Positions 1-64,000 of a stretch of 64,000 nucleotides of DNA are shown one piece after another. Origin of the DNA: Acidimicrobiaceae bacterium (GTDB taxonomy: Bacteria > Actinomycetota > Acidimicrobiia > Acidimicrobiales > Poriferisodalaceae); NCBI GenBank assembly GCA_905182565.1, contig CAJJCB010000026.1:434001-498000 (forward strand). The letters run 5' to 3'. The translations under genes were made by a program, and so were the position numbers. Positions within the stretch are counted from its first letter, which is position 1, and each line of letters starts with the position of its first letter. Below the pieces are notes generated by a model. That model searched no databases and was not told where the DNA came from. It was given only the letters and a program-made list of their open reading frames with translations.

Positions 1-485
1 ATGATGATATAGCGAATATTCTGTGCGCTCAGATGCTGTACCTAGAAGGTCAAGATCGCGAGAAAGATATCTGGCTTTATATCAATAGTCCAGGTGGGTC
101 TGTTACGGCGGGCATGGCTATTTATGACACCATGCAGTTCCTTAGTTGTGATGTAGCTACCGTTTGTATGGGCTTGGGCGCATCAATGGGTCAGTTCCTT
201 CTAACAGCGGGAGCTGCAGGGAAGCGATACTGCCTGCCTCACGCACGAGTAATGATGCACCAACCCTCAGGCGGAGTTAGAGGGCAAGCCTCTGATATAG
301 CAATTCAAGCTGAACAAATGTCTTACATTAAAAAGTTGATGGCTGAGATAATTGGGATGCATAGTGGTCAAGAAGTGGATCAGGTTACAGCGGACAGTGA
401 AAGAGATCGATGGTTCACAGCCGAACAAGCCAAAAATTATGGCCTCTGTGACCACGTCATAGTGAAGCGCGGAGAAATTAATTAA
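1..485 (+). CDS. clpP: ATP-dependent Clp protease proteolytic subunit (5' end outside window)
   Basis: This is the serine peptidase subunit of the cytoplasmic Clp protease, which degrades unfolded or tagged proteins fed by a Clp ATPase. The reading frame is open from the first bases (it reads DDIANILCAQ before the first Met at 33), so the 5' end is cut off by the window. The catalytic Ser lies in GASMGQF, the His in MMHQPSGG and the Asp in ADSERDRW, and the handle motif INSPGGSV is intact, so the enzyme should be active. The next gene is convergent and there is no clpX downstream, which suggests this copy is not in the usual clpP-clpX arrangement. Family assignment is secure. Confidence 0.96.
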   Translation, partial: DDIANILCAQMLYLEGQDREKDIWLYINSPGGSVTAGMAIYDTMQFLSCDVATVCMGLGASMGQFLLTAGAAGKRYCLPHARVMMHQPSGGVRGQASDIAIQAEQMSYIKKLMAEIIGMHSGQEVDQVTADSERDRWFTAEQAKNYGLCDHVIVKRGEIN

Positions 486-496
486 GTGGACGTGAG

Positions 497-928
497 CTAG
501 GCTCTCGGGCCTGGTGAGCAGGCGCGAGCCGTAAAGGCGTTGAATTTGTCTACAGCAGGGTAGAGAGACGCTGCAAAAGCCTGCTGTACTGCACTCAGGG
601 CAGCAGCTCTTTCAAGTGGGCTGTCGAAGTCGCTGTTTGACACAGCATCTGCGAGAGAATTAATAAAAGCTGAAATAATAGCAGCGTCTTTCTGATTCTT
701 GTTTGGTGTTTCTTCCAAGACTTTGGTCATCAGATTAGCCGTTTGTCGAATAGCAAGGCGAACTTTGGCGTCGTCATTTATCGATATGTTGAGGCTTAAA
801 GCATCGTTTAGCTGTAATTCTGAGATAGAGCGGCAGAAAGACTGTGTGCTAGGAGAATCATTTTTTCCGCAGCCGAAAGAGCTAAGGACCAATAGAAAAA
901 TCAATAGTAGAAGCGAGGGTGCTCTCAA
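497..928 (-). CDS. small secreted lipoprotein of unknown function
   Basis: The 143-residue product begins with a hydrophobic signal segment (about residues 4-19) ending in the lipobox SFGC, so it is probably a lipid-anchored exported protein with mature Cys20. The rest is a helical, Ala-rich domain without motifs I recognise. Its ATG overlaps the stop of rpe by four bases (ATGA), so it is translationally coupled to that gene; the pairing gives no functional clue because Rpe is cytoplasmic. The 3' end runs to within 12 bases of the convergent clpP stop. The function is unknown. Confidence 0.75.
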   Translation of the reverse strand: MRAPSLLLLIFLLVLSSFGCGKNDSPSTQSFCRSISELQLNDALSLNISINDDAKVRLAIRQTANLMTKVLEETPNKNQKDAAIISAFINSLADAVSNSDFDSPLERAAALSAVQQAFAASLYPAVDKFNAFTARACSPGPRA

Positions 929-1605
929 TCGACTTGGGCTTCTAGCGCTAGTTGTCGAAGGCTTTGAACTCCGAATTTCAGTCCTTGCTCATATTTGTAC
1001 AGAGCACTTCCAGAAACAAGAACATTTGCACCTGCAGCTGATGCGCCCGAAATAGTTGAGGATGAAATTCCTCCGTCAACTTCTATGTCGACATCGTGTC
1101 CACTAGCTGTAATCATCTGACGCAAAGCGCGAACTTTTGGCTCCATAGACTTTATGTATGCTTGTCCACCAAATCCGGGGTTGACAGTCATAACAAGAAC
1201 CATATCTAAAAGGTCTAAGACATGCGCCACAGCATTTAGTGGCGTCGCAGGATTAAGTGCAGCTGCTGGTCTGCAACCAAGCTCCCGGATAGCACCTAAC
1301 GTTCTGTGGAGATGTGGCGTTGTCTCGACATGCACTATGATCATCTGACACCCGGCATCCACATATGTGTGTAACAACTCGTCTGGGTTTGCCACCATAA
1401 GGTGGGCTTCAAACGTTACATCAACATGAGGTCGGCAAGCGGCTATGACATCAGGTCCGAAGGTCAAATTTGGAACGAAAACTCCATCCATAACATCCCA
1501 CTGGATGCGGTCTACCCCGGCTTTTTCGAGGGCAATACATTCTTCTCCCAACCGAGAAAAATCGGCAGGAAGTACAGATGGAACGATTTCTATAGAGCGT
1601 GGCAT
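925..1605 (-). CDS. rpe: ribulose-phosphate 3-epimerase
   Basis: This enzyme interconverts D-ribulose 5-phosphate and D-xylulose 5-phosphate in the pentose phosphate pathway. The TIM-barrel motifs of the family are all present: PSVLPADF near the N-terminus, DVMDGVFVPNLTFGP with metal-binding Asp, EAHLMV, the flexible loop MTVNPGFGGQ and the phosphate-binding IEVDGGI. An upstream in-frame start at 1653 would add 16 residues unlike the family and overlap the divergent methyltransferase, so I use the Met of MPRSIEIVPS, giving 226 residues, a normal length. It is followed by a lipoprotein gene with a four-base overlap. Confidence 0.93.
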   Translation of the reverse strand: MPRSIEIVPSVLPADFSRLGEECIALEKAGVDRIQWDVMDGVFVPNLTFGPDVIAACRPHVDVTFEAHLMVANPDELLHTYVDAGCQMIIVHVETTPHLHRTLGAIRELGCRPAAALNPATPLNAVAHVLDLLDMVLVMTVNPGFGGQAYIKSMEPKVRALRQMITASGHDVDIEVDGGISSSTISGASAAGANVLVSGSALYKYEQGLKFGVQSLRQLALEAQVD

Positions 1606-1635
1606 GTTGTTGACCGTAGCCTGGTCAGAGTGCAT

Positions 1636-2817
1636 ATGAGAGTCAACATTCATGATCTTGCAATCGGTGGTGATGGAGTCGGCCGTCTTACTGATGGCCG
1701 AATCGTATTCGTGCCGGGTTCAGCGCTCAACGATGAGTTAGAAATAGAACTTACTGAACAGAAAGACAAATTCGCTAGAGGCATCATTAAGAACATTTTA
1801 CACCCTGGCGATGGTAGAAGAGAGCCTCCGTGTGAGAACATTCGGCGTGGTTGCGGTGGATGTGACTGGCAGCACCTGGATGAGGATGCTCAAGCTGACG
1901 CAAAGGTCGCTGTTGTTGAGTCAGCTTTGCGAAAGCTCAAACAAGAAGAAATTCCCGAGGTTGGCTACGTCTCAGGGCCAAATTCTGTTGGGTATAGAAC
2001 GACCGTTCGCTTAGGAATCGAAGAAGGGCGCCCGGCTTATCGGAGCCGGTCATCTAACGACTTAGTGCAAGTGTCTGACTGTCTGGTAGCGCATCCGTCG
2101 ATACAAGACATCATTGCTGCAGGGTTCTTCGGAAATGCTGCTGAAGCGGTGATACGCGTCGGAAGTCGCACAGGCGATCGTTTAGTCTTGGGAGAACCCT
2201 CGGCTGAAGGGTTCGTATTGCCTGAAGGGGTTCAAGTCATCGGCCGGAATGAAGCTCGTAAAGGAAAAAAAGCGTTCATAACTGAAGAGGTAGCGGGTAT
2301 CAATTGGCGTATCTCAGCCCAGTCTTTTTTCCAGAGCTCTCCGGAGGGCGCTGAAATGTTAGTTGCGCTCGCTGCAGAATGGCTGGATCAAAAAAATGCT
2401 GGTGAACGAGCCATGGTAGATCTTTACGCCGGCGTAGGGTTGTTCTCTGGAACAGTAGGAGACTGGTTCGATAAAGTAACTGCAGTTGAGTCGTCGATCT
2501 CTGCGACTCTTGATGCAGAACATAACCTGGGAGACCACGTAACTATTGTCCGCTCTAATGTAGAAAAATGGGTGCCAGAACTAGCAGACGTTGTGATAGC
2601 AGACCCACCTCGAGCAGGGCTCAAACAAGAAGCAGTAAATGTTATTTCTGCAACTAGAGCACCACATGTGCTGCTTGTTTCATGTGACGCTGGAGCCTTG
2701 AGTCGAGATTCCAGTCTGATGGGAACTGCTGGATATCAACTCGATCAAGTAGACGTGCTAGATATGTTTCCGCAGACAAGCCACGTTGAAATAGTTACTG
2801 GTTGGATTCGTTATTAG
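1636..2817 (+). CDS. 23S rRNA/tRNA (uracil-5-)-methyltransferase, TrmA/RlmD family
   Basis: The product is a SAM-dependent RNA m5U methyltransferase. An N-terminal TRAM domain (IHDLAIGGDGVGR) is followed by an iron-sulfur cysteine set (CENIRRGCGGC and a later SDCLVAH), a SAM-binding motif DLYAGVGLFSG, the DPPRAGL motif and the catalytic Cys in VSCDAGALSRD. The open frame extends back to 1402 inside rpe, but the TRAM domain starts at the ATG at 1636 (an alternative GTG is at 1630), giving 393 residues. Which RNA uridine it modifies cannot be decided from sequence alone. It is divergent from rpe, with about 30 bases between them. Confidence 0.9.
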   Translation: MRVNIHDLAIGGDGVGRLTDGRIVFVPGSALNDELEIELTEQKDKFARGIIKNILHPGDGRREPPCENIRRGCGGCDWQHLDEDAQADAKVAVVESALRKLKQEEIPEVGYVSGPNSVGYRTTVRLGIEEGRPAYRSRSSNDLVQVSDCLVAHPSIQDIIAAGFFGNAAEAVIRVGSRTGDRLVLGEPSAEGFVLPEGVQVIGRNEARKGKKAFITEEVAGINWRISAQSFFQSSPEGAEMLVALAAEWLDQKNAGERAMVDLYAGVGLFSGTVGDWFDKVTAVESSISATLDAEHNLGDHVTIVRSNVEKWVPELADVVIADPPRAGLKQEAVNVISATRAPHVLLVSCDAGALSRDSSLMGTAGYQLDQVDVLDMFPQTSHVEIVTGWIRY

Positions 2818-2857
2818 AGAAAGCCGGCGCCTGCGATAGCAGGCGGCGGCTTTCTCT
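2816..2857. terminator. long bidirectional hairpin between convergent genes
   Basis: Two 19-base arms (2816-2834 and 2839-2857) pair with only one mismatch around a four-base GATA loop. The stem begins inside the methyltransferase stop codon and ends 24 bases before the thiolase stop. It can form on either strand and probably terminates both convergent transcripts, although the T-tracts are weak. Confidence 0.85.
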
Positions 2858-2881
2858 AATAAATCGGGTTATTATTTTTGT

Positions 2882-4111
2882 TTAGCTGAGACGTTCTATA
2901 ACCATGGCCATGCCTTGGCCTCCGCCTACGCACATGCTCTCAAGACCGAAGGTCTTATCAGAGTCCGTTAAACCATTAATCAAGGTTGTCATGATGCGTG
3001 CCCCTGTTTGACCAAATGGATGTCCAAGCGCAATTGCTCCACCATTAACATTGAGTTGGTTTACCATGTCTATTCCAAGTTCATCTGCGGAAGGTATTAC
3101 CTGCGCAGCGAACGCTTCATTGATTTCGACAAGATCAATGTCTTTCATAGTCATTCCAGCGCGCTCAAGTGCCTTCTTGATCGCTTCGATAGGACCTAGC
3201 CCCATGATTTCAGGGTTGAGGGCTGAAACGGAACTAGAAATGATTCGAGCTAGTGGGGTGATTCCTAGCTCTTCTGCTCGTTTCCGGCTCATAACAACAA
3301 CGGCTGCCGCGCCATCATTTAGTGGGCAAGCGTTAGCAGCAGTTACTCGTCCATCCGGTCGGAAGGCGGGCTTCATCTGGCTAACAGCCTCAAGAGTTAC
3401 TCCAGCTCGGGGCCCATCGTCCTTGCTGATGATGGTCCCGTCTGGCAGTTGAATAGGGGTTATGTCAAGTTCGAAGAAACCTCGATTGATAGCTGCTTCT
3501 GCTTTATGTTGGCTCATCACTCCGTACTCATCCATGGCTTGTCGGCTTACGCCTTTGAGCTCAGCTACATTCTCAGCTGTCTCACCCATTGAAATGTATA
3601 AGTCGGCAAGTCCTTCGGCAGGAGTCCAAACGCCATGGCCGCCCTCGGATCGAACTTTGCTTCTAGCTCCTGGGCCCTTAAAAATTGGGTTGAGTGTATC
3701 TGGAAGGCTGTCGGAATTGCCTTTCACATAACGGGAGACACATTCGACGCCTGCTGCAATAAAGGCGTCACCTTCGCCAGCTTTAATAGCATGCGCAGCC
3801 ATGCGAATTGTTTGCAGAGATGAAGAGCAGTATCGATTTACAGTAGTCCCTGGGACATCTCCTAAGCCCGCAAGAAGTGCTGTGGCGCGACCAATGTTGA
3901 ACCCTTGTTCGCCACCTGGCGAACCCGTCCCCATGATAAGGTCTTCGATTTCTTCTTTAGGAAGTTCGGGAACCTTCTCCAGAAGCTTAGTTATGATTTG
4001 TGCGCTCATATCATCTGGACGCATCTCTGTCAGTGAACCTTTAAAGGCTCGACCGATAGGGCTTCTTGCTGTGGCTACTATGACCGGATCGGTTGCTGAA
4101 TCGGTGCTCAT
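2882..4111 (-). CDS. acetyl-CoA acyltransferase (thiolase)
   Basis: This thiolase cleaves 3-ketoacyl-CoA with CoA, or condenses acyl-CoAs, in fatty-acid type beta-oxidation. In its 409 residues the nucleophilic Cys95 sits in NRYCSSSLQ, the His is in the GHPFGQTGAR motif, the second active-site Cys is in MCVGGGQGMA, and the NEAFA motif is present. All catalytic residues are therefore in place. The gene stands alone between a terminator and an intergenic region, without an adjacent hydroxyacyl-CoA dehydrogenase or hydratase gene. FadA-like and AtoB-like roles are both possible. Confidence 0.92.
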   Translation of the reverse strand: MSTDSATDPVIVATARSPIGRAFKGSLTEMRPDDMSAQIITKLLEKVPELPKEEIEDLIMGTGSPGGEQGFNIGRATALLAGLGDVPGTTVNRYCSSSLQTIRMAAHAIKAGEGDAFIAAGVECVSRYVKGNSDSLPDTLNPIFKGPGARSKVRSEGGHGVWTPAEGLADLYISMGETAENVAELKGVSRQAMDEYGVMSQHKAEAAINRGFFELDITPIQLPDGTIISKDDGPRAGVTLEAVSQMKPAFRPDGRVTAANACPLNDGAAAVVVMSRKRAEELGITPLARIISSSVSALNPEIMGLGPIEAIKKALERAGMTMKDIDLVEINEAFAAQVIPSADELGIDMVNQLNVNGGAIALGHPFGQTGARIMTTLINGLTDSDKTFGLESMCVGGGQGMAMVIERLS

Positions 4112-4333
4112 TGTTGTCCCTTCATAAGAATTTAGCTGCGGCGGTTAGATTAGCCGGCCCGACGGGCTAGATGTGCTTTTTGTATCAATAGGTTTTAACA
4201 TTAATTAGAGCAAATAGCGCTGGTGACAGACAGTCGTGGCCATAATATGCTGCCGAAGGAACAAGAAATAACGCGTTTGCATAGACGTGTGAATAATTAG
4301 GATACGAAGCAGGAAGAGTTGGAAGTTAAGCAG

Positions 4334-4780
4334 ATGAGACTTGGGGCAGCGAAATTGGTTCTAGCAGTTGCGATACTGGCCGCTTGCTCAGGCAATAATT
4401 TAGACACTGAAGAACTCAGTCATACAAGTCAAGAATCTGAATCAGGGCATAGTCATTCCCACGATGACACAGCCGCATCTGACTATAGTCTCGACGTTCC
4501 ATTTGACTCTGAATCGATAGACGTGAAGAGTTCGTTTCAAATAGAGCAAGGCAAAGTAGTTGGGGGTATCCAAAGAGTGCGAGCACAGATGGGGGAAGTG
4601 GTAGCTCTAGCTGTCGAGTCTGATACGCCAGAAATTTTGCATCTTCATGGCTATGACCTTGTCGCAACAATTGAGCCTGGAATTTCTGCTGTACTGGTTT
4701 TCGAAGCCTCAATTCCAGGGATTTTCGAGATGGAGTTGGAGAACGCAGGGCTGCTTATAGCTAAAGTGGAAATTCGATGA
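4334..4780 (+). CDS. His-rich lipoprotein with cupredoxin-like domain
   Basis: The 148-residue product has a signal peptide with lipobox LAAC, so it should be anchored outside the cytoplasmic membrane. A low-complexity Ser/Glu linker with a histidine cluster (SGHSHSHDD) follows, then a beta-rich domain whose HLHGYDL and late EMELENAG segments resemble cupredoxin-like folds that bind copper. No full type-1 copper site (Cys-His-Met) is obvious. A TTG start at 4319 would add five residues; the ATG at 4334 is preferred because the signal peptide starts there. The stop overlaps the next gene by four bases, implying a shared role in metal handling or a membrane enzyme; that role is inferred. Confidence 0.7.
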   Translation: MRLGAAKLVLAVAILAACSGNNLDTEELSHTSQESESGHSHSHDDTAASDYSLDVPFDSESIDVKSSFQIEQGKVVGGIQRVRAQMGEVVALAVESDTPEILHLHGYDLVATIEPGISAVLVFEASIPGIFEMELENAGLLIAKVEIR

Positions 4781-6075
4781 CGCTGCTTGCACATGGGATT
4801 GGGGCGAGAGGAGATCTCCCACTATCTGTTGGGACTCTTGCGGTCGTCGCTGGAGCTGCACTTTTCGTTTCGTTTGCCGCCTTGCTGGCAGGTTGGAAAG
4901 AGCCACGGCTTGCTGGAATAGCTAAGGGACGGTCTGTATTTACTGTTAGCTCAGGCGCAGCGCTTTCGGTCACGACGATAACAAGAATTGCTGGAGCGCT
5001 TGCTGTTGGGGTCTCACTTTGGTCTGCGCTTTTCGTAGTAGACAGCACAGTAGAAAATATTGCTCCGCGGATGGTCTATGTGCTTTTCTGGATTGTGATT
5101 CCTCTGAGTTCAGTGATATTTGGAGACTTGTGGCGTCTTTTTAGTCCGTTCGAAGCGATCGCTGCCGTAACTAAGAAATTTAGACATGCCCAGCCAGATC
5201 CAAAGAAGTCTCAATCGCTATATGGAGCAGCCTTTTTTCTTTTACTGTTTCTATGGCTAGAGCTATCTTTTCACCGGCCGGCCGGCCGGACACCGCTGGC
5301 GATAATGCTTATCGTTTGGATCGGGTGGTGCAGCCAAGGTGCTGTTCGAGGCGGAACTACCTGGTTAGGCAATAATGACCCATTAGCTGTTCTGACGCGT
5401 CTTATGTCTTCTGTCTCGTGCTTCACAGTTCGAAAAAATCGGCTTGTGGTTCGTAGGCCTATTGTTGGCTTAGCGGAAGTGCCTACTCAACGTGGGCTTG
5501 CTGCTGTGGTGCTCGTGGTCCTCGGGGGCACTTCTTTCGATGGATTGTCGCGAACGGATTGGTGGACTTCGTTAATAAGCGGGAAAATGGACTGGACTCG
5601 AACGCTTGTCAACACCCTGGGTTTGTTATTTGTAACAGCGTTAATCATCTCTCTGTTTCTCGGTGCAGTCCGGTTAATGCAGCGTAAGGATGAGAATAGC
5701 GATCCAATGTTCGAAGATGGATTTGCTGTCTCATTGATTCCTGTACTTATCGGGTACGGAGTAGCTCACTATTTCTCAATGGCTATTTTCGAAGGCCAAT
5801 TTTTGTTGATTCAGGCCAGTGATCCATTTGGGTTTGGATGGGACCTTTTTGGGACGCGAACAAGCTATGTCAACTATCGGATAGTGAGTTCAACGACAAT
5901 TGCTGCCGTGCAAGCATCAGGTATTATTGCTGGTCACATAGCGGGCGTGGTTGTCGGGCATGATCGTGCTTTGGAGAGCCTAAGAAAACGGGAAAGTTTA
6001 GCTGCCCAGCTACCCTTAGTTGTCTTGCTGGTAGCGCTCACCATGATTGCGCTTCTACTTCTTGTCGAAGCTTGA
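4777..6075 (+). CDS. polytopic membrane protein, family often annotated as fenitrothion hydrolase
   Basis: The 432-residue product has many hydrophobic segments (about ten) and starts with the motif LLAHGIGARGDLPLS, which I recall from actinobacterial membrane proteins labelled 'putative fenitrothion hydrolase'. That label comes from distant similarity and the native substrate is unknown. Conserved-looking charged or His residues near segments include AHG at the start and GVAHYFSM in the second half. Its ATG overlaps the stop of the His-rich lipoprotein gene (ATGA), so the pair is probably one complex at the membrane. A role in copper or other metal-dependent chemistry is inference only. Confidence 0.65.
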   Translation: MTLLAHGIGARGDLPLSVGTLAVVAGAALFVSFAALLAGWKEPRLAGIAKGRSVFTVSSGAALSVTTITRIAGALAVGVSLWSALFVVDSTVENIAPRMVYVLFWIVIPLSSVIFGDLWRLFSPFEAIAAVTKKFRHAQPDPKKSQSLYGAAFFLLLFLWLELSFHRPAGRTPLAIMLIVWIGWCSQGAVRGGTTWLGNNDPLAVLTRLMSSVSCFTVRKNRLVVRRPIVGLAEVPTQRGLAAVVLVVLGGTSFDGLSRTDWWTSLISGKMDWTRTLVNTLGLLFVTALIISLFLGAVRLMQRKDENSDPMFEDGFAVSLIPVLIGYGVAHYFSMAIFEGQFLLIQASDPFGFGWDLFGTRTSYVNYRIVSSTTIAAVQASGIIAGHIAGVVVGHDRALESLRKRESLAAQLPLVVLLVALTMIALLLLVEA

Positions 6076-6118
6076 AGCGCTACTGAATGTAATTCGTAGA
6101 AGCCTATTTTGGGTTACT

Positions 6119-8419
6119 TCAAACAGCCTGGAGTGCAGTCCACACGGCTTGGGGCGTGCACGGCATGTCAATGTGCTCGATACCCAAGTGGCTTAACGCA
6201 TCGCAGACTGCGTTGTGAGCAGCAGGAGTGGATCCAATAGTTCCAGACTCTCCGATTCCTTTTGCCCCGAGTGGGTTTCGTGGGCTAGCAGTCTCGGTGT
6301 TAGAGGTTTCGAAACTTGGTAAATCTGCTGCGGATGGCATCAGGTAGTCCATCAGGTTAGCGGTGACAGGGTTAGCGTCTTCATCGTATTGCACCTGCTC
6401 CCAGAGAGCTTGAGCAATGCCTTGTGCTATTCCACCGTGCTGCTGACCGGTTACGAGCATCGGATTGAGGATAGTGCCGCAGTCATCTACAGCAATATGT
6501 CGAAGTAACTCAACTTCGCCGGTTTCCCTATCGACTTCTACAACTGCGACGTGAGAGCCAAATGGGAATGTGGAATCGCCTTCGTCAAAGACGAGTTCAT
6601 GGTCAAGTCCTCCATCCATATCTGAAGGACGCACTGAGTCATCATTTACCGCTGCTGCAAGTTCTGCCCAGCTAACTGACTTCGCTGGTACTCCGGCGAC
6701 TTGGAGAGCTCCTTCGCCGACGACAATATCGTCAGCAGAGGCTTCGAGCATGTTTGCTGCTAGTTGCTTGCCTTTTTCGAGTACTACTTTGCTGGCTTCA
6801 TATATGGCCGATCCTGCAGTTTGCAGTGATCTCGATCCCATTGTTCCTGCGCCTTGCTTTACTTCTTCAGTATCAGCGTCTATGTGGGTTACATCTGCGG
6901 AGGGGATTCCGAGCATGTCTTCGACGATCATAGAGAATGCTGTGTCATGTCCTTGCCCGTGAGAGCTTGTGCCGACGCGAATAGTAGCGGATCCATCTGC
7001 ATTGATTTCACACTTTCCGTATTCTGCGTGCAGTCCCAAAGGAGCTGTTACTTCGACATACGAGGCGAGTCCGATACCGAGCATTTTGTTGTCGTTGGCG
7101 GCGCGACGCTTTTCCTGCTCTGCTCTGAGAGTGCTGTAATCAGAAGCCACAAGCACAGCGTCGAGACTTTTCTCATGGTCTCCCGAGTCGTAATTGGCTC
7201 CAGTGATTGTTGTCATTGGGAATTGGTCAGGCTGTATATAGTTTTTCCTGCGAATTTCGGCTGGGTCCATTCCGATTGCTTGGGCGGCTTTGTCTAAGAT
7301 TCGTTCAACCATTTGTGTAGCTTCAGGCCGTCCGGCTCCTCGATAGGCGACAGTTGTTGTTGTGTTCGTAACTACTGAATGGGCCTGAAAGTGAATTGTA
7401 GGAATGTTGTAGACAGCTTGACTGAGGGTTTGAGTAAGTACCGGCAAGAAGGCCCCGATGCCAGGGTAAGCACCTGTTTCGGCAAGAACTCGCGCTCGGA
7501 GGCCTACAATCGTGCCATCTTTTTTGACGCCCATTTCAGCGTTCATAACCATAGCTCTGCCATGGCCCATAGCAACCATGTTCTCTCCACGCTGTTCTGT
7601 CCACTTAACAGGTTGTCCTAGAGTTAGGGCACATTTTGCAACGATTATGTGCTCGACGTAAAGGCCTGCTTTAGGGCCGAAACCTCCACCAACCCAGGGA
7701 GCAAGAACGTGAAGGTCTTCAGGGTCCATTCCTAAGTTAGGTGCCAAAGCGTCGCGGACGCTGTGAGCATTTTGAGTGGAAACAAAAAACTTTAGCTTCC
7801 CACTTTCTCCGGGAATGGCTACGCAGCCATTGGGCTCCATTGGGACCCCAGCAAGTCGCTGAGTTAGGATTCTCTCATTCACGACTAGATCTGCGCCAAT
7901 AAATGGATCAGTTGAATTTTGTATTTCCATTTCAGGTAGGGCTGTTTCAAGACAGATATTAGATGATTGACCTTCCCAAATCACAGAAGCGCTTTCTGTA
8001 ATCGCTGCTTCTACATCTGCGTTAGCCGGTAATGGGGAATAATCAATGATTATTTGCTCCGCAGCATCAACTGCTTGACGCATGGTGTCTGCGACAACTG
8101 CTGCGATAATATCACCAACGAAACGAACACGATCTGTTGCTAGTGGTGGGCGGTCCATGGCAGGGTCGACCATTGGAAAACCATTAACAGCTGCCATTTC
8201 AAGGTTCTTTGATGTGTAGACGCCGAGTACTCCGGGCATAGCTTCCGCATCAACGGTTTCAATTGATTCGATGATGGCATGGGCCATCGTGGAACGAACA
8301 AAGACTACTTGAACTGATCCAACATCTAGATCATCAAAATATTTATTAGATCCGGTTAGAAGACCTGGGTCTTCCTTCCGTCTCACTGCGTTGCCTAGTA
8401 TCGAACCAGATGAAGCCAT
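6119..8419 (-). CDS. molybdopterin-binding subunit of a xanthine/CO dehydrogenase-family hydroxylase
   Basis: This 766-residue protein is the large, molybdenum-cofactor subunit of the xanthine oxidase family (CoxL-like). It opens with the typical GNAVRRKEDPGLLTG segment, and carries the GGGFGPKAG cofactor loop, the active-site loop AYRGAGR and the late GAKGIGESG motif with the catalytic Glu. The AYRGAGR loop is the form-II type and not the AYxCSFR loop of true CO dehydrogenase, so the substrate is probably an aldehyde or N-heterocycle. No FAD or 2Fe-2S subunit genes flank it. It lies downstream of the fused hydantoinase on the same strand with a gap of about 117 bases. Confidence 0.88.
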   Translation of the reverse strand: MASSGSILGNAVRRKEDPGLLTGSNKYFDDLDVGSVQVVFVRSTMAHAIIESIETVDAEAMPGVLGVYTSKNLEMAAVNGFPMVDPAMDRPPLATDRVRFVGDIIAAVVADTMRQAVDAAEQIIIDYSPLPANADVEAAITESASVIWEGQSSNICLETALPEMEIQNSTDPFIGADLVVNERILTQRLAGVPMEPNGCVAIPGESGKLKFFVSTQNAHSVRDALAPNLGMDPEDLHVLAPWVGGGFGPKAGLYVEHIIVAKCALTLGQPVKWTEQRGENMVAMGHGRAMVMNAEMGVKKDGTIVGLRARVLAETGAYPGIGAFLPVLTQTLSQAVYNIPTIHFQAHSVVTNTTTTVAYRGAGRPEATQMVERILDKAAQAIGMDPAEIRRKNYIQPDQFPMTTITGANYDSGDHEKSLDAVLVASDYSTLRAEQEKRRAANDNKMLGIGLASYVEVTAPLGLHAEYGKCEINADGSATIRVGTSSHGQGHDTAFSMIVEDMLGIPSADVTHIDADTEEVKQGAGTMGSRSLQTAGSAIYEASKVVLEKGKQLAANMLEASADDIVVGEGALQVAGVPAKSVSWAELAAAVNDDSVRPSDMDGGLDHELVFDEGDSTFPFGSHVAVVEVDRETGEVELLRHIAVDDCGTILNPMLVTGQQHGGIAQGIAQALWEQVQYDEDANPVTANLMDYLMPSAADLPSFETSNTETASPRNPLGAKGIGESGTIGSTPAAHNAVCDALSHLGIEHIDMPCTPQAVWTALQAV

Positions 8420-8536
8420 CGTGAGCCCCCTGAAATAGTCGTGAAAATACTTTAGATATGTGAAGAAGAGGCTACCTCAGCTTCGGGTTAGATTAACTAA
8501 CTGTGCAAAATCGTTTAATGATTACGCGTTTAGCTT

Positions 8537-11500
8537 TTATCTGTTGGCCATTGATCGGAGGGAAAGAGTAGCTTCGGTATTCAATAAAAATTTGTCCGGA
8601 TAGATCACTACGCCGTATTCGCGTTCGGCGCTTTCACGACTAACTATGTCATCGCGAACATCTCGTAAAACTAATTGTGGGTCGCGGGCGAATGGGTTAC
8701 CCCACCCACCTCCACCTGGGGTTTCGGCGACCATGCGAGCTGGGCCTAATTTTTTTACGCCATATTTTGGGGGAATGAATTCGGGTCCATCGGTGTGTTC
8801 ATCCAAGGGTGTTACCCACTCGAGTCCTACACCACCAGTTCCTCCGCCTAGAATTCCTATACCGCTGGGAGTGTCAAGTCCTTCGGCTCGGAAAGACCAG
8901 ATAGCCGGTTCTAAGATGTCAGCCTCGTATCGAACTCCTGTGCCGCCTCTCATTTGGCCTGGGCCAGCGTTATCGGTTCTTTGTTCGTGGCGGATGTATC
9001 TAACTGGATATTGCTGTTCATGAAATTCAAGATTTGGCATATCTAGTCCGCCGAGACTTATCAGATGTCCCATCTGAGCGAATCCGTCTCGCTCTGCAGT
9101 AGCTCCTGGGGTTCCCATTGCATGCCACTGATACATAACCCATGTAGTTCCGTCTTCGCGAGTTCCAGCGACGTGTCCATGCATAGTTTTAGACCAGGCT
9201 GCACAAGCACGAGAAGGATCAGCTTGTGCTAGTGCTTGCCAAACTGCAATTACGATTTCATGAGCTACGTAGACGGTATTCATAGTCATCGGTGCTGGTG
9301 GTAAAGCGTTGACGATGCTGCCTTCTGGCGCATGTATCTTTAAAGATCTATATGTGCCTTCGTTTCTAGGAATAGATGTATCAAAAAATGATGAAACAGC
9401 GAGGTATACGGACGAGTAAGTGTTGGCCAGGGAACTGTTTTTGAAACCCTGAATTTGTGGGTCAGTCCCTGTGAAATCTAAGTCGATGTCATCGTCGTTT
9501 ACCGTCATGCGGACTCGAATCGCTATATCAGTGCTGACGAAGCAATCATTGTCGCTGTGGTCCTCTCCTAGATATACGCCATTGGGAAGTTGCTTTATGG
9601 CGGCCCGCATTCTTCGATCTGCGTGCTCGAGTACTCCATTAAGGTAATTCAGATATGATTTCGGACCGAGTTCGTTCACCAAGGCTGTGACTCGTTCCCC
9701 GCCGATCCGAGTCGAGCCGAGCATCGCTAGGAGGTCTCCGTCCAAAAGTTCTGGCGTGCGCGAGTTAATCAAAAGCAACTCCCACAGGTCCTCTCGGACC
9801 TGACCGCCTTCAACTAGTTTTAAGACCGGCAGGCGTATTCCTTCTTGCCAAATTTCTGTGGCTTGCGGATTGTAGGTTCCGGCTAAACCTCCGCCGATGT
9901 CTGATTGATGTGCGCGATTGCAACAAAAACCTGCGAGTTTCGTATCATCATCTATGAAAATTGGTCGCGCGATTACCCAGTCAGGTAGATGATTGCCGCC
10001 GGCAACGTATGGATCCGATAGCAAAAAGACGTCATCTCTGTTTATCCTGTCTTTGAATTTCCTTAGCAGCGCCCTAACAGCGAACCCGCCGCCACCAGTG
10101 TGGATCGGGATGCCGTCTGCATTCGCTACTAACGTTCCATCTGGGGTAGTCACAAAACAGCTGAAGTCGTGGCTTTGGCTGAAGATCGTGCTTCGGGCAG
10201 TTCTAGTCATTACCCAACCCATGTGTTTGGTAATCTGATCTAACCGATTTTGCATAAGAGCGAGAGTGACTGGATCAACAACATCTTCGGCTGCTTGAGA
10301 CCCATGAGTGGTGTTTTTCTCAGCCGCTACGTCTATAAAAAAATCGCCATTCGTGTCTACCCATAAACTATCGCCAGGCCTGGCGATGACTGTAGTCGTG
10401 GTCTCTTCGACTAGGGCGGGTCCATCGATACGGGCTCCAGCGAAGACCTCCTTGCCATCAAAAATAGGAGTTTCAACCCATCCATCTTTGGGGTACCAGA
10501 CCATTCGTTGAGCTATCGGTTTAGGATTTTGTTGTGAGTGCTTTTGCGAGTGTGAAGCTAATTTTTCGGTTGCTCCGCGAGCGATCAATCGTAATGACGA
10601 GACCATGATTGTTCCTTGGTCTTGCACATGTCCGTACAACCGAAGATATTCAGTCTCAAAGGCATCCCGTATCGCTACCTTATCGAAGTCGGCGTTAGGC
10701 ACTGGAACGCGAATTGCCCAAAGCTGTCCAGGGTGATGCAACTCAAGTTCAAAAGAAAGACTAATTTGCTCCGATGTAAATCCTTCTTCATTCATGATCT
10801 TGAGAGCTTTTTCGCGGAGTGAGCCAAAGCCGTTTTCTATGTCGTGTCTGGGAAGAGTCTCTATCGAACCCATCAAGAATTTAGTGAAGTCCTGTCGTAC
10901 ATCTGCATGGAGCATTCCAATAGCGCAGAGTGCACCGGCATCTCGTGGAATGTATACACGTTCGCAGCCAAGGCCCGCAGCGACGCTAGCGCCATGCATC
11001 GGGCCGGCACCGCCACCAGCGACGAGAGCAAAACGTTTTGGTGAGTGTCCACGTTCAATCGAGATATGTTCGACAGCGCTTAAAAGATGTTGTTCTACTA
11101 GCTCAATTATTCCTGCCGCTGCTTGCTCAACCGTCATTCCTAACGGTTCTGCCACGTGAGTCGTAATCGCTTTTTGGGCTTCAAGAAAGTCCAGGTCTAA
11201 AGTCCCTCCTGCTGATTTTCCAGGGCGAAGCCTGCCGAGGACTAGATGAGCATCGGTGACTGTTGGTTGAGTACCACCCTTCTTGTAGCAGGCAGGGCCT
11301 GGCAGAGCACCTGCTCCTTCGGGTCCAACATATAGAAGGCCAGCATCATCGACTCCTGCTATTGTTCCCCCTCCGGCGCCTACTGTATGGATATCGATAG
11401 CCGGTGTGGACACGTGATAACCAGCGATCATGACATCATCTCGTGTCGCAACTTCGCCCTGCGACATTAAGAGAACGTCGCAAGAGGTTCCCCCTATTTC

Positions 11501-12421
11501 CATAGAAAGAAGATTTCCGTGGTCTTGTTCCTGGGGATTAGCTTGATCGATAGAGCGACGATACAAGTTCAATGCTCCGACTACTGCCGCTGGCCCGCTG
11601 AGTAAAAGATTTACAGGCCGGGCAGATAACTGATCGACTGATGAAGCTCCGCCATTCGACTGGACAAGTAGAACCGGCCGAGAAAGTCCTAATGAGGCAA
11701 GTTCAGAATCTAGATTTCTTAAATAGTTGACTATTCGAGGTGATAGAGCCGAGTTGATTACGGCTGTAGAGCTTCGCTCATATTCGCCCATCAACGGTGA
11801 CACAGAACTAGATGTAGTGATCCACTTGCCGTCCCAGACTTCGCGGATTGCGTCAGCTAATTGTTGCTCATGGGAATCATTCACGAAACTATTCATTAAG
11901 GCAATAGAGATAGCTTCTACGTTCTCCTCTTTAAAAGTGTCCAGAATCTCCGGAAGCCCTGACAGATCCAAAGGTTTGTATTCACTGCCATCAGCATCAA
12001 TTCTTCCGGGAATTGAATGTCGTAAATAGCGAGGAACTAAAACTGGAGCGTAGGGAGCGCGATGGTTCCATTGATCCTCTCGAAGACCGCGGCGAATTTC
12101 TATGGTGTCTCGGAAACCCTCGGTCGTAATTAAACCAACAACCGCTCCTTTGCCTTCCAACATAGTGTTAGTTGCCACCGTGGAGCCATGGACGAATAGT
12201 GCACATTGTTCAAGGATGTTCGTAACCGGCAATCCGAAATCGGCTGCGATTTGCTCAACCGCTCGCATTACTCCTTGACTTGGATCAGACGGAGAAGATG
12301 GCACTTTGGCGACCCAAGTTGACCCATCTGAATCCGCTAGAACCAAGTCAGTGAAGGTTCCGCCAACGTCTACGCCGATACGCCATGGGGCAGCAGGGCC
12401 CTTGCTGATGTTGATGTCCAT
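8537..12421 (-). CDS. fused hydantoinase/5-oxoprolinase (HyuA-HyuB)
   Basis: The 1294-residue product fuses an ATP-dependent hydantoinase A half (about residues 1-690) with a hydantoinase B half (about 710-1280). The A half shows the actin-like ATP-binding motif GVDVGGTFTDLV, the GSTVATNTMLEGKG loop and GAGGGTIAG; the B half starts at DPVTLALMQNRLDQI and has the TGGGGFAVRALL region. Such fusions hydrolyse cyclic amides such as 5-oxoproline, hydantoins or N-methylhydantoins using ATP; the substrate here is unknown. It is transcribed toward the molybdenum hydroxylase gene and away from the aminotransferase, which suggests a shared catabolic locus. Confidence 0.92.
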   Translation of the reverse strand: MDINISKGPAAPWRIGVDVGGTFTDLVLADSDGSTWVAKVPSSPSDPSQGVMRAVEQIAADFGLPVTNILEQCALFVHGSTVATNTMLEGKGAVVGLITTEGFRDTIEIRRGLREDQWNHRAPYAPVLVPRYLRHSIPGRIDADGSEYKPLDLSGLPEILDTFKEENVEAISIALMNSFVNDSHEQQLADAIREVWDGKWITTSSSVSPLMGEYERSSTAVINSALSPRIVNYLRNLDSELASLGLSRPVLLVQSNGGASSVDQLSARPVNLLLSGPAAVVGALNLYRRSIDQANPQEQDHGNLLSMEIGGTSCDVLLMSQGEVATRDDVMIAGYHVSTPAIDIHTVGAGGGTIAGVDDAGLLYVGPEGAGALPGPACYKKGGTQPTVTDAHLVLGRLRPGKSAGGTLDLDFLEAQKAITTHVAEPLGMTVEQAAAGIIELVEQHLLSAVEHISIERGHSPKRFALVAGGGAGPMHGASVAAGLGCERVYIPRDAGALCAIGMLHADVRQDFTKFLMGSIETLPRHDIENGFGSLREKALKIMNEEGFTSEQISLSFELELHHPGQLWAIRVPVPNADFDKVAIRDAFETEYLRLYGHVQDQGTIMVSSLRLIARGATEKLASHSQKHSQQNPKPIAQRMVWYPKDGWVETPIFDGKEVFAGARIDGPALVEETTTTVIARPGDSLWVDTNGDFFIDVAAEKNTTHGSQAAEDVVDPVTLALMQNRLDQITKHMGWVMTRTARSTIFSQSHDFSCFVTTPDGTLVANADGIPIHTGGGGFAVRALLRKFKDRINRDDVFLLSDPYVAGGNHLPDWVIARPIFIDDDTKLAGFCCNRAHQSDIGGGLAGTYNPQATEIWQEGIRLPVLKLVEGGQVREDLWELLLINSRTPELLDGDLLAMLGSTRIGGERVTALVNELGPKSYLNYLNGVLEHADRRMRAAIKQLPNGVYLGEDHSDNDCFVSTDIAIRVRMTVNDDDIDLDFTGTDPQIQGFKNSSLANTYSSVYLAVSSFFDTSIPRNEGTYRSLKIHAPEGSIVNALPPAPMTMNTVYVAHEIVIAVWQALAQADPSRACAAWSKTMHGHVAGTREDGTTWVMYQWHAMGTPGATAERDGFAQMGHLISLGGLDMPNLEFHEQQYPVRYIRHEQRTDNAGPGQMRGGTGVRYEADILEPAIWSFRAEGLDTPSGIGILGGGTGGVGLEWVTPLDEHTDGPEFIPPKYGVKKLGPARMVAETPGGGGWGNPFARDPQLVLRDVRDDIVSRESAEREYGVVIYPDKFLLNTEATLSLRSMANR

Positions 12422-12492
12422 GTGAACCTCCGGGCTAAATTTCTTAACAGTTTTACTAATCTTTCCACGTCAATGCATGGAAGACTATCTAA

Positions 12493-13821
12493 ATGTCAGG
12501 AAGCTATCCGGAACCATCGTCTAAGTCTGCTGAGCTGTATGAGCGGGCGAGACGTGTCATTCCAGATGGAGCGTCTAGATCGACTGTTCTGATAAAACCC
12601 CACCCGGTGTATGTGGCAGAAGGTAAAGGGGCATGGGTAACGGACGTAGATGGCAACCGGTATTTGGATTGCAACAATAATTTTACTTCAATTATTTTAG
12701 GTCATGCTGATCCTCAAGTTGAACGTGCTGTAAAAACCCAGATGAAAAAAGGAACCGCTTTCTCGTTTGCAACAGAGCTAGAAATTGAACTGGCTGAACT
12801 TCTCTGTGCCCGAACGCCTTCGTTTGAGAAAATTCGGTTCTGTAATTCAGGCACTGAAGCTGTGATGGGAATGATTAAAGCCGCCCGTGCATTTACTAGC
12901 CGCACCAAGATTATAAAAGTTGAAGGTAGCTATCACGGAACATACGACCATGCTGAAGCCAGCCTGGGTTCCGATCCGTCGAATTGGGGGAGTGTGGCTA
13001 GACCAGAAACTGTTCCCTATGCGCAGGGGGCTCCTAGGTCACTTACTGAGGAAGTTAGGATTATTTCGTTTAATGATGTCGAGGGAGCGCGAAAAGCTAT
13101 TGCTGAGGTAGGAGATGAACTCGCAGCGGTTCTAGTTGACCCGATGCCTAGTCGAGTTGGTATGCCTCAGGTAGAGCAAGAATTTATTTTTGCTTTAAGA
13201 GAAGCGACTCGTTCTGTCGGTGCGCTGTTGATCTTGGATGAAGTGATTACTTACAGGCTGGCGAGCGGCGGAGCGCAGACCATTTATCCGTTTGATCCAG
13301 ATTTGACGGCGCTAGCAAAAATTATTGGTGGTGGTTTCCCAGTTGGTGCTATTGCGGGTCGTGAAGAAGTCATGAATGTGTTTGCTGCAGTGCAGGGAGA
13401 TCGTGCTGCTGTTCCCTCTGGCGGGACCTACACAGCGAACCCGATAACAATGGCGGCTGGTTTAGCTTGCATGAAAGAGCTACAAAAGGGCGCGTTCAGT
13501 CGATTGGAAATTGTTGGCCAAATGATTAGGTCTGGCTTAAGAAATTTGTTCGACTCTTTCGGGCTTGATTGGCAGGTGACTGGAGCAGGGTCGCTGTTTC
13601 GTATTCACCCTCATGGCAGACCGATTAGAAGCTACCGAGATGCGATGCACTCAAGCGATGAGTCACAGTTCATGCTCAATTTTCAGCAGCGGCTTCTTGA
13701 GCGGGAAGTTTATTTCAGCGGTTATGGAATGGGGTGCTTGAACTTGGCCACTTCAGATTTAGACATAAAACACTTTCTTGCTGCAGTAGACGACACTCTC
13801 AAGGTGATGGTTGCTAGATAA
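12493..13821 (+). CDS. class III aminotransferase of the glutamate-1-semialdehyde aminomutase type
   Basis: The product (442 residues) is a PLP-dependent enzyme. The Schiff-base lysine is Lys276 in ALAKIIGGGFPVGA, the cofactor Asp lies in LILDEV, and FCNSGTEAVMG is the phosphate-binding region. The N-terminal GASRSTV and overall length match glutamate-1-semialdehyde 2,1-aminomutase homologues, but no other haem-biosynthesis gene is nearby and the neighbours are amidase and hydantoinase genes. I therefore favour a catabolic aminotransferase or aminomutase over HemL. It is divergent from the hydantoinase gene with 71 bases between. Confidence 0.85.
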   Translation: MSGSYPEPSSKSAELYERARRVIPDGASRSTVLIKPHPVYVAEGKGAWVTDVDGNRYLDCNNNFTSIILGHADPQVERAVKTQMKKGTAFSFATELEIELAELLCARTPSFEKIRFCNSGTEAVMGMIKAARAFTSRTKIIKVEGSYHGTYDHAEASLGSDPSNWGSVARPETVPYAQGAPRSLTEEVRIISFNDVEGARKAIAEVGDELAAVLVDPMPSRVGMPQVEQEFIFALREATRSVGALLILDEVITYRLASGGAQTIYPFDPDLTALAKIIGGGFPVGAIAGREEVMNVFAAVQGDRAAVPSGGTYTANPITMAAGLACMKELQKGAFSRLEIVGQMIRSGLRNLFDSFGLDWQVTGAGSLFRIHPHGRPIRSYRDAMHSSDESQFMLNFQQRLLEREVYFSGYGMGCLNLATSDLDIKHFLAAVDDTLKVMVAR

Positions 13822-13910
13822 ATATTTAAGCAACCTTGATTAATGTCGCTTTTGTTTGGGGCAGTGGCTCAACGAGCTATTGCGGAAGACTTTTGGTCTA
13901 GTATCGCTGT

Positions 13911-15371
13911 GTGACGACTGAGAACCAAGAGCTTAAATCTGTAACTGAATTAGCAAAAATGATTAGGAGCGGCGAAGCTTCTGCTTCGGGGCTATTAGAA
14001 AAATCTTTGGCCCGATACGAAGCCTTCAATGAGCGTGTTAACGCCGTTGTGGTTACCAGAATAGAGGAAGCTAAAAAGCGGGCTGCGGAGGCTGATGCTG
14101 CTGCAGCCCGTGGCGAGTACTGGGGTCCGCTCCACGGTATCCCAATGACAATTAAAGAAGCTTATGATTGGACCGACACTGCTTCAACTTGGGGAAATCT
14201 TGAATGGGTCGGAAACATTCCGCGCAAAAACGCTGTAGCAGTGCAAAGGTTGCTTGATGCAGGAGCCGTTATTTGGGGTAAAACCAACGTCCCGTTTATG
14301 CTCGCAGATTGGCAATCTTATAACGAGATATATGGTTGCACGAATAACCCATGGGACTTGGATCGTACGCCCGGTGGTTCCTCTGGAGGGTCTGCAGTAG
14401 CTTTGGCCACTGGTATGTCGGCTCTAGAACTGGGCAGCGATATTGGGGCATCGATAAGGAACCCTGCGCATTATGTTGGAGTGTTCGGGCATAAACCTAC
14501 TTATGGCTTAGTGCCTCAAGATGGCAGTCTCCCCCCAGGTTGTGAAACTGCCGGCGATATTTCTGTTTGTGGACCATTGGCGCGAAGCGCGAGCGATTTG
14601 GACTTGGCGCTAAGCGTTCTGGCGGGCCCTGCTGGCTATGACCAAGTTGGTTACCGAGTTGAACTACCGCCAGCAACGCAAAACCAGTTGTCCGACTTTC
14701 GTGTTGGCGTACTTTTGGAATCTCCAGCATGTGAAACTGACCAGCAGTTGGTGAATCAGCTACAAAACACTGTTGATCAGTTGGCCAAAGCTGGATTATC
14801 AGTAGTGGACTCAGTGCCTGAGTTTGACCAGCAAGAATTTTTTGAGAACTATTTGATGCTGCTTCGAGCAGCCAATGGAGCTGCAGCTTCTGATGGCATT
14901 TATGCTGGAGCCGAACGAGGAGCTCGCGCCTGGCAAGGAGGAGATCGCTCGTACCGGAACCTAGTTGATCACGCGATGAGGATGAGTCATCGAGAATGGA
15001 GCATCCATGATGAACAGCGAACCAAATATCGAATGGCCTGGGCTAACTATTTCGAAGAGTATGATCTTTTGCTGTGTCCGACGGCGGCATCTACAGCATT
15101 TGTGCATGACCATGAAGGCGAACGACCGGAGCGAACTATCAAGGTAAACGGTTCTCAGGAACCAGTTGTGGATCAACTCTTTTGGGCTGGTTTGAGCTGT
15201 AGCGTTTATCTGCCGAGCACAGTTGCTCCTGCCGGTTTAGTCGAAGGGTTACCGGCTGGTCTTCAAATTGTGGCTCCGCACTTGCATGACCGGCGTTCAA
15301 TTCGATTCGCTGAGTTAATGGAAAACGAGATTGGCGGTTTTATCTCGCCACCTGGGTACGACACAATTTAG
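13911..15371 (+). CDS. amidase (amidase-signature family)
   Basis: The product hydrolyses a carboxamide, using the Ser-cisSer-Lys triad of the amidase-signature family. Lys82 is in MTIKEAYD, the Ser pair 157-158 lies in PGGSSGGSA and the nucleophile Ser181 is in SDIGASIR. The 486-residue length is normal. It starts with GTG. It is the second gene of a plus-strand run after the aminotransferase and resembles a second amidase at 25.3-26.7 kb on the minus strand, so the locus appears specialised for amide or cyclic-amide breakdown. The substrate cannot be read from the sequence. Confidence 0.9.
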   Translation: MTTENQELKSVTELAKMIRSGEASASGLLEKSLARYEAFNERVNAVVVTRIEEAKKRAAEADAAAARGEYWGPLHGIPMTIKEAYDWTDTASTWGNLEWVGNIPRKNAVAVQRLLDAGAVIWGKTNVPFMLADWQSYNEIYGCTNNPWDLDRTPGGSSGGSAVALATGMSALELGSDIGASIRNPAHYVGVFGHKPTYGLVPQDGSLPPGCETAGDISVCGPLARSASDLDLALSVLAGPAGYDQVGYRVELPPATQNQLSDFRVGVLLESPACETDQQLVNQLQNTVDQLAKAGLSVVDSVPEFDQQEFFENYLMLLRAANGAAASDGIYAGAERGARAWQGGDRSYRNLVDHAMRMSHREWSIHDEQRTKYRMAWANYFEEYDLLLCPTAASTAFVHDHEGERPERTIKVNGSQEPVVDQLFWAGLSCSVYLPSTVAPAGLVEGLPAGLQIVAPHLHDRRSIRFAELMENEIGGFISPPGYDTI

Positions 15372-15390
15372 GTGCAGCTAGCGAGTAATC

Positions 15391-16107
15391 TTGCTTCTTG
15401 TGCCCTCACCTAAACCTGAATCTGACCGAACGCCAATAGATAGAGCTTTCCTCACTGACGATCTTGAGAGAACAGAAATAGTATTAGTGCGGCATGGGCA
15501 GCAAAATTTTCCCGGGCCAGATGCCCCGATAGCAGATTGGCGTGACCCGCCGTTAACCGAGCTAGGGCATAGACAAGCGTTGGCAGCGGGAAGAGCTCTC
15601 GCCGCGGAGGAATTTAGTGCCGTGTATTCGTCGCAGCTCGAGAGAGCCCACGACACTGGTTTAGCCGTAGCACAGTTTCACTCTCTAGAAGTTACAGTGC
15701 TGGAGTCCCTTGAAGAGATCCATATGTTTGGCGATCTGGAACCAACTCAACATCCATCAGAGGTTATTGACGAGGTTGAGTTGGAAGGAGCTAGAAGACG
15801 TTTCAGCCGTGAGCTGCGATGGGATGCATATCCATACACCGAATCAGGTTCTGAACTTCGACGTCGAGTGTCGAACACGTTAGAGGGGCTTATAAGTAGG
15901 CATCCTGGAGAGCGAATTGCAGTGGCTTGCCATGGTGGGGTGATCAATGCGTACATTGCAGAGTTTCTCGGCATTAATATGGATATGTTCTTCCGCCCAG
16001 CTCATGCCTCTATCCACCGTATCTTAGCTCGACATGAGAGGCGTGTTGTCTCGACGCTTAACGAACTTCATCATCTGATAATGCCAGAAGACATACTTAG
16101 CTATTAG
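15391..16107 (+). CDS. histidine phosphatase family protein
   Basis: The 238-residue product belongs to the phosphoglycerate-mutase-like histidine phosphatases. The phospho-accepting His is in VLVRHGQQNF, a conserved Arg/Glu region follows in SSQLERAHDTG, and the second catalytic His is in VACHGGVINAY. Members dephosphorylate small metabolites or proteins; the substrate is not evident. The start is uncertain between TTG at 15391 and GTG at 15400. It lies between an amidase and a thioesterase on the same strand. Confidence 0.85.
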   Translation: MLLVPSPKPESDRTPIDRAFLTDDLERTEIVLVRHGQQNFPGPDAPIADWRDPPLTELGHRQALAAGRALAAEEFSAVYSSQLERAHDTGLAVAQFHSLEVTVLESLEEIHMFGDLEPTQHPSEVIDEVELEGARRRFSRELRWDAYPYTESGSELRRRVSNTLEGLISRHPGERIAVACHGGVINAYIAEFLGINMDMFFRPAHASIHRILARHERRVVSTLNELHHLIMPEDILSY

Positions 16108-16147
16108 AGACAGCAATGAGCGATGAACTCTGCAAGCCTGTCATATT

Positions 16148-16996
16148 GTGGATGATGCACTTAGGAATTTGTTAAGTATTCTCGCTTTAAAAAAAGTAAG
16201 CGACAGGTCTTTCTCGGGTTTGAGTTCTGGACATGATGAATTCGGGTTGTTTGGAGGTCACCAGCTAGCGCAAGGTATTACTGCAGCTTATGAAACGGTG
16301 TCATCAGAACGGATTCTGAGCTCGGTTCACGCTCTTTTCCTTCGACCAGGAAATGGTACCCAAGCTATTAACTACGAGGTTGAGTCAATCCGAAACGGAC
16401 GGTCATTCGCTCAGCGCCGAGTGCGAGCGATGCAAGAGGATCGAAACATATTCGAATTGACAGCATCTTTCCAGGCCTTTGAAAGTAGCGAACGGATTAT
16501 TTCGCCGGATTTTCCCGCCGGAGTAAAGGCACCGGAATTATTGCCGACCTTTGAAGAATGTATTGAGCGTGTAGGCCCAATATTCGGCGAGGAATGGTCA
16601 ACAAGCGAACGCCCAGTGGAATACAGAGTTGAGCACGCTCCATGGGCGCCGGCCGGACCTTCGGATAGAGGAGGAATTAATTTTTGGTTCAAGACGAAGC
16701 GAAAACTAGACGATAACGCGTCGATTCACGCAGCGATTCTCGCTTATATGAGTGATGACTGCGTATCGGATACTCTTCTTGTCCCATTTAATAGAACCTG
16801 GGGAACAGAAGGAACGATGGTCGTAAGCCTGGACCATTCAATGTGGTTCCACCGACCGGCTCGAGCAGATGAGTGGATATATGTTGAGCAGTGGCCATCA
16901 ACTGCCTATGGATCGAGAGGCTTGGCTCACGCCCGCATATGGCAAGACGGTCAGTTAGTGTCTTCAGTCGCCCAAGAAGCTCTTTTGCGTTTTTGA
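16148..16996 (+). CDS. acyl-CoA thioesterase II (TesB-like)
   Basis: This 282-residue double-hotdog protein hydrolyses acyl-CoA to free acid and CoA. The first hotdog shows GHQLAQGITAA, and the second carries the catalytic set expected for TesB: Asp in SLDHSMWFH, a Ser/Thr in the WPSTAYGSRG stretch and Gln in VAQEALL. The start is GTG at 16148. The gene ends four bases from the convergent alpha/beta hydrolase gene. The acyl chain it prefers is not predictable. Confidence 0.9.
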   Translation: MDDALRNLLSILALKKVSDRSFSGLSSGHDEFGLFGGHQLAQGITAAYETVSSERILSSVHALFLRPGNGTQAINYEVESIRNGRSFAQRRVRAMQEDRNIFELTASFQAFESSERIISPDFPAGVKAPELLPTFEECIERVGPIFGEEWSTSERPVEYRVEHAPWAPAGPSDRGGINFWFKTKRKLDDNASIHAAILAYMSDDCVSDTLLVPFNRTWGTEGTMVVSLDHSMWFHRPARADEWIYVEQWPSTAYGSRGLAHARIWQDGQLVSSVAQEALLRF

Positions 16997-16999
16997 TTC

Positions 17000-17848
17000 T
17001 CAATCGGAGAGAAACCAGTCCTTAATCGATTGCGCTGATTTTTCCAACGACCCGAAGCAGCCGAAATGTCTACTTCCTTCAAAGGGATTAGCTTCTCCTC
17101 GAGGAAGACGGAGAGCGATAGCTTCACAAGCTGACTGGAGAGGCTGCTGATCAGAATCTGTTCCAAAGGCAACTCTTGTAGGAACTGTAATCAGCGGGAG
17201 CTTTTCCCAGCCGCCTTGCAAAAATTGCTCAAAAGCACGTGCTTCAAGAATCGGGTCACAGATTAGCTTGACCTCGGCGTTGGGTTGTTGTTCAAACCCA
17301 TGCTGAACGTATGCTTCCAAACATCTCGGGTGCAATTCATTTAAAGGTAAACGACTGCCATATCTTGTAATTACTTCGTTTCGTGAAGGAAATACTGAAC
17401 GCCGCCGTTTAGCGGCTTCGATGAAATCAAAAGACCCAACTGGGCGTTCAATTTCGCGTTCGAAGATAATAGGTTCGTACACCCACGCTTTCTCAAATGC
17501 CTGAGGGCGATCTAAAGTAGCGAGCAAACTAGTAGCTGCTCCCATTGAGTGACCTACAACCCAGGCTTGAGATAAGCCCAACGCATCAATAGCGGCTACT
17601 AAATCAGCAACCATGCAATGGTCATAAAATTGCGCTTCAGGTGAGGAGCTTGCCGATCCATGGCAGCGAAGGTCAACTCCGATCGGTCGAAAATTACTTC
17701 CGAGAAGTTCCATTACCGGTTCCCACATTCTCGAAACTAGACCAGTTCCGTGAACAAAAACAGTTGGATGCCCTGGCCCACCGTAATCATGTATGGCGAC
17801 TTCAATACCATCGGCGCTAAAAATTTTGTCGGTCGATGGTTCACGCAT
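17000..17848 (-). CDS. alpha/beta hydrolase
   Basis: The product (282 residues from the chosen ATG) has the oxyanion segment FVHGTGLVSRMW, the nucleophile elbow GHSMGA with catalytic Ser, and a late SRHFGC segment that probably supplies the His. A TTG start at 17866 would overlap the upstream CoA-transferase by eight bases; the ATG at 17848 has AAGGAT six to seven bases before it, so I prefer it. It is the last gene of a three-gene minus-strand operon (hydrolase, CaiB-type transferase, hydrolase). The substrate is unknown; an ester, lactone or thioester is likely. Confidence 0.85.
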   Translation of the reverse strand: MREPSTDKIFSADGIEVAIHDYGGPGHPTVFVHGTGLVSRMWEPVMELLGSNFRPIGVDLRCHGSASSSPEAQFYDHCMVADLVAAIDALGLSQAWVVGHSMGAATSLLATLDRPQAFEKAWVYEPIIFEREIERPVGSFDFIEAAKRRRSVFPSRNEVITRYGSRLPLNELHPRCLEAYVQHGFEQQPNAEVKLICDPILEARAFEQFLQGGWEKLPLITVPTRVAFGTDSDQQPLQSACEAIALRLPRGEANPFEGSRHFGCFGSLEKSAQSIKDWFLSD

Positions 17849-17858
17849 TCTTAGATCC

Positions 17859-19022
17859 TTATGCAACTATTTTTGCTGTTCGAAAGTCTGATATTTCTGT
17901 TTCGCTAAACCCAAGTTCTATCAAAATTTCGTCGGTGTGCTCACCTTTACCAGGTGCATGCCGCTCGATGTTCGTAGGAGTAACGCTGTACCTAGCTGGA
18001 GGTCGAACAGTTCGAGTCCTGCCGGCCGTCGGATGAGTCATTTCAAGTATCGTTTCATTATGGAGAACTTGAGGATCATGAAAAATCTGTTCTCTTGATA
18101 TAACCGGTGCGCATGGAACATCTGCTGACTGAAGAGCAGCGAGAGCCTCTTCAGTGCTCATTGACTGCAATATGGAAGCGAACTCTTGCCTCTGGGCGAC
18201 AGAATTTTTGAGCCGTGCATCCCGAGTAGCAAACCGAGGATCATCTGCTAGTTCAGGTCTACCGAGGACTCGGCACGCGCCTTTGTATTGCTCATAATTC
18301 ACCCAGTTAGCCGCAATCTGACCATCGGAAGTACCCCAAGGCTCGTACCAATCGCTGTATGTCGGAGTGGGTTCCGCGTCGGGAACCGCTTCATTCCAAA
18401 ACACTTCGAGCCACATCCAATGAAGCATGCAATCCATTAAATTTATTTCAACGTGTTGACCTCCGACTCCATTCGATCGAGCCCACAGGGCCGATAAAAC
18501 GGCGTTCACTCCCGTCATGGCCGCGGTCTTGTCCGCTACGACAGCTTTAACGTATGTTCCGTTTTGAGCCTCGGTCATCCCTGACATGGCTTGAATGATT
18601 GGGTCGTAAACTGGCCTATCGGAGTAAGGTCCGTCTGGACCAAAACCAGAAACTGACAGATATATCAGTTCTGGATTAAGTAGCTTTAAATCCTCGTAGC
18701 CGACCGCTAAGCGCTCAGCCACCCCAGGTCTAAAATTTTGAATAAAAACATCGGCAGTCGAGACAAGTTGCTTCAAAATACTGCAGCCTGTTTCGGTTCG
18801 GATATCCAGGTCGAGGCCTCTTTTGTTTCGATGCATCTGAACCCAACTACCCGACTGATCCCCAACTAACGCCCCAGTCACCCTCATAACATCAGGAACC
18901 CCAACCTTTTCGATGAGGATGACGTCTGCGCCTTGCTCAGCCAAGTGAGAGCTAACCCATGGTCCAGCGACGGCCCCAGAAATGTCGACTACTTTAAGTC
19001 CGCGAAGCGGCCCTGTTCCCAT
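17859..19022 (-). CDS. CaiB/BaiF family CoA transferase
   Basis: The 387-residue product is a type III CoA transferase, moving CoA between carboxylic acids through acyl-enzyme intermediates. The catalytic Asp164 lies in VVADKTAAMTG at the spacing seen in formyl-CoA transferase, and the N-terminal signature GLKVVDISGAVAGPW and the HRNKRGLDLDI segment are intact. It sits between two alpha/beta hydrolase genes in the same direction, with a gap of 21 bases after the upstream one, suggesting the operon activates and processes one organic acid. Substrate identity is unknown. Confidence 0.92.
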   Translation of the reverse strand: MGTGPLRGLKVVDISGAVAGPWVSSHLAEQGADVILIEKVGVPDVMRVTGALVGDQSGSWVQMHRNKRGLDLDIRTETGCSILKQLVSTADVFIQNFRPGVAERLAVGYEDLKLLNPELIYLSVSGFGPDGPYSDRPVYDPIIQAMSGMTEAQNGTYVKAVVADKTAAMTGVNAVLSALWARSNGVGGQHVEINLMDCMLHWMWLEVFWNEAVPDAEPTPTYSDWYEPWGTSDGQIAANWVNYEQYKGACRVLGRPELADDPRFATRDARLKNSVAQRQEFASILQSMSTEEALAALQSADVPCAPVISREQIFHDPQVLHNETILEMTHPTAGRTRTVRPPARYSVTPTNIERHAPGKGEHTDEILIELGFSETEISDFRTAKIVA

Positions 19023-19043
19023 GGATACTCCTGGTTAAGATAT

Positions 19044-19838
19044 TTAAACTAATTTCGTTTCATGTTGACGAATGAACCTAGTTGCTGCAGCGTTCCAACC
19101 CTCAGGGTCGTGCGCATTGACCGCATGAGATGCCGGTAAATCTATAATTTCGAGGTTAGGAATTAGCCTAGCTCTTGGTAAGTGCTCTTGGAATCGTTCC
19201 TCATGGACACCATTTGTGAGCAGTGTTGGTTGATCGATTGTCGTTAGAAGGTCTCCGAGGGGAAGCGAATAGTTTGTGATTCGGAAAGAGCCAGCGATGC
19301 CGGCTTGTGTGTGTTCAGAAAACTCCGTATTAAGGCAAGCAAGAGTTCCAGGCAGGATACGTTTGGATCTGCCGGGGTTAATCCAGCTATCGCGAAGAGA
19401 CTCTACTCCTTCGTTCTCTACCTGATCCGCAACTTTTGCGATCATCGAGCGATTGCGTTTTTGCCAAACCATAGGATCAGCGAATGCTGAGGCTGAATTC
19501 GTTATCACCAAGCCGCTCACTCGCCCCGGGTATGTAGATGCGTAGTGTAAAGCTAACGCAGCACCCATGGATTGACCGATAAGCCAAACTTTTTCGGAAG
19601 AATTCTGTTGACAGATACGTTCAAACTCTTCTATGTACCCACTGGGCTCAAACCGACGCGAATCAGAAGGACTCGGAGAATTGCCGTGCCCCCAAAGCTC
19701 AATTACAGCGGGCCGGCAAACTGCTTGAAGAGCTTTGATGTTGTCGTTCCAGTACGAACGGCTGCCTAGTGCTCCATGGATGACTAAGGCCAGAGGACCT
19801 TCGCCTTCGTGGAGGACGACGTTTAAATGTTCAGTCAC
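19044..19838 (-). CDS. alpha/beta hydrolase
   Basis: This is a 264-residue hydrolase with the oxyanion motif VIHGALGSRSYW, the nucleophile elbow GQSMGA and a late PASHAVNAHDPEGW segment carrying the probable catalytic His. It starts with GTG and is the first gene of the minus-strand operon that continues with a CaiB-type CoA transferase and a second, dissimilar hydrolase. It diverges from the broken propeller gene at 19890. The substrate is not known; ester or C-C bond hydrolysis of an acid later activated by CoA transfer would fit the context. Confidence 0.85.
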   Translation of the reverse strand: MTEHLNVVLHEGEGPLALVIHGALGSRSYWNDNIKALQAVCRPAVIELWGHGNSPSPSDSRRFEPSGYIEEFERICQQNSSEKVWLIGQSMGAALALHYASTYPGRVSGLVITNSASAFADPMVWQKRNRSMIAKVADQVENEGVESLRDSWINPGRSKRILPGTLACLNTEFSEHTQAGIAGSFRITNYSLPLGDLLTTIDQPTLLTNGVHEERFQEHLPRARLIPNLEIIDLPASHAVNAHDPEGWNAAATRFIRQHETKLV

Positions 19839-19889
19839 AAAAGCATTGTGGCACCTAGCGGGTACCTGATGCCCACTATTCTGCTGGCT

Positions 19890-20855
19890 ATGAAGTTAAC
19901 TCGGGTTGTAGATCAACCGATGATTGGCCCGAACAGTCACGAAAGTATTGGCACCAGTATTCAAGGACCATCAGTTATTCGAGTGCCCGACTGGGTCGTA
20001 GATCCTTGAGGGAGCTACGACCTTTACTTAGCAGACCATAAAGGCTCCTACATTCGGTTAGCTTATGCAGACAAAGTTAATGGGCCTTAGATAATTTATC
20101 CACCAGGTTCTCTTTAGCTGAGAGACTCTAAGTTCCTGACGGAGCCACCCGAGGTTGCAGAGGTACAACTTAAGTTGATAGAGGACGCTTGTCGAGAAGC
20201 GTTACCAGGATGCCTTCCTCACGGGATTCGATTAGAGGTGAGAACTCCTCATATAGCATCGCCAGATGTAAAAGTTGACGATAAAAACAGACAGATAAAA
20301 ATGTACTTTCATGGTCTCGAAGGATTGTCTCACCAGGTGACTCGGATGGCCTTGTCTGGGGACGCAATCAATTTTGTTGCCCAACCACAAATTCTAGCCA
20401 AACCGTATCTACGCATTTTTGAATACGAAAATGAAACGTACGCTATCGCTATGCCCAGTCAGATTTATAGATATAACGAGTCTGCACAAATATTCGGAGA
20501 AGGCCCGCTGTTGTTTGAACGCGATATGCGTCGTTGCGCTGTAATTGTTCGTAACTCGAAGTTGAATGTTTTTTGGACACGGGTAGGCGACGTCCTAGAA
20601 AGTATTCTTTTTTCCACCATCGATTTGAATAGAGAATGGGAACAGTGGACAAACGAGGGAGATTTTGAGGTCCTCAGGCCCGAACGGGATTGGGAAGGAG
20701 CTAGCGAACCCCTTCTGCCGTCGCAACGAAGTTCTGGTTATGGGCCTCTTAATCAGCTAAAAGATCCTGCAGCGTTTGAAGATGGCGATTTTGCGTATCT
20801 TTTTTATGCTGCAGCAGGAGAATCAGGAATCGGAGTCGTTCAGATCGACTGGTAA
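19890..20855 (+). pseudogene. five-bladed beta-propeller, GH43-like, with three in-frame stop codons
   Basis: One reading frame of 322 codons runs from MKLTRVVDQPM to the end at 20855, but it is interrupted by TGA at 20007-20009, TAG at 20088-20090 and TAG at 20115-20117. The peptide between the stops still reads as protein (GSYDLYLADHKGSYIRLAYA), and the 3' part (from a TTG at 20175) ends in DPAAFEDGDFAYLFYAAAGE, a pattern of glycosidase-like propellers. As I recall the family, the stops fall at positions usually holding Leu, Trp and Gln/His; for the Leu, Trp and Gln cases one base change suffices. There is no frameshift. A young pseudogene is most likely; sequencing error or readthrough are alternatives. 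The 3' end overlaps the convergent transporter gene by 33 bases. Confidence 0.75.
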
Positions 20856-21746
20856 CACTTGGGTTGTTCTAAGAGTTTTGTCTAAATGTGAGGACCAGCG
20901 AGAACTTAACGGAATACAAGCATGAAGAAATAAGGTCAGAATCACTATAGAACCACCGACCAAACTCTGAAGCGGTATTGACTCCTTGATTACGATCGCT
21001 GCGAGTACAGGACTCAAAGCAGTTTCTCCTAATAGCAGTAAAGCAGTTTCGGGGCTTGGAAGATAACGTCCTCCCATAGTCATTAACGCCATGGCCGAAG
21101 GAAGTATCAGTGCCCCGAGAATAAGAGTTGGAGTGAGATCACCTGGAAGAAGCCGTGGACTCGTGCCAGCGAGAGACAATGCAACAAAGCCTAAAACCCC
21201 TCCGAGCGCGACAGCCGGGACCATATCTATACGCTTGTGCGCCCTAATAAGAGTCAGATTTGAGGCCAATACGAGAGAGCAAAATAAAGCGAGAAGATTA
21301 CCAGCATTATTAAGGTTTTCTACGGATCCTGAGAGAGCGATAGAGACACCCAGGAAAGCAAATGGGACTGCTACGAGGGTGTGGGTTCTAACCGGAACTC
21401 GTGTCACAAACCGAGTAAGCACTGCTGCCCATATAGGTGAAAGCGCCAAGATCAAAAGAACGTTCGCTACTGAGGTTCGATCAATAGCTCCGACAAAAAG
21501 AATTGTGCCTAAACCTGAAAAAAGGCTTGAAGTAACCCCCCATCGCCCTAGCTGCTTGACGACGGTAAATAGCCGAAATCGATACTTCAGAATGAGGAAT
21601 AAAGTTAACGAAACCGCTAATAAACCGCTCCGCCACAACGCGTTGGTCAAACTTGACGCATCGATTAAACGAACAAAAGTCGCATCCGGTATTAGCAGAC
21701 AAACGCCAAGAGTTGTTAAAAGTAAGCCTTTTCGGTGCTCAGACAT
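20823..21746 (-). CDS. EamA/DMT-family transporter
   Basis: The product (307 residues) is a ten-helix-type membrane protein of the drug/metabolite transporter superfamily, with the internal duplication typical of EamA proteins: hydrophobic stretches alternate through the whole length, with loops such as DRTSVANVLLILALSPIWAA and LPSPETALLLLGETALSPVL marking the equivalent helices of each half. Such proteins export or import small metabolites; the substrate is unknown. Its 3' end overlaps the convergent propeller pseudogene by 33 bases. A second, more distant member is at 43104. Confidence 0.86.
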   Translation of the reverse strand: MSEHRKGLLLTTLGVCLLIPDATFVRLIDASSLTNALWRSGLLAVSLTLFLILKYRFRLFTVVKQLGRWGVTSSLFSGLGTILFVGAIDRTSVANVLLILALSPIWAAVLTRFVTRVPVRTHTLVAVPFAFLGVSIALSGSVENLNNAGNLLALFCSLVLASNLTLIRAHKRIDMVPAVALGGVLGFVALSLAGTSPRLLPGDLTPTLILGALILPSAMALMTMGGRYLPSPETALLLLGETALSPVLAAIVIKESIPLQSLVGGSIVILTLFLHACIPLSSRWSSHLDKTLRTTQVLPVDLNDSDS

Positions 21747-21873
21747 TGACAGAAGCCTCGTGTGTCCTCCGCAGCGGCAATTTCTCGGAGGAGATCATAG
21801 TCAATAAAGAATTCTAGAGATGATTTGCCTTCCCTGGTTCAGGGGAGCGAGAAATCATTGAAACCCTAGCTGC

Positions 21874-24327
21874 CTAGATACGGACTCGTTCGTGACGTGG
21901 ATCGTAAAAGCTTTCCACTGACGCAGTGACTTTTCGCCTTCGCATACCGATTTCGATCTCCCATTCGCCTTCATTTACCCAGGCCTTTGATACACCGTCT
22001 TCATTGGAGACGTAAGACATGGTCAAACAGCGATTTTCTGTCATGCTCCACATGCCGCCAGTAGTTCGTCCGACGAGAATGCCATTCTTGAAAATTGGAT
22101 CATCATGATAAGTCAGTAGGTCAGGGTCTTCGACTCTAATTTGAATCAGCCGTTTAACAGGAACTTTTCCCCTATGAGGTAGAAGAGCCTCTCTGCCGAT
22201 AAATCCTCCGGGCTTGTCCCAGTTGATTGTGAAGCCGAGGCCTGCTTCTAAGGGCGTGTCTTCGCCGGTAATATCGTGCCCCCAGTGCCGGTAACCAGCT
22301 TCGAGACGTAGAGAGTTCATTGCGTGAAAACCTGCGTAGCGCAAATCATAAGAGGCTCCACTTCCCTCAATGACCTTTGCTAGAGATTTGGCCTGGCCAG
22401 ATGGTACATAAAGTTCCCATCCAAGTTCGCCGACGTAACTCATGCGGAGCGCCTGACATGCAAAACCACCGATGGCTATTTCTTTAATGGTCCCGAATGG
22501 AAAAGCATCGTTTGATAAATCCGTCGTTGTTAAGGGCTGCAAAACATCTCGTGCCTTAGGGCCCATAACTCCTAGAACAGCGAACTGGTCAGTGATATTC
22601 GTTATTTTGACAGACGAGTTTTTGCATGCCTGCTTGAGCCAGGCCCAGTCTCTCGTTTCGCTTGCGGCCGAGGTGATGACCAGAAAATTTTGTTCTCCTA
22701 GACGGCTGACCGTAAGGTCAGATTCTATGCCACCCCGCTCGTTGAGCCATTGGGTGTAGATACCTCGCCCCGCTGTTACGTCGACGTTGTTGCAGCTAAT
22801 CCGATTTAAGGTTGCTAGTGCGTCATCGCCGCTCACAGAGAATTTGGCGAAAGAGCTTTGGTCGAAGAGACCTACAGTCTGACGAACGGCCCGGCACTCT
22901 TCAAGCATATTGTTGTGCCAATTTTGTTTACCGTACGAGTAGACGTAATCACGTTGTTGATTGTCAGAAACATACCAATTTGGTCTTTCCCAGCCAGCTG
23001 TCTCGCCGAAGACAGCACCGGCTGCCTCGCACGTTTCATGTAATGGACTTTTGCGCACTCCTCTTGCAGATTCATATTGTCTAAAGGGCCAATGCATTGC
23101 ATAGAGGAGGCCCAGAGATTCTGAAATCCGTGCCTCTAGGTATGTTTTGTCCGATTGGAATGAAAAAGATCGCCTAATGTCAACACTCGATAAATCCATC
23201 GGCGGATAGCCGTCTACTATCCAGTCGGCTAGAGCCCACCCAGCTCCACCGGCACTTTGAATTCCAACCGAATTGAATCCTGCCGCCACGAAGCAGTTCT
23301 CAACTTCAGGTGATTCTCCGAGATAGAAAGTGCCGTCTGGTGTGAATGCCTCAGGGCCATTAAAAAATAGTTGAATGCCTGCATCCTCGAGAGATGGAAC
23401 TCTTCGACAGGCTGCTTCAAAGATAGGGCCTATATGCTCCCAGTCTTCGGGGAGGGAACCGAAGCAAAAATCTTTCGGAATTTCATCTAAATTCCAAACC
23501 TTGGCTTTCGGCTCAAAGAAGCCAGCCATTATCTTGCCCGTCTCTTCTTTGAAGTACGTGTAGTTGCCAGGATCACGCAGAGTAGGTGTGCCGCGTCGCA
23601 TCTGTTCCAATGGCTCAGTAACGATATAGAAGTGTTCACAGGCTTGCAACGGAATATTGACGCCTATGGTCGCCGCCAGCTGACGACTCCACATCCCACT
23701 TGCTACAACAACAGTTTCCGCCTCTACAACTTGGCCATCATCGGTTTCAATTCCTGTGCATCTTCCATTAGTTTTTAATAACCGTTGAACAGAAACGCCT
23801 TCAACTATGTTTGCACCGCCGGTGCGTGCTCCTTTGATGAGAGCCATGGTGGTATCGACCGGAGAAGTAATGCCATCATCTGGAATGTATAGAGCTCCGA
23901 CTAAATCATCAGTCCTGGCTAAAGGCCAGAGAGATTTAAGTTCGTCCATGTCTATCGAACGAATCTCTACACCCACGGTCGAGGCCATAGAAACCCCTCG
24001 TTTTAACTCTTCCCACCGCTCGTTGTCGGAAGCAACGCTAATTGATCCGGGTTTTCTAAAACCTGTTGCTTGCCCAGTTTCTTCCTCGAGCGCTTCGAAA
24101 AGCTCAGACGAGTAGGTAGCTAGTCGAGTTAGCGAATGAGTGGCTTTGAGCTGTGAAACCAGACCAGCTGCATGCCATGTAGTACCACCGGTTAGTTGGC
24201 CTTGTTCAAGAATCAAAACGTCGTTCACGCCACGTTTCGTTAAGTGATAGGCGACGCTCGCTCCGATGATGCCTCCGCCAATAATTATGACCTGGCTACG
24301 TTGGGGAAGTTGTTGGCCCATATGCAT
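21874..24327 (-). CDS. dimethylglycine/sarcosine dehydrogenase-like flavoprotein with GcvT domain
   Basis: The 817-residue protein joins an N-terminal DAO-type FAD domain (about 1-400; dinucleotide motif IIIGGGIIGAS) to a C-terminal aminomethyltransferase-like domain (about 430-810). His52 in GTTWHAAGL matches the histidine that carries covalent FAD in dimethylglycine and sarcosine dehydrogenases. Such enzymes oxidatively demethylate N-methyl amines and hand the one-carbon unit to tetrahydrofolate. The folate-binding residues of the C-terminal half cannot be confirmed by eye. It is a single gene, divergent from an SDR gene; glycine-betaine or dimethylglycine breakdown is the probable role. 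Confidence 0.9.
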   Translation of the reverse strand: MHMGQQLPQRSQVIIIGGGIIGASVAYHLTKRGVNDVLILEQGQLTGGTTWHAAGLVSQLKATHSLTRLATYSSELFEALEEETGQATGFRKPGSISVASDNERWEELKRGVSMASTVGVEIRSIDMDELKSLWPLARTDDLVGALYIPDDGITSPVDTTMALIKGARTGGANIVEGVSVQRLLKTNGRCTGIETDDGQVVEAETVVVASGMWSRQLAATIGVNIPLQACEHFYIVTEPLEQMRRGTPTLRDPGNYTYFKEETGKIMAGFFEPKAKVWNLDEIPKDFCFGSLPEDWEHIGPIFEAACRRVPSLEDAGIQLFFNGPEAFTPDGTFYLGESPEVENCFVAAGFNSVGIQSAGGAGWALADWIVDGYPPMDLSSVDIRRSFSFQSDKTYLEARISESLGLLYAMHWPFRQYESARGVRKSPLHETCEAAGAVFGETAGWERPNWYVSDNQQRDYVYSYGKQNWHNNMLEECRAVRQTVGLFDQSSFAKFSVSGDDALATLNRISCNNVDVTAGRGIYTQWLNERGGIESDLTVSRLGEQNFLVITSAASETRDWAWLKQACKNSSVKITNITDQFAVLGVMGPKARDVLQPLTTTDLSNDAFPFGTIKEIAIGGFACQALRMSYVGELGWELYVPSGQAKSLAKVIEGSGASYDLRYAGFHAMNSLRLEAGYRHWGHDITGEDTPLEAGLGFTINWDKPGGFIGREALLPHRGKVPVKRLIQIRVEDPDLLTYHDDPIFKNGILVGRTTGGMWSMTENRCLTMSYVSNEDGVSKAWVNEGEWEIEIGMRRRKVTASVESFYDPRHERVRI

Positions 24328-24441
24328 AGAACGCTAGACGCCAAACCATGAATATGGAAACTTCTCAGATGACGATTGTTTGGAAACGTGGGAGTATGTC
24401 TGTAAGCGGAAATCTGCAAGAGTCAATTAAAGGCGAACATT

Positions 24442-25224
24442 ATGGATTTTGATCTCAGTAACCGAAGAGCAGTCGTGACGGGCGGTAGTGCTGGTATCGG
24501 TGCAGCAACAGTGCGGGCGTTAGCCAATATGGGTGCCGTAGTAGAATTCTGTGGCCGTACAGAGAGTAAAGTCGCCACAACCAGTAGCTACGTGCCGACT
24601 GGCTCAGGAAGTATCAAAGGCCATGTGGCCGATATGAGTGAAAAAGCATCAATTACTGCTTTTTTGGAAGCGGTGTCAGCGAGTGGACCAGTTGACATAT
24701 TAGTAAATAATGTTGGGGCATCGCCATCTCGAAATTTTCAGTACATGTCGGACGAAGATTGGAGTTCGTTGCACGAGCTAAACCTTCTTTCAGCAGTGCG
24801 GTGTACACGGCATTTCCTGCCAGATATGCGAGAAAATAAATGGGGCAGAATAGTTATGATCGCTAGTAGCGCGGCAAGCTATCCAGGAGCAGCGTTAGTC
24901 GATTATGCAGCGACGAAAGCAGCAATGGTTGCGACAGGTAAAGCGCTAGCGGGTAAGTACGGTCGCGACGGAGTGCTCATAAATTCTGTACTTCCAGGCC
25001 TGATCCACACTGACATGTGGGATCGAGCGGCTGGAGAAGTCGCAGAGGCATCTGGTACGACTGCCGAAGATGTTCTGGCCAACAACTCTAAGAGCGTGCC
25101 AGTCGGGCGATATGGGACGGCAGAAGAAGTGGCTGATGTTATAGCTTTTCTATGCAGCGAATCTGCATCTTACGTTAATGGAACGTCTATCTCCGTAGAT
25201 GGAGGTCAAGGCGGGCATATTTAG
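24442..25224 (+). CDS. SDR-family oxidoreductase
   Basis: This 260-residue NAD(P)-dependent short-chain dehydrogenase has the cofactor motif TGGSAGIG, the NNVGAS strand motif, the catalytic Ser in IASSAAS and the YAATK motif with Tyr and Lys. The C-terminal ASYVNGTSISVDGG is typical of classical SDRs. The likely reaction is 3-ketoacyl or alcohol/ketone interconversion, with unknown substrate. It lies alone between the divergent flavoprotein gene and the convergent amidase gene. Confidence 0.9.
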   Translation: MDFDLSNRRAVVTGGSAGIGAATVRALANMGAVVEFCGRTESKVATTSSYVPTGSGSIKGHVADMSEKASITAFLEAVSASGPVDILVNNVGASPSRNFQYMSDEDWSSLHELNLLSAVRCTRHFLPDMRENKWGRIVMIASSAASYPGAALVDYAATKAAMVATGKALAGKYGRDGVLINSVLPGLIHTDMWDRAAGEVAEASGTTAEDVLANNSKSVPVGRYGTAEEVADVIAFLCSESASYVNGTSISVDGGQGGHI

Positions 25225-25260
25225 TTAGACCGATACCTCGCTCGACGAGTCAGCCGATAC

Positions 25261-26697
25261 TTAAAAACCATTTGGTTTTTTGAATCCGCCAAGAGCGGAC
25301 TGAAGGAATTTTGCAACTGCCAGAGTAGTCCGATCTTCGAGGAAGGGCCCTGCAATTTGAACCCCTACCGGTTTCCCGTCAATCATTCCGATTGGGACAA
25401 CGGTAGAAGGCAACAAAGAAACGCCAGTTAACCCAACCCACTTTATTTGGTCGCTGTATAGCCGCTCGGCTCCATTGATGTTAATTGAGCGACTTGTGAA
25501 TGGGGTCGAATGGTCGTGACGTATAGCTTCCGAAAGAGTGACAGGTAAAAGCACAACATCCTGATTAATAAAAAATTCTCTCCAACGATCTCGCTGTTGC
25601 ATCCTCCGTTCATGCCAGCTAAGCCATTCTCGGTGTCGCAGGGTCGCATGCCAGATGCCGAACTCACCTTGAGGCTCAGCTCCCTGAGAGGCAATTTCTT
25701 CGAGCTTAGACAAGCTCCAAGTCGCTGCTTCGGCTGCAGAAAGCAGCTTCCAAAAAGTGTCGACTGCTTTGTCGAAAGTAAATGCTGGTCTAGCGTCGTA
25801 GTCAACCTTGGCGCCAGCAGATTCCAAAGCTGATGCAGCGCCAAGAAGCAGCTGCCGGTATGGCTCGCTTATCGGAGCTGATTCTTCATCGATCCAGACA
25901 GCTACCCGAAAATCTTTAATGTTCTCGTGTCGCGCCGCTGGAAGATTTATCGTGAAGGCTTTTTCGTTCCATGAGTCCGGACCAGCCAAGATATCTAATG
26001 CCATTTCTAAGTCATCGATGTCTCTTGCCATCGGTCCGGAAACTGCGATGTCTGCCTGGCTTAAGGTGCCAGGCATTCCCGGTATTTGTCCTCGAGCAGA
26101 AATAATTCCGTAGCTAGGTTTATGTCCACATACGCCTGACCAATGTGCCGGAATCCTTATACTTCCGCCAATATCTGAGCCGAGTTCGAGAGGCGTATAC
26201 CCAGCGGCTAAGGAAGCCCCTGAACCGCCAGAAGATCCACCCGGAGTGCACTCAATGTCGTATGGGTTACTGGTAGTCCCATATACCTCATTGTATGATT
26301 GAAGATCAGCCGCCCAGATCGGTAAATTTGTTTTGCCGTACACGATCGCTCCTGCTGCTTTGTAGCGAGCAACAGGGTCGGCATCTCTATCGGGCACGAA
26401 GTCTGACAGTTCTGGAGCTCCTGAAGTAGTTGTAACTCCCTCAGTTTGAAAACTATCTTTTATAGTAATAGGCACGCCATGAAGCGGCCCGAGAACTTCA
26501 CCATCAGATACAGCCTGGTCTGCTCTGTCAGCAGCGTTAAGGGCCCTTTCCGTATCTAAGGTGACTACCGCATTGATTGGCCCATCAAGTTTTGAAACTC
26601 GATCCAGAGATGCCTGAAGCAGTTCACGGCTAGAGACATCTTTGTTTGCTATTGCTCGAGCAGTTTGTATCGCTGTGCTGTATGCGAAGTCGTGCAT
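25261..26697 (-). CDS. amidase (amidase-signature family)
   Basis: The second amidase of the window has 478 residues from MHDFAYST. The triad is present: Lys in PITIKDSFQ, the Ser pair in PGGSSGGSG and the nucleophile Ser in SDIGGSIR. The open frame extends 22 residues further upstream, but that extension has no family character, so the ATG at 26697 is used. It is clearly related to the amidase at 13911 (same ADLQSYNE and GCTNNP/GTTSNP regions), so the two are paralogues with different neighbours. The substrate is unknown. Confidence 0.9.
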   Translation of the reverse strand: MHDFAYSTAIQTARAIANKDVSSRELLQASLDRVSKLDGPINAVVTLDTERALNAADRADQAVSDGEVLGPLHGVPITIKDSFQTEGVTTTSGAPELSDFVPDRDADPVARYKAAGAIVYGKTNLPIWAADLQSYNEVYGTTSNPYDIECTPGGSSGGSGASLAAGYTPLELGSDIGGSIRIPAHWSGVCGHKPSYGIISARGQIPGMPGTLSQADIAVSGPMARDIDDLEMALDILAGPDSWNEKAFTINLPAARHENIKDFRVAVWIDEESAPISEPYRQLLLGAASALESAGAKVDYDARPAFTFDKAVDTFWKLLSAAEAATWSLSKLEEIASQGAEPQGEFGIWHATLRHREWLSWHERRMQQRDRWREFFINQDVVLLPVTLSEAIRHDHSTPFTSRSININGAERLYSDQIKWVGLTGVSLLPSTVVPIGMIDGKPVGVQIAGPFLEDRTTLAVAKFLQSALGGFKKPNGF

Positions 26698-26849
26698 GGA
26701 TAATCGCCCCTTGCTAATACAAAATAATCTACAGAGAACAGTCGGGCCGTGCCGTCTGTTCATGCAATCTTGATGATTTAAAGTTCATTGACATGTTCTC
26801 ATTTCGAGCGCAGATAGGTTACATCTAACGTTTGTTAAGGGGAATGTGT

Positions 26850-29285
26850 ATGTTGTCGAACTACCGAGTCTTAGACCTCTCCGATGAAAGAGGACAGCTT
26901 GCGGGACTTATTCTCGCTGACCTTGGAGCTGAAGTTATCCTGGTGGAACCACCCGGTGGGTCGCGCTCGAGGAAACTCGGCCCGTTTGTCGATCAAAGAG
27001 ATGGCGACCCTGAGGCATCTTTGTGGTTCTGGTCTTACAATCGCGGAAAACGCAGCATCGCGCTAGATCTATCAGATAGCAATAACCATACGCGTATCCA
27101 TGAGTTGGCTAAAACTGCTGATGTGATCATTGAGTCATCCGATGTAGGGGTGATGAAAGCACTAAATCTTGATTATGAGGCGTTGGCGGCAGTAAACCCC
27201 GAATTAATTTATGTATCGATATCAGCCTTTGGACAAAGTGGGCCCAAAGCAAAATGGGTAGCTACTGATATCACTGTGGCTTCTGCTGCGATGCAAATGT
27301 CGATGCAAGGCGATGAAGATAGAGCTCCACTGAGAATTCCGTTAGACCAAACATTCCTCCATGCCTCAGCCGATGCAGCTACCGCTGCCCTAATAGCGCT
27401 GCACGATCGGTCTCGCTCCGGTAAAGGTCAACACATCGATGTCAGCGCTCAACAGTCTTTCTTGGCCGCCACACAGTCTTTTTGTTTGGCGCATCTATAT
27501 AACGCCGCAGAAGGCACCCGCGTGAGCGGAGCTCTTCGTGTCGGCCCCTTCAATATTAGGCTCCGCTCGCCTGCCGCAGATGGGTATGTATCAGTAACGA
27601 TTCTTTTTGGAGAAGCTATTGGCCCATTTAGCCAACGATTATTTGAATGGATTCTTGAAGAAGGCGAATGTGATGCTGCAGATGCAGAAATTGATTGGGT
27701 CAACTTTGTAGAAAACATTATGACTGGAGTGATTGGTCTTGAAGAGTATGACCGAATCCAGGAAGTAGCCGCTAACTTCACTGCCAAAAGAACTAAAAAA
27801 GAACTGTTAGACGAGGCTTTGGAAAGACGTCTTCTTATAGTCCCTGTTGCCAATGTCGCCGATGTTTCGCACGAAGATCACTACGTGCAAAGAGATTTTT
27901 GGCGTGAGATCGAGGTCCCAGGGCATGGCCCAGTCGTTTTCCCTGGTCCGCACGCAAAACTCACTAAAACACCTTTAGATATTTCATCTCCACCCCCAAG
28001 TATTGGCGAAGCGAACGATGAAATATTCGAAAAAATTCCCTCACAGTCGGAGCTTCCGTCGATAGCGAGTAGCGGAACGGACAACCTCCTTCCATTGTCA
28101 GATCTCAAAATTCTTGACTTTCAGTGGGTTATGGCCGGCCCGGCCTCGACACGAATCATGGCGGACTGGGGAGCGCAAGTAGTACGTGTCGAATCATCGA
28201 ACAAGGTAGAGACAGCTAGAACGATTCAGCCTTTCCTGAACGATGAAGGCGGAGCAGATAATAGCGGTTTATATCAGAATATGAATGCTGGCAAAACTGG
28301 GCTCACTATAGACATGTCGAAACCAGAAGCTCGAGACGTGATCATCGACTTAGTCAAGTGGGCAGATGTCGTATGTGAATCGTTCTCTCCTAAAGCCATG
28401 CAAAGTTGGGGACTGAGCTACAACGACCTCATAGAAATAAACCCTCAAATAATTATGACAAGCAGCTGCTTATTCGGCCAAGACGGCCCGCTTTCATCCT
28501 TAGCCGGGTTTGGAACTATGGGAGCAGCGATGTCTGGGTTCTACGAAATGACCGGTTGGCCAGATCGTCCGCCCGCAGGAGTGATGGGTGCCTACACTGA
28601 CTACGTATCACCGCGATATCTTGCCACTACTATTTTGGCGGCAATCGATCATAGGAATCGGACTGGAGAAGGCCAGTACATAGACCTTTCCCAAGCTGAA
28701 TCATCAATGCATTTTCTGGCACCGGCCGTACTGGACTACAAAATTAACGGAAAGTTAGCACCTCAGATCGGCAACGCTCATCCGGTTTTATCTCCTCATG
28801 GAGCATACCCAAGCCTCGGAGATGACAAATGGGTGACAATTGCCTGCCAGGACGAGGAAAGCTACGTCAAATTATGTGAAGTAGCTGGCTTAAACGAAGA
28901 TCTAAAAGTCCTAGAACTTGCTTCACGACGCGAACGAGCTTCTGAGATCGATGAAGCGATAGCTAACTGGACGATGACTCTTAGCTCAAAAGAAATCTCA
29001 GAGATCTTGCAAGATTGTGGCGTGGCAGCCCACGCTGTGCAGGTGGCCTCTGATCTTGTTGAAGACCCGCAGCTACTGCACCGTAAGCATTTTCGTGAAG
29101 TTGCTCACCAAACAAACGAAAAAATGTGGGTAGAAGGAACAAGATTCCAGATGAGTCGTTCACGAGACGAGATAACTGATGGTGGCCCAAGTTATGGTCA
29201 ACACACGTTTGACGTTCTTGAAGGGATTCTAGGGTATGAATCTGCTCAGATAGCAGACTTAGCCGTTGCAGGAGTCCTTGAATAG
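26850..29285 (+). CDS. double-domain CaiB/BaiF CoA transferase
   Basis: The 811-residue protein contains two complete CaiB/BaiF folds in tandem (about 1-390 and 415-800). The second half has the catalytic Asp584 in GAYTDYVSPRY at the spacing found in formyl-CoA transferase. In the first half the equivalent position is Phe169 (in LDQTFLHAS), with an Asp three residues earlier, so the first domain is probably structural or substrate-binding. The ATG at 26850 has AAGGGG seven to eight bases upstream, better spaced than the ATG at 26844 or TTG at 26832. CaiB proteins work as interlocked dimers, so the fusion would act as a one-chain heterodimer. Confidence 0.9.
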   Translation: MLSNYRVLDLSDERGQLAGLILADLGAEVILVEPPGGSRSRKLGPFVDQRDGDPEASLWFWSYNRGKRSIALDLSDSNNHTRIHELAKTADVIIESSDVGVMKALNLDYEALAAVNPELIYVSISAFGQSGPKAKWVATDITVASAAMQMSMQGDEDRAPLRIPLDQTFLHASADAATAALIALHDRSRSGKGQHIDVSAQQSFLAATQSFCLAHLYNAAEGTRVSGALRVGPFNIRLRSPAADGYVSVTILFGEAIGPFSQRLFEWILEEGECDAADAEIDWVNFVENIMTGVIGLEEYDRIQEVAANFTAKRTKKELLDEALERRLLIVPVANVADVSHEDHYVQRDFWREIEVPGHGPVVFPGPHAKLTKTPLDISSPPPSIGEANDEIFEKIPSQSELPSIASSGTDNLLPLSDLKILDFQWVMAGPASTRIMADWGAQVVRVESSNKVETARTIQPFLNDEGGADNSGLYQNMNAGKTGLTIDMSKPEARDVIIDLVKWADVVCESFSPKAMQSWGLSYNDLIEINPQIIMTSSCLFGQDGPLSSLAGFGTMGAAMSGFYEMTGWPDRPPAGVMGAYTDYVSPRYLATTILAAIDHRNRTGEGQYIDLSQAESSMHFLAPAVLDYKINGKLAPQIGNAHPVLSPHGAYPSLGDDKWVTIACQDEESYVKLCEVAGLNEDLKVLELASRRERASEIDEAIANWTMTLSSKEISEILQDCGVAAHAVQVASDLVEDPQLLHRKHFREVAHQTNEKMWVEGTRFQMSRSRDEITDGGPSYGQHTFDVLEGILGYESAQIADLAVAGVLE

Positions 29286-29292
29286 GAGGACT

Positions 29293-30261
29293 CTATTTAG
29301 GTGTTTCACCGACTTCTTGTCCCGTGACTGCTGCGTAATTGCGGTTAATGAACCATCTTTGATAATCGCCGTAGGTGATCGCTTCATGACGCGCCGGTCG
29401 TTTGGCGCTAACAGTGGTGGGAACAGCTTCAACTATTGCGTCATCTCGAGCTCCGTAAAAAAAAGGTACGGCGTACCGATCGATCGTTGTTAAATTTCGC
29501 GCTCGGTGCGCTGTGGACAAATAACGACCATTAGTCCATCGTTTGAGCATGTCGCCGCTATTGACTAAGAATGATTGGGGAAGTGGGGGAGGTTCAATCC
29601 AGTCGTGTCCGGCTGGCCTAATTTCTAGTCCTGGCACATCGTTTGCCGGCAGGAAAGTAAATATTGAACTATCCGTGTGTGGAGCGAGACCCCATTCGTT
29701 GTCGGTGTATTCCATCACTGGATAGTGGGACATGCGAAGGGTCACGCTAGGTACATCAAAGTGAGGAAGAAAATAGTCATGGTCCAATCCTAGGGAGAGC
29801 GCTAGAAGAGGTAGAAGCTTTGCAGCTAAGGATTGAAGGGCGTTTATATAGTTAGTTGTGGCTTCTTGGAAGCCGTCAAGGTTTGGGTATCTATTTGCTT
29901 CTCGGTAGCCGCCTTCGTGTATGAAATACGCTGAGTTCTGGTTTGGTTTACGTTCTTCGCCGGCTATCTCTGACGCGTATGATGTGCCGCCGCCTAGTTC
30001 TAGATACCCCCCGTGAGTTCTGTCCATTGGGATCGACTGTTTTTCAGTTGGTGGCAAGAAATGCAGACGTTTTGCTTGTTCATAGATCTCCTCGATCATC
30101 TCCCAAGAAATTCCATGATTGGTAATAAAGAAAAATCCAACGTTTTCTAGAGCAGCTTGCAATTGAATCACGAGGTCATGGATTCGTTCTTCATTTTGGT
30201 CGGAGAGAGCGCTCAGATCAAGAACGGGAATCACGTTATTGATAGTTGTACTGGTTGCCAT
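29293..30261 (-). CDS. 2-oxoglutarate/Fe(II) oxygenase, isopenicillin N synthase family
   Basis: This 322-residue dioxygenase has the N-terminal DIOX_N-type region (IPVLDLSALS) and the C-terminal Fe(II)/2-oxoglutarate domain. The iron ligands are His and Asp in LAPHTDSSIFT and the later His in YLSTAHRARN; the R in that last segment region fits the 2-oxoglutarate-binding Arg. Bacterial members hydroxylate or desaturate small molecules; the substrate is unknown. It is convergent with the CoA-transferase gene, eight bases apart, and upstream of it lies a SnoaL-like gene on the same strand. Confidence 0.88.
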   Translation of the reverse strand: MATSTTINNVIPVLDLSALSDQNEERIHDLVIQLQAALENVGFFFITNHGISWEMIEEIYEQAKRLHFLPPTEKQSIPMDRTHGGYLELGGGTSYASEIAGEERKPNQNSAYFIHEGGYREANRYPNLDGFQEATTNYINALQSLAAKLLPLLALSLGLDHDYFLPHFDVPSVTLRMSHYPVMEYTDNEWGLAPHTDSSIFTFLPANDVPGLEIRPAGHDWIEPPPLPQSFLVNSGDMLKRWTNGRYLSTAHRARNLTTIDRYAVPFFYGARDDAIVEAVPTTVSAKRPARHEAITYGDYQRWFINRNYAAVTGQEVGETPK

Positions 30262-30395
30262 AACTCACCCCAAAATGATTGCTTTTTTAAATAAATTTGA
30301 TTCTGTTCTTTAACCTTATGTGAGGTTTGGACCTGATGCAGACAGATACCTAGATTCGCTAGCGATCCTAAGTCGTTGGCTGATGCGGGTACTGG

Positions 30396-30818
30396 CTAAG
30401 CTGGGTCGATTGTGACTTGTCGTTCCTTGAAACGCCAGCCATCTGACATCTTGACTAATTTGTCTCGATAAATCCCAGTCACTCGGAATTCGGCAGAGGC
30501 TCCTTGCCCAGCGCTATATGCATTTAGATAGCATTTCATTTCTGCTTTGTTGTTTGTTCCATCAACTACAAGGTTCCAGTTCCAGTGTCGAGCTCGACCC
30601 TTATTGGCTTCGAAATGCTTTAAGGCATATTTCGACAATTGGTCGGTACCTGCATGTCGCCCTCCGAGAGGCGCACTAGCTGGTAGTCCTAAACATTCGA
30701 ATACGCCATCCGTGGTGAAGGTACTTACCCAACCAGCGATATCACCGAAGTCGATAGCAAAGTTGTATCGAGCTAGTAGTTGCCTAATATCTTCATGGTC
30801 CTGAGCAGTTAGTGGCAT
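30396..30818 (-). CDS. SnoaL-like/NTF2-fold protein
   Basis: The 140-residue product matches the NTF2-like SnoaL domain often found beside oxidoreductases: it begins LTAQDHEDIRQLLARYNFAID, has a W-x-FTTDGVFE strand and ends WRFKERQVTIDPA. Some members are isomerases, cyclases or dehydratases, but many have no known activity. It is followed 134 bases later by the 2-oxoglutarate oxygenase on the same strand and preceded by the GMC oxidoreductase pair. It may act on the same compound as its neighbours; this is inference. Confidence 0.8.
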   Translation of the reverse strand: MPLTAQDHEDIRQLLARYNFAIDFGDIAGWVSTFTTDGVFECLGLPASAPLGGRHAGTDQLSKYALKHFEANKGRARHWNWNLVVDGTNNKAEMKCYLNAYSAGQGASAEFRVTGIYRDKLVKMSDGWRFKERQVTIDPA

Positions 30819-30863
30819 GACCGAGAATCCTTCTTCGAGAAATAAGTCGTGAAGACTGTTTTA

Positions 30864-31223
30864 TCAGTGAGAACCGAGCTCATGCAGGTCTGCCGAAATT
30901 TCTCCGATGGTTTCTCTGAGAATATCTAGAAGCCGCACTCCCTCTGATCGCTTACGCCAATCGCGACGTTTGAGGCCATCAAGGCGCTCGGTGATTGCAG
31001 ACAGATGCGAGTTCGTTGCTTCCAATGGTCTCGATGCTGCCAGAGGGTCTCCTAGTGATGAGCAAAGAGAATGTAAACGGAACTGTAGTTGTTGAAGAAG
31101 CGGTTGATTCACTTTGCTTACTGAACTTGGAATACGCGTGCTCAATGTAAGAAAAAAGTATTCAACGTCAGCCGGCGTCAGCGAACTGAGGGATAGTCCA
31201 GAAATATGATCTAATCGGTTCAT
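30864..31223 (-). CDS. small protein coupled to GMC oxidoreductase
   Basis: I do not recognise this 119-residue protein. Its ATG overlaps the stop of the GMC oxidoreductase by one base (TGATG), so it is translationally coupled. The frame could extend 37 residues upstream into the GMC gene, but the coupled ATG is the better start. The sequence is helical, Leu/Ser/Arg-rich, with no signal peptide, no membrane segment and a single Cys. A small subunit or chaperone-like partner of the oxidoreductase is plausible because such partners exist for some GMC enzymes. Confidence 0.62.
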   Translation of the reverse strand: MNRLDHISGLSLSSLTPADVEYFFLTLSTRIPSSVSKVNQPLLQQLQFRLHSLCSSLGDPLAASRPLEATNSHLSAITERLDGLKRRDWRKRSEGVRLLDILRETIGEISADLHELGSH

Positions 31224-32932
31224 CAGCTCAGTGACCCTGGCGCCCCAACGGGAACGATTGGAGAACGCGGGGCAATTCGGCTGAGCTTGCGATACTGGTT
31301 GCCGATCTTTGGTCTTTGGTCGTGTTCGCCGCAATTAGGCCACAGCGAGATAGCTCTTTCAGCGAGAGCACAAATAGTGAGAGACGGGTTGACCCCAAGG
31401 TTCGCGCTAATAGTCGAGGCATCTATAACGTGCAGCCCTGGGTGGCCGAACAGTCGGTGATAGGCATCGATAACCCCTGTCTGCGGACTATCTCCCATGA
31501 CGCACCCACCCAATATGTGGGCAGTAACGGGTGTGTCGAGCAGTGCTTCGTTAATTCCCCCCATAGCATCTCCATCGATTAATTTAGCTGCGATTCGAGC
31601 GGCTTCGTTGGCTTCGGGTATGAAAGTAGGATTTGGTTCTCCGACACCTGATACCGAACGTAATTTAACTTTGCGTTTACGCCCCGACCGCCATTTGAGT
31701 CTGATGCTGTTGTCACAGCTTTGCATTACGAGCAAAATGACGGAACGTTCAGACCAGCGATAGACCGACAAACTTTTCAAAAAGCGCAATGGATGTCTGA
31801 GGACTGAGCATAAAAATTTTAACGGTCTGGGAAATCTGCCGCCGCCGTCTACCAGAATTGTCGCTATAAGTCCTAGAGCATTAGACCCTTTTGGATAGCG
31901 AACTCCCTCTATGTGGGTATTTGAATTGGGATGAATAGATGAGGAAATAGCTACCCCCACGGAATGATCTACATCAGCTTTTTTCGCAGTTGCTCCGACA
32001 ATAGATTCAGAGTTTGTTCTAACTAAGTCGCCAAGGCGGTGAGATAAATTCGTTAACCTACCTTTGTTTTGCAATTCAGCTAAAAGTTTCACTGTCCCCA
32101 GAACTCCTGCTGAAAAAATAACTTGTTCTGCAGTAATTGTTATTTTTTTTTGCCTGGTCCATTTGCTGGGATCCTCAGCCACTAACTGAAACCCCCCACC
32201 TGGCTGCTCTATGAGATCTGTGACTAATTGGTTTGGAAAAACGTCGGCTCCGTTTGACTCTGCTAGATAAAGATAGTTTTTGTCCAAACTGTTTTTCGCT
32301 TCGTGGCGACAGCCGATCATACAAGCGCCGCACTGGATACATCCGACTCGTTCTGGTCCTAAACCTCCGAAGTAAGGGTCTTCGGCTCTTACTCCAGGGG
32401 AACCAAACCAAACACCTACCTCAGTAGACGTGTAAGTCTCTGGTACACCCATTTCTTCGCTTATTCCTCGGAGGACTAAATCGTTAGGGTTATTGTCTGG
32501 CGCTTTGGCAGCGCCAAGCATTTTTTTTGCTTGCCGATAGTGCGGCTGTAATTCTTTTTTCCAATCACTGATTGCGGCCCATTGCTTATCATCGAAAAAT
32601 GTGTCTGGAGGTTCATAGAGAGTATTTGCATACACGAGAGATCCGCCGCCGACACCTGCGCCGGAGAGTATTAGAGCATCACTCAGCAGAGTCATTCTCT
32701 GGATTCCTCTAAGTCCTAGCTTGGGGGCGAAGATAAATTTTCGTAGGTTCCAATTGTTCTTTGGGTAATCAGAAGCTCCGAAGCGTTTCCCTGCTTCGAT
32801 GATGGCGACTCTGTAACCTTTTTCGGATAAACGCATAGCGGAGACGCTGCCACCGAAACCACTGCCGATTATTGCTACGTCATAATCAAAAGAGGTATTG
32901 CTAGCGAATGATGAAGAGTCTGCTGGCCGCAT
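31223..32932 (-). CDS. GMC-family FAD oxidoreductase, cholesterol-oxidase-like
   Basis: This 569-residue flavoprotein has the FAD motif AIIGSGFGGS, the GAGVGGGSLVYAN segment, and the C-terminal GMC region with HILGGCVMGD and DASTISANLGVNPSLT. It resembles bacterial steroid/cholesterol oxidases and related alcohol dehydrogenases. A cysteine cluster CIQCGACMIGC near residues 200-210 looks like a ferredoxin-type set and occurs in some GMC relatives. The start is ATG at 32932, with a GTG at 32938 as alternative. It is coupled to a small downstream gene. An alcohol or sterol substrate is likely but unproven. Confidence 0.88.
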   Translation of the reverse strand: MRPADSSSFASNTSFDYDVAIIGSGFGGSVSAMRLSEKGYRVAIIEAGKRFGASDYPKNNWNLRKFIFAPKLGLRGIQRMTLLSDALILSGAGVGGGSLVYANTLYEPPDTFFDDKQWAAISDWKKELQPHYRQAKKMLGAAKAPDNNPNDLVLRGISEEMGVPETYTSTEVGVWFGSPGVRAEDPYFGGLGPERVGCIQCGACMIGCRHEAKNSLDKNYLYLAESNGADVFPNQLVTDLIEQPGGGFQLVAEDPSKWTRQKKITITAEQVIFSAGVLGTVKLLAELQNKGRLTNLSHRLGDLVRTNSESIVGATAKKADVDHSVGVAISSSIHPNSNTHIEGVRYPKGSNALGLIATILVDGGGRFPRPLKFLCSVLRHPLRFLKSLSVYRWSERSVILLVMQSCDNSIRLKWRSGRKRKVKLRSVSGVGEPNPTFIPEANEAARIAAKLIDGDAMGGINEALLDTPVTAHILGGCVMGDSPQTGVIDAYHRLFGHPGLHVIDASTISANLGVNPSLTICALAERAISLWPNCGEHDQRPKIGNQYRKLSRIAPRSPIVPVGAPGSLS

Positions 32933-33130
32933 AACCACCGACCGTACAGCCCTGGTGAGATGAAAGAATAAAAATCTTCGAACGAAATGTTTGTAGCTAG
33001 ACCGTGGCTATTTGAGTGCACTTTACCTCATCATCATTAACGATAAAGATGAGCCCGTTGCATCCAAAGTTAAAAGACTCTGCTGAGTTGCTACTGTTGG
33101 GTGATTACTACGAAGTCCTGAGGAGAAATT

Positions 33131-34120
33131 GTGAAAGCATGGCGATTGAGTGAGCTTGGAGATCCGTGGGACGTTCTAAAACTTCAAGAGGTGGATTCTC
33201 CTGTCCCCGGAGATGGTGAAGCTCGTGTCAAAGTAGCTTCTTGCGATCTTAACTTTGCGGATATATTGCAGTGCCAAGGGACCTACCAGGTAAGAGTTGA
33301 TCCGCCTTTCACTCCGGGTATGGCAGTGGCAGGCACCGTGCAAGCTGCGGGAAATGGCTGCGATCTAAAGATCGGTGATCGCGTTCTTGGAATGACTTCT
33401 TCGGGATGGGGTGGCTACGCCGAAGAAGCGTTAGTTCGAGGAAGCGACATGCGAATTGTGCCCGAGAACGTCTCTTTGGCTGCAGCATCAGCAATGAACG
33501 TTATTTACGGAACTGGCTGGGTAGCGCTGCACCGTCGCGGTAATATGCAACCTGGTGAAACCGTGCTTGTGTTAGCTGCGGCAGGCGGAGTGGGATCTGC
33601 TGCAGTTCAAATGGCAAAAGTCCATGGCTGCAAAGTGATAGCTGCTGCTGGGGGACCCCAGAAAGTGCAGGTATGTCTGGACTTAGGCGCAGATGTTGCT
33701 ATTGACTACAAGTCAGAAGACCTGTATGGAAAAGTAATGGAAGCCACTGATGGCAGAGGTTGTGATTTGATTTATGATCCGGTCGGCGGTGAATATTTTG
33801 ATGTTGCCCGGCGACTTTTAGCCTGGGAAGGGCGCCTTCTGGTAGTGGGCTTCGCCAGTGGGACAATCCCATCTGCCCCGGCAAATCACGCTCTGGTCAA
33901 AAATTATTCGATTGTTGGTGTACACATGGGTGGCTACCGACATCGGATGGATGCGGTTCTAGATAAGTGCTACGAGGAACTATGGGAGATGGTTGCTTCG
34001 GGAACTCTCGATCCATTGGTGAGCCAAGAACTTCATCTTGAAGACTTAATGGATGGGCTTATTTCATTATCGAATCGCGGAACCACAGGACGCGTTCTTC
34101 TTCGCCCTGATCTGCGTTAG
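33131..34120 (+). CDS. NADPH:quinone oxidoreductase (zinc-free MDR family)
   Basis: The 329-residue protein is a medium-chain dehydrogenase/reductase of the quinone oxidoreductase type. It has the GroES-like N-terminal half (GMAVAGTVQAAG, KIGDRVLGM) and the cofactor motif AAAGGVGSAAVQMAK in the Rossmann half. The catalytic zinc ligands of alcohol dehydrogenases are absent. It starts with GTG after GAGGAGAAATT-like ribosome-binding sequence. It is a single gene between the divergent GMC gene and the convergent GlcD-type gene. NADPH-dependent reduction of quinones or enones is the probable activity. Confidence 0.9.
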   Translation: MKAWRLSELGDPWDVLKLQEVDSPVPGDGEARVKVASCDLNFADILQCQGTYQVRVDPPFTPGMAVAGTVQAAGNGCDLKIGDRVLGMTSSGWGGYAEEALVRGSDMRIVPENVSLAAASAMNVIYGTGWVALHRRGNMQPGETVLVLAAAGGVGSAAVQMAKVHGCKVIAAAGGPQKVQVCLDLGADVAIDYKSEDLYGKVMEATDGRGCDLIYDPVGGEYFDVARRLLAWEGRLLVVGFASGTIPSAPANHALVKNYSIVGVHMGGYRHRMDAVLDKCYEELWEMVASGTLDPLVSQELHLEDLMDGLISLSNRGTTGRVLLRPDLR

Positions 34121-34142
34121 GTCAGATAAACAACTGGGTAAG

Positions 34143-35513
34143 TTACTTTAGTTTTTTGCCTGGATTGAATCGATGCAGGGGATCTAACGATGATCTCACT
34201 GCCTCCATCATGGACAGTTGGATTGGGTCTAGCTCATCGCTTACGAACTCACGCTTTAGGGTCCCCACTCCATGCTCAGCAGCGATTGTTCCGCCCAAGC
34301 TGAGAGCAAGTCTCACTATTTCGGCGAAGGCCATCCGGACTCGAGAGACTTCGGCTTCATCGGTTCCATCGAACACAAGAAGTGGGTGCATATTGCCATC
34401 ACCTGCATGCCCGACAGTGGGAAGCGAAACTTGGTGACGTTCTCCAATAGCAATTATTCCTGCCATCAATTCAGGCAGGTGCTGGCGAGGTACAGCTACA
34501 TCCTCAGGGAGTATAGATTTATTTGTTTTTTCAAACGCTGGCCATACGCGCCGCCGCACTTCAATCAACATGTCGCCCTCGGCAGGGTCATCGACATGGG
34601 CGACAAAACTGGCCCCAGATGTTTCGCAGATGTCTGAAATAGCCTCTATCGATTCCGCAGACTTATCTCCAGCAGTTTGTATTAGCAATAGGCAAGCAGC
34701 ATCTAGGTCAAGATCCATTTTGTAAACTTTCTCGACTTGCTGAAGGCTTGCCCGGTCAATGATTTCCATAAGACTGGGCTCATGCCCTGACCGGAATATT
34801 TCACCGATAGCTGTGCCGGCATCAGGGAGCTCATCGAAATAAGCCACGGCTGTCGATGGTGGTGGAGGCAGTGGAACTAATTTTGCAGTGATTTCAGTAA
34901 TGATGCCGAGAAGACCTTCGGACCCGACAAATAGACCAGTTAGATCTAGTCCGGTGGTGCTTTTAAGTGTTCGGCGCCCAGTTCGCATAACTTCGCCCGA
35001 GGCGAGTACCACTTCAAGACCGATCACATAATCGCGCGTAACTCCGTATTTTACGCAGCATAGCCCGCCAGCATTAGTGGCTACATTACCGCCGATACTG
35101 GACATTTCGAAAGAAGCTGGATCAGGGGGATAGAAGAGGCCATGCTCAGCGACTGCGGCTTTTAGTTCGGAGTTAATACAGCCGGGTTGCACTCGGACCA
35201 TCCGGTTAGTTGTATCTATTTCAACGATCTTTGTCATTCTGTGTAGAGAAAGTATTAAACAGCCGTCGATCGCATTTGCTGCGCCGGTGAGACCAGTCCC
35301 TGCTCCTCTCGGGACTATCGGAACTTCCGCTGCGTTCGCCGCCATTACCGCAGATACCACTTCTTCAGTTGAGCGGGGCATGACTAAAATTGCGGCTGTT
35401 CCTGCTCTCTCAAAAACTGCTCGGTCTTGTGAATAAGAACGAATAACTTCTGGATCTGCTTGGATACAATCTGGAGGCAGTCGTGCCTGTAGTTCTTTGA
35501 GGAGATTGTTCAT
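34143..35513 (-). CDS. FAD-linked D-2-hydroxyacid dehydrogenase (GlcD-like)
   Basis: The 456-residue protein has the PCMH-type FAD-binding domain (PRGAGTGLTGAANAIDG, NVATNAGGLCCVKYG) and the C-terminal FAD-oxidase domain (VGHAGDGNMHPLL, AAEHGVGTLKREF). Such enzymes oxidise glycolate, D-lactate or similar acids and pass electrons to a quinone or a partner iron-sulfur protein. GlcE and GlcF partners are not adjacent, so a stand-alone D-lactate or D-2-hydroxyglutarate dehydrogenase is equally possible. It follows the asparaginase gene on the same strand after 15 bases, so they are probably co-transcribed. Confidence 0.9.
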   Translation of the reverse strand: MNNLLKELQARLPPDCIQADPEVIRSYSQDRAVFERAGTAAILVMPRSTEEVVSAVMAANAAEVPIVPRGAGTGLTGAANAIDGCLILSLHRMTKIVEIDTTNRMVRVQPGCINSELKAAVAEHGLFYPPDPASFEMSSIGGNVATNAGGLCCVKYGVTRDYVIGLEVVLASGEVMRTGRRTLKSTTGLDLTGLFVGSEGLLGIITEITAKLVPLPPPPSTAVAYFDELPDAGTAIGEIFRSGHEPSLMEIIDRASLQQVEKVYKMDLDLDAACLLLIQTAGDKSAESIEAISDICETSGASFVAHVDDPAEGDMLIEVRRRVWPAFEKTNKSILPEDVAVPRQHLPELMAGIIAIGERHQVSLPTVGHAGDGNMHPLLVFDGTDEAEVSRVRMAFAEIVRLALSLGGTIAAEHGVGTLKREFVSDELDPIQLSMMEAVRSSLDPLHRFNPGKKLK

Positions 35514-35528
35514 ACTGGCTACAGCATG

Positions 35529-36485
35529 TCATGTATTTGGCGCTACTCGGATTTCTCCTACTTTTGTTCCAGCCCAATTTTGGAGCTCTGTCGGCGCTGC
35601 GTGTTCAATAGCGCCCAAATGGTCAAGTATCCAAGCGGCTGCAGCTTCAGATGCGCGTGAACTTCCATCACGTGTTTTCAAAGCAAATGCGTGGCCGGAC
35701 TCACTCTCAACTCCACAGAAAACTCCCTCGGCGCCGGTTTTGACTGCGGCTCGACCTGCGCTTTGCACCATAAGAGCGGTACAGGCGCGGTTAGTGCCTG
35801 CGATTAGGAAAGGCCGATCAATCATTGCTTGTAAGAGCTTTCTGCTAGATCCTCGGTTGTGCATTTGCGCCCAACCGGTGGCCAGCGCAGTTATAGGGAT
35901 ACTCCAGACGGGGATACCGCAACCGTCGATCGCTGGAGTTTCTTTCAGCAAACTCACGCGACAAAAGTCTTCGATAGCAGGAGTGATATGCCTAGTTTGC
36001 AGTTCGTGACTAGGGTGTAGGTAATTTTTGGAGTCAAAGCCATGAAACCTAGATAGAGCTAGGAACCCTGTGTGTTTGCCCGAACAGTTGTTGTGTCGGG
36101 CATCTGGTTTGTGCCCTGACTTTTGAAGGAATGCAGAGCTCTGAGGATCTGAAGGGTAATGAGCTCCACATTCAAGGTCTGCTACTGAGCAGCCAATAGC
36201 TTCTAGCCAGTCTTGAACCACTCGTACGTGTTCGTGTTCTCCGTTGTGGCTCGAACACGCAATTGCCAATTGATCAGAACTTAAAGAAGTTCCATCAGCG
36301 ACATCGGAAGTAACTAAGGGCGTGGCTTGAATAGGTTTTAAAGCTGACCGGGGAAGGACTTGGCGCTGTGGCTCACCCCATGATTTGATCACATTGCCTG
36401 AAGAGTTCACTATGGCAGCGTCTACCAAGTGGGTGCTCTCCACGTGGTGTCCTCGTGTTACCTCTACTGTTATTGGTTGACTCAT
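35529..36485 (-). CDS. L-asparaginase II family protein
   Basis: The 318-residue product matches the actinobacterial/rhizobial asparaginase II family (PF06089 type, unrelated to the classical L-asparaginases). Diagnostic segments are the N-terminal VEVTRGHHVESTHL, the LPRSALKPIQATPL motif with Ser and Lys, CSSHNGEHEH and NNCSGKHTGFL. The family contains catalytic Ser/Lys and zinc-linked cysteines; CSSH and CSGKH are present. It would release ammonia from asparagine. The gene ends 15 bases before the GlcD-like gene and starts 56 bases after the acyl-CoA ligase stop. Confidence 0.9.
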   Translation of the reverse strand: MSQPITVEVTRGHHVESTHLVDAAIVNSSGNVIKSWGEPQRQVLPRSALKPIQATPLVTSDVADGTSLSSDQLAIACSSHNGEHEHVRVVQDWLEAIGCSVADLECGAHYPSDPQSSAFLQKSGHKPDARHNNCSGKHTGFLALSRFHGFDSKNYLHPSHELQTRHITPAIEDFCRVSLLKETPAIDGCGIPVWSIPITALATGWAQMHNRGSSRKLLQAMIDRPFLIAGTNRACTALMVQSAGRAAVKTGAEGVFCGVESESGHAFALKTRDGSSRASEAAAAWILDHLGAIEHAAPTELQNWAGTKVGEIRVAPNT

Positions 36486-36541
36486 AATAAATGTTTCGAC
36501 AAGTTGTAATCGGCAGGTGAAATTCCTGCTCTCAAGGCTAT

Positions 36542-38200
36542 CTAATCTCTAGCTGGTAGATACCCGACCGCTTCTCGATCCCACGTAGATTTTGTTACCC
36601 CGGCGTCGCGTATTGCTTGTTTTCTCACTTTGCCCGACGCAGTTTTATCTAGTTCTGAAACAAATTCAAGGTAGCGGGGGATTGTGTGTCTTGGCATGCG
36701 CGGAGTACACCAATCTAAGAAAGTGACTGGGTCGGGGTGCCGACCTGAGACTGCAACAACGGCCTTGATCTCATCTTCACCTCCAGCACCCTCGACTTTT
36801 AAACCAATTACAGCTGATTCAGTAACGTCAGGGTGCTGATTAAGGGCCTGCTCAAGCTCATAACTCGAAATGTTTTCGCCTCTTCGGCGTATCCGGTCAT
36901 TGATTCTATCTACAAAAAAGAGTCGTCCTTCAGAATCGATTCTGCCTGCATCTCCAGTGTGAAACCAAAGATTACGCCATGCTTCCACCGTCTTATCCGG
37001 CATTTTGAAATAGCCAAGATTGAAAAAAAATGGTTCTTTCGGACGCACGAGTATCTCACCAATCGCGTCGACGGCGAGTTCTCTGTCAGTTTCCGGATCA
37101 GCGATGATGACTTTAAAAAAGTCTGAAAGAGGTGGGCCAGCGCAGCCAGCTATAACGGGATCATCAGGATCGCTGTAAGCCACCATGTTTACTTCTGTCA
37201 TACCGAAACCCTGTCGGAGGGCAACTCCGAATCTTTCTTCCATTGCCTCTCCCCATTCTTCAGCAACCGGAATAGCCATGATTCGTGTCAACTTGTGTAG
37301 TTGATCTCGAGGAGAGGGGGAACTTCGAAAAATAAACTCAGGCATGACTCCCAGAGCATTCGTAACAGTGGCTTCTTGATCGATAACAGTGTCTAGCCAA
37401 GACTTCACGCTGAAACGCTTAGTCACGTACGCCGAGCAACCAGCTAGCAGCGAGGCATAAACTTGCATGAATAGTCCATTAGCGTGAAAAAGTGGCATAC
37501 AGCAGAAGTAGCGATCTTCTTCTGTTAGCTCCATAGCAGCGACGGTGCCCAACGCAAAAAGATAACAGTGCCCCTGTGGCATCAACACGCCTTTGGCCGG
37601 TCCTGTGGTCCCTGATGTGTACATAATTGTGCAAACATCTTGTGGGGTGGGAGAGACAATAGCGCTGCTGTTTATTGGGCTGTTGGTGAGTGTTTCAATA
37701 TTGGTAGTTGGAATACCACGGTTGAGATTGCTGTTGAATTCTAATTTTTGTCCTTTGCCTACTAGCAAAATTTGTTTGATGCCAAGCGTTGGTAAGTCAA
37801 TTTCATTAAACCGGTTGAGTAGATCCTCATCGACAGCGACTATTAGCGGTTCGCTGTTTTCTACCTGGTGTTGAAGAAATGAACCTTTTAGTTCTGTGTT
37901 GATTGGAACAAAAATTGCGAGTCGTTTATGGACTGCGATCATAAGGAGAATAAAATCTCGACTATTTGTCATTAGCCCAAGCAATCGATCACCTGGCCCT
38001 AAACCTAATTCTTGAAGGCCGGAGGCTAACTGGTCAGTTAACTGATCAAGTGCTGCAAAAGTGAGAGTCTCACCATTCTCAAATGCGAGGAATTCTTTCT
38101 CTCCGTAGGATTTTGCCTGCATCTGAACAGCATCCACGAGGGTCCACTGTTCTATGGGAATATTGGGTCCAAGACTTTGTAGATCTGGGTGTCCTTTCAT
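36542..38200 (-). CDS. ATP-dependent acyl-CoA ligase (AMP-forming, CaiC-like)
   Basis: The 552-residue enzyme activates a carboxylic acid as an acyl-adenylate and then as a CoA thioester. The P-loop-like motif TIMYTSGTTGPAKGV, the A5-type motif RQGFGMTEVN, the WFHTGDAGRID motif and the C-terminal Lys in ASGKVRKQAI are all present. It resembles crotonobetaine/carnitine-CoA ligases, although the specificity is uncertain. It diverges from the Sec-peroxiredoxin gene with only about 26 bases between starts, so the two promoters must overlap the coding ends. The asparaginase gene follows on the same strand. Confidence 0.9.
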   Translation of the reverse strand: MKGHPDLQSLGPNIPIEQWTLVDAVQMQAKSYGEKEFLAFENGETLTFAALDQLTDQLASGLQELGLGPGDRLLGLMTNSRDFILLMIAVHKRLAIFVPINTELKGSFLQHQVENSEPLIVAVDEDLLNRFNEIDLPTLGIKQILLVGKGQKLEFNSNLNRGIPTTNIETLTNSPINSSAIVSPTPQDVCTIMYTSGTTGPAKGVLMPQGHCYLFALGTVAAMELTEEDRYFCCMPLFHANGLFMQVYASLLAGCSAYVTKRFSVKSWLDTVIDQEATVTNALGVMPEFIFRSSPSPRDQLHKLTRIMAIPVAEEWGEAMEERFGVALRQGFGMTEVNMVAYSDPDDPVIAGCAGPPLSDFFKVIIADPETDRELAVDAIGEILVRPKEPFFFNLGYFKMPDKTVEAWRNLWFHTGDAGRIDSEGRLFFVDRINDRIRRRGENISSYELEQALNQHPDVTESAVIGLKVEGAGGEDEIKAVVAVSGRHPDPVTFLDWCTPRMPRHTIPRYLEFVSELDKTASGKVRKQAIRDAGVTKSTWDREAVGYLPARD

Positions 38201-38226
38201 AAATATTGAAGACTAGACGTAGACTG

Positions 38227-38682
38227 ATGCTCATGGAAATAGGACAGGTCGTTGAAAATTTTTCGGCTATTGATCAACGCGGTGAAAAAGTTGAGCTAAG
38301 TGACCTTTTAGAAGGTGGTCCAGTAGTTCTATTTTTTTACCCACGGGCGAGTTCACCTGGTTGAACTCGTGAAAGCCGCTATTTCCGTGATCTGGCGTCA
38401 GAGTTCGAACTCCTCGACTCGCAGCCGGTAGGAATTAGTGCTGATCAGTTTGATCGGCAAAAAGAATTTGATGACGCGAACGATCTCGGTTTCACTCTTC
38501 TAAGCGATGTGAAATCTAAGATTGCCAGATATTTTGGTGTTAAACGGGTGGGCCCTTTAGGCATCAAACGACAGACCTTTGTGATCGATGTCGATAGAAA
38601 AATATTAGGTGTAATCGCTAGCGAAACTAACATGAAAATTCATGCTGATCGAGCGCTGCAAATTTTGCAAACCAAAGATTAG
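38227..38682 (+). CDS. selenocysteine-containing peroxiredoxin (BCP/PrxQ-like), TGA read as Sec
   Basis: A 152-codon frame runs from ATG 38227 (or 38233) to TAG 38680-38682, broken only by TGA at 38362-38364. Read as Sec, the product is a peroxiredoxin: EIGQVVENFSAIDQRGE at the start, VVLFFYPRASSPGU as the active site where the family has YPxxxTPGC, then GISADQFDRQKEF and KRQTFVID with the conserved Arg. Sec46 replaces the peroxidatic Cys. There is no Cys anywhere in the protein and no resolving residue at +5 (Arg51), so it would be a one-Sec enzyme needing an outside thiol. Both sides of the TGA are conserved, which argues against a pseudogene. Confidence 0.85.
38365..38398 (+). promoter_or_regulatory. 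candidate SECIS hairpin for peroxiredoxin
   Basis: Just after the TGA, GCC (38375-38377) can pair with GGC (38393-38395), and an upper helix of AUU with GAU leaves a UCCGU loop with GU at 38387-38388. The G lies 23 bases after the TGA, within the range usual for bacterial SECIS elements. The helix is weak and has unpaired bases, so this is a candidate only. Confidence 0.4.
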
Positions 38683-38706
38683 TTTTGGTTTAGCTAGAGA
38701 TAGTCG

Positions 38707-39279
38707 TTAGCCGCGACCCATGGCGAAAAATTCGTTATTTGGTCTCATGGACGCTAAATGTGCCATTCGGTTCGAAAGAGCGAACAATGCGGTCACGGCT
38801 CCGATATCCCATATGTCTTCGTCAGAAAAATTGAAAGAGCGAAGTTCGTCGTGGTCGCTTGTGTTTACATCTTCGGGCGTGCGAGCCATTTTTAACGCAA
38901 AGCGAATCATTGCATGCTGGCGGTCGTCTAAATCGGCTTTGGCAGGGGCGATTGCTAGCTGATCAGCGATATAAGGATTTTTAGCCCGAATTCGTAGAAT
39001 TGCCCCGTGAGCAATTACGCAATACATGCAATCATTGGCGGCGCTGGTTGCGACGACGATCATTTCCCTTTCTGCTTTTGTTAAGCCGCTTTCTTTTTCC
39101 ATCAAGGCGTTGTGGTAATCCATGAAAGCTCGTAGTTCAGCCGGTCGATGTGCCAATGCTAGGAAAACGTTGGGTATAAATCCGGTTTTTTCTTGGAGGC
39201 TTTCCATCATGGTTCTTAGATCTTCTGGGATATCTGAAAGAGCTGGTATTGGAAAGGTGGAAATCGGAGGAAGGCTCAT
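38707..39279 (-). CDS. AhpD/carboxymuconolactone-decarboxylase-like peroxidase-related protein
   Basis: The 190-residue protein is of the 'uncharacterised peroxidase-related' branch of the AhpD/CMD superfamily. The redox motif CMYCVIAHG (CxxC followed by His) is intact, after the family segment LTKAEREMIVVATSAAN. AhpD relatives reduce peroxiredoxins or react with peroxides. The gene is convergent with the Sec-peroxiredoxin gene, 24 bases apart, so they are not one transcript, but the physical link makes an electron-donor relation worth testing. Inference only. Confidence 0.87.
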   Translation of the reverse strand: MSLPPISTFPIPALSDIPEDLRTMMESLQEKTGFIPNVFLALAHRPAELRAFMDYHNALMEKESGLTKAEREMIVVATSAANDCMYCVIAHGAILRIRAKNPYIADQLAIAPAKADLDDRQHAMIRFALKMARTPEDVNTSDHDELRSFNFSDEDIWDIGAVTALFALSNRMAHLASMRPNNEFFAMGRG

Positions 39280-39322
39280 ATTGAGCAGCCTGCCACAGAA
39301 GCGATGAGAAAAGATCTATTGC

Positions 39323-40099
39323 CTAAAAATAACCGGCTTGTCTTCCGCCATAGGTGGCCCATTGACCTGTTCCGGCTGTGACTCCGCCGTCTACTGGTAT
39401 CGCAGCACCTGTTATGAACGACGAGTCAGGCGAGCAGAGGAAAGCTATTACGGCAGCTACTTCTTCAGGTTCGCCAAAGCGCCCGAGAGGCAACCTTGCT
39501 TCCATGGCCGAACCGATAGCAGTTCCCTCAGCTGCTTCAGTCAGTGCAGTTCTAGTCGGACCGGGGCACACAGCATTTACTCTGATGTTGAGATGTCCTA
39601 AATCCAGTGCAGCGGCTCGGCTTAAGTTAACAGCCGCTCCTTTAGATGCGTTGTAGGCCCATAGTCCGCTGTCTCCATGTAATCCCGAAACTGAGCCGGT
39701 TACTACTATCGAGCCTCCAGTTTTGGTCATAGCTTCCGCTGAAACTTTTATTCCGAGGGCTACGGCTCGGACATTTACGTCCATCACGCGATCGAAGTCG
39801 GCCATGGAGCCTCGCCGGATATCTCCTTGGACCAATATTCCTGCATTCAGAGCAACAGCGTCGAGAACTCCATAATTTTCTAATGCCGTCTTAACCATCT
39901 GATTGTTGGTGTTTTGTTCGGTGACGTCACCGGCCGATATAGATACGTTTGGGTAAGAATTGAACTGTGAGAGAGACTCTTCGGTCAAATCAACCGCAAT
40001 TACGTTTGCTCCGTCTTGGGCCAGTCTGAGAACTGTTGATCGACCGATCCCAGAGCCGGCACCAGTAACAATTATTGTCTTTCCTGCGTTCGTCGTCAT
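39323..40099 (-). CDS. SDR-family oxidoreductase
   Basis: This 258-residue short-chain dehydrogenase has the motif TGAGSGIGRST for NAD(P) binding, NAGILVQG, the catalytic Ser in VTGSVSGLHG and the Tyr/Lys in YNASKGAAV. The C-terminal ITGAAIPVDGG is typical. Its start overlaps the stop of the DUF1330-like gene by four bases (ATGA), so they form one translational unit. The substrate is unknown; the neighbourhood of amidohydrolase, DUF1330 and thiolase-like genes suggests breakdown of a cyclic or aromatic-derived acid. Confidence 0.9.
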   Translation of the reverse strand: MTTNAGKTIIVTGAGSGIGRSTVLRLAQDGANVIAVDLTEESLSQFNSYPNVSISAGDVTEQNTNNQMVKTALENYGVLDAVALNAGILVQGDIRRGSMADFDRVMDVNVRAVALGIKVSAEAMTKTGGSIVVTGSVSGLHGDSGLWAYNASKGAAVNLSRAAALDLGHLNIRVNAVCPGPTRTALTEAAEGTAIGSAMEARLPLGRFGEPEEVAAVIAFLCSPDSSFITGAAIPVDGGVTAGTGQWATYGGRQAGYF

Positions 40100-40509
40100 G
40101 ATATTTCCAGTTTCGGTAGCAGTTGAGACATTTCGATGAGTCTGCTTTCTGCCAGTGCGGCTTCTCGGAGCGGAGAGATTGTTTGGTATTCGCTATCGCG
40201 AACCATATCGAGAAAATGTTGGCGACTTGGGTAGCGCACTAGTATGCAAATGTCCCATTGTTCGTTTTCTAAACCAATGACGGTTGTGTGGGCTTTGCCC
40301 ATCCAAATTGGCTCACCTCCGAAACGGGGATGCAACTTAGCGAAGAGCCGACCGTACTCGCCATAAGCATCTCGACCGCTCAAGCCGTCAACTCCGAAGC
40401 CTTCAGTTGCTAATTCTCGGTAACGTAAGAGATTCAACATGACGACTGGTTCTTCTAAATTGCCGGTTCCCATGATGTCGAGATTTTTTTCGATGTCATT
40501 AAATATCAT
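40096..40509 (-). CDS. DUF1330-like ferredoxin-fold protein
   Basis: The 137-residue product looks like the DUF1330 group of dimeric alpha/beta-barrel proteins: it has the PVVMLNLLRYRE opening, a YGEYGRLFAKLHPRFGGEPIW stretch split over two strands, and the ILVRYPSRQHFLDMVRD segment. Function in this family is not established. It precedes and overlaps an SDR gene by four bases and follows the amidohydrolase-like gene by 30 bases on the same strand, so all three are probably one operon. Confidence 0.82.
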   Translation of the reverse strand: MIFNDIEKNLDIMGTGNLEEPVVMLNLLRYRELATEGFGVDGLSGRDAYGEYGRLFAKLHPRFGGEPIWMGKAHTTVIGLENEQWDICILVRYPSRQHFLDMVRDSEYQTISPLREAALAESRLIEMSQLLPKLEIS

Positions 40510-40539
40510 TTGTTAATTCTTTCTGCGGTCCTGCTACTT

Positions 40540-41376
40540 CTATAAATTTAGTATGCGCGCGGCGTTGTCGTGTAGGTATTTGCGTTCCACAGAGGGAGGC
40601 AACTTCCAGGACGTAATTGTGTCTCGGAGATCAGTTAGTAAGCCACAATTAGGGTAGACGCTTCCGAAAATGATTTGATCTTGGCACTGATGGGTAAGAG
40701 CGTGGATGTACTCGTTTGATCCCGGGAAGTTGTAGTGCGCGTACTGGCCAGGGACCAAGAAAACATTTTGCTGTTTATATAAGAGTCCTATTGCCTCATG
40801 GACGTATGGCCAACTGCCATGCTGAATCACAATCGTTAGATTAGGGAAATCTGTAGCGACATGATCTACATATTCCGGACGACAATCATCTAGATACGGT
40901 CCGAGCAAACAACTCTGAGTTGTGGTTATTAACATGTTGGATTTCTGAGCTTGTTCATAAAGCGGATACAACAAAATATCATCGAAATGTCTACTAACCT
41001 GTGCCGTTGAGGGGTCAATGGTTACACCTATGACTCCAGCATCACCAAGGTCTCGAATTTGCTTAACAGCGATATCGATGTCGCTCGGTTCAACTGATCC
41101 GAAGCTGACAAACATTTCTGGATGAATAGCTATTGCGTCTTCGGCACCTGCTGCTCCTATTGGATTCAACCCCCGAATAGCGGTAGGCCCAGGAACTCCT
41201 ATAACGCCTACAGATATGCCGGCTTGTCTCATCTCTTCAAACATTAAATCTGTTGATTGCGCTAGAAATGAAGGCGTTGGTTTAAGACCCATTCGGTCCA
41301 AATAATGAAAGGTGGTGTCGCGCGTCCAGCTTTGTGCTCCGACGGGCCGAAACCGAAAATCAATCACGTCATCCAT
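40540..41376 (-). CDS. amidohydrolase-2 family protein with altered metal site
   Basis: The 278-residue product has the TIM-barrel pattern of the ACMSD-like amidohydrolase-2 family. A strong ribosome-binding site GGAGGT seven bases upstream fixes the ATG at 41376; the frame extends to 41502 but would overlap the divergent DUF35 gene. In place of the usual D-x-H-x-H near the N-terminus it reads DFRFRP (both His replaced by Arg), and the usual GSDYP is GSVYP, so the metal-binding His pair and Asp are missing. A mid-sequence VIQHGSWP keeps one His. It may be metal-independent or non-catalytic. It leads an operon with DUF1330 and SDR genes. Confidence 0.82.
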   Translation of the reverse strand: MDDVIDFRFRPVGAQSWTRDTTFHYLDRMGLKPTPSFLAQSTDLMFEEMRQAGISVGVIGVPGPTAIRGLNPIGAAGAEDAIAIHPEMFVSFGSVEPSDIDIAVKQIRDLGDAGVIGVTIDPSTAQVSRHFDDILLYPLYEQAQKSNMLITTTQSCLLGPYLDDCRPEYVDHVATDFPNLTIVIQHGSWPYVHEAIGLLYKQQNVFLVPGQYAHYNFPGSNEYIHALTHQCQDQIIFGSVYPNCGLLTDLRDTITSWKLPPSVERKYLHDNAARILNL

Positions 41377-41440
41377 AGTTACCTCCAAAGCTTGCTCCAT
41401 ATTGATGCAAGGGTCGTGCAACCAGGCTAGAACGGTTTGC

Positions 41441-41854
41441 ATGCCGCACCCACTGATTCCCGTTCCAACACCTGAAACCCAAGAATTCTGGGACGGGCTC
41501 ACAAGGAGCGTTTTTCGGATACGCGAGTGTTGCTCTTGCGGGAAATTTTACTTCCCGCCAAGCCCTATATGTTCACATTGCTCATCACGAGATGTTCGAT
41601 GGGTCGACGCTAGCGGTAAGGGATCGCTCTATAGCTATACGATTCAGCAAAAACCCGCCCAGTTTTGGACTACTGAAGGGCCCCGGTCGGTCGCTTTAGT
41701 TCGTCTAGAGGAGGGACCTTTGCTCGTGTCTTCGGTTGTTAATTGCGAACAGACCCCAGAAAAATTGAAATTAGATATGAAGCTAAAAGCGACATTCGAA
41801 AAGTTTGCTGATGTAACTGTGCTTTGCTTTGAACCGCTTGGAGAAACGTCATGA
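41441..41854 (+). CDS. DUF35 OB-fold, zinc-ribbon acyl-CoA-associated protein
   Basis: The 137-residue product begins PETQEFWDGL, typical for this family, and has a zinc ribbon in CCSCGKFYFPPSPICSHC, then the OB-fold part (GSLYSYTIQQ, VALVRLEEGPLLVSSVV). Such proteins partner SCP-x-type thiolases or retro-aldolases and help bind acyl-CoA. The open frame extends back to 41312, but the ATG at 41441 gives the canonical N-terminus and a divergent start from the amidohydrolase. The stop overlaps the next start (ATGA), coupling it to the thiolase-like gene. Confidence 0.9.
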   Translation: MPHPLIPVPTPETQEFWDGLTRSVFRIRECCSCGKFYFPPSPICSHCSSRDVRWVDASGKGSLYSYTIQQKPAQFWTTEGPRSVALVRLEEGPLLVSSVVNCEQTPEKLKLDMKLKATFEKFADVTVLCFEPLGETS

Positions 41855-43008
41855 TTGAATCTGGGTCCATCGCTATTGTCGGTGCAGCTGAGTCAACAGA
41901 TATTGGAGTGGTGCCGAACGTCTCTTCTACTGGTCTAGCGATTGATGCAGCGGCTAATGCATTAGCTGATGCAGGTTTAAGGGCATCTGATATCGACGGT
42001 TTTACATGCGGGTATTTCCCTGTTGCCGATATGTCGAGCCAGCTAGGTATCTACCCATCGTGGGCTGACAATACTGTAGTCGGTGGCTGCTCTTGGATGT
42101 TTCAGCTTCGGAATGCAATGGCTGCCATAAACGCAGGGTTCTGTACAACCGTATTAATTGTTTATGGAGAGTCAGGTAAAAGCACTCGTGGGCTGACAAA
42201 TTCCTACGATGGTGGCCGCCCAGGGAGCATAGGGAACCAGTTCGATGCGATGTATGGAGGTGGTCAACCAGCCGCAACGTTCACACTCCCGGTATTGCGT
42301 TATCAGCAAACCTACGGTTTAAGCGATGAAGACCTAGCGGTAGGAGCAGTGAGTCAAAGAGCGTGGGCCGCAGACGTTCCAAGAGCAACGTTGAGAGAAC
42401 TGACAACGGTCGAAGAAGTATTGAGTTCCCCAATGGTTGCATGGCCAATTCGACGAGCTATGTGCTGCCTAGTAAGTGACGCCGGTGGAGCATTAGTAGT
42501 TACATCTGCGGACCGAGCCAAAGACATGCCCCAAAACCCGGTCTACATTTTAGGTTCCGGTGGAGCACTGGAAGGCGGGTTGATGAGTCCAGCTGGAGTT
42601 AGGGATCCCCTTAAGCCAGAGTTCATTCGCACCAGCGGAAATGCGGCTTTTAGCTCAGCTGGAATCACCCACGCTGATGTTGATCATTTAATGATTTACG
42701 ATGCCTTTATCCATACGCCGATTTTCGGTTTAGAGGGGCTTGGTTTCGTTGATTATGGAGAAGGCGGGGCCTTCATCGCTGATGGTCATACAGCTCCAGG
42801 CGGCTCTATGCCAATGAATACAAGTGGCGGGGGTATGAGCTACGCACATACTGGCGCCTACGGGATGCTTTGTATGCTCGAATCTATCCGGCAGGTGCGA
42901 GGCGATGCAGCGAATCAGGTTCCAGATGTAACGACATCGCTGTGTCATGGATGGGGAGGCTTCTGGTCGGCTTGCTCGACCTTTGTTTTCTCAAATGAAC
43001 AGCCTTGA
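41851..43008 (+). CDS. SCP-x-type thiolase or retro-aldolase
   Basis: The 385-residue product has the thiolase fold of the lipid-transfer/SCP-x branch. Cys80 in VVGGCSWMFQL is at the nucleophile position; the usual GHPxG His motif is replaced by MSYAHTGAYG, and late Cys residues are in SLCHGWGGFWSAC. With its partner DUF35 protein it resembles the arrangement of bacterial steroid side-chain aldolases (Ltp2 type) and 3-ketoacyl-CoA thiolases. Which chemistry applies is not clear from residues alone. It overlaps the DUF35 stop by four bases. Confidence 0.85.
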   Translation: MIESGSIAIVGAAESTDIGVVPNVSSTGLAIDAAANALADAGLRASDIDGFTCGYFPVADMSSQLGIYPSWADNTVVGGCSWMFQLRNAMAAINAGFCTTVLIVYGESGKSTRGLTNSYDGGRPGSIGNQFDAMYGGGQPAATFTLPVLRYQQTYGLSDEDLAVGAVSQRAWAADVPRATLRELTTVEEVLSSPMVAWPIRRAMCCLVSDAGGALVVTSADRAKDMPQNPVYILGSGGALEGGLMSPAGVRDPLKPEFIRTSGNAAFSSAGITHADVDHLMIYDAFIHTPIFGLEGLGFVDYGEGGAFIADGHTAPGGSMPMNTSGGGMSYAHTGAYGMLCMLESIRQVRGDAANQVPDVTTSLCHGWGGFWSACSTFVFSNEQP

Positions 43009-43103
43009 CTTTGTGCGTTCACAATTTTCGCGCGTTTGTCTCGTCTAGCGGATGCGCCTGATCAGTATCGTTGCGTCAGTTACCGCTTGAAAGTTGAATC
43101 GAG

Positions 43104-43934
43104 ATGGGGTCAGTTCTAGCTGTTCTGACAGCTTGCTTGTACGGCAGTGGAGATTTCTTGGGTGGTATCGCATCGCGCCGAAACAGTGCGCTGCAAGTTC
43201 TTTTCGCGTCTCAAACGATAGGCGCTCTAGGGTTGTTTGTGGCGCTCCCATTTTTTCAGCCGCTCTTCAGATGGAGCGACATAGCAATAGGTGCAGCGGC
43301 CGGTGCTTGCGGGCTAGTTGGGTTGGGGCTTTTTTATAGATGCTTAGCTAAGGGTCCGATGTCGGTTGTAGCGTCGATTTCAGCGTTAACAGCCGCGATA
43401 GTTCCAATTTCTTGGGATCTGATATTAGGGAATGTTCCGTCAGTAAAAGTTTTTCTCGGTATGGGGTTAGGTCTAGCTGCGATTGTGCTCGTAAGCATGA
43501 GAAGTAGCGAGGGGGAGACTAAAACTCTAATTAGTTCCGTAGCAGGAGCCCTCGCAGCTGGACTTGGCTTTGGAATGTTTTTCTCTATTCTCAGTTATGT
43601 CGGCAGTGATTCGGCTCCGTGGCCGATTGTTAGCGGAAGACTGACTGCTGTGTTGATATTGGTTGTTGTATCAACAATTCGATCAAATGAAATGATGCCG
43701 AAGAAAAGTTTGCCTATCGTCGTTGGTTGCGCTGCCTGCGACACGGGTGCGAATTTGACCCTATTACTAGCTTTAGGTCAAGATTCATTGGCTCCGGTTG
43801 CCTTGTTGTCGAGCTTATATCCAGTGACAACGATCGTGCTAGCTCGTTTATTTCTTGGTGAAGACCTCTATCCGAGACGCGTAATCGGTTTGGTCGTGGC
43901 TCTTTCTTCGGTACTTCTCATAGCCACAGCATAG
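43104..43934 (+). CDS. EamA/DMT-family transporter
   Basis: This 276-residue product is a second drug/metabolite transporter-type membrane protein with about ten hydrophobic segments and the repeated EamA pattern. Diagnostic are the first-helix YGSGDFLGGIASRR, the middle ISALTAAIVPISWD and the matching second-half LLSSLYPVTTIVLARLFLGE, the two equivalent helices of the halves. The transported compound is unknown. It lies between the thiolase-like gene (95 bases upstream) and the convergent kynureninase gene, so it may export a catabolic intermediate of either; that is inference. Confidence 0.87.
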   Translation: MGSVLAVLTACLYGSGDFLGGIASRRNSALQVLFASQTIGALGLFVALPFFQPLFRWSDIAIGAAAGACGLVGLGLFYRCLAKGPMSVVASISALTAAIVPISWDLILGNVPSVKVFLGMGLGLAAIVLVSMRSSEGETKTLISSVAGALAAGLGFGMFFSILSYVGSDSAPWPIVSGRLTAVLILVVVSTIRSNEMMPKKSLPIVVGCAACDTGANLTLLLALGQDSLAPVALLSSLYPVTTIVLARLFLGEDLYPRRVIGLVVALSSVLLIATA

Positions 43935-43997
43935 AAATCGAACCAAGGTAATATCTAGAGATTTGACGCAAAAAATTTAGGGTAATTGTTGGACGAG

Positions 43998-45248
43998 CTA
44001 GGGAATCAAAGGGTTGACGTGACGCCATCGGCTAATAGCGCCATTTTCGCTAACCCGTTTTAACCGCTCAATCGTGTCATCAACATCTGCGTACCTTGTG
44101 TATAAGGGAGTGAATCCGAACCGTAATAAATCAGGTGGACGAAAATCAGGGATCACAGATTCCTCATGGATTAAGGCTTGACCGACTGCTTGTGCTTCTG
44201 GGTGGAAAAGCGAAACATGAGAACCTCGATTTGTTGAATCGAGTGGACTCGCTACCTGAAAGCCATATGAAACGAGGTGTTCATTAACTAATTCGATAAA
44301 TCGTTGAGTGAGAGCGATGGACTTAGCACGAATCTTTTCTATGCCAGCTTCGAGCGTTATTTCTGCCCCGCTGGCGACTAGAGCAGAAGATAAAATTGGA
44401 GGTGTGCCGGTAATGAAACCGCCCGCTCCTGCAGCTGGCTGAGCCTCAAAATCAAATTGGAAAGGGTTCTCGGTGCCGTACCAGCCAGAAATGGGATTGC
44501 TGAAAAGGTTGTTGTTCTGCGAAACATAAATAAATGCGGGTGCGCCAGGCCCTCCATTCAAATATTTGTAGGTGCATCCCACGGCAAGATCGGCCTCAGC
44601 TGCGGTTAAATCAATGGGTACGGCTCCGACCGAGTGTGATAGATCCCATAGCGTAAGCGCTCCAGAATTTTTAGCTAATTTACATACGTCGCTTAAGTCC
44701 CATAGCCATCCCGACTTATAGGCAACCTGACTTAACGATACCAGTGCAGTTTGGTCGCCTAAATGGTTTCGCACAGAGTCTAATGAACCGGAAATTCCAT
44801 CAGTTCTAATTATCTTGACAGTGTATTCAGGACCCATACATTCGGCAGCGGAACGCAAAATTTGTATGTCTGATGGAAAGTTCATGTCGTCTGTCAGGAT
44901 CTCAGTACGGCCCGGTTGAGCTTTCAAAGCGGCCACTGCTCCCTTGAATAGGCAAACTGACGTATTGTCTGCAAGAACTACTTCCCCTGCATGCGCACCG
45001 ATAAGTTTTCCAATTAGATCGCCAACTCTGTTGGGAATCTCAAACCATCCCTCGTTCCAACTGCGGATAAGACGGTTCCCCCATTGGTCGTTGATTAGGT
45101 TCGCTGCTGCCAACGCAGAACGTTTCGGGAGCCGACCCAATGAGTTTCCGTCCAAATAGATAAGCCCAGGTTCGTCGAGATTGTGAACAAATTGTTCACG
45201 AAAATGCGCAAGTGGGTCACTGGCGTCTAAATCAGTTGTGGAACTCAT
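43998..45248 (-). CDS. kynU: kynureninase
   Basis: Kynureninase splits L-kynurenine to anthranilate and alanine, with PLP, in tryptophan breakdown. The 416-residue product has YLDGNSLGRLP at the start, the cofactor Lys in CTYKYLNGGPGAPA, the WDLSHSVGAVP motif and the LRFGFTPLYTRYADVD ending, all characteristic. It is a single gene. Neither tryptophan 2,3-dioxygenase nor an adjacent formamidase is seen here; a cyclase-family (kynurenine-formamidase-fold) gene lies 13 kb away at 57464. Recognition of the family is strong. Confidence 0.93.
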   Translation of the reverse strand: MSSTTDLDASDPLAHFREQFVHNLDEPGLIYLDGNSLGRLPKRSALAAANLINDQWGNRLIRSWNEGWFEIPNRVGDLIGKLIGAHAGEVVLADNTSVCLFKGAVAALKAQPGRTEILTDDMNFPSDIQILRSAAECMGPEYTVKIIRTDGISGSLDSVRNHLGDQTALVSLSQVAYKSGWLWDLSDVCKLAKNSGALTLWDLSHSVGAVPIDLTAAEADLAVGCTYKYLNGGPGAPAFIYVSQNNNLFSNPISGWYGTENPFQFDFEAQPAAGAGGFITGTPPILSSALVASGAEITLEAGIEKIRAKSIALTQRFIELVNEHLVSYGFQVASPLDSTNRGSHVSLFHPEAQAVGQALIHEESVIPDFRPPDLLRFGFTPLYTRYADVDDTIERLKRVSENGAISRWRHVNPLIP

Positions 45249-45389
45249 CGACTAGATGCTCACAGTTCTTAGTACTTGGGTCAACTTTAAGTGACGTTCG
45301 GCTCAAACAATTTTAACGAAATCAAAATATGTTAGACAAGTATTCAATAGCGTCGAAGAAATAGGACACTGTTCTGTCACACTAGGACA

Positions 45390-45659
45390 ATGGTCAAATT
45401 TCAACGAGTAACCGAAACTGATGAAGATGGCGAAGACCGGCTAGTGACGCTTGAAGTTACGGCTAATGAAATTTTTAGGACCTCTAAGGCTCAAATGTGG
45501 GAAGCCAGAATTCCTTTTGCGGCAATAGTGAATATTGAGATGAGGCGCAGTGGGAGTTCTGACCTGGTCATGGCAGAAACCAAACACGGGAATGTTAGCT
45601 GGGTGTTGAAAGAAGGACAGCGTCTCCGAGACTCTATCGATGCAGGTCGTTTCAAGTAA
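45390..45659 (+). CDS. small conserved-looking protein of unknown function
   Basis: The 89-residue product has no signal peptide or membrane segment. It reads as alternating strands (RLVTLEVTANEIFRTSK, AAIVNIEMRRSG, DLVMAETKHGNV) and looks like a small beta-rich or PH-like domain. I do not recognise a family. The ATG is followed by ordinary codon use and a hairpin terminator just downstream, which supports a real transcript. It is convergent with a zinc-ribbon gene. Confidence 0.55.
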   Translation: MVKFQRVTETDEDGEDRLVTLEVTANEIFRTSKAQMWEARIPFAAIVNIEMRRSGSSDLVMAETKHGNVSWVLKEGQRLRDSIDAGRFK

Positions 45660-45672
45660 GCAAAAATGTTAG

Positions 45673-45708
45673 TACCCGCAGCCGCCCGATACGGCTTTGC
45701 TGCGGGTA
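45673..45708. terminator. hairpin between convergent genes
   Basis: A perfect ten-base inverted repeat, TACCCGCAGC at 45673-45682 and GCTGCGGGTA at 45699-45708, is separated by a 16-base loop that can form an inner CG-rich pair. It lies 14 bases after the stop of the 89-residue gene and before the convergent zinc-ribbon gene, so it probably terminates both transcripts. Confidence 0.75.
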
Positions 45709-45765
45709 ATTAGCATTCTGTTATTAACCGAAAGTTGTGAATCCGGTATCAGAGAATCTCGTAGT

Positions 45766-45960
45766 TTAAGCTAGCGAACAAGCCATGTCTGCGCCGCAGC
45801 ACATAGGTGACTTGATTTTTCCGTGATCATTTGGGCATTTAGATACCTGAACTGATGAACCATCGTCTTTTTGGATGCTGTCGTTAACGAGGGGTTCATT
45901 ACAGCTGCCACAGGTTGCGTTGACTGACATGCTGCAGGTTGGACATTCATAAGTCGCCAT
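45766..45960 (-). CDS. small cysteine-rich zinc-ribbon protein
   Basis: The 64-residue product is mostly metal-binding: CPTCSM near the start, CGSC at 17-20, then single and paired Cys in SKCPNDHG, PMCCGADMAC. Two or three zinc sites can be formed. A strong ribosome-binding site AAGGAG lies eight bases before the ATG, and an inverted repeat sits 24-39 bases upstream, so the gene is expected to be expressed and regulated. No known function; a metal-sensing or structural role is inferred. Confidence 0.72.
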   Translation of the reverse strand: MATYECPTCSMSVNATCGSCNEPLVNDSIQKDDGSSVQVSKCPNDHGKIKSPMCCGADMACSLA

Positions 45961-46337
45961 GATTCATCTCCTTGATAAAGGTAGTAACCGTAAGGTTACG
46001 CCCTGAGGGTACGTCTCAAATTAAACAGATGAAACCCTTAAGAATTTTTCGGATCTCCACTCACCATCTTTTCAGACTTAGAGGCAGCGGCCGGCCTGTA
46101 GCTCCGAGGAGGTCAGTGGAAACCGACCGCTTGCCCTGATTACCCAAAGCTATGCGATGGGCCTCCTAAGTCTGGCTTGTTCAGGCTTTGGAACGGACAT
46201 AAATTTAAAGAGAAACTATAAATAGGCATCGTGTCTAGGGGTTCTCGCACCTGCCATTGTTCGTAGATTAATGTAACTAATCGGGGCTGATTCTGGCATG
46301 GTTCCGATGGCCGTTGAAAAGCCTTACTCTGAGGGCT
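45961..46337. other. intergenic region, 377 bases
   Basis: It holds the ribosome-binding site and the GTAACC inverted repeat of the zinc-ribbon gene at its left end. I see no convincing gene, tRNA or long repeat in the remainder; frames here lack family similarity. Confidence 0.5.
45984..45999. promoter_or_regulatory. inverted repeat upstream of zinc-ribbon gene
   Basis: GTAACC (45984-45989) and GGTTAC (45994-45999) flank GTAA, a perfect six-base dyad 24-39 bases upstream of the minus-strand ATG. It could be an operator for a metal- or redox-responsive repressor, or a leader hairpin. Assignment is inferred. Confidence 0.45.
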
Positions 46338-46766
46338 ATGCCGAGTGATGCTGTTCTTAAAACAATGAATTACATTCACCGTGGTGTTTTGGCGATTACG
46401 CGCGGGCGAGTCGGGTGGGTAGTCGCGAGGATGCCCGCAGTGAAGCTCACCACTACTGGCAGAAATTCTGGGCGGAAACGCCAAGTGATTTTGACCACCC
46501 CGTATCAGAACAGGCAGTTTATTTTAATCGTTGCTTCTCGTGGGGGCGATGACCGGCATCCAGATTGGTATCTGAATCTCTTAGCAAACCCAAACGCTAC
46601 GATTGTTGATTTGGAAGGTGTTGAAAGGGCAGTGACTGCGAGCTTGCCGGACCGGAATCAATACTCTGAACTGTGGGGTTTGGTAATAGAAAAACACCCC
46701 CGCTATTTGGCTTATCAGAAAAAAACAGAGAGACAGATACCATTAGTACTTCTCACCGAAACTTAG
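46338..46766 (+). CDS. Ddn/F420-dependent nitroreductase-family protein
   Basis: The 142-residue product is a split-barrel protein of the deazaflavin (F420)-dependent nitroreductase family. The AVKLTTTGRNSGRKRQVIL core and the VASRGGDDRHPDWYLNLLANP segment are characteristic of Mycobacterium Ddn-type proteins. I start at MPSDAVLK (46338), since the TTG at 46314 is less likely. Together with two LLM-class genes it shows the host makes F420. It is followed by a convergent quinone reductase gene. Confidence 0.9.
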   Translation: MPSDAVLKTMNYIHRGVLAITRGRVGWVVARMPAVKLTTTGRNSGRKRQVILTTPYQNRQFILIVASRGGDDRHPDWYLNLLANPNATIVDLEGVERAVTASLPDRNQYSELWGLVIEKHPRYLAYQKKTERQIPLVLLTET

Positions 46767-46945
46767 TTCTCTAGTTGATTATCCACCAAATCTCTTCACC
46801 GTTTGTGAGTATCTGGAAATTAAGTCAACAAACTCTGCTTTCAGCGAAGACTTAATGCTCTGTGAGCGAAAGTGCTGAAATCTATTTCTCTCGATATGGG
46901 TTGGTTGACGAGGCCAAGTTGGCACAACTAAATGGGCTAATACCT

Positions 46946-47911
46946 TTAACCCATCTCTAAAATTACTTTACCGAAAGTGTCGTCGCCAGCGATTAGGTCG
47001 TGGGCGCGTTGGGCTTCATCGATTGGGATAACTGTTTCGATGATGGGAGTAATTTCACCGGACTCGATAAGGGGCCAAACCCGTTCGGAAAGTTGCTTCA
47101 TCAGTGCGCCTTTCGCAGGCACAGAGCGAGCGCGGAGAGTGGAACCGATGACTCGAAGACGCTTCATCATCATTTTCCCAATAGCCAGATTTGCTTCTGC
47201 TCCGCTCATTAAACCGATAACAACTAATCGGCCATCTGCCTTAAGGCTGTTCAGATTATGGTCGAGATAGGCAGCTCCGACGGGATCAAGAATCACGTCG
47301 AAACCTCCATCAGTCCATGCAGCAACTTTCTCAACAAAATTTTCAGTGTGGCGGTTTGCACCTCCTGAAGCTCCCAAGGCGATACAGCGCTCAATTTTTT
47401 CGTCGCTGCCAGCGGTAACGAAGACTGGACTCTCGAAGGCTCTACATAACTGAATTCCTGCTGTTCCAACTCCGCTCGCTCCGGCGTGCAATAACGCTGT
47501 TTCACCCGGTTGCAATGCGCCTTCGATAAATAGATTCAAATATGCAGTAGCAAAAACTTCCGGAAGCGCAGCAGCTTGATTGAAACTTAGGCCTTTAGGA
47601 ATAGGTAATACTTGTGCCGCTGGAACGACTACTTTTTCGGCATAACCACCCCCGGCTAGCAAAGCGCACACTTCGTCTCCGTTTTTGAAGCCAGTAACTT
47701 TCTCTCCAACGGCCTCGACAATCCCAGCGCACTCAAGCCCCAAGATTTTACTTGCTCCGGGCGGCGGCGGGTATGCACCTACTCGCTGAGCTAAATCGGC
47801 TCTGTTGATAGCAGTGGCGCGGTTACTTATTTTTATATCCTCAGGGCCTAAGACTGGATCCTCGGCAGTAGCCCAAACTAGTTGGCCATCTTCAACTTGG
47901 ATTGCTTTCAT
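46946..47911 (-). CDS. NAD(P)H quinone oxidoreductase, PIG3-like MDR
   Basis: The 321-residue product has the GroES-like region (GLECAGIVEAVGEKV, GDEVCALLAGGGYAE) and the Rossmann motif LLHAGASGVGTAGIQL typical of the PIG3/TP53I3-type quinone reductases. Zinc ligands are absent. A second, less similar MDR gene is at 33131. The final VILEMG is a common family ending. It lies between two genes in convergent and divergent orientation, so it is transcribed alone, and its substrate is a quinone or enone. Confidence 0.9.
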   Translation of the reverse strand: MKAIQVEDGQLVWATAEDPVLGPEDIKISNRATAINRADLAQRVGAYPPPPGASKILGLECAGIVEAVGEKVTGFKNGDEVCALLAGGGYAEKVVVPAAQVLPIPKGLSFNQAAALPEVFATAYLNLFIEGALQPGETALLHAGASGVGTAGIQLCRAFESPVFVTAGSDEKIERCIALGASGGANRHTENFVEKVAAWTDGGFDVILDPVGAAYLDHNLNSLKADGRLVVIGLMSGAEANLAIGKMMMKRLRVIGSTLRARSVPAKGALMKQLSERVWPLIESGEITPIIETVIPIDEAQRAHDLIAGDDTFGKVILEMG

Positions 47912-48022
47912 GCTGTCCGTCTTTCGTTGTCACCAACCTAACGGGGTGAAGCATAATCTTCTCTCTGAGTTCCCCTTTCTCGCTAGCTCTCTCCTTGGGA
48001 AATGCTGGTCTGACTTGTTCTC

Positions 48023-49408
48023 GTGAGTGCGAACCAGCAGACTAGCTTCATGTCTTTCCTGGATGCTTCGCCATATCTAGATGGCAACTATGAACCTGTA
48101 AAAACTGAGATAACGGCCGTAGATCTGAAAGTTAGAGGAAAAATTCCAGAGGAGCTGAACGGCCGATTTTTGAGAAACGGTCCGAACCCAATTGAGCAAC
48201 CCGATTTAGCAACCCACCACTGGTTTTTGGGCGATGGAATGGTCCATGGCATAAGGCTTAGAGAAGGCAAAGCTGCTTGGTACCGGAGCCGCTTTGTTGG
48301 AAGTCGGAGAGTCCACAAAAAATTTGGTGAAACCCACTCTGTCTCGACACGAGCAGAAATAGGGCCAAACACCAACATAATTGAGCACGCCAACCGGACT
48401 CTTGCGATCGTAGAAGCTGGGACACAACCGGTTGAGCTGAATTATGAATTGGATACTGTCGGGACGCATACCTTTGAAGGAACCCTCAATAACGGATTCA
48501 GCGCTCATCCTAAATACGATCCGTTAACCGGTGAGCTTCACGTCATGGCTTACTCGCCTAGGCAGCTTTTCGGAAAGCTTGAATACATTGTCGTAAACAA
48601 AAATGGCTTAGTGACCAAAACAATCGAGATAGAAGCACCAACTATGCCGATGGTGCACGATATGGGGCTTACGCAGAAATATGCAGCAGTGTTCGACCTG
48701 CCCGTAGCCGTAGATATCGAGTTGGCAATGTCAGGAAATCAGTTTCCATTTCGTTGGTTTAACTCCTACGAAGCGCGCATAGGTTTACTGCCTCGGTCGG
48801 CGGATTCAGGAGAGGAAATTGTTTGGTGTAATATCGACCCGTGTTTTGCTTTTCATCCGCTAAATAGTTTCGACGATGCAAATGGTTGCGTGGTTATTGA
48901 TGTTTGCTGCTTCGACAAAATGTTTGATTGTGATCGGAACGGGCCTTTCCGAGACTCGTTGCCTCGACTTGAGAGATGGACCATCAACCCCAGGACCCAA
49001 AAAACTCAAAGGGAAGTAATCGATGACCGTTCCCAAGAATTTCCTAGAGTCGCTCAATCTGTGCTTAACCGAAAGCATCGATACGGATACACAGCACAGC
49101 TCGCTCAGAATGATTTTAGCTGGGACTTTAGCCACACGCTGAAACATGATTTATTGAATTCAACTACTGAAGTTCACGAACATGGGCCGGGCCGAAGCGG
49201 CGCCGAACCTGTTTTCGTAGCGCGTGAACATTCGCTTCGCGAAGACGACGGATGGATCATGACTCTTGTCTATGACGAGGCGACAAATCGAAGTGATCTT
49301 GTGATTTTTGAGGCTGCTAACTTCACGGATCCAGAAGTTGCGCGAATCGAACTACCAGAGCGGATACCGCACGGCTTTCACGGGAATTGGGTTCCTGACA
49401 AAATTTAA
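48023..49408 (+). CDS. carotenoid oxygenase family protein
   Basis: The 461-residue, GTG-started enzyme belongs to the carotenoid cleavage / stilbene dioxygenase family, a seven-bladed propeller with four iron-binding histidines. The four are expected in SAHPKYDPLTG, MVHDMGLTQK, FHPLNSFDD and PHGFHGNW, and all are present. The GDGMVHGI segment is the family's early signature. It cleaves a carotenoid, apocarotenoid or lignin-derived stilbene. No carotenoid synthesis gene is nearby. It is divergent from the quinone reductase gene. Confidence 0.92.
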   Translation: MSANQQTSFMSFLDASPYLDGNYEPVKTEITAVDLKVRGKIPEELNGRFLRNGPNPIEQPDLATHHWFLGDGMVHGIRLREGKAAWYRSRFVGSRRVHKKFGETHSVSTRAEIGPNTNIIEHANRTLAIVEAGTQPVELNYELDTVGTHTFEGTLNNGFSAHPKYDPLTGELHVMAYSPRQLFGKLEYIVVNKNGLVTKTIEIEAPTMPMVHDMGLTQKYAAVFDLPVAVDIELAMSGNQFPFRWFNSYEARIGLLPRSADSGEEIVWCNIDPCFAFHPLNSFDDANGCVVIDVCCFDKMFDCDRNGPFRDSLPRLERWTINPRTQKTQREVIDDRSQEFPRVAQSVLNRKHRYGYTAQLAQNDFSWDFSHTLKHDLLNSTTEVHEHGPGRSGAEPVFVAREHSLREDDGWIMTLVYDEATNRSDLVIFEAANFTDPEVARIELPERIPHGFHGNWVPDKI

Positions 49409-49769
49409 ATTACAAAAACCGGTGTAGGCGGCTCCCGGCGTTTAATGATGGATTACTGGAAGACCTAATGATTGATGGCGTGTTTTGAATATCGATTTAG
49501 GTCGTCTGCAGTAAATATTGTTTAGAGGAGCCTGTCGATTACGGCTGACTTCTGTCTGAGAACGCTGAAACTAAATGAGAATATTTAGGTGACAAAACAA
49601 AACTGTTTTGAATTCTGACAAGGTGGTAATCCCTTAGTCACTTGTCGAGGTAGTGCTGGGATTCAGTCGGTGGAGAATCTTGGCGCTTCCCTGACGTGAC
49701 TTTTTGGGGACCTTATTGTGTTGCGCTCCGTGGCTTGTCGAAAGTCGGGCGGTACTATTCACAGAGATA
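49409..49769. other. intergenic region before tRNA-Lys, 361 bases
   Basis: No coding region or repeat is convincing here. A TACTAT box near 49753 could be the -10 element of the tRNA-Lys promoter, but I cannot fix a matching -35. Confidence 0.4.
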
Positions 49770-49842
49770 GCGCCTCTAGCTCAATTGGTAGAGCATCGGA
49801 CTCTTAATCCGCAGGTTCTGGGTTCAATTCCCAGGGGGCGCA
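49770..49842 (+). tRNA. tRNA-Lys (CTT anticodon)
   Basis: The 73-base sequence folds as a cloverleaf: acceptor GCGCCTC/GGGGCGC, D arm with GGTAGAGC, anticodon loop CTCTTAA giving CTT, and a T arm with TTCAATT. The discriminator is A; CCA is not encoded. Confidence 0.96.
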
Positions 49843-50010
49843 CAGAGACATTATTTCGTCAGAACTAGCAAAAATTGTGGAAACAGTAGATCATTAATCG
49901 TCGGTTCAGTGGCTTCTGCGAGATACCTCAGAAGAATTGAGATGTTGCTATTAACGGATAGCATTTACCGCGTTCTCTTAATCGAGAAACTAGTTAGATG
50001 ATAGTGAGAT

Positions 50011-50088
50011 TGGGGTGACCGAGGGGAATTGAACCCCCGACCTCCTGTGCCACAGACAGGCGCTCTAACCAACTGAGCTACGATCACC
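50011..50088 (-). tRNA. tRNA-His (GTG anticodon)
   Basis: On the minus strand the anticodon loop is CTGTGGC, giving GTG. The acceptor GTGATCG pairs with CGGTCAC, the discriminator is C as expected for His, and a G at -1 (complement of 50088) matches the His identity element. A CCA-like triplet at 50011-50013 follows the discriminator. Confidence 0.95.
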
Positions 50089-50216
50089 AAGAAACCGCGA
50101 TTTTTCACGGTTCTGCTTCATCTTAGATCCAAAGCTCACCAAAACCGTAATAAAACACCCGAAGCGTTAACTAGAGTTGTGACCGAACAGTTTTTTGGAC
50201 AAATAGGGGAACCAAT

Positions 50217-51191
50217 ATGTCAAGTGGAATGCAAGACCGCCTACCGCCAGTTGACTACATCCCGCGAATCACTGCCCAATATGCTGGACTGGGATATGGC
50301 GAGTACCGGTGGCTTGCGAGTGAAACTCAACCAGCTTGGACGCCCCTAACGAAGCCACTGTCGGAATGTCGACTTGGGTTTATAGCTACCGGAGGAATAT
50401 ACGCTTCAGGACAAACTGCTTTTCATTTCAAAGATGACACTAGCTATCGAGCGATTCCTAACAGTATTGCCACAGAGGAACTACGTGCTACTCATTTCGC
50501 GTACGACCTGACAGATGCCCGAAAAGACATAAACGTTGTTTTCCCAATCGAAGCCCTAAAAAGTATGGTTGAGGAGAAAAAAATAGCAGAGCTAGGACCG
50601 AACTCATACACCCTGATGGGTGGAATCTATAGTACGCGACGCGTCATCGAAGATCTTATTCCTTCTTTGGTTCAGAGGGTCTTGGATGATGAACTAGATG
50701 TAGTTCTGTTAGTGCCAGTTTGACCGGTATGCCACCAGACCGTGAGTCTGATCGCAAGAGCTATCGAAGAAGCAGGAATCCCGACGTTATCGATGTCTAG
50801 CGCCCGAGATATAACCCGTTCTGCATGGCCCGCTCGTTCCACCTATCTGGATTTTCCATTAGGTCACACAGCCGGGCGTCCGCATATGCCTGAGCTGAAC
50901 CGTGCAATCATACGCGATACCCTCTCAGCTTTTGAGACCTTAAGTGTTCCCGGTTCGATGAGTCACCTGTCTTATCGTTGGGATGAGAATGATCAATGGA
51001 AAGATAAAGTTTTTGCTCCCGCTGAGAAATCAGTTGACTCAGATCACCAGAAAAATAAAAATAATGGCTACGAAGACGATCGGGTAGCAAGGCATGACAC
51101 ACCGCAATATCAAACTGAGGCAGACGAGTTAGCTGCCTTCAAGAGTCATGGTGACGAAGAATGTGAGATTTGCATCGGCATTGACTTTTGA
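50217..51191 (+). CDS. selenoprotein of the glycine/D-proline reductase B family, TGA read as Sec
   Basis: One frame of 325 codons is broken by TGA at 50721-50723. With Sec it reads LLVPVUPVCHQTVSLIARA, i.e. Sec169 and Cys172 as a UxxC pair. I know relatives with CxxC at this site. The C-terminal part (EEAGIPTLSMSSARDITRS, DFPLGHTAGRP) and N-terminal part (RVIEDLIPSLVQRVLDDELD) both match the GrdB/PrdB-like family, which reduces C-N bonds of glycine, betaine, sarcosine or proline in the anaerobes where it is characterised. This short stand-alone form has no Grd/Prd partner nearby; its reaction is unknown. AGGGGA precedes the ATG. The stop overlaps the Nudix start (TGATG). Confidence 0.88.
50721..50750 (+). 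promoter_or_regulatory. SECIS hairpin downstream of Sec TGA
   Basis: CAGAC (50736-50740) pairs perfectly with GTCTG (50746-50750) around the loop CGTGA, which has GU at 50742-50743. The loop G is 19 bases after the TGA, within the range usual for bacterial SECIS elements. This supports selenocysteine insertion. Confidence 0.7.
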
Positions 51192-52114
51192 TGCAACAAA
51201 AAGCTTCCTCCCAAAACCAAAAAGCTTCAACTGGAACCGCTTCTCCGGGCTCAGGAGGAGATTACGACCCTAGTTCGATATTGGTTAGAACAGCAGCCAC
51301 GGTTTTGATTCTTGCTGACCGGCCAGATCTCCAAGTGTTGATGTTGAAACGGAATGCCCGCTCAGTTTTTGTTGGCGATATGTGGGTTTTTCCGGGTGGA
51401 GGCGTGGACCCCGGCGATGCATCACCTCAGGCAGATGCCGCTGTTCGAGGTCTAACTGACGTTGACGCAAGCTCCACATTAGATATCGAATCTGGAGGAA
51501 TTGCATTTTGGGTTGCCGCTCTTCGCGAAACTTTCGAGGAGGCGGGTCTTCTTCTAGCTCGCCCCAAAGGGAAAGTTGAGTTAATTGACCTTTCCGCCGC
51601 GCCGATAGAAAAGCGTTTCCAGCGTTATCGTGATCAAATAAATGCAGGATCGCTTGACTTCGTCGAAGCTATGCGAACTGAAGACTTAGAACTTGATGGG
51701 ACAGATGTCCACTATGTTGCGCGTTGGGTGACTCCTTTGGGACCTCCTCGCAGGTATGACACTCGATTTTTTGTCACCGCTATGCCTAACGGCCAAACTC
51801 CTCTTCATGACAATGATGAGGCAGTCCATGATGAATGGATAAGGCCATCGGACGCGTTGAAACGAAATGAAACAGACGAGATGCTGATGATGACCCCAAC
51901 CATTTCGATGCTTCAAAGACTTGCTCGTTTCTCCAACGTACAAGAAGCTATGGCTAGCGCAGCAAACGCTACTCAAACCGATGATGAAGCAGTTCGTATA
52001 AGATATGGAGTCGAAGGACCAAACCGGATCACCTGGCCAGAGGACGATGATTACGAAGATTCTGACCCAAGAGCCGAAGATGGCACAGTTCGGTGGCCAT
52101 CTCCTATTGGGTGA
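51191..52114 (+). CDS. Nudix hydrolase
   Basis: The 307-residue product has a Nudix core: the strand FVGDMWVFPGGGVDPGD, then an insertion, then ALRETFEEAGLLL, giving the G-x5-E...REUxEExG box split by a longer loop than usual. Long Nudix proteins of this kind hydrolyse CoA derivatives, NAD-like or nucleotide diphosphates; the true substrate is unknown. Its ATG overlaps the selenoprotein stop by one base (TGATG), so the two genes are translationally coupled. A TTG at 51188 would be the alternative start. The acidic C-terminal tail (EDDDYEDSDPRAEDG) is unusual. Confidence 0.85.
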   Translation: MQQKASSQNQKASTGTASPGSGGDYDPSSILVRTAATVLILADRPDLQVLMLKRNARSVFVGDMWVFPGGGVDPGDASPQADAAVRGLTDVDASSTLDIESGGIAFWVAALRETFEEAGLLLARPKGKVELIDLSAAPIEKRFQRYRDQINAGSLDFVEAMRTEDLELDGTDVHYVARWVTPLGPPRRYDTRFFVTAMPNGQTPLHDNDEAVHDEWIRPSDALKRNETDEMLMMTPTISMLQRLARFSNVQEAMASAANATQTDDEAVRIRYGVEGPNRITWPEDDDYEDSDPRAEDGTVRWPSPIG

Positions 52115-52282
52115 TTAGTGGGCTGAGCCCGATTCTCACAAGCTGCGTTGGGTGAAGCTAATAGACGCTTCTAGCTCTCTGACGAGCAAAGAAATTAAAG
52201 AAGATGAATAGATGCCGCGCAATTCCTAGCGCCGGAGATACTTTAGAGCGCTAACGAATCGCAAAAAGAGAATGAGGGAACT

Positions 52283-52789
52283 ATGGATGCCTATCAGGCT
52301 GTAATAGGCAAAAAAGATAGCCGCGAATACGCTGACGAACCAATACCTGAGCAGTCATTGAAGAAGGTGCTTAATTCGGTTCGAATGGCGGGAAGCGGGA
52401 AAAACCGGCAAGCTGGCCGAGTAGTTGTAGTAACCGATGAATCAAGAAAAAAAATGCTCGGCGCAGCCGGTGATTACAGCGATTGGATACATAAGGCACC
52501 CGTTGTGCTAGCGATGCTTATTTCTGAAGATGCAGGCCTGCGGCCCGGGTTTGATGTCGGCCGGATGGCCCAGAACGCCATGGTCGTAGCCCATGCCGAA
52601 GGGCTCGCTAGTTGCCCGGTGACTATTGTCCGAAATGATGACGCGTTAGCGGCGATTGATGCGCCCTCAGGGTGGATTGTCCATATGGCGGTAACTATAG
52701 GTATCGCTGCGAACAGCGAATCTGAGCGGCGGTCTCATCCAAGAATTCCTTTCGATGAGGCAGTTTTTTGGGGCTCATGGCCAAACTAG
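52283..52789 (+). CDS. nitroreductase-family protein
   Basis: The 168-residue FMN-dependent nitroreductase-fold protein starts MDAYQAVIGKKDSREYADEP, with the S-R-E-Y motif that contacts FMN in relatives, and has the RMAQNAMVVAHAEGLASCP helix and the VTIGIA end strand. It is on the short side for the family. It may reduce nitro or quinone compounds or act in a dehalogenation-type reaction; substrate unknown. It precedes tRNA-Arg and folE on the same strand. Confidence 0.87.
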   Translation: MDAYQAVIGKKDSREYADEPIPEQSLKKVLNSVRMAGSGKNRQAGRVVVVTDESRKKMLGAAGDYSDWIHKAPVVLAMLISEDAGLRPGFDVGRMAQNAMVVAHAEGLASCPVTIVRNDDALAAIDAPSGWIVHMAVTIGIAANSESERRSHPRIPFDEAVFWGSWPN

Positions 52790-52866
52790 ACAATTTCCGT
52801 CCCATACGATCCTAGTATTGAGGATATCGACACGGGCTTTAAGCTCGGTTCATTGAAATATGTACT

Positions 52867-52940
52867 GCCTCCCTGGCGCAAATGGATAGCGCAGCGGGCT
52901 TCTATCCCGACGGTTGCAGGTTCGAGTCCTGCGGGGGGCG
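52867..52940 (+). tRNA. tRNA-Arg (TCT anticodon)
   Basis: The 74-base sequence has acceptor GCCTCCC/GGGGGGC, a D arm with GGATAGCGCA, an anticodon loop CTTCTAT giving TCT, and a T arm with TTCGAGT. The discriminator is G and CCA is not encoded. folE begins 51 bases downstream on the same strand. Confidence 0.95.
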
Positions 52941-52990
52941 CAACAAAAAGATGACCGTTATGGTCGATTTGTCGTATACGTTTCAAGACT

Positions 52991-53599
52991 GTGAATAATA
53001 ATCCTGACCACATCGGTGCCGTTACCGACAAAAAAGTTGATCTAAAAAGGCTAGAGGCGGCGGTAAAAGAGATACTTATTTCAATCGGGGAAGACCCGGA
53101 ACGTGATGGCTTGATCAACACGCCAAAACGCGTGGCTAAAATGTACGCCGAAGTATTTGCAGGACTTCGAGAAGACCCAGAACACCACCTCGAAGTTCAA
53201 TTTGAAGCAGGACATGACGAAATGGTGATGGTTCGAGATATCTCATTTTACTCAATGTGTGAACACCACTTGTTGCCATTCGTTGGCCAAGCTCATGTGG
53301 CTTACGTGCCTGGCGAAGAAGGGAAAATTACAGGTCTTTCAAAGTTAGCGAGACTTGTTGAGGCTTATGCCCGGCGGCCTCAAGTTCAAGAACGGCTGAC
53401 AAGCCAAGTAGCGGACAAGCTCATGAAAGTGCTGAATCCCAAAGGTGCCCTAGTGGTTATTGAAGCAGAGCATCAGTGTATGTCGATGCGTGGTGTGCAA
53501 AAACCTGGATCATTGACAATAACTTCAGCGGTGCGTGGCCTGTTTCTATCTGACGCAACTCGTGCCGAAGCGCTTCAACTTATAAGTATGGGGCGTTGA
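52991..53599 (+). CDS. folE: GTP cyclohydrolase I
   Basis: FolE converts GTP to 7,8-dihydroneopterin triphosphate in folate and pterin biosynthesis. The 202-residue GTG-started protein has the zinc ligands in [11 protein letters not shown] (Cys, His) and in EHQCMSMRG (Cys), and the family segments [10 protein letters not shown]-like and [10 protein letters not shown]. It starts right after tRNA-Arg. It is convergent with a Nudix gene of the isopentenyl-isomerase-like type. No other folate gene is adjacent. The dimethylglycine-dehydrogenase-like enzyme and this enzyme both touch one-carbon metabolism. Confidence 0.94.
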
Positions 53600-53651
53600 A
53601 AGCGAAATAAACTGGTTCATAAATCTAGTGAATGCTGGCGATTCGCAGTTT

Positions 53652-54311
53652 CTAGATACTTAGCGGAAGCTGATTGCGCGCGAACCGCTGCGACATAATC
53701 ATTAACGTTTTCCAATATTCAAAACCTGGAACCAGATCTTTAAGCGAAATTTGCTCAACGATATCTTGTGCGTCAGCGCTCCCAGCGTGATGCACACCCT
53801 TAATCTGCATTGATTCAACCTTGCCGGCCAACAACTCCAAAAATTCATCTATTCGAGCATCAAACACTGCGTCTACTTCAGTTCGTTGTAGCACATAGTC
53901 AGTTAACGGCCGATCATCTCGAAGAAGAAAAACGCTAGTGATCTCACGGTTTAGATGGCCCTCTCCGTTGTCATCAACTAAGCGCCGCGTTCCTAGGGGC
54001 ACTAAATTGTTAGGTGCTGCAGTGAACCCTAACTCCTCTTCAAGCTCACGAACTCCCTCTGCCGGTTCCTCGCCGGCAGCTAAATGTCCTGCGGCGCTGA
54101 TGTCGAACATGCGAGGAAATGCGGCTTTGAGATGGGACCGTCGCTGCAGAACAACGACTTCTTTGGAGTCTCGAATAGCTATTACCTGGCAATGAAAAAC
54201 GCGATGCCAATCTCCATCGCGGTGGACGTCGGCTCGAGATTTTGTGCCTATGACCCTGCCCATGTCATCAAGAACATCGAGCATCTCGACTCTTGTTGCA
54301 CCGTCGGTCAT
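53652..54311 (-). CDS. Nudix hydrolase, isopentenyl-diphosphate-isomerase-like (YfcD type)
   Basis: The 219-residue product has a full Nudix box in AGHLAAGEEPAEGVRELEEELGF (read across the split segments GHLAAG and EEPAEGVRELEEELG), preceded by WHRVFHCQVIAIRD, typical of the YfcD/IDI-like Nudix branch. YfcD members are usually hydrolases rather than true isopentenyl isomerases. The substrate is not known. It follows the LLM-class gene on the same strand after 15 bases, forming an operon, and is convergent with folE. Confidence 0.87.
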   Translation of the reverse strand: MTDGATRVEMLDVLDDMGRVIGTKSRADVHRDGDWHRVFHCQVIAIRDSKEVVVLQRRSHLKAAFPRMFDISAAGHLAAGEEPAEGVRELEEELGFTAAPNNLVPLGTRRLVDDNGEGHLNREITSVFLLRDDRPLTDYVLQRTEVDAVFDARIDEFLELLAGKVESMQIKGVHHAGSADAQDIVEQISLKDLVPGFEYWKTLMIMSQRFARNQLPLSI

Positions 54312-54326
54312 TGAGCGGAATTTGCT

Positions 54327-55175
54327 TTACTGCTCAAGTAGTTTCGTAAAGCTATCAAGGAGTGGTAGGACAATGTCAGCGCCTGATGGCGGGACCCAAA
54401 GGACTGCTCTTGAAACACCTGCGATTGCCAAGCTTTCAAGCACAGCAGAATCAGCAGGGCTGCCGAATTGTCCGAACTCCAAAGTGTTTGGATCCCGTCC
54501 GGCGTCTTCGGCCGCATTTCGAACTTCTTGTATCGGATCGACAAGATCATGCCTGCCTGAGATAGGCATCCATCCATCACAAAATTCGATTATGTCTTTT
54601 ATTGTTTTAGGTCCGGCGGCGCCGCCGAGAAGAACTTTTGGCCCACCCTCTTGCACAGGTTTTGGCCAGGACCAGCTTGAAGTAAAATCAAAATAATCTC
54701 CGTGGAATTCGGCTTCTTCATTATTCCATAATTCTCGGCATGCAAGCATGCTCTCTCGAACGATAGAACGACGTTCATTGTACTTAATGCCGTGGTTGGC
54801 CATTTCTTCTTTATTCCAGCCATAGCCGATCCCCAAGATAAAACGACCTTCGGAAATCAAATCAAGCGAAGCACATTCTTTGGCAAGCCACAGGGGATCA
54901 CGTTGAGCGACGAGTGTGATTCCTGTGCCTAACATAATTTTTTTAGTGACCGCAGCTGCTGCACCCAACGCGACGAATTGGTCATGGGTTCGCCAATATT
55001 CTTCTGGAAGCGGTGGTGCTCCTTCTCGGCCGCCCCATGGAGTAATACGACTGGCAGGGATATGGCTGTGCTCAGGGAACCAGAGCGACTCAAATCCCCT
55101 CTCTTCGACGGCTTGAGCTAGCTCAACCGGTTGGATTGCCTTATCGGTTGGAAACATAGCGATGCCGATTTTCAT
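54327..55175 (-). CDS. LLM-class F420-dependent oxidoreductase
   Basis: The 282-residue product has the luciferase-like TIM barrel with MKIGIAMFPTD, FPEHSHIP, TGITLVAQRDP, GRFILGIGYGWNKEE and the late GGAAGPKT segment typical of F420-dependent LLM proteins. An in-frame start 48 bases upstream is less likely; the ATG at 55175 is preceded by AAGGGG. A paralogue is at 60257, which shares the FWVPEHSHLP-type motif. It precedes the Nudix gene by 15 bases. The substrate is unknown. Confidence 0.92.
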   Translation of the reverse strand: MKIGIAMFPTDKAIQPVELAQAVEERGFESLWFPEHSHIPASRITPWGGREGAPPLPEEYWRTHDQFVALGAAAAVTKKIMLGTGITLVAQRDPLWLAKECASLDLISEGRFILGIGYGWNKEEMANHGIKYNERRSIVRESMLACRELWNNEEAEFHGDYFDFTSSWSWPKPVQEGGPKVLLGGAAGPKTIKDIIEFCDGWMPISGRHDLVDPIQEVRNAAEDAGRDPNTLEFGQFGSPADSAVLESLAIAGVSRAVLWVPPSGADIVLPLLDSFTKLLEQ

Positions 55176-55527
55176 TACATAACCCCTTTTAGTGGTCGCT
55201 TCGATACATAACTTAGTAGACAAGATATAGTCCCAGTTTGCATACTCTTAAACAAACTTAAACTGATTCGAGAGAGAAAATTTTTAAATTTACGTCTTGC
55301 GTGGGTTCGAACCGAATATTGTATTCTCCAAATAATGCCCGTCTAAAAAAATAGTGCTGGTCGAGCAAATACAAAGCAAGCTATAGAAGTTGACTATTAG
55401 TCAAGGCGTGTTGGAATGTTCAACCGCTAATTTAACGAGATTTACTCTTAGTCCTTTGAGGTTTCTGAGCATCGTGACAGACTAGTAACAACGATAGAAG
55501 TCCCGAGTAATCTATCTGGAGGCTGTA
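55176..55527. other. intergenic region with inverted repeats, 352 bases
   Basis: A divergent promoter region between the LLM gene and the ferredoxin. I see no gene; it holds the dyad at 55390-55404 and a second imperfect dyad GTTGGA...TTCAAC near 55411-55425, and a GGAGG ribosome site just before the ferredoxin. Confidence 0.5.
55390..55404. promoter_or_regulatory. perfect dyad TTGAC-TATTA-GTCAA
   Basis: TTGAC and GTCAA are exact inverted repeats around five bases. The left arm also looks like a -35 box. It lies 124 bases upstream of the ferredoxin start and may be an operator; the regulator is unknown. Confidence 0.45.
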
Positions 55528-55719
55528 ATGCGAATAGAACTAGAAATAGCAAAATGCATTGGTAGTGGGTCATGTGAGATGCTTGCCCCAAATGTCTTTG
55601 AGGTTGGAAATGATGGTCTTGCTAAATTGCTGGACGCGAGCCCCGGTAGCGATATGGAATCAGAAGTGCGTGCAGCTGAAGAAAGCTGCCCAACCCAGGC
55701 AATCAAAGTAGAGCACTAG
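55528..55719 (+). CDS. small ferredoxin with three cluster cysteines
   Basis: The 63-residue protein has three visible cysteines, in KCIGSGSCEML and ESCPTQAI, giving CxxxxxC...CP, the pattern of actinobacterial [3Fe-4S] or three-Cys [4Fe-4S] ferredoxins that often donate electrons to cytochromes P450. No P450 gene is near. A GGAGG site lies upstream of the ATG. It is alone between a divergent LLM gene and tRNA-Pro. The redox partner is unknown. Confidence 0.9.
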   Translation: MRIELEIAKCIGSGSCEMLAPNVFEVGNDGLAKLLDASPGSDMESEVRAAEESCPTQAIKVEH

Positions 55720-55779
55720 AGAAGCTTATTGATTTATCGAGTGGGATCTGGCTGTAAATCTGTAACCTTGTCACGCATT

Positions 55780-55853
55780 CGGGAAGTGGCGCAGCTTGGT
55801 AGCGCACCTGCTTTGGGAGCAGGGGGTCGAAGGTTCAAATCCTTTCTTCCCGA
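55780..55853 (+). tRNA. tRNA-Pro (TGG anticodon)
   Basis: The 74-base gene has acceptor CGGGAAG/CTTCCCG, a D arm with GGTAGCGC, anticodon loop TTTGGGA giving TGG, and a T arm with TTCAAAT. The discriminator is A. A clear hairpin terminator follows. Confidence 0.96.
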
Positions 55854-55862
55854 CGTAAACAA

Positions 55863-55900
55863 AAAGAGGATCTGTGGATTATTTCCCACAGGTCCTCTTT
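55863..55900 (+). terminator. rho-independent terminator after tRNA-Pro
   Basis: A 15-base stem (55863-55877 with 55886-55900, including one GT pair) surrounds an eight-base loop and is followed by a T-rich stretch CTTTTGTC. It ends the tRNA-Pro transcript, 10 bases after the tRNA. Confidence 0.88.
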
Positions 55901-55963
55901 CTTTTGTCTGTCTTGCCCTACCAAATTCGATTAAGTTGATTTCTGAGGAAAGAGACGCAAAAG

Positions 55964-56263
55964 ATGGACAAAAAAACGACTCAGCTGAGACGCTACGAAG
56001 TTGAAAAAGGCCGACTAACTGAACTAGCTGATTGGTTTCCTACAATTGCTGCTGTTCGCGAGAAGTATGGATTCACCATCGAATTTGCTTATGCGGATGA
56101 AGAAAGCAGTGAGTTCATATGGGCAGTTAGTTATCCAGGAAACACCGATGAGTTTGATAAAATGTTGGCTGTTTACAATGATTCACCTGAAAGAGCATCA
56201 GCTTTCGCAGGTTTCGAGTCCCCAGTGAAAAACATGCACTTGTCTTTTGTCAGCACGATTTAA
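55964..56263 (+). CDS. NIPSNAP-like dimeric alpha/beta-barrel protein
   Basis: The 99-residue protein resembles small NIPSNAP/ABM-fold proteins: TQLRRYEVEKGRLTELADWF, then AVREKYGFTIEFAYADE and FIWAVSYPGNTDEF are the typical strand-helix-strand repeats. Function in this family is largely unknown; some bind small molecules or act as monooxygenase-like proteins. It is a single gene after the terminator of tRNA-Pro. Confidence 0.75.
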   Translation: MDKKTTQLRRYEVEKGRLTELADWFPTIAAVREKYGFTIEFAYADEESSEFIWAVSYPGNTDEFDKMLAVYNDSPERASAFAGFESPVKNMHLSFVSTI

Positions 56264-56534
56264 AAAAGATTTTAATCGATTAGGGCTGAATCGGTGAAAT
56301 GTACAGAAAAGTTCGCGAAATCGTTTGGCTTGGTCTCCACGCCCGAATCATCCTGAATAGTTTGCACCTGGAGTTAGGTTCTGAGACTCGCCGGTAGACA
56401 GGCCATTTACGTAAATCGTTAGAAGCTGACAGGTTCTCTTTTTGGCTAACAATTACTTTCTTTTGGATATTGGGTTCAGTACTGTTGGGATTTAGATCTC
56501 AAAAAATTTCTGTCCGATGGAGCGTGAGTAAAGA

Positions 56535-56924
56535 ATGTCACTAGAAATGACTACATCGTTGTCTTACTTGGGTTGGGCCAGTGCACTGTGCCTCATACTT
56601 TGGCTTCCTTATGTGCTTGAGCGTGTTATGAGGCAGGGCTTGATAACTGTCTTGCAGTACAAAGACACCGACGCTGAACCAGCGGTTTGGGCGCAACGAG
56701 CGCACCGAGCACACTTAAACCTCGTTGAAAATCTAGCCCCATTCGCAGCCCTAGTGCTGATTGCAAACGTGACTGCAAAAAACGTGGCAGGTTGCGCAGC
56801 TCTGTTCTTCTGGGCGCGAGTGGTCCAAGCAATTGTTCATATTGCTGGAGTCGCATACGTGCGAACCGTGGCGTTCTTCGTTAGCTGGCTAGCTATGATA
56901 ATAATGTTCTTCTCTGTTATCTAA
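56535..56924 (+). CDS. MAPEG-family membrane protein
   Basis: The 129-residue protein has four predicted membrane segments and the MAPEG motif region RAHRAHLNLVENLAPFAALV with the conserved Asn-Leu-x-Glu. MAPEG proteins are membrane-associated, glutathione- or thiol-linked enzymes in eukaryotes; the role in bacteria is poorly defined. It is not in an operon: the next gene is convergent. Other features are a short start signal and normal length. Confidence 0.9.
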   Translation: MSLEMTTSLSYLGWASALCLILWLPYVLERVMRQGLITVLQYKDTDAEPAVWAQRAHRAHLNLVENLAPFAALVLIANVTAKNVAGCAALFFWARVVQAIVHIAGVAYVRTVAFFVSWLAMIIMFFSVI

Positions 56925-56974
56925 AGCGTGAATTGCAGAGGCGTTGTTGCGCCACCGGTACGAAGCACTTTTAG

Positions 56975-57457
56975 TCAAGTCAGTTTCGTAAGTAAGTCTG
57001 TGACTATTTTGTCGCTCGAGCTAATGGCTGTTTGAAGATCAGCTGAAATTTTGGCCGTGTCTATCCATGCGTCAGCACGTATATCCCACGACGAAGTGCC
57101 ATCACTTATGGTTCCAGACCACCGCGCCTCAATATCATTTCTGATGGGAGTACAAGAAAAATTGTCATAAACCGTTGTGTTCATGTCTGCAACACAATGA
57201 TGTTTAAGCACTTGCTCAAATGCAGCCCGAGATATACGAGCCGGATCGTGTGAAAGTAAATAAGGTCGTAGAACATCGAATAAGCCATGAGGAGACAAAA
57301 TGTTCACTGCTCCCTTGGATAGCAGGACAGCTGTTTCATCTTGGCTAGAAGAATGACCGGCGATCAAGCTACTGAGTCCTCGACCGCTAGCTAACTTAGC
57401 AATGATCAATGAAGCAGGCCCACTTCCGGTAATCAAGAGGGGGGTATCGATAAGCAT
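56975..57457 (-). CDS. Rossmann-like protein of unknown function coupled to cyclase
   Basis: The 160-residue product starts DTPLLITGSGPASLIIAKLASG, resembling an FAD/NAD(P)-binding Rossmann motif (GxGxxS), but is too short for a complete flavoprotein, so it may be a degenerate or truncated remnant, or a small carrier. I do not recognise a family for the rest (SPHGLFDVLRPYLLSHDPARI). ATG at 57457 (GTG at 57460 as alternative) lies six bases after the cyclase stop, so co-transcription is very likely. Confidence 0.55.
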   Translation of the reverse strand: MLIDTPLLITGSGPASLIIAKLASGRGLSSLIAGHSSSQDETAVLLSKGAVNILSPHGLFDVLRPYLLSHDPARISRAAFEQVLKHHCVADMNTTVYDNFSCTPIRNDIEARWSGTISDGTSSWDIRADAWIDTAKISADLQTAISSSDKIVTDLLTKLT

Positions 57458-57463
57458 CACTAA

Positions 57464-58420
57464 TTAAAAAATTGCCAGAGGATTCACAGGGCTTCCAGTA
57501 ACACCTTGAAATCGAATAGGCGCTAAAGCGAAATTGAATTCCCAACGCCCAAGCTCAGCGCATGTAGCTGATAAATCTTCCAGTTGGCAGTTATCGATTA
57601 GCCATAAACCCATTGCAACAATCCCAACCATGTGAATCGGCATGCTCACCTGGCGGTAACCGGAGGGAGTCGGATCTTGTGCGACGTCTGAGCCGATCAT
57701 GGAAACCTGACGTTCTTGCAGCCATGGTAAACAAGCAGCCTGATATCCAGACCGAGGTTTGTTGGCGTTATAGTTACGTTTTTCTCTAATTCTGGCGCCT
57801 CCTTCCCCGGTGCGTACAAGTAAAACATCCCCGGCTTCGACTTTTATACCGGCTGCGTCTTCAGCTGCCTCGAGGTCTTCAGGATATATGTGCTGGTCAG
57901 GGGCAAGAACATCAACGCCTTTCAGTCTCGGAATGTCGAGTAGAACACCTCGAGTTGTGATTCCGTCAGACACTGACAACACATCGTGTTTAAGAGCACC
58001 CTGACGATCTGAAACTAGAGATGCCGGGGCGCCACCGTACATTTTTCCATCCCAAAACAGATGGGCTAGAGAATCAAGGTGAGTCACATCCAGCCCATGG
58101 AAAACCATCCCGATGAACTCTTGAGCGCCACCCGCTCGACCTCCATCGAATAAGCCCTTGCGGCCCTCGTCATCCAAACCTAAGCCGGTGGAAAGCATGT
58201 ATCGCTGAGATTCCGCAGTAGCGCCAGGTTGACGACCGGTCCGAATATCCCAACTGCAGGAAACCGATCTGCCCTCGCGAACTAATCCAGCAGCCGACAC
58301 TCGTTTCTCTGGCGTGAGGTGATTGAGCGTTCCCAGCAGGTCATCATCACCCCAACGATCCCAATTGCAAAGTTCGTCCATCCAGCTAAGGACTTTCTCT
58401 TCTGATGGTGCTATCGGCAT
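57464..58420 (-). CDS. cyclase family protein (kynurenine-formamidase fold)
   Basis: The 318-residue product belongs to the metal-dependent 'cyclase' family (PF04199 type), which includes bacterial kynurenine formamidase. The metal motif is visible in GLDVTHLDSLAHLFWDG (H-x-D...H) and the neighbourhood TGEGGARIREKRNYN is typical. It could hydrolyse N-formylkynurenine or another cyclic or amide substrate. A kynureninase is present 13 kb away, but this gene is not in its operon. It is followed six bases later by a Rossmann-like small gene. Confidence 0.87.
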   Translation of the reverse strand: MPIAPSEEKVLSWMDELCNWDRWGDDDLLGTLNHLTPEKRVSAAGLVREGRSVSCSWDIRTGRQPGATAESQRYMLSTGLGLDDEGRKGLFDGGRAGGAQEFIGMVFHGLDVTHLDSLAHLFWDGKMYGGAPASLVSDRQGALKHDVLSVSDGITTRGVLLDIPRLKGVDVLAPDQHIYPEDLEAAEDAAGIKVEAGDVLLVRTGEGGARIREKRNYNANKPRSGYQAACLPWLQERQVSMIGSDVAQDPTPSGYRQVSMPIHMVGIVAMGLWLIDNCQLEDLSATCAELGRWEFNFALAPIRFQGVTGSPVNPLAIF

Positions 58421-58529
58421 CTGGTTTCCCCTATTCAGATATGTCTAGAAGACTACTAGCGCCGAAACAATCGATGTTGAGTAACTGAAATCGCCTAACC
58501 TAGTCGTAACGGGACTCAAGGGGGAACAT

Positions 58530-60260
58530 ATGCATGAGTTGGTAATTCGAAATGGGTTAGTCGTAGACGGAACAGGTAGCAAAGCTAGAAAAGCTGATAT
58601 AGCAATCGATAGCGGTGTGATTACCAAAGTAGGAACTATCGAGGCAGGTGGAGTCAAAGAAATTGATGCCTCGGGAAAGCTTGTAACCCCGGGGTTTGTC
58701 GATATCCACACTCACTACGATGGCCAAGTTATATGGGACCCCGAGGTAACTCCTTCGTCTTGGCACGGAGTAACAACTATTGTTATGGGAAATTGTGGTG
58801 TCGGTTTCGCTCCGGTGAAGCCAGATAAACATGAATTTTTGATTAGCGTAATGGAAGGAGTGGAAGACATACCTGGCGCAGCTCTTGCCGAAGGTGTTTC
58901 ATTCGACTGGGAAACATTCCCGCAATACCTTGATGCAGTTGAGGCCATACCTCACACAATCGACATTGGCGCTCAAATGCCACATTCAGCGTTACGCGTG
59001 TATGTCATGGGTGACCGTGGAAGAGATCACGATGAGGATGCGACGGAATCAGAAATTCAGGAAATGCGACGGCTCACTGAAGAAGCTCTTGACGCAGGTG
59101 CTCTCGGATTTACTACTTCTCGCACAATCAATCACAGGGATCGAGATGGAAACCAAATTCCGACGTTGACCAGCGCTCCTACCGAGTTATGGGGAATCAG
59201 TCAGGCAATGGCAGCGCGTGCGTCTGGCCATATGGAAATAGTTTCCGACTTCCAAGACTTGGACAAAGAATTTGAGATTTTTCGAGGGATGATTGATGGG
59301 GGAGGAGCCCCACTCTCTGTCTTAGTCTCCCAAGATGATCGTGCCCCAGAAAGGTGGCGCGAAGTACTTCAGCGAATTAAAGATGCCCGAGCAGAAGGGT
59401 ATGATATAACCGCACAAATCGCAGCGCGACCGATCACTTTGTTGCTCGGATTGCAAAGTTCAATGCACCCTTTCATAACCTGCCCGACGTACAGAAAGGA
59501 ACTTGCCCAGCTTGATCTCGATGCCCGAGTTAGTCGCATGAGGGAGCCGGAAATTCGGGAGACTTTGATCAAAGAACATGCGAGCCGAACGCGAGGAATG
59601 TCTGGCATGATCGCGCAAAGTTTCCACAAGATGTTTCCTCTAGGAGACCCCCCTGAATATGAGCCTATGCCTGAAGACAGCATCTCAGAGATGGCCAAAA
59701 CAGCTCAACGCGAACCAGTCGAATTAGCTTATGACATGTTGCTTGAACGCGAAGGTCGCGAACTCATGCTGTTCCCACTAGCTAACTTCTCTGAAGGAAA
59801 TCATGATGTGTTAAGAGAAATGAACTTGGCGGAGGGAACCCTCCCAGGGTTAAGCGATGGTGGCGCTCATTGTGGGGTAATTTGCGATGCGAGCTTCCCA
59901 ACCTACATGCTCACTCATTGGGCACGTGATCGTCGCAGAGGAGAGAAACTACCTCTCGAATACGTAGTGCAAAGACAAACCAGAGACACTGCGCGACAAG
60001 TAGGGCTCAACGATAGAGGCACCTTGGAAGCAGGAATGATGGGCGATGTCAACGTGATCGATTTTGAAGAACTTTCACTCAGACCGCCTGAAATGGTTTA
60101 CGATCTTCCAGCTGGCGGCCGACGACTAGTTCAGCGGGCAACTGGCTATGTCGCAACGGTCAAGAAAGGCGAGGTCATTTTCGCCGATGGTCAACCAACG
60201 GGTCACAGACCTGGTCAACTTATTCGAGGACCAAAAGCTCAAAAAGGATCAGGATCTTGA
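58530..60260 (+). CDS. N-acyl-D-amino-acid deacylase-like amidohydrolase
   Basis: The 576-residue product is an amidohydrolase-superfamily D-aminoacylase. The N-terminal [15 protein letters not shown] motif supplies H-x-H metal ligands, NCGVGFAP carries the family's metal Cys, HMEIVSDF and the late [10 protein letters not shown] carry the His and Asp. The beta-sandwich parts ([15 protein letters not shown] at the start, [13 protein letters not shown] near the end) are typical. It would release a D-amino acid and a carboxylate from an N-acyl-D-amino acid. Its stop overlaps the LLM gene start. Confidence 0.9.
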
Positions 60261-61138
60261 AAATCGGATATCTAGGCCTTAACCACATAGGGTGCATATC
60301 GCCGGGGACAATGGCCAAAGAACTAGAGGATCGTGGCTTTGACAGCTTTTGGGTTCCAGAGCATAGCCATCTACCCGTAGCGCTGGAGTCTCAATACCCT
60401 GGCGGCGAAGATTTACCTAGTGGCTACGCTCATATGATGGACCCGTTCGTCTCATTGGCGATGGCATCGGAAGCTACGTCAACTATTAAACTTGCAACAG
60501 GTATATGCCTGGTTCTTGAGCATGAAGTTTTAGATTTAGCGAACACGGTCGCGACTCTTGATGCGCTTTCTGGGGGTCGAGTAATATTGGGAATTGGTGT
60601 TGGCTGGAATGCCGAAGAACTCGCTAATTCCAGGCCGGATGTGCCATTCAAAAAAAGATTCTCTGCAACAAGAGACCGAGTCGGCGCTCTCAGAGCAGCT
60701 TGGACCCAAGACGAAGCAAGCTATTCAAGCCATTATGACAACTTCCAACCATCTTTCATTTACCCTAAACCCCATAATGGGCTCGTTCCGATTGCCATGG
60801 GACAAGCGGGTCCTGTGGGAATCAAACACTCGGCTGAATATGCCGACGAATGGTGCCCGATTGATATCTCTCTAGTTGGGGTTAGCGGCGAACAGTCGGT
60901 AGAAGGAGGAATAGCGCTGTTCCATCGCGAACTAGAAGCAGTAGGTCGCGATCCAAAGTCGGTGCCAATATCCCTCTTCACTTGGACGCGACCTAAAAAA
61001 GAGCGTTTGGAGCAACTTGAAAAACTAGGGGTACATCGGCTTGTGTTAACACCTCCCTCGATGCGTCGTGAAGATGATGACCAGTCGCTCAAGTTTCTAG
61101 ATGAATGCGAATCGGTTCTCGAAGAATTTAGAACATAA
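60257..61138 (+). CDS. LLM-class F420-dependent oxidoreductase
   Basis: The 293-residue protein resembles the LLM protein at 54327 (FWVPEHSHLP, GRVILGIGVGWNAEEL, MGQAGPVGIK). The start is TTG at 60257, overlapping the D-aminoacylase stop by two bases (TTGA), so the two are translationally coupled. The pair suggests an F420-dependent step in the same catabolic route as the deacylase, but the substrate is unknown. Barrel motifs and length are typical. Confidence 0.92.
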   Translation: MKIGYLGLNHIGCISPGTMAKELEDRGFDSFWVPEHSHLPVALESQYPGGEDLPSGYAHMMDPFVSLAMASEATSTIKLATGICLVLEHEVLDLANTVATLDALSGGRVILGIGVGWNAEELANSRPDVPFKKRFSATRDRVGALRAAWTQDEASYSSHYDNFQPSFIYPKPHNGLVPIAMGQAGPVGIKHSAEYADEWCPIDISLVGVSGEQSVEGGIALFHRELEAVGRDPKSVPISLFTWTRPKKERLEQLEKLGVHRLVLTPPSMRREDDDQSLKFLDECESVLEEFRT

Positions 61139-61424
61139 GTCAGCGATCCGATACAAACTTTCCGTGATCAAGCTCGAGAATAATGGTCGGCGTCTTGGAA
61201 TAAGCAGATGACGTTCAAATCTACAACGTCACAAACCTGAATTATATGAAGGAATGCAGACTAGTCGCCGACTCCTCCGTCACTTGCCGAATGAGGATGA
61301 ATACACGCTCCCCATGGGCGTGGTTCATCCGAACGCTCATAGGCCAGCGCCACTAACTAAAAACGAATTACTCTAGGGTTCACAAGTGTGCTCAATCAAA
61401 ATCATTGAAGTTCTGGACGTGAAA

Positions 61425-62378
61425 ATGAAATCCTACAAAAACCAAATAGCTGTGGTCACCGGTGGCGGCACCGGAATGGGGCGAGAACTAGTATTGCAAT
61501 TAGCCCAAGAAGGGTGCCACATAGCGATGTGCGACGTGAACCTCGAAAAAATGGCTGAGACTAAGAAGCTTGCGAAAGAGCAGGCTTCTTCGGACGTCCG
61601 AATCTCCTCACACATTTGTGATGTTTCTGACGAAGCTGACATGTTGGGTTTCCGAGATGAAGTAGCTGATCAGCATCAAACAGACAACGTGAATTTGCTA
61701 TTCAACAACGCAGGCATCGGTGGTGGTGGAAGCATCGTCACCGACGAGAACAGAATGGAATGGGAACGAACCTTCGATATTTGTTGGTATGGCGTCTACT
61801 TTGGTACTCGAGCATTCCTGCCGATGCTAAAAAATAGCACTAGTGGAGCAATCGTAAACACAAGTAGTATCAACGGATTTTGGGCAACGGTTGGCTCTAA
61901 GATGCCTCATACTGCTTATTGCGCTGCGAAATTCGCCGTTAAAGGATTTACAGAAGCTCTCAATATCGACCTCAGACTCCACGCTCCTCACGTTCTGGCG
62001 CACGTCGTTATGCCCGGGCACATCGGAACTTCAATAGCGTTGAACACCACAGAAATGCACGGAGGGCCAGATATCGAAGGCGTCAGAAAAATACTTGGTG
62101 AAAGAGGAGCAGAAATCAGTTCAATGTCAGATGCAGATATTGAATCTCGAGTAACCAACAATGGTATTAGGTTCCGAGACAACGCACCGACTACCGCAGC
62201 GGAAGCTGCAACAATAATCATTGAAGGCGTGCGCAGCGGCCAGTGGCGAATCCTTGTGGGCGAAGACGCAGAAATTATTGATCAACTTGTTCGAGAGGAC
62301 CCGGAATCAGCTTATGAGCCTGAGTTCATGCGCCGTGTCATCGATCACGGACACCTAGGCGGATTAAATCGAAGCTAG
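61425..62378 (+). CDS. SDR-family oxidoreductase
   Basis: This 317-residue short-chain dehydrogenase has the NAD(P) motif VTGGGTGMGREL, the NNAGIGGGG motif, the catalytic Ser in VNTSSINGF and Tyr/Lys in YCAAKFAVKG. It is longer than most SDRs at the C-terminus (REDPESAYEPEFMRRVIDHGHLGG). The open frame extends to 61386; I start at MKSYKNQIAVVTGG, with no strong ribosome site. It is preceded by a 286-base intergenic stretch and followed by tRNA-Gly. Confidence 0.88.
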   Translation: MKSYKNQIAVVTGGGTGMGRELVLQLAQEGCHIAMCDVNLEKMAETKKLAKEQASSDVRISSHICDVSDEADMLGFRDEVADQHQTDNVNLLFNNAGIGGGGSIVTDENRMEWERTFDICWYGVYFGTRAFLPMLKNSTSGAIVNTSSINGFWATVGSKMPHTAYCAAKFAVKGFTEALNIDLRLHAPHVLAHVVMPGHIGTSIALNTTEMHGGPDIEGVRKILGERGAEISSMSDADIESRVTNNGIRFRDNAPTTAAEAATIIIEGVRSGQWRILVGEDAEIIDQLVREDPESAYEPEFMRRVIDHGHLGGLNRS

Positions 62379-62433
62379 CTAGTTCAGAGTGATCGCTTTT
62401 AGGACTCTCTTTTTGGTAAGGTTTAAATAATAC

Positions 62434-62505
62434 GCGGGCGTAGTTCAATGGCTAGAATTCCAGCCTTCCAAGCTGATGATGCGAGTTCGATTCTCGTCGC
62501 CCGCT
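62434..62505 (+). tRNA. tRNA-Gly (TCC anticodon)
   Basis: The 72-base sequence folds with acceptor GCGGGCG/CGCCCGC, a D arm with AATGGCTAGAAT, anticodon loop CTTCCAA giving TCC, and a T arm with TTCGATT. The discriminator is T. CCA is not encoded. Confidence 0.95.
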
Positions 62506-62791
62506 CTCTTCTAAATGTAATTGGACGCGTTCGGGACTTAGTTCCGTATCAATTGAGTTGTTTGAAGTCGTGAAAATGAGATGGCGTGTAAAGCAAATTG
62601 CTGCTTTTGTGCACTCTCACGGCTGAAAACCTTAGATAAGTTCATTAATAATTTCTTAATCGCATTGGAAGACAGAAGAGCTAATTACTTGGATGTTAAG
62701 GAATTTTTTTGCGATTGATGCGAAGAAGAGATGCGCGACTGTGGCTTTGACTGAGGGACGTGACCACGAATACGGCTAGACTCGCGATCTT

Positions 62792-64000
62792 GTGAAGATC
62801 ACTTTGACCGAACTAGACCCCTCTGAGCTTGAAGAGGCCCCCGCTGCGACCGAAGAAACTAGCAACGAGGCCGAATCAACGGCTCCGACGCGCACCTACG
62901 GACCGAAAATAAAACTGTCTATTGAGGTAGATGAAGAAACATTTGAATCTGCCATAGATGATGCTTTTAAGAAAATTTCGAAAGAAATTCGCGTCCCAGG
63001 ATTCCGGCAAGGAAAAGTCCCTCGCGCAGTTCTCGAATCAAGAATTGGGAACGGATATGCTCGAGCTCAGGCACTAGAGGACGCAATACCTAACTATTAT
63101 GCTGATGCGGTACGAACAGAAAGTGTTGACGTGATCGCCGCTCCCGAACTCAAGATTAATGGCGGTGAAGAGTCCGGACCTGTGTCATTCGAGGCTACGG
63201 TCGAAATACGTCCGGTTATAGAAATAGAGGGATATGACAAACTTGAAGTCACGATCCCAAATCCGAGTCCCACTGACGATGAAATCCAAGAACAGATAGA
63301 TATGCAGCGAGGGCAATCAGCTGAACTAGTTGATGTCGATCGACCAGTCGCAACAGGTGACCAAGTCTCAATAGACATCTCAGGCACAGTCGACGGAGAA
63401 GCTCTTCCCGGACTGACTGCCCAAGATTACTTATATGAGGTTGGTAGTGAAGGGATAGCAAAAGAAGTCGATGTAGAACTTCAGAATGCTACAGCCGGAA
63501 GCGAGCTTTCTTTCAGCGCCGCTCACCCGGTCCAAGAAAACGTAAGTATCGATTTCGAGATAACAGTGCACGCTGTAAAAGAAAAAGTACTTCCCGAGCT
63601 TACTGACGAATGGGTTGATGAAAATACTGAAAGTGAAACAGTTGAGGAACTCAGAGAGCAAATAAAAACGAGAACGAAAATGATGAAGTCGTTTCAAGCA
63701 AATTCTGCGCTCAGAGAGAACACGGCTCAAGCATTAGCTGAACTGGTGACCCAAACAATCCCTGACTCGATGGTCAACGGTGAAATGTCGGACCAAATCC
63801 AGCAACTAGCGATGCGTCTCCAGGGCCAAGGAATGAGTATCGAGTCATGGCTTCAGATGACAGGTCAGGACCCAGAATCTTTCACAGTGGAGCTTCGTGA
63901 AGCGGCAGAACGCTCCGCCAAAGTAGATCTTGCTTTGAGAGCTATTGTTCTAAAAGAAACTATCGAAGCTTCTGAAGAAGACCTCAATGAAGAGCTTGAA
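62792..64000 (+). CDS. tig: trigger factor (3' end outside window)
   Basis: The ribosome-associated chaperone/peptidyl-prolyl isomerase frame runs open from GTG 62792 to the end of the window, 403 codons. The ribosome-binding signature VPGFRQGKVP is present, with the preceding SIEVDEETFESAIDDAFKK helix and the later SIDISGTVDGE PPIase-type region. The first 37 residues are an acidic, Glu/Thr/Ser-rich extension not seen in typical trigger factor. In most bacteria clpP follows tig directly; the clpP in this window is about 62 kb upstream on the same strand, so another clpP may lie just beyond the end. Confidence 0.93.
   Translation, partial: MKITLTELDPSELEEAPAATEETSNEAESTAPTRTYGPKIKLSIEVDEETFESAIDDAFKKISKEIRVPGFRQGKVPRAVLESRIGNGYARAQALEDAIPNYYADAVRTESVDVIAAPELKINGGEESGPVSFEATVEIRPVIEIEGYDKLEVTIPNPSPTDDEIQEQIDMQRGQSAELVDVDRPVATGDQVSIDISGTVDGEALPGLTAQDYLYEVGSEGIAKEVDVELQNATAGSELSFSAAHPVQENVSIDFEITVHAVKEKVLPELTDEWVDENTESETVEELREQIKTRTKMMKSFQANSALRENTAQALAELVTQTIPDSMVNGEMSDQIQQLAMRLQGQGMSIESWLQMTGQDPESFTVELREAAERSAKVDLALRAIVLKETIEASEEDLNEELE

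Follow-up and report, generated by a model that had tools for sequence, protein, structure and literature searches.

The gene at positions 38227 to 38682 (+ strand) of the window, the whole 64,000-nucleotide stretch of DNA analysed here, is best read as a selenocysteine (Sec)-containing PrxQ/BCP-type peroxiredoxin from an actinobacterium of the Acidimicrobiales type that would work through a one-Sec cycle, in which an outside thiol reduces the selenenic acid much as in glutathione peroxidases (GPx). Judging from sequence, we give this reading a probability of about 0.8. Coding of Sec by this gene can be regarded as established at the gene level, and these bacteria have an established type of cysteine-free peroxiredoxin with a single predicted Sec. 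By all appearances the window gene is a member of one PrxQ clade, clade A, that has moved to this state.

The reading frame extends from the ATG at 38227, or more likely from the ATG at 38233 as in the orthologues, to the TAG at 38680-38682 and is interrupted once, by a TGA at 38362-38364 (+). Read through, it yields a product of 151 residues (MLMEIGQVV...FFYPRASSPGUTRESRYFRDLASEF...) with Sec at residue 46 and not a single Cys. The TGA occupies the peroxidatic position (SSPGU), for which Cys-type relatives use TGC or TGT. Five residues further on, in the motif SSPGUTRESRYFRD, the codon CGC (Arg, 38377-38379, +) stands in the place where nearly all relatives have TGC or TGT for the resolving Cys (CR). 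The initial annotation had described a TGA at the peroxidatic Cys position of a BCP/PrxQ-type peroxiredoxin, a protein lacking Cys throughout with Arg at +5, and a gene invisible to frame-finding. All of this was borne out: the TGA is in frame and lies within the Pfam AhpC-TSA match (8.8e-31), the absence of Cys and the Arg are seen directly in the translation, and standard ORF finding returned no + strand entry at 38227-38682. The enzyme would thus escape automatic annotation.

Both an AhpC-TSA/Redoxin domain and a peroxiredoxin fold are present. The top NCBIfam model was BCP/PrxQ NF006960, with 89 bits against an equivalog cut-off of 140, which makes the protein PrxQ-class but places it outside the equivalogs that this narrow model defines. 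Its AlphaFold model (pLDDT 85) is closest among solved structures to Mycobacterium tuberculosis BcpB (5epf), with a TM score of 0.90 and 49% identity over the Foldseek alignment. The active site, PRASSPGU, has T/S at -3 and Gly directly before the peroxidatic residue (CP), as in the PrxQ motif (PMC5302317, PMC5811025), with Sec replacing Cys. Sequence type, fold and a PxxxT/SxxC-type active site are therefore shared with BcpB and with the PrxQ of Corynebacterium glutamicum (PMC5811025), but the window protein has Sec for the peroxidatic Cys and Arg for the resolving Cys at +5; with no Cys there or elsewhere, it falls outside the 2-Cys (intramolecular) PrxQ type. PrxU (NF040737) is by name also a Sec-containing thioredoxin-dependent peroxiredoxin, but represents another Prx subfamily, the window protein scoring 22.6 bits against a cut-off of 270. 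A phage search for the window peroxiredoxin found distant peroxiredoxins only.

Sec-containing members of this Pfam family were described by Zhang and Gladyshev in 2006 and 2008 as 'Prx' (PF00578, TxxU), with 12 members in the 2006 genome set and 253 in the marine GOS data (PMC1794560, PMC2398784). They have in common with the window protein the Pfam domain and the T/SxxU motif at the peroxidatic position. Since Sec-PrxQ was already known, the unusual feature is the missing CR: the window protein is wholly Cys-free, whereas loss of the resolving Cys is not discussed for Sec-Prx in the passages of PMC1794560 and PMC2398784 consulted. What is new, as far as the sequences collected here indicate, is the Cys-free state together with a loss of CR confined, within clade A, to Sec forms.

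In a first set of 41 related genomes, Cys was found at +5 in 16 of the 16 closest orthologues, so that the Cys-free state of the window protein is derived. The idea of a Cys-free Sec enzyme accordingly holds for the window member and not for its family, in which these close orthologues have kept CR. The survey was then widened to 298 genomes of the order, from which 128 distinct clade-A proteins were read. All 67 Cys-type proteins keep the +5 Cys, as do 54 of the 61 Sec-type ones. The remaining seven carry Arg, Lys, Ala or Asn at this position and have no Cys anywhere. Three extra Sec-type proteins that had been overlooked by the motif pattern carry the +5 Cys. It is likewise present in every locus from a named genome; most of these genomes are Acidimicrobiales MAGs, and the others come from further actinobacteria, Myxococcota and one Acidobacteria MAG. 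This set of related loci was retrieved partly by a pattern that included the +5 Cys and is therefore biased towards CR-containing members; the order-wide genome searches were run without that pattern and do not share the bias. Cys-type PrxQs lacking CR do exist (L023 and L250), so Sec is no precondition for the loss of CR in PrxQ at large.

When the active-site residues were masked for tree building, at least five changes were required to account for the absence of the +5 Cys, two of them forced by well-supported branches. Any association of Sec with CR loss would rest on few independent events, too few to give an independent-pairs test adequate power, since a sign test needs six or more independent pairs. 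In one-clade tests, a single origin of the losses in clade A was not rejected, and neither was the grouping of the window gene with its family. For the latter, synteny appears to be the better argument: the window locus and the CR-keeping family orthologues have a common arrangement in which the peroxiredoxin is preceded by a divergent AMP-forming acyl-CoA-ligase-like gene (36542-38200, -, recognized by the motif SGTTGPAKG and not by an HMM) and followed by a convergent gene for an AhpD-like/CMD-family CxxC protein (38707-39279, -) and a short-chain-dehydrogenase-like (SDR) gene (39323-40099, -, likewise assigned by sequence motif and not by an HMM). The loss of CR is then most simply the window gene's own. 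Elsewhere in the clade, one genus (g36) has the enzyme in both Cys and Sec forms (L175, L177-L179 and L188 versus L176, L180 and L185), a close switch that would be useful for enzymology.

It is unlikely, though it deserves weighing, that the Arg codon is an assembly or sequencing error and that the gene really encodes an ordinary Sec-PrxQ having both U and the +5 Cys. A single T>C transition separates CGC from TGC, Cys is found in all 16 of the closest relatives, and only one genome of the species could be compared, its genus mate being without the gene; in a single assembled genome, the Arg may reflect an error or a polymorphism. Against this, some Sec-type orthologues have Lys, Ala or Asn at +5, the window protein is free of Cys everywhere else, as are the six other CR-less clade-A proteins, and the sequence is without other damage.

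In the one-Sec cycle that we favour, UGA would be decoded as Sec by the SelA, SelB, SelD and tRNA-Sec that the genome encodes, and the Sec selenolate would reduce peroxide and be converted to selenenic acid, as suggested by the family. With no Cys, the protein could not make the customary intramolecular bond to position +5, so that an outside thiol would have to reduce the selenenic acid. In this lineage, having Sec as the peroxidatic residue seems to have rendered CR dispensable. Precedent comes from animal GPx, in which Sec is held to have abolished the need for a resolving Cys (PMC8614756). The Sec-type glutathione peroxidases and the window enzyme would be alike in having one Sec, no resolving Cys and an outside thiol as reductant, but they belong to different families, and the likeness would concern the working principle. 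If Sec-PrxQ drops CR by way of a fast-reacting selenenic acid and an outside thiol, the trade known from GPx would have arisen in another peroxidase family, in bacteria. The likeliest reductant would be a low-molecular-weight thiol, for instance mycothiol together with a mycoredoxin, or thioredoxin directly. In the C. glutamicum PrxQ, Cys54, the +5 Cys, is needed for thioredoxin-linked activity, and the mycothiol system was suggested by the authors for the C54S variant (PMC5811025). The window's genome has an MshC-like match of 410.6 bits and a mycoredoxin-like match of 64.2 bits, both below the curated cut-offs of 485.1 and 89.5, respectively, which makes mycothiol a lead and not a finding.

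The AhpD-like neighbour, which the initial annotation had put forward as reductant, would be a weaker candidate, and a one-Sec enzyme reduced specifically by this CxxC protein seems improbable to us. The adjacency itself is real and syntenic: the two genes lie convergently in about 15 family loci, and the neighbour matches a peroxidase-related enzyme family (TIGR01926). The functional part of the proposal fares less well, because the peroxiredoxin in those loci keeps its CR, the acyl-CoA-ligase and SDR genes are equally conserved there, AhpD-like homologues are also present in genomes without a window-type peroxiredoxin, and none was found beside L182 or L199, the CR-less relatives with enough flanking sequence.

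The Sec assignment was expected to stand or fall with conservation of the TGA in relatives and with the presence of a Sec machinery, and both were found. A TGA is present at the same codon in 17 of 17 orthologues from other species when all 39 genomes of the family were searched; in the first set of 41 it was found in all 12 same-family genomes having the gene, in addition to the window's own. Across the order, 35 of 118 matches bear TGA, and 67 distinct relatives have a Cys codon at this position. The window's genome encodes a tRNA-Sec (65.5 bits, anticodon TCA), adjacent SelA (392.5 bits) and SelB (270.9 bits), and SelD (348.5 bits). The SelD gene contains a TGA itself and its product is a selenoprotein (GUACKLG; L154, G000:C12:21547-22488). 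Four same-order orthologues of the first set have TGC at the Sec codon, and three of these four genomes lack a SelB above the cut-off and a strong tRNA-Sec match. The fourth genome (G036) has a Cys-type clade-A enzyme (L014) despite encoding tRNA-Sec and SelB; its enzyme of the second clade, clade B, bears TGA (L166).

That the gene is a pseudogene or truncated, the TGA being a plain stop and decay also accounting for the lost CR, is very improbable. The frame is indeed broken by the TGA and the end branch is long (0.59). However, the TGA sits at the identical catalytic codon in all family orthologues, and on both sides of it third codon positions differ about twice as frequently as first and second ones, a bias whose persistence 3' of the TGA indicates that the part of the protein beyond it is under purifying selection. 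In addition, the relative divergence of the peroxiredoxin matches that of its syntenic neighbours, so that the gene is not evolving faster and gives no sign of decay. With the complete Sec machinery also present, we rejected this explanation. Reassignment of TGA in this organism, for example to Trp, would also explain an in-frame TGA that is read through, but it is scarcely credible and was rejected, since the corresponding residue in relatives is Cys, tRNA-Sec and SelB are encoded, and other genes of the same genome terminate at TGA (e.g. BCP in L153).

The TGA thus being read as a Sec codon, a bacterial SECIS hairpin would be expected at about 38365-38430 (+), a putative region defined by position only. 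SECIS elements were sought by single-sequence folding, by an ungapped helix scan comparing Sec with Cys orthologues, and by consensus folding with column-shuffle controls. Folding of 38365-38410 revealed no significant structure, and the 69 nt from the window UGA gave a z-score of -0.17, folding no better than shuffled sequences. No element common to the family was found by folding, helix scan or consensus folding. Consensus folding reached significance solely for Sec orthologues from outside the family, in the form of a hairpin about 40-54 nt 3' of the UGA, which is farther than bacterial SECIS elements usually lie. The Cys-to-Arg change falls inside the region where the SECIS loop may lie.

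Clade B, the second Sec-PrxQ clade (motif TPGUTxxGxG), occurs across the order, with TGA in 54 of 55 matches. The +5 Cys is absent from 62 of the 63 distinct sequences read, of which 45 are wholly Cys-free. Clade B thus resembles the window protein in having Sec at the peroxidatic position, a +5 Cys that is nearly always absent and mostly no Cys at all, but it branches off deeply as a clade of its own, at about 33% identity, and is CR-less nearly throughout and not by recent loss. The window's own genome has such a second Cys-free Sec-PrxQ (TPGUTIQGGG), located outside the window (L151:1791-2246; G000:C26:122290-122742). The only Cys-type clade-B sequence found, L250 (G162:C200), is without the +5 Cys and would therefore be a 1-Cys form.

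More broadly, we consider it an even chance that Sec has repeatedly freed PrxQ from CR in this order, giving rise to a class of single-Sec, Cys-free peroxiredoxins served by an external thiol. Such a class would comprise the window gene, the six other clade-A members and clade B, and would be a bacterial parallel to the mutual exclusion of Sec and resolving Cys in GPx. As orthologues with Cys and CR, with Sec and CR, and with Sec but no CR are available, syntenic within one family, the benefit of Sec to a peroxidase would become directly testable with this panel.

Other selenoprotein genes were noticed as well. The window contains a PrdB/GrdB-like one at 50175-51188 (+), with a TGA at 50721 in the motif VPVUPVC (UxxC); its product matches TIGR04483 at 5.5e-46, below the cut-off, and the Pfam GRDB model above its cut-off. 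Elsewhere in the same genome, L152:1337-2356 (G000:C14) encodes a fusion of a DsbD_N-like domain with a SelL/TlpA-like redox domain that contains Sec (VWUPPC), and TGA-containing matches similar to this protein recur in many relatives.
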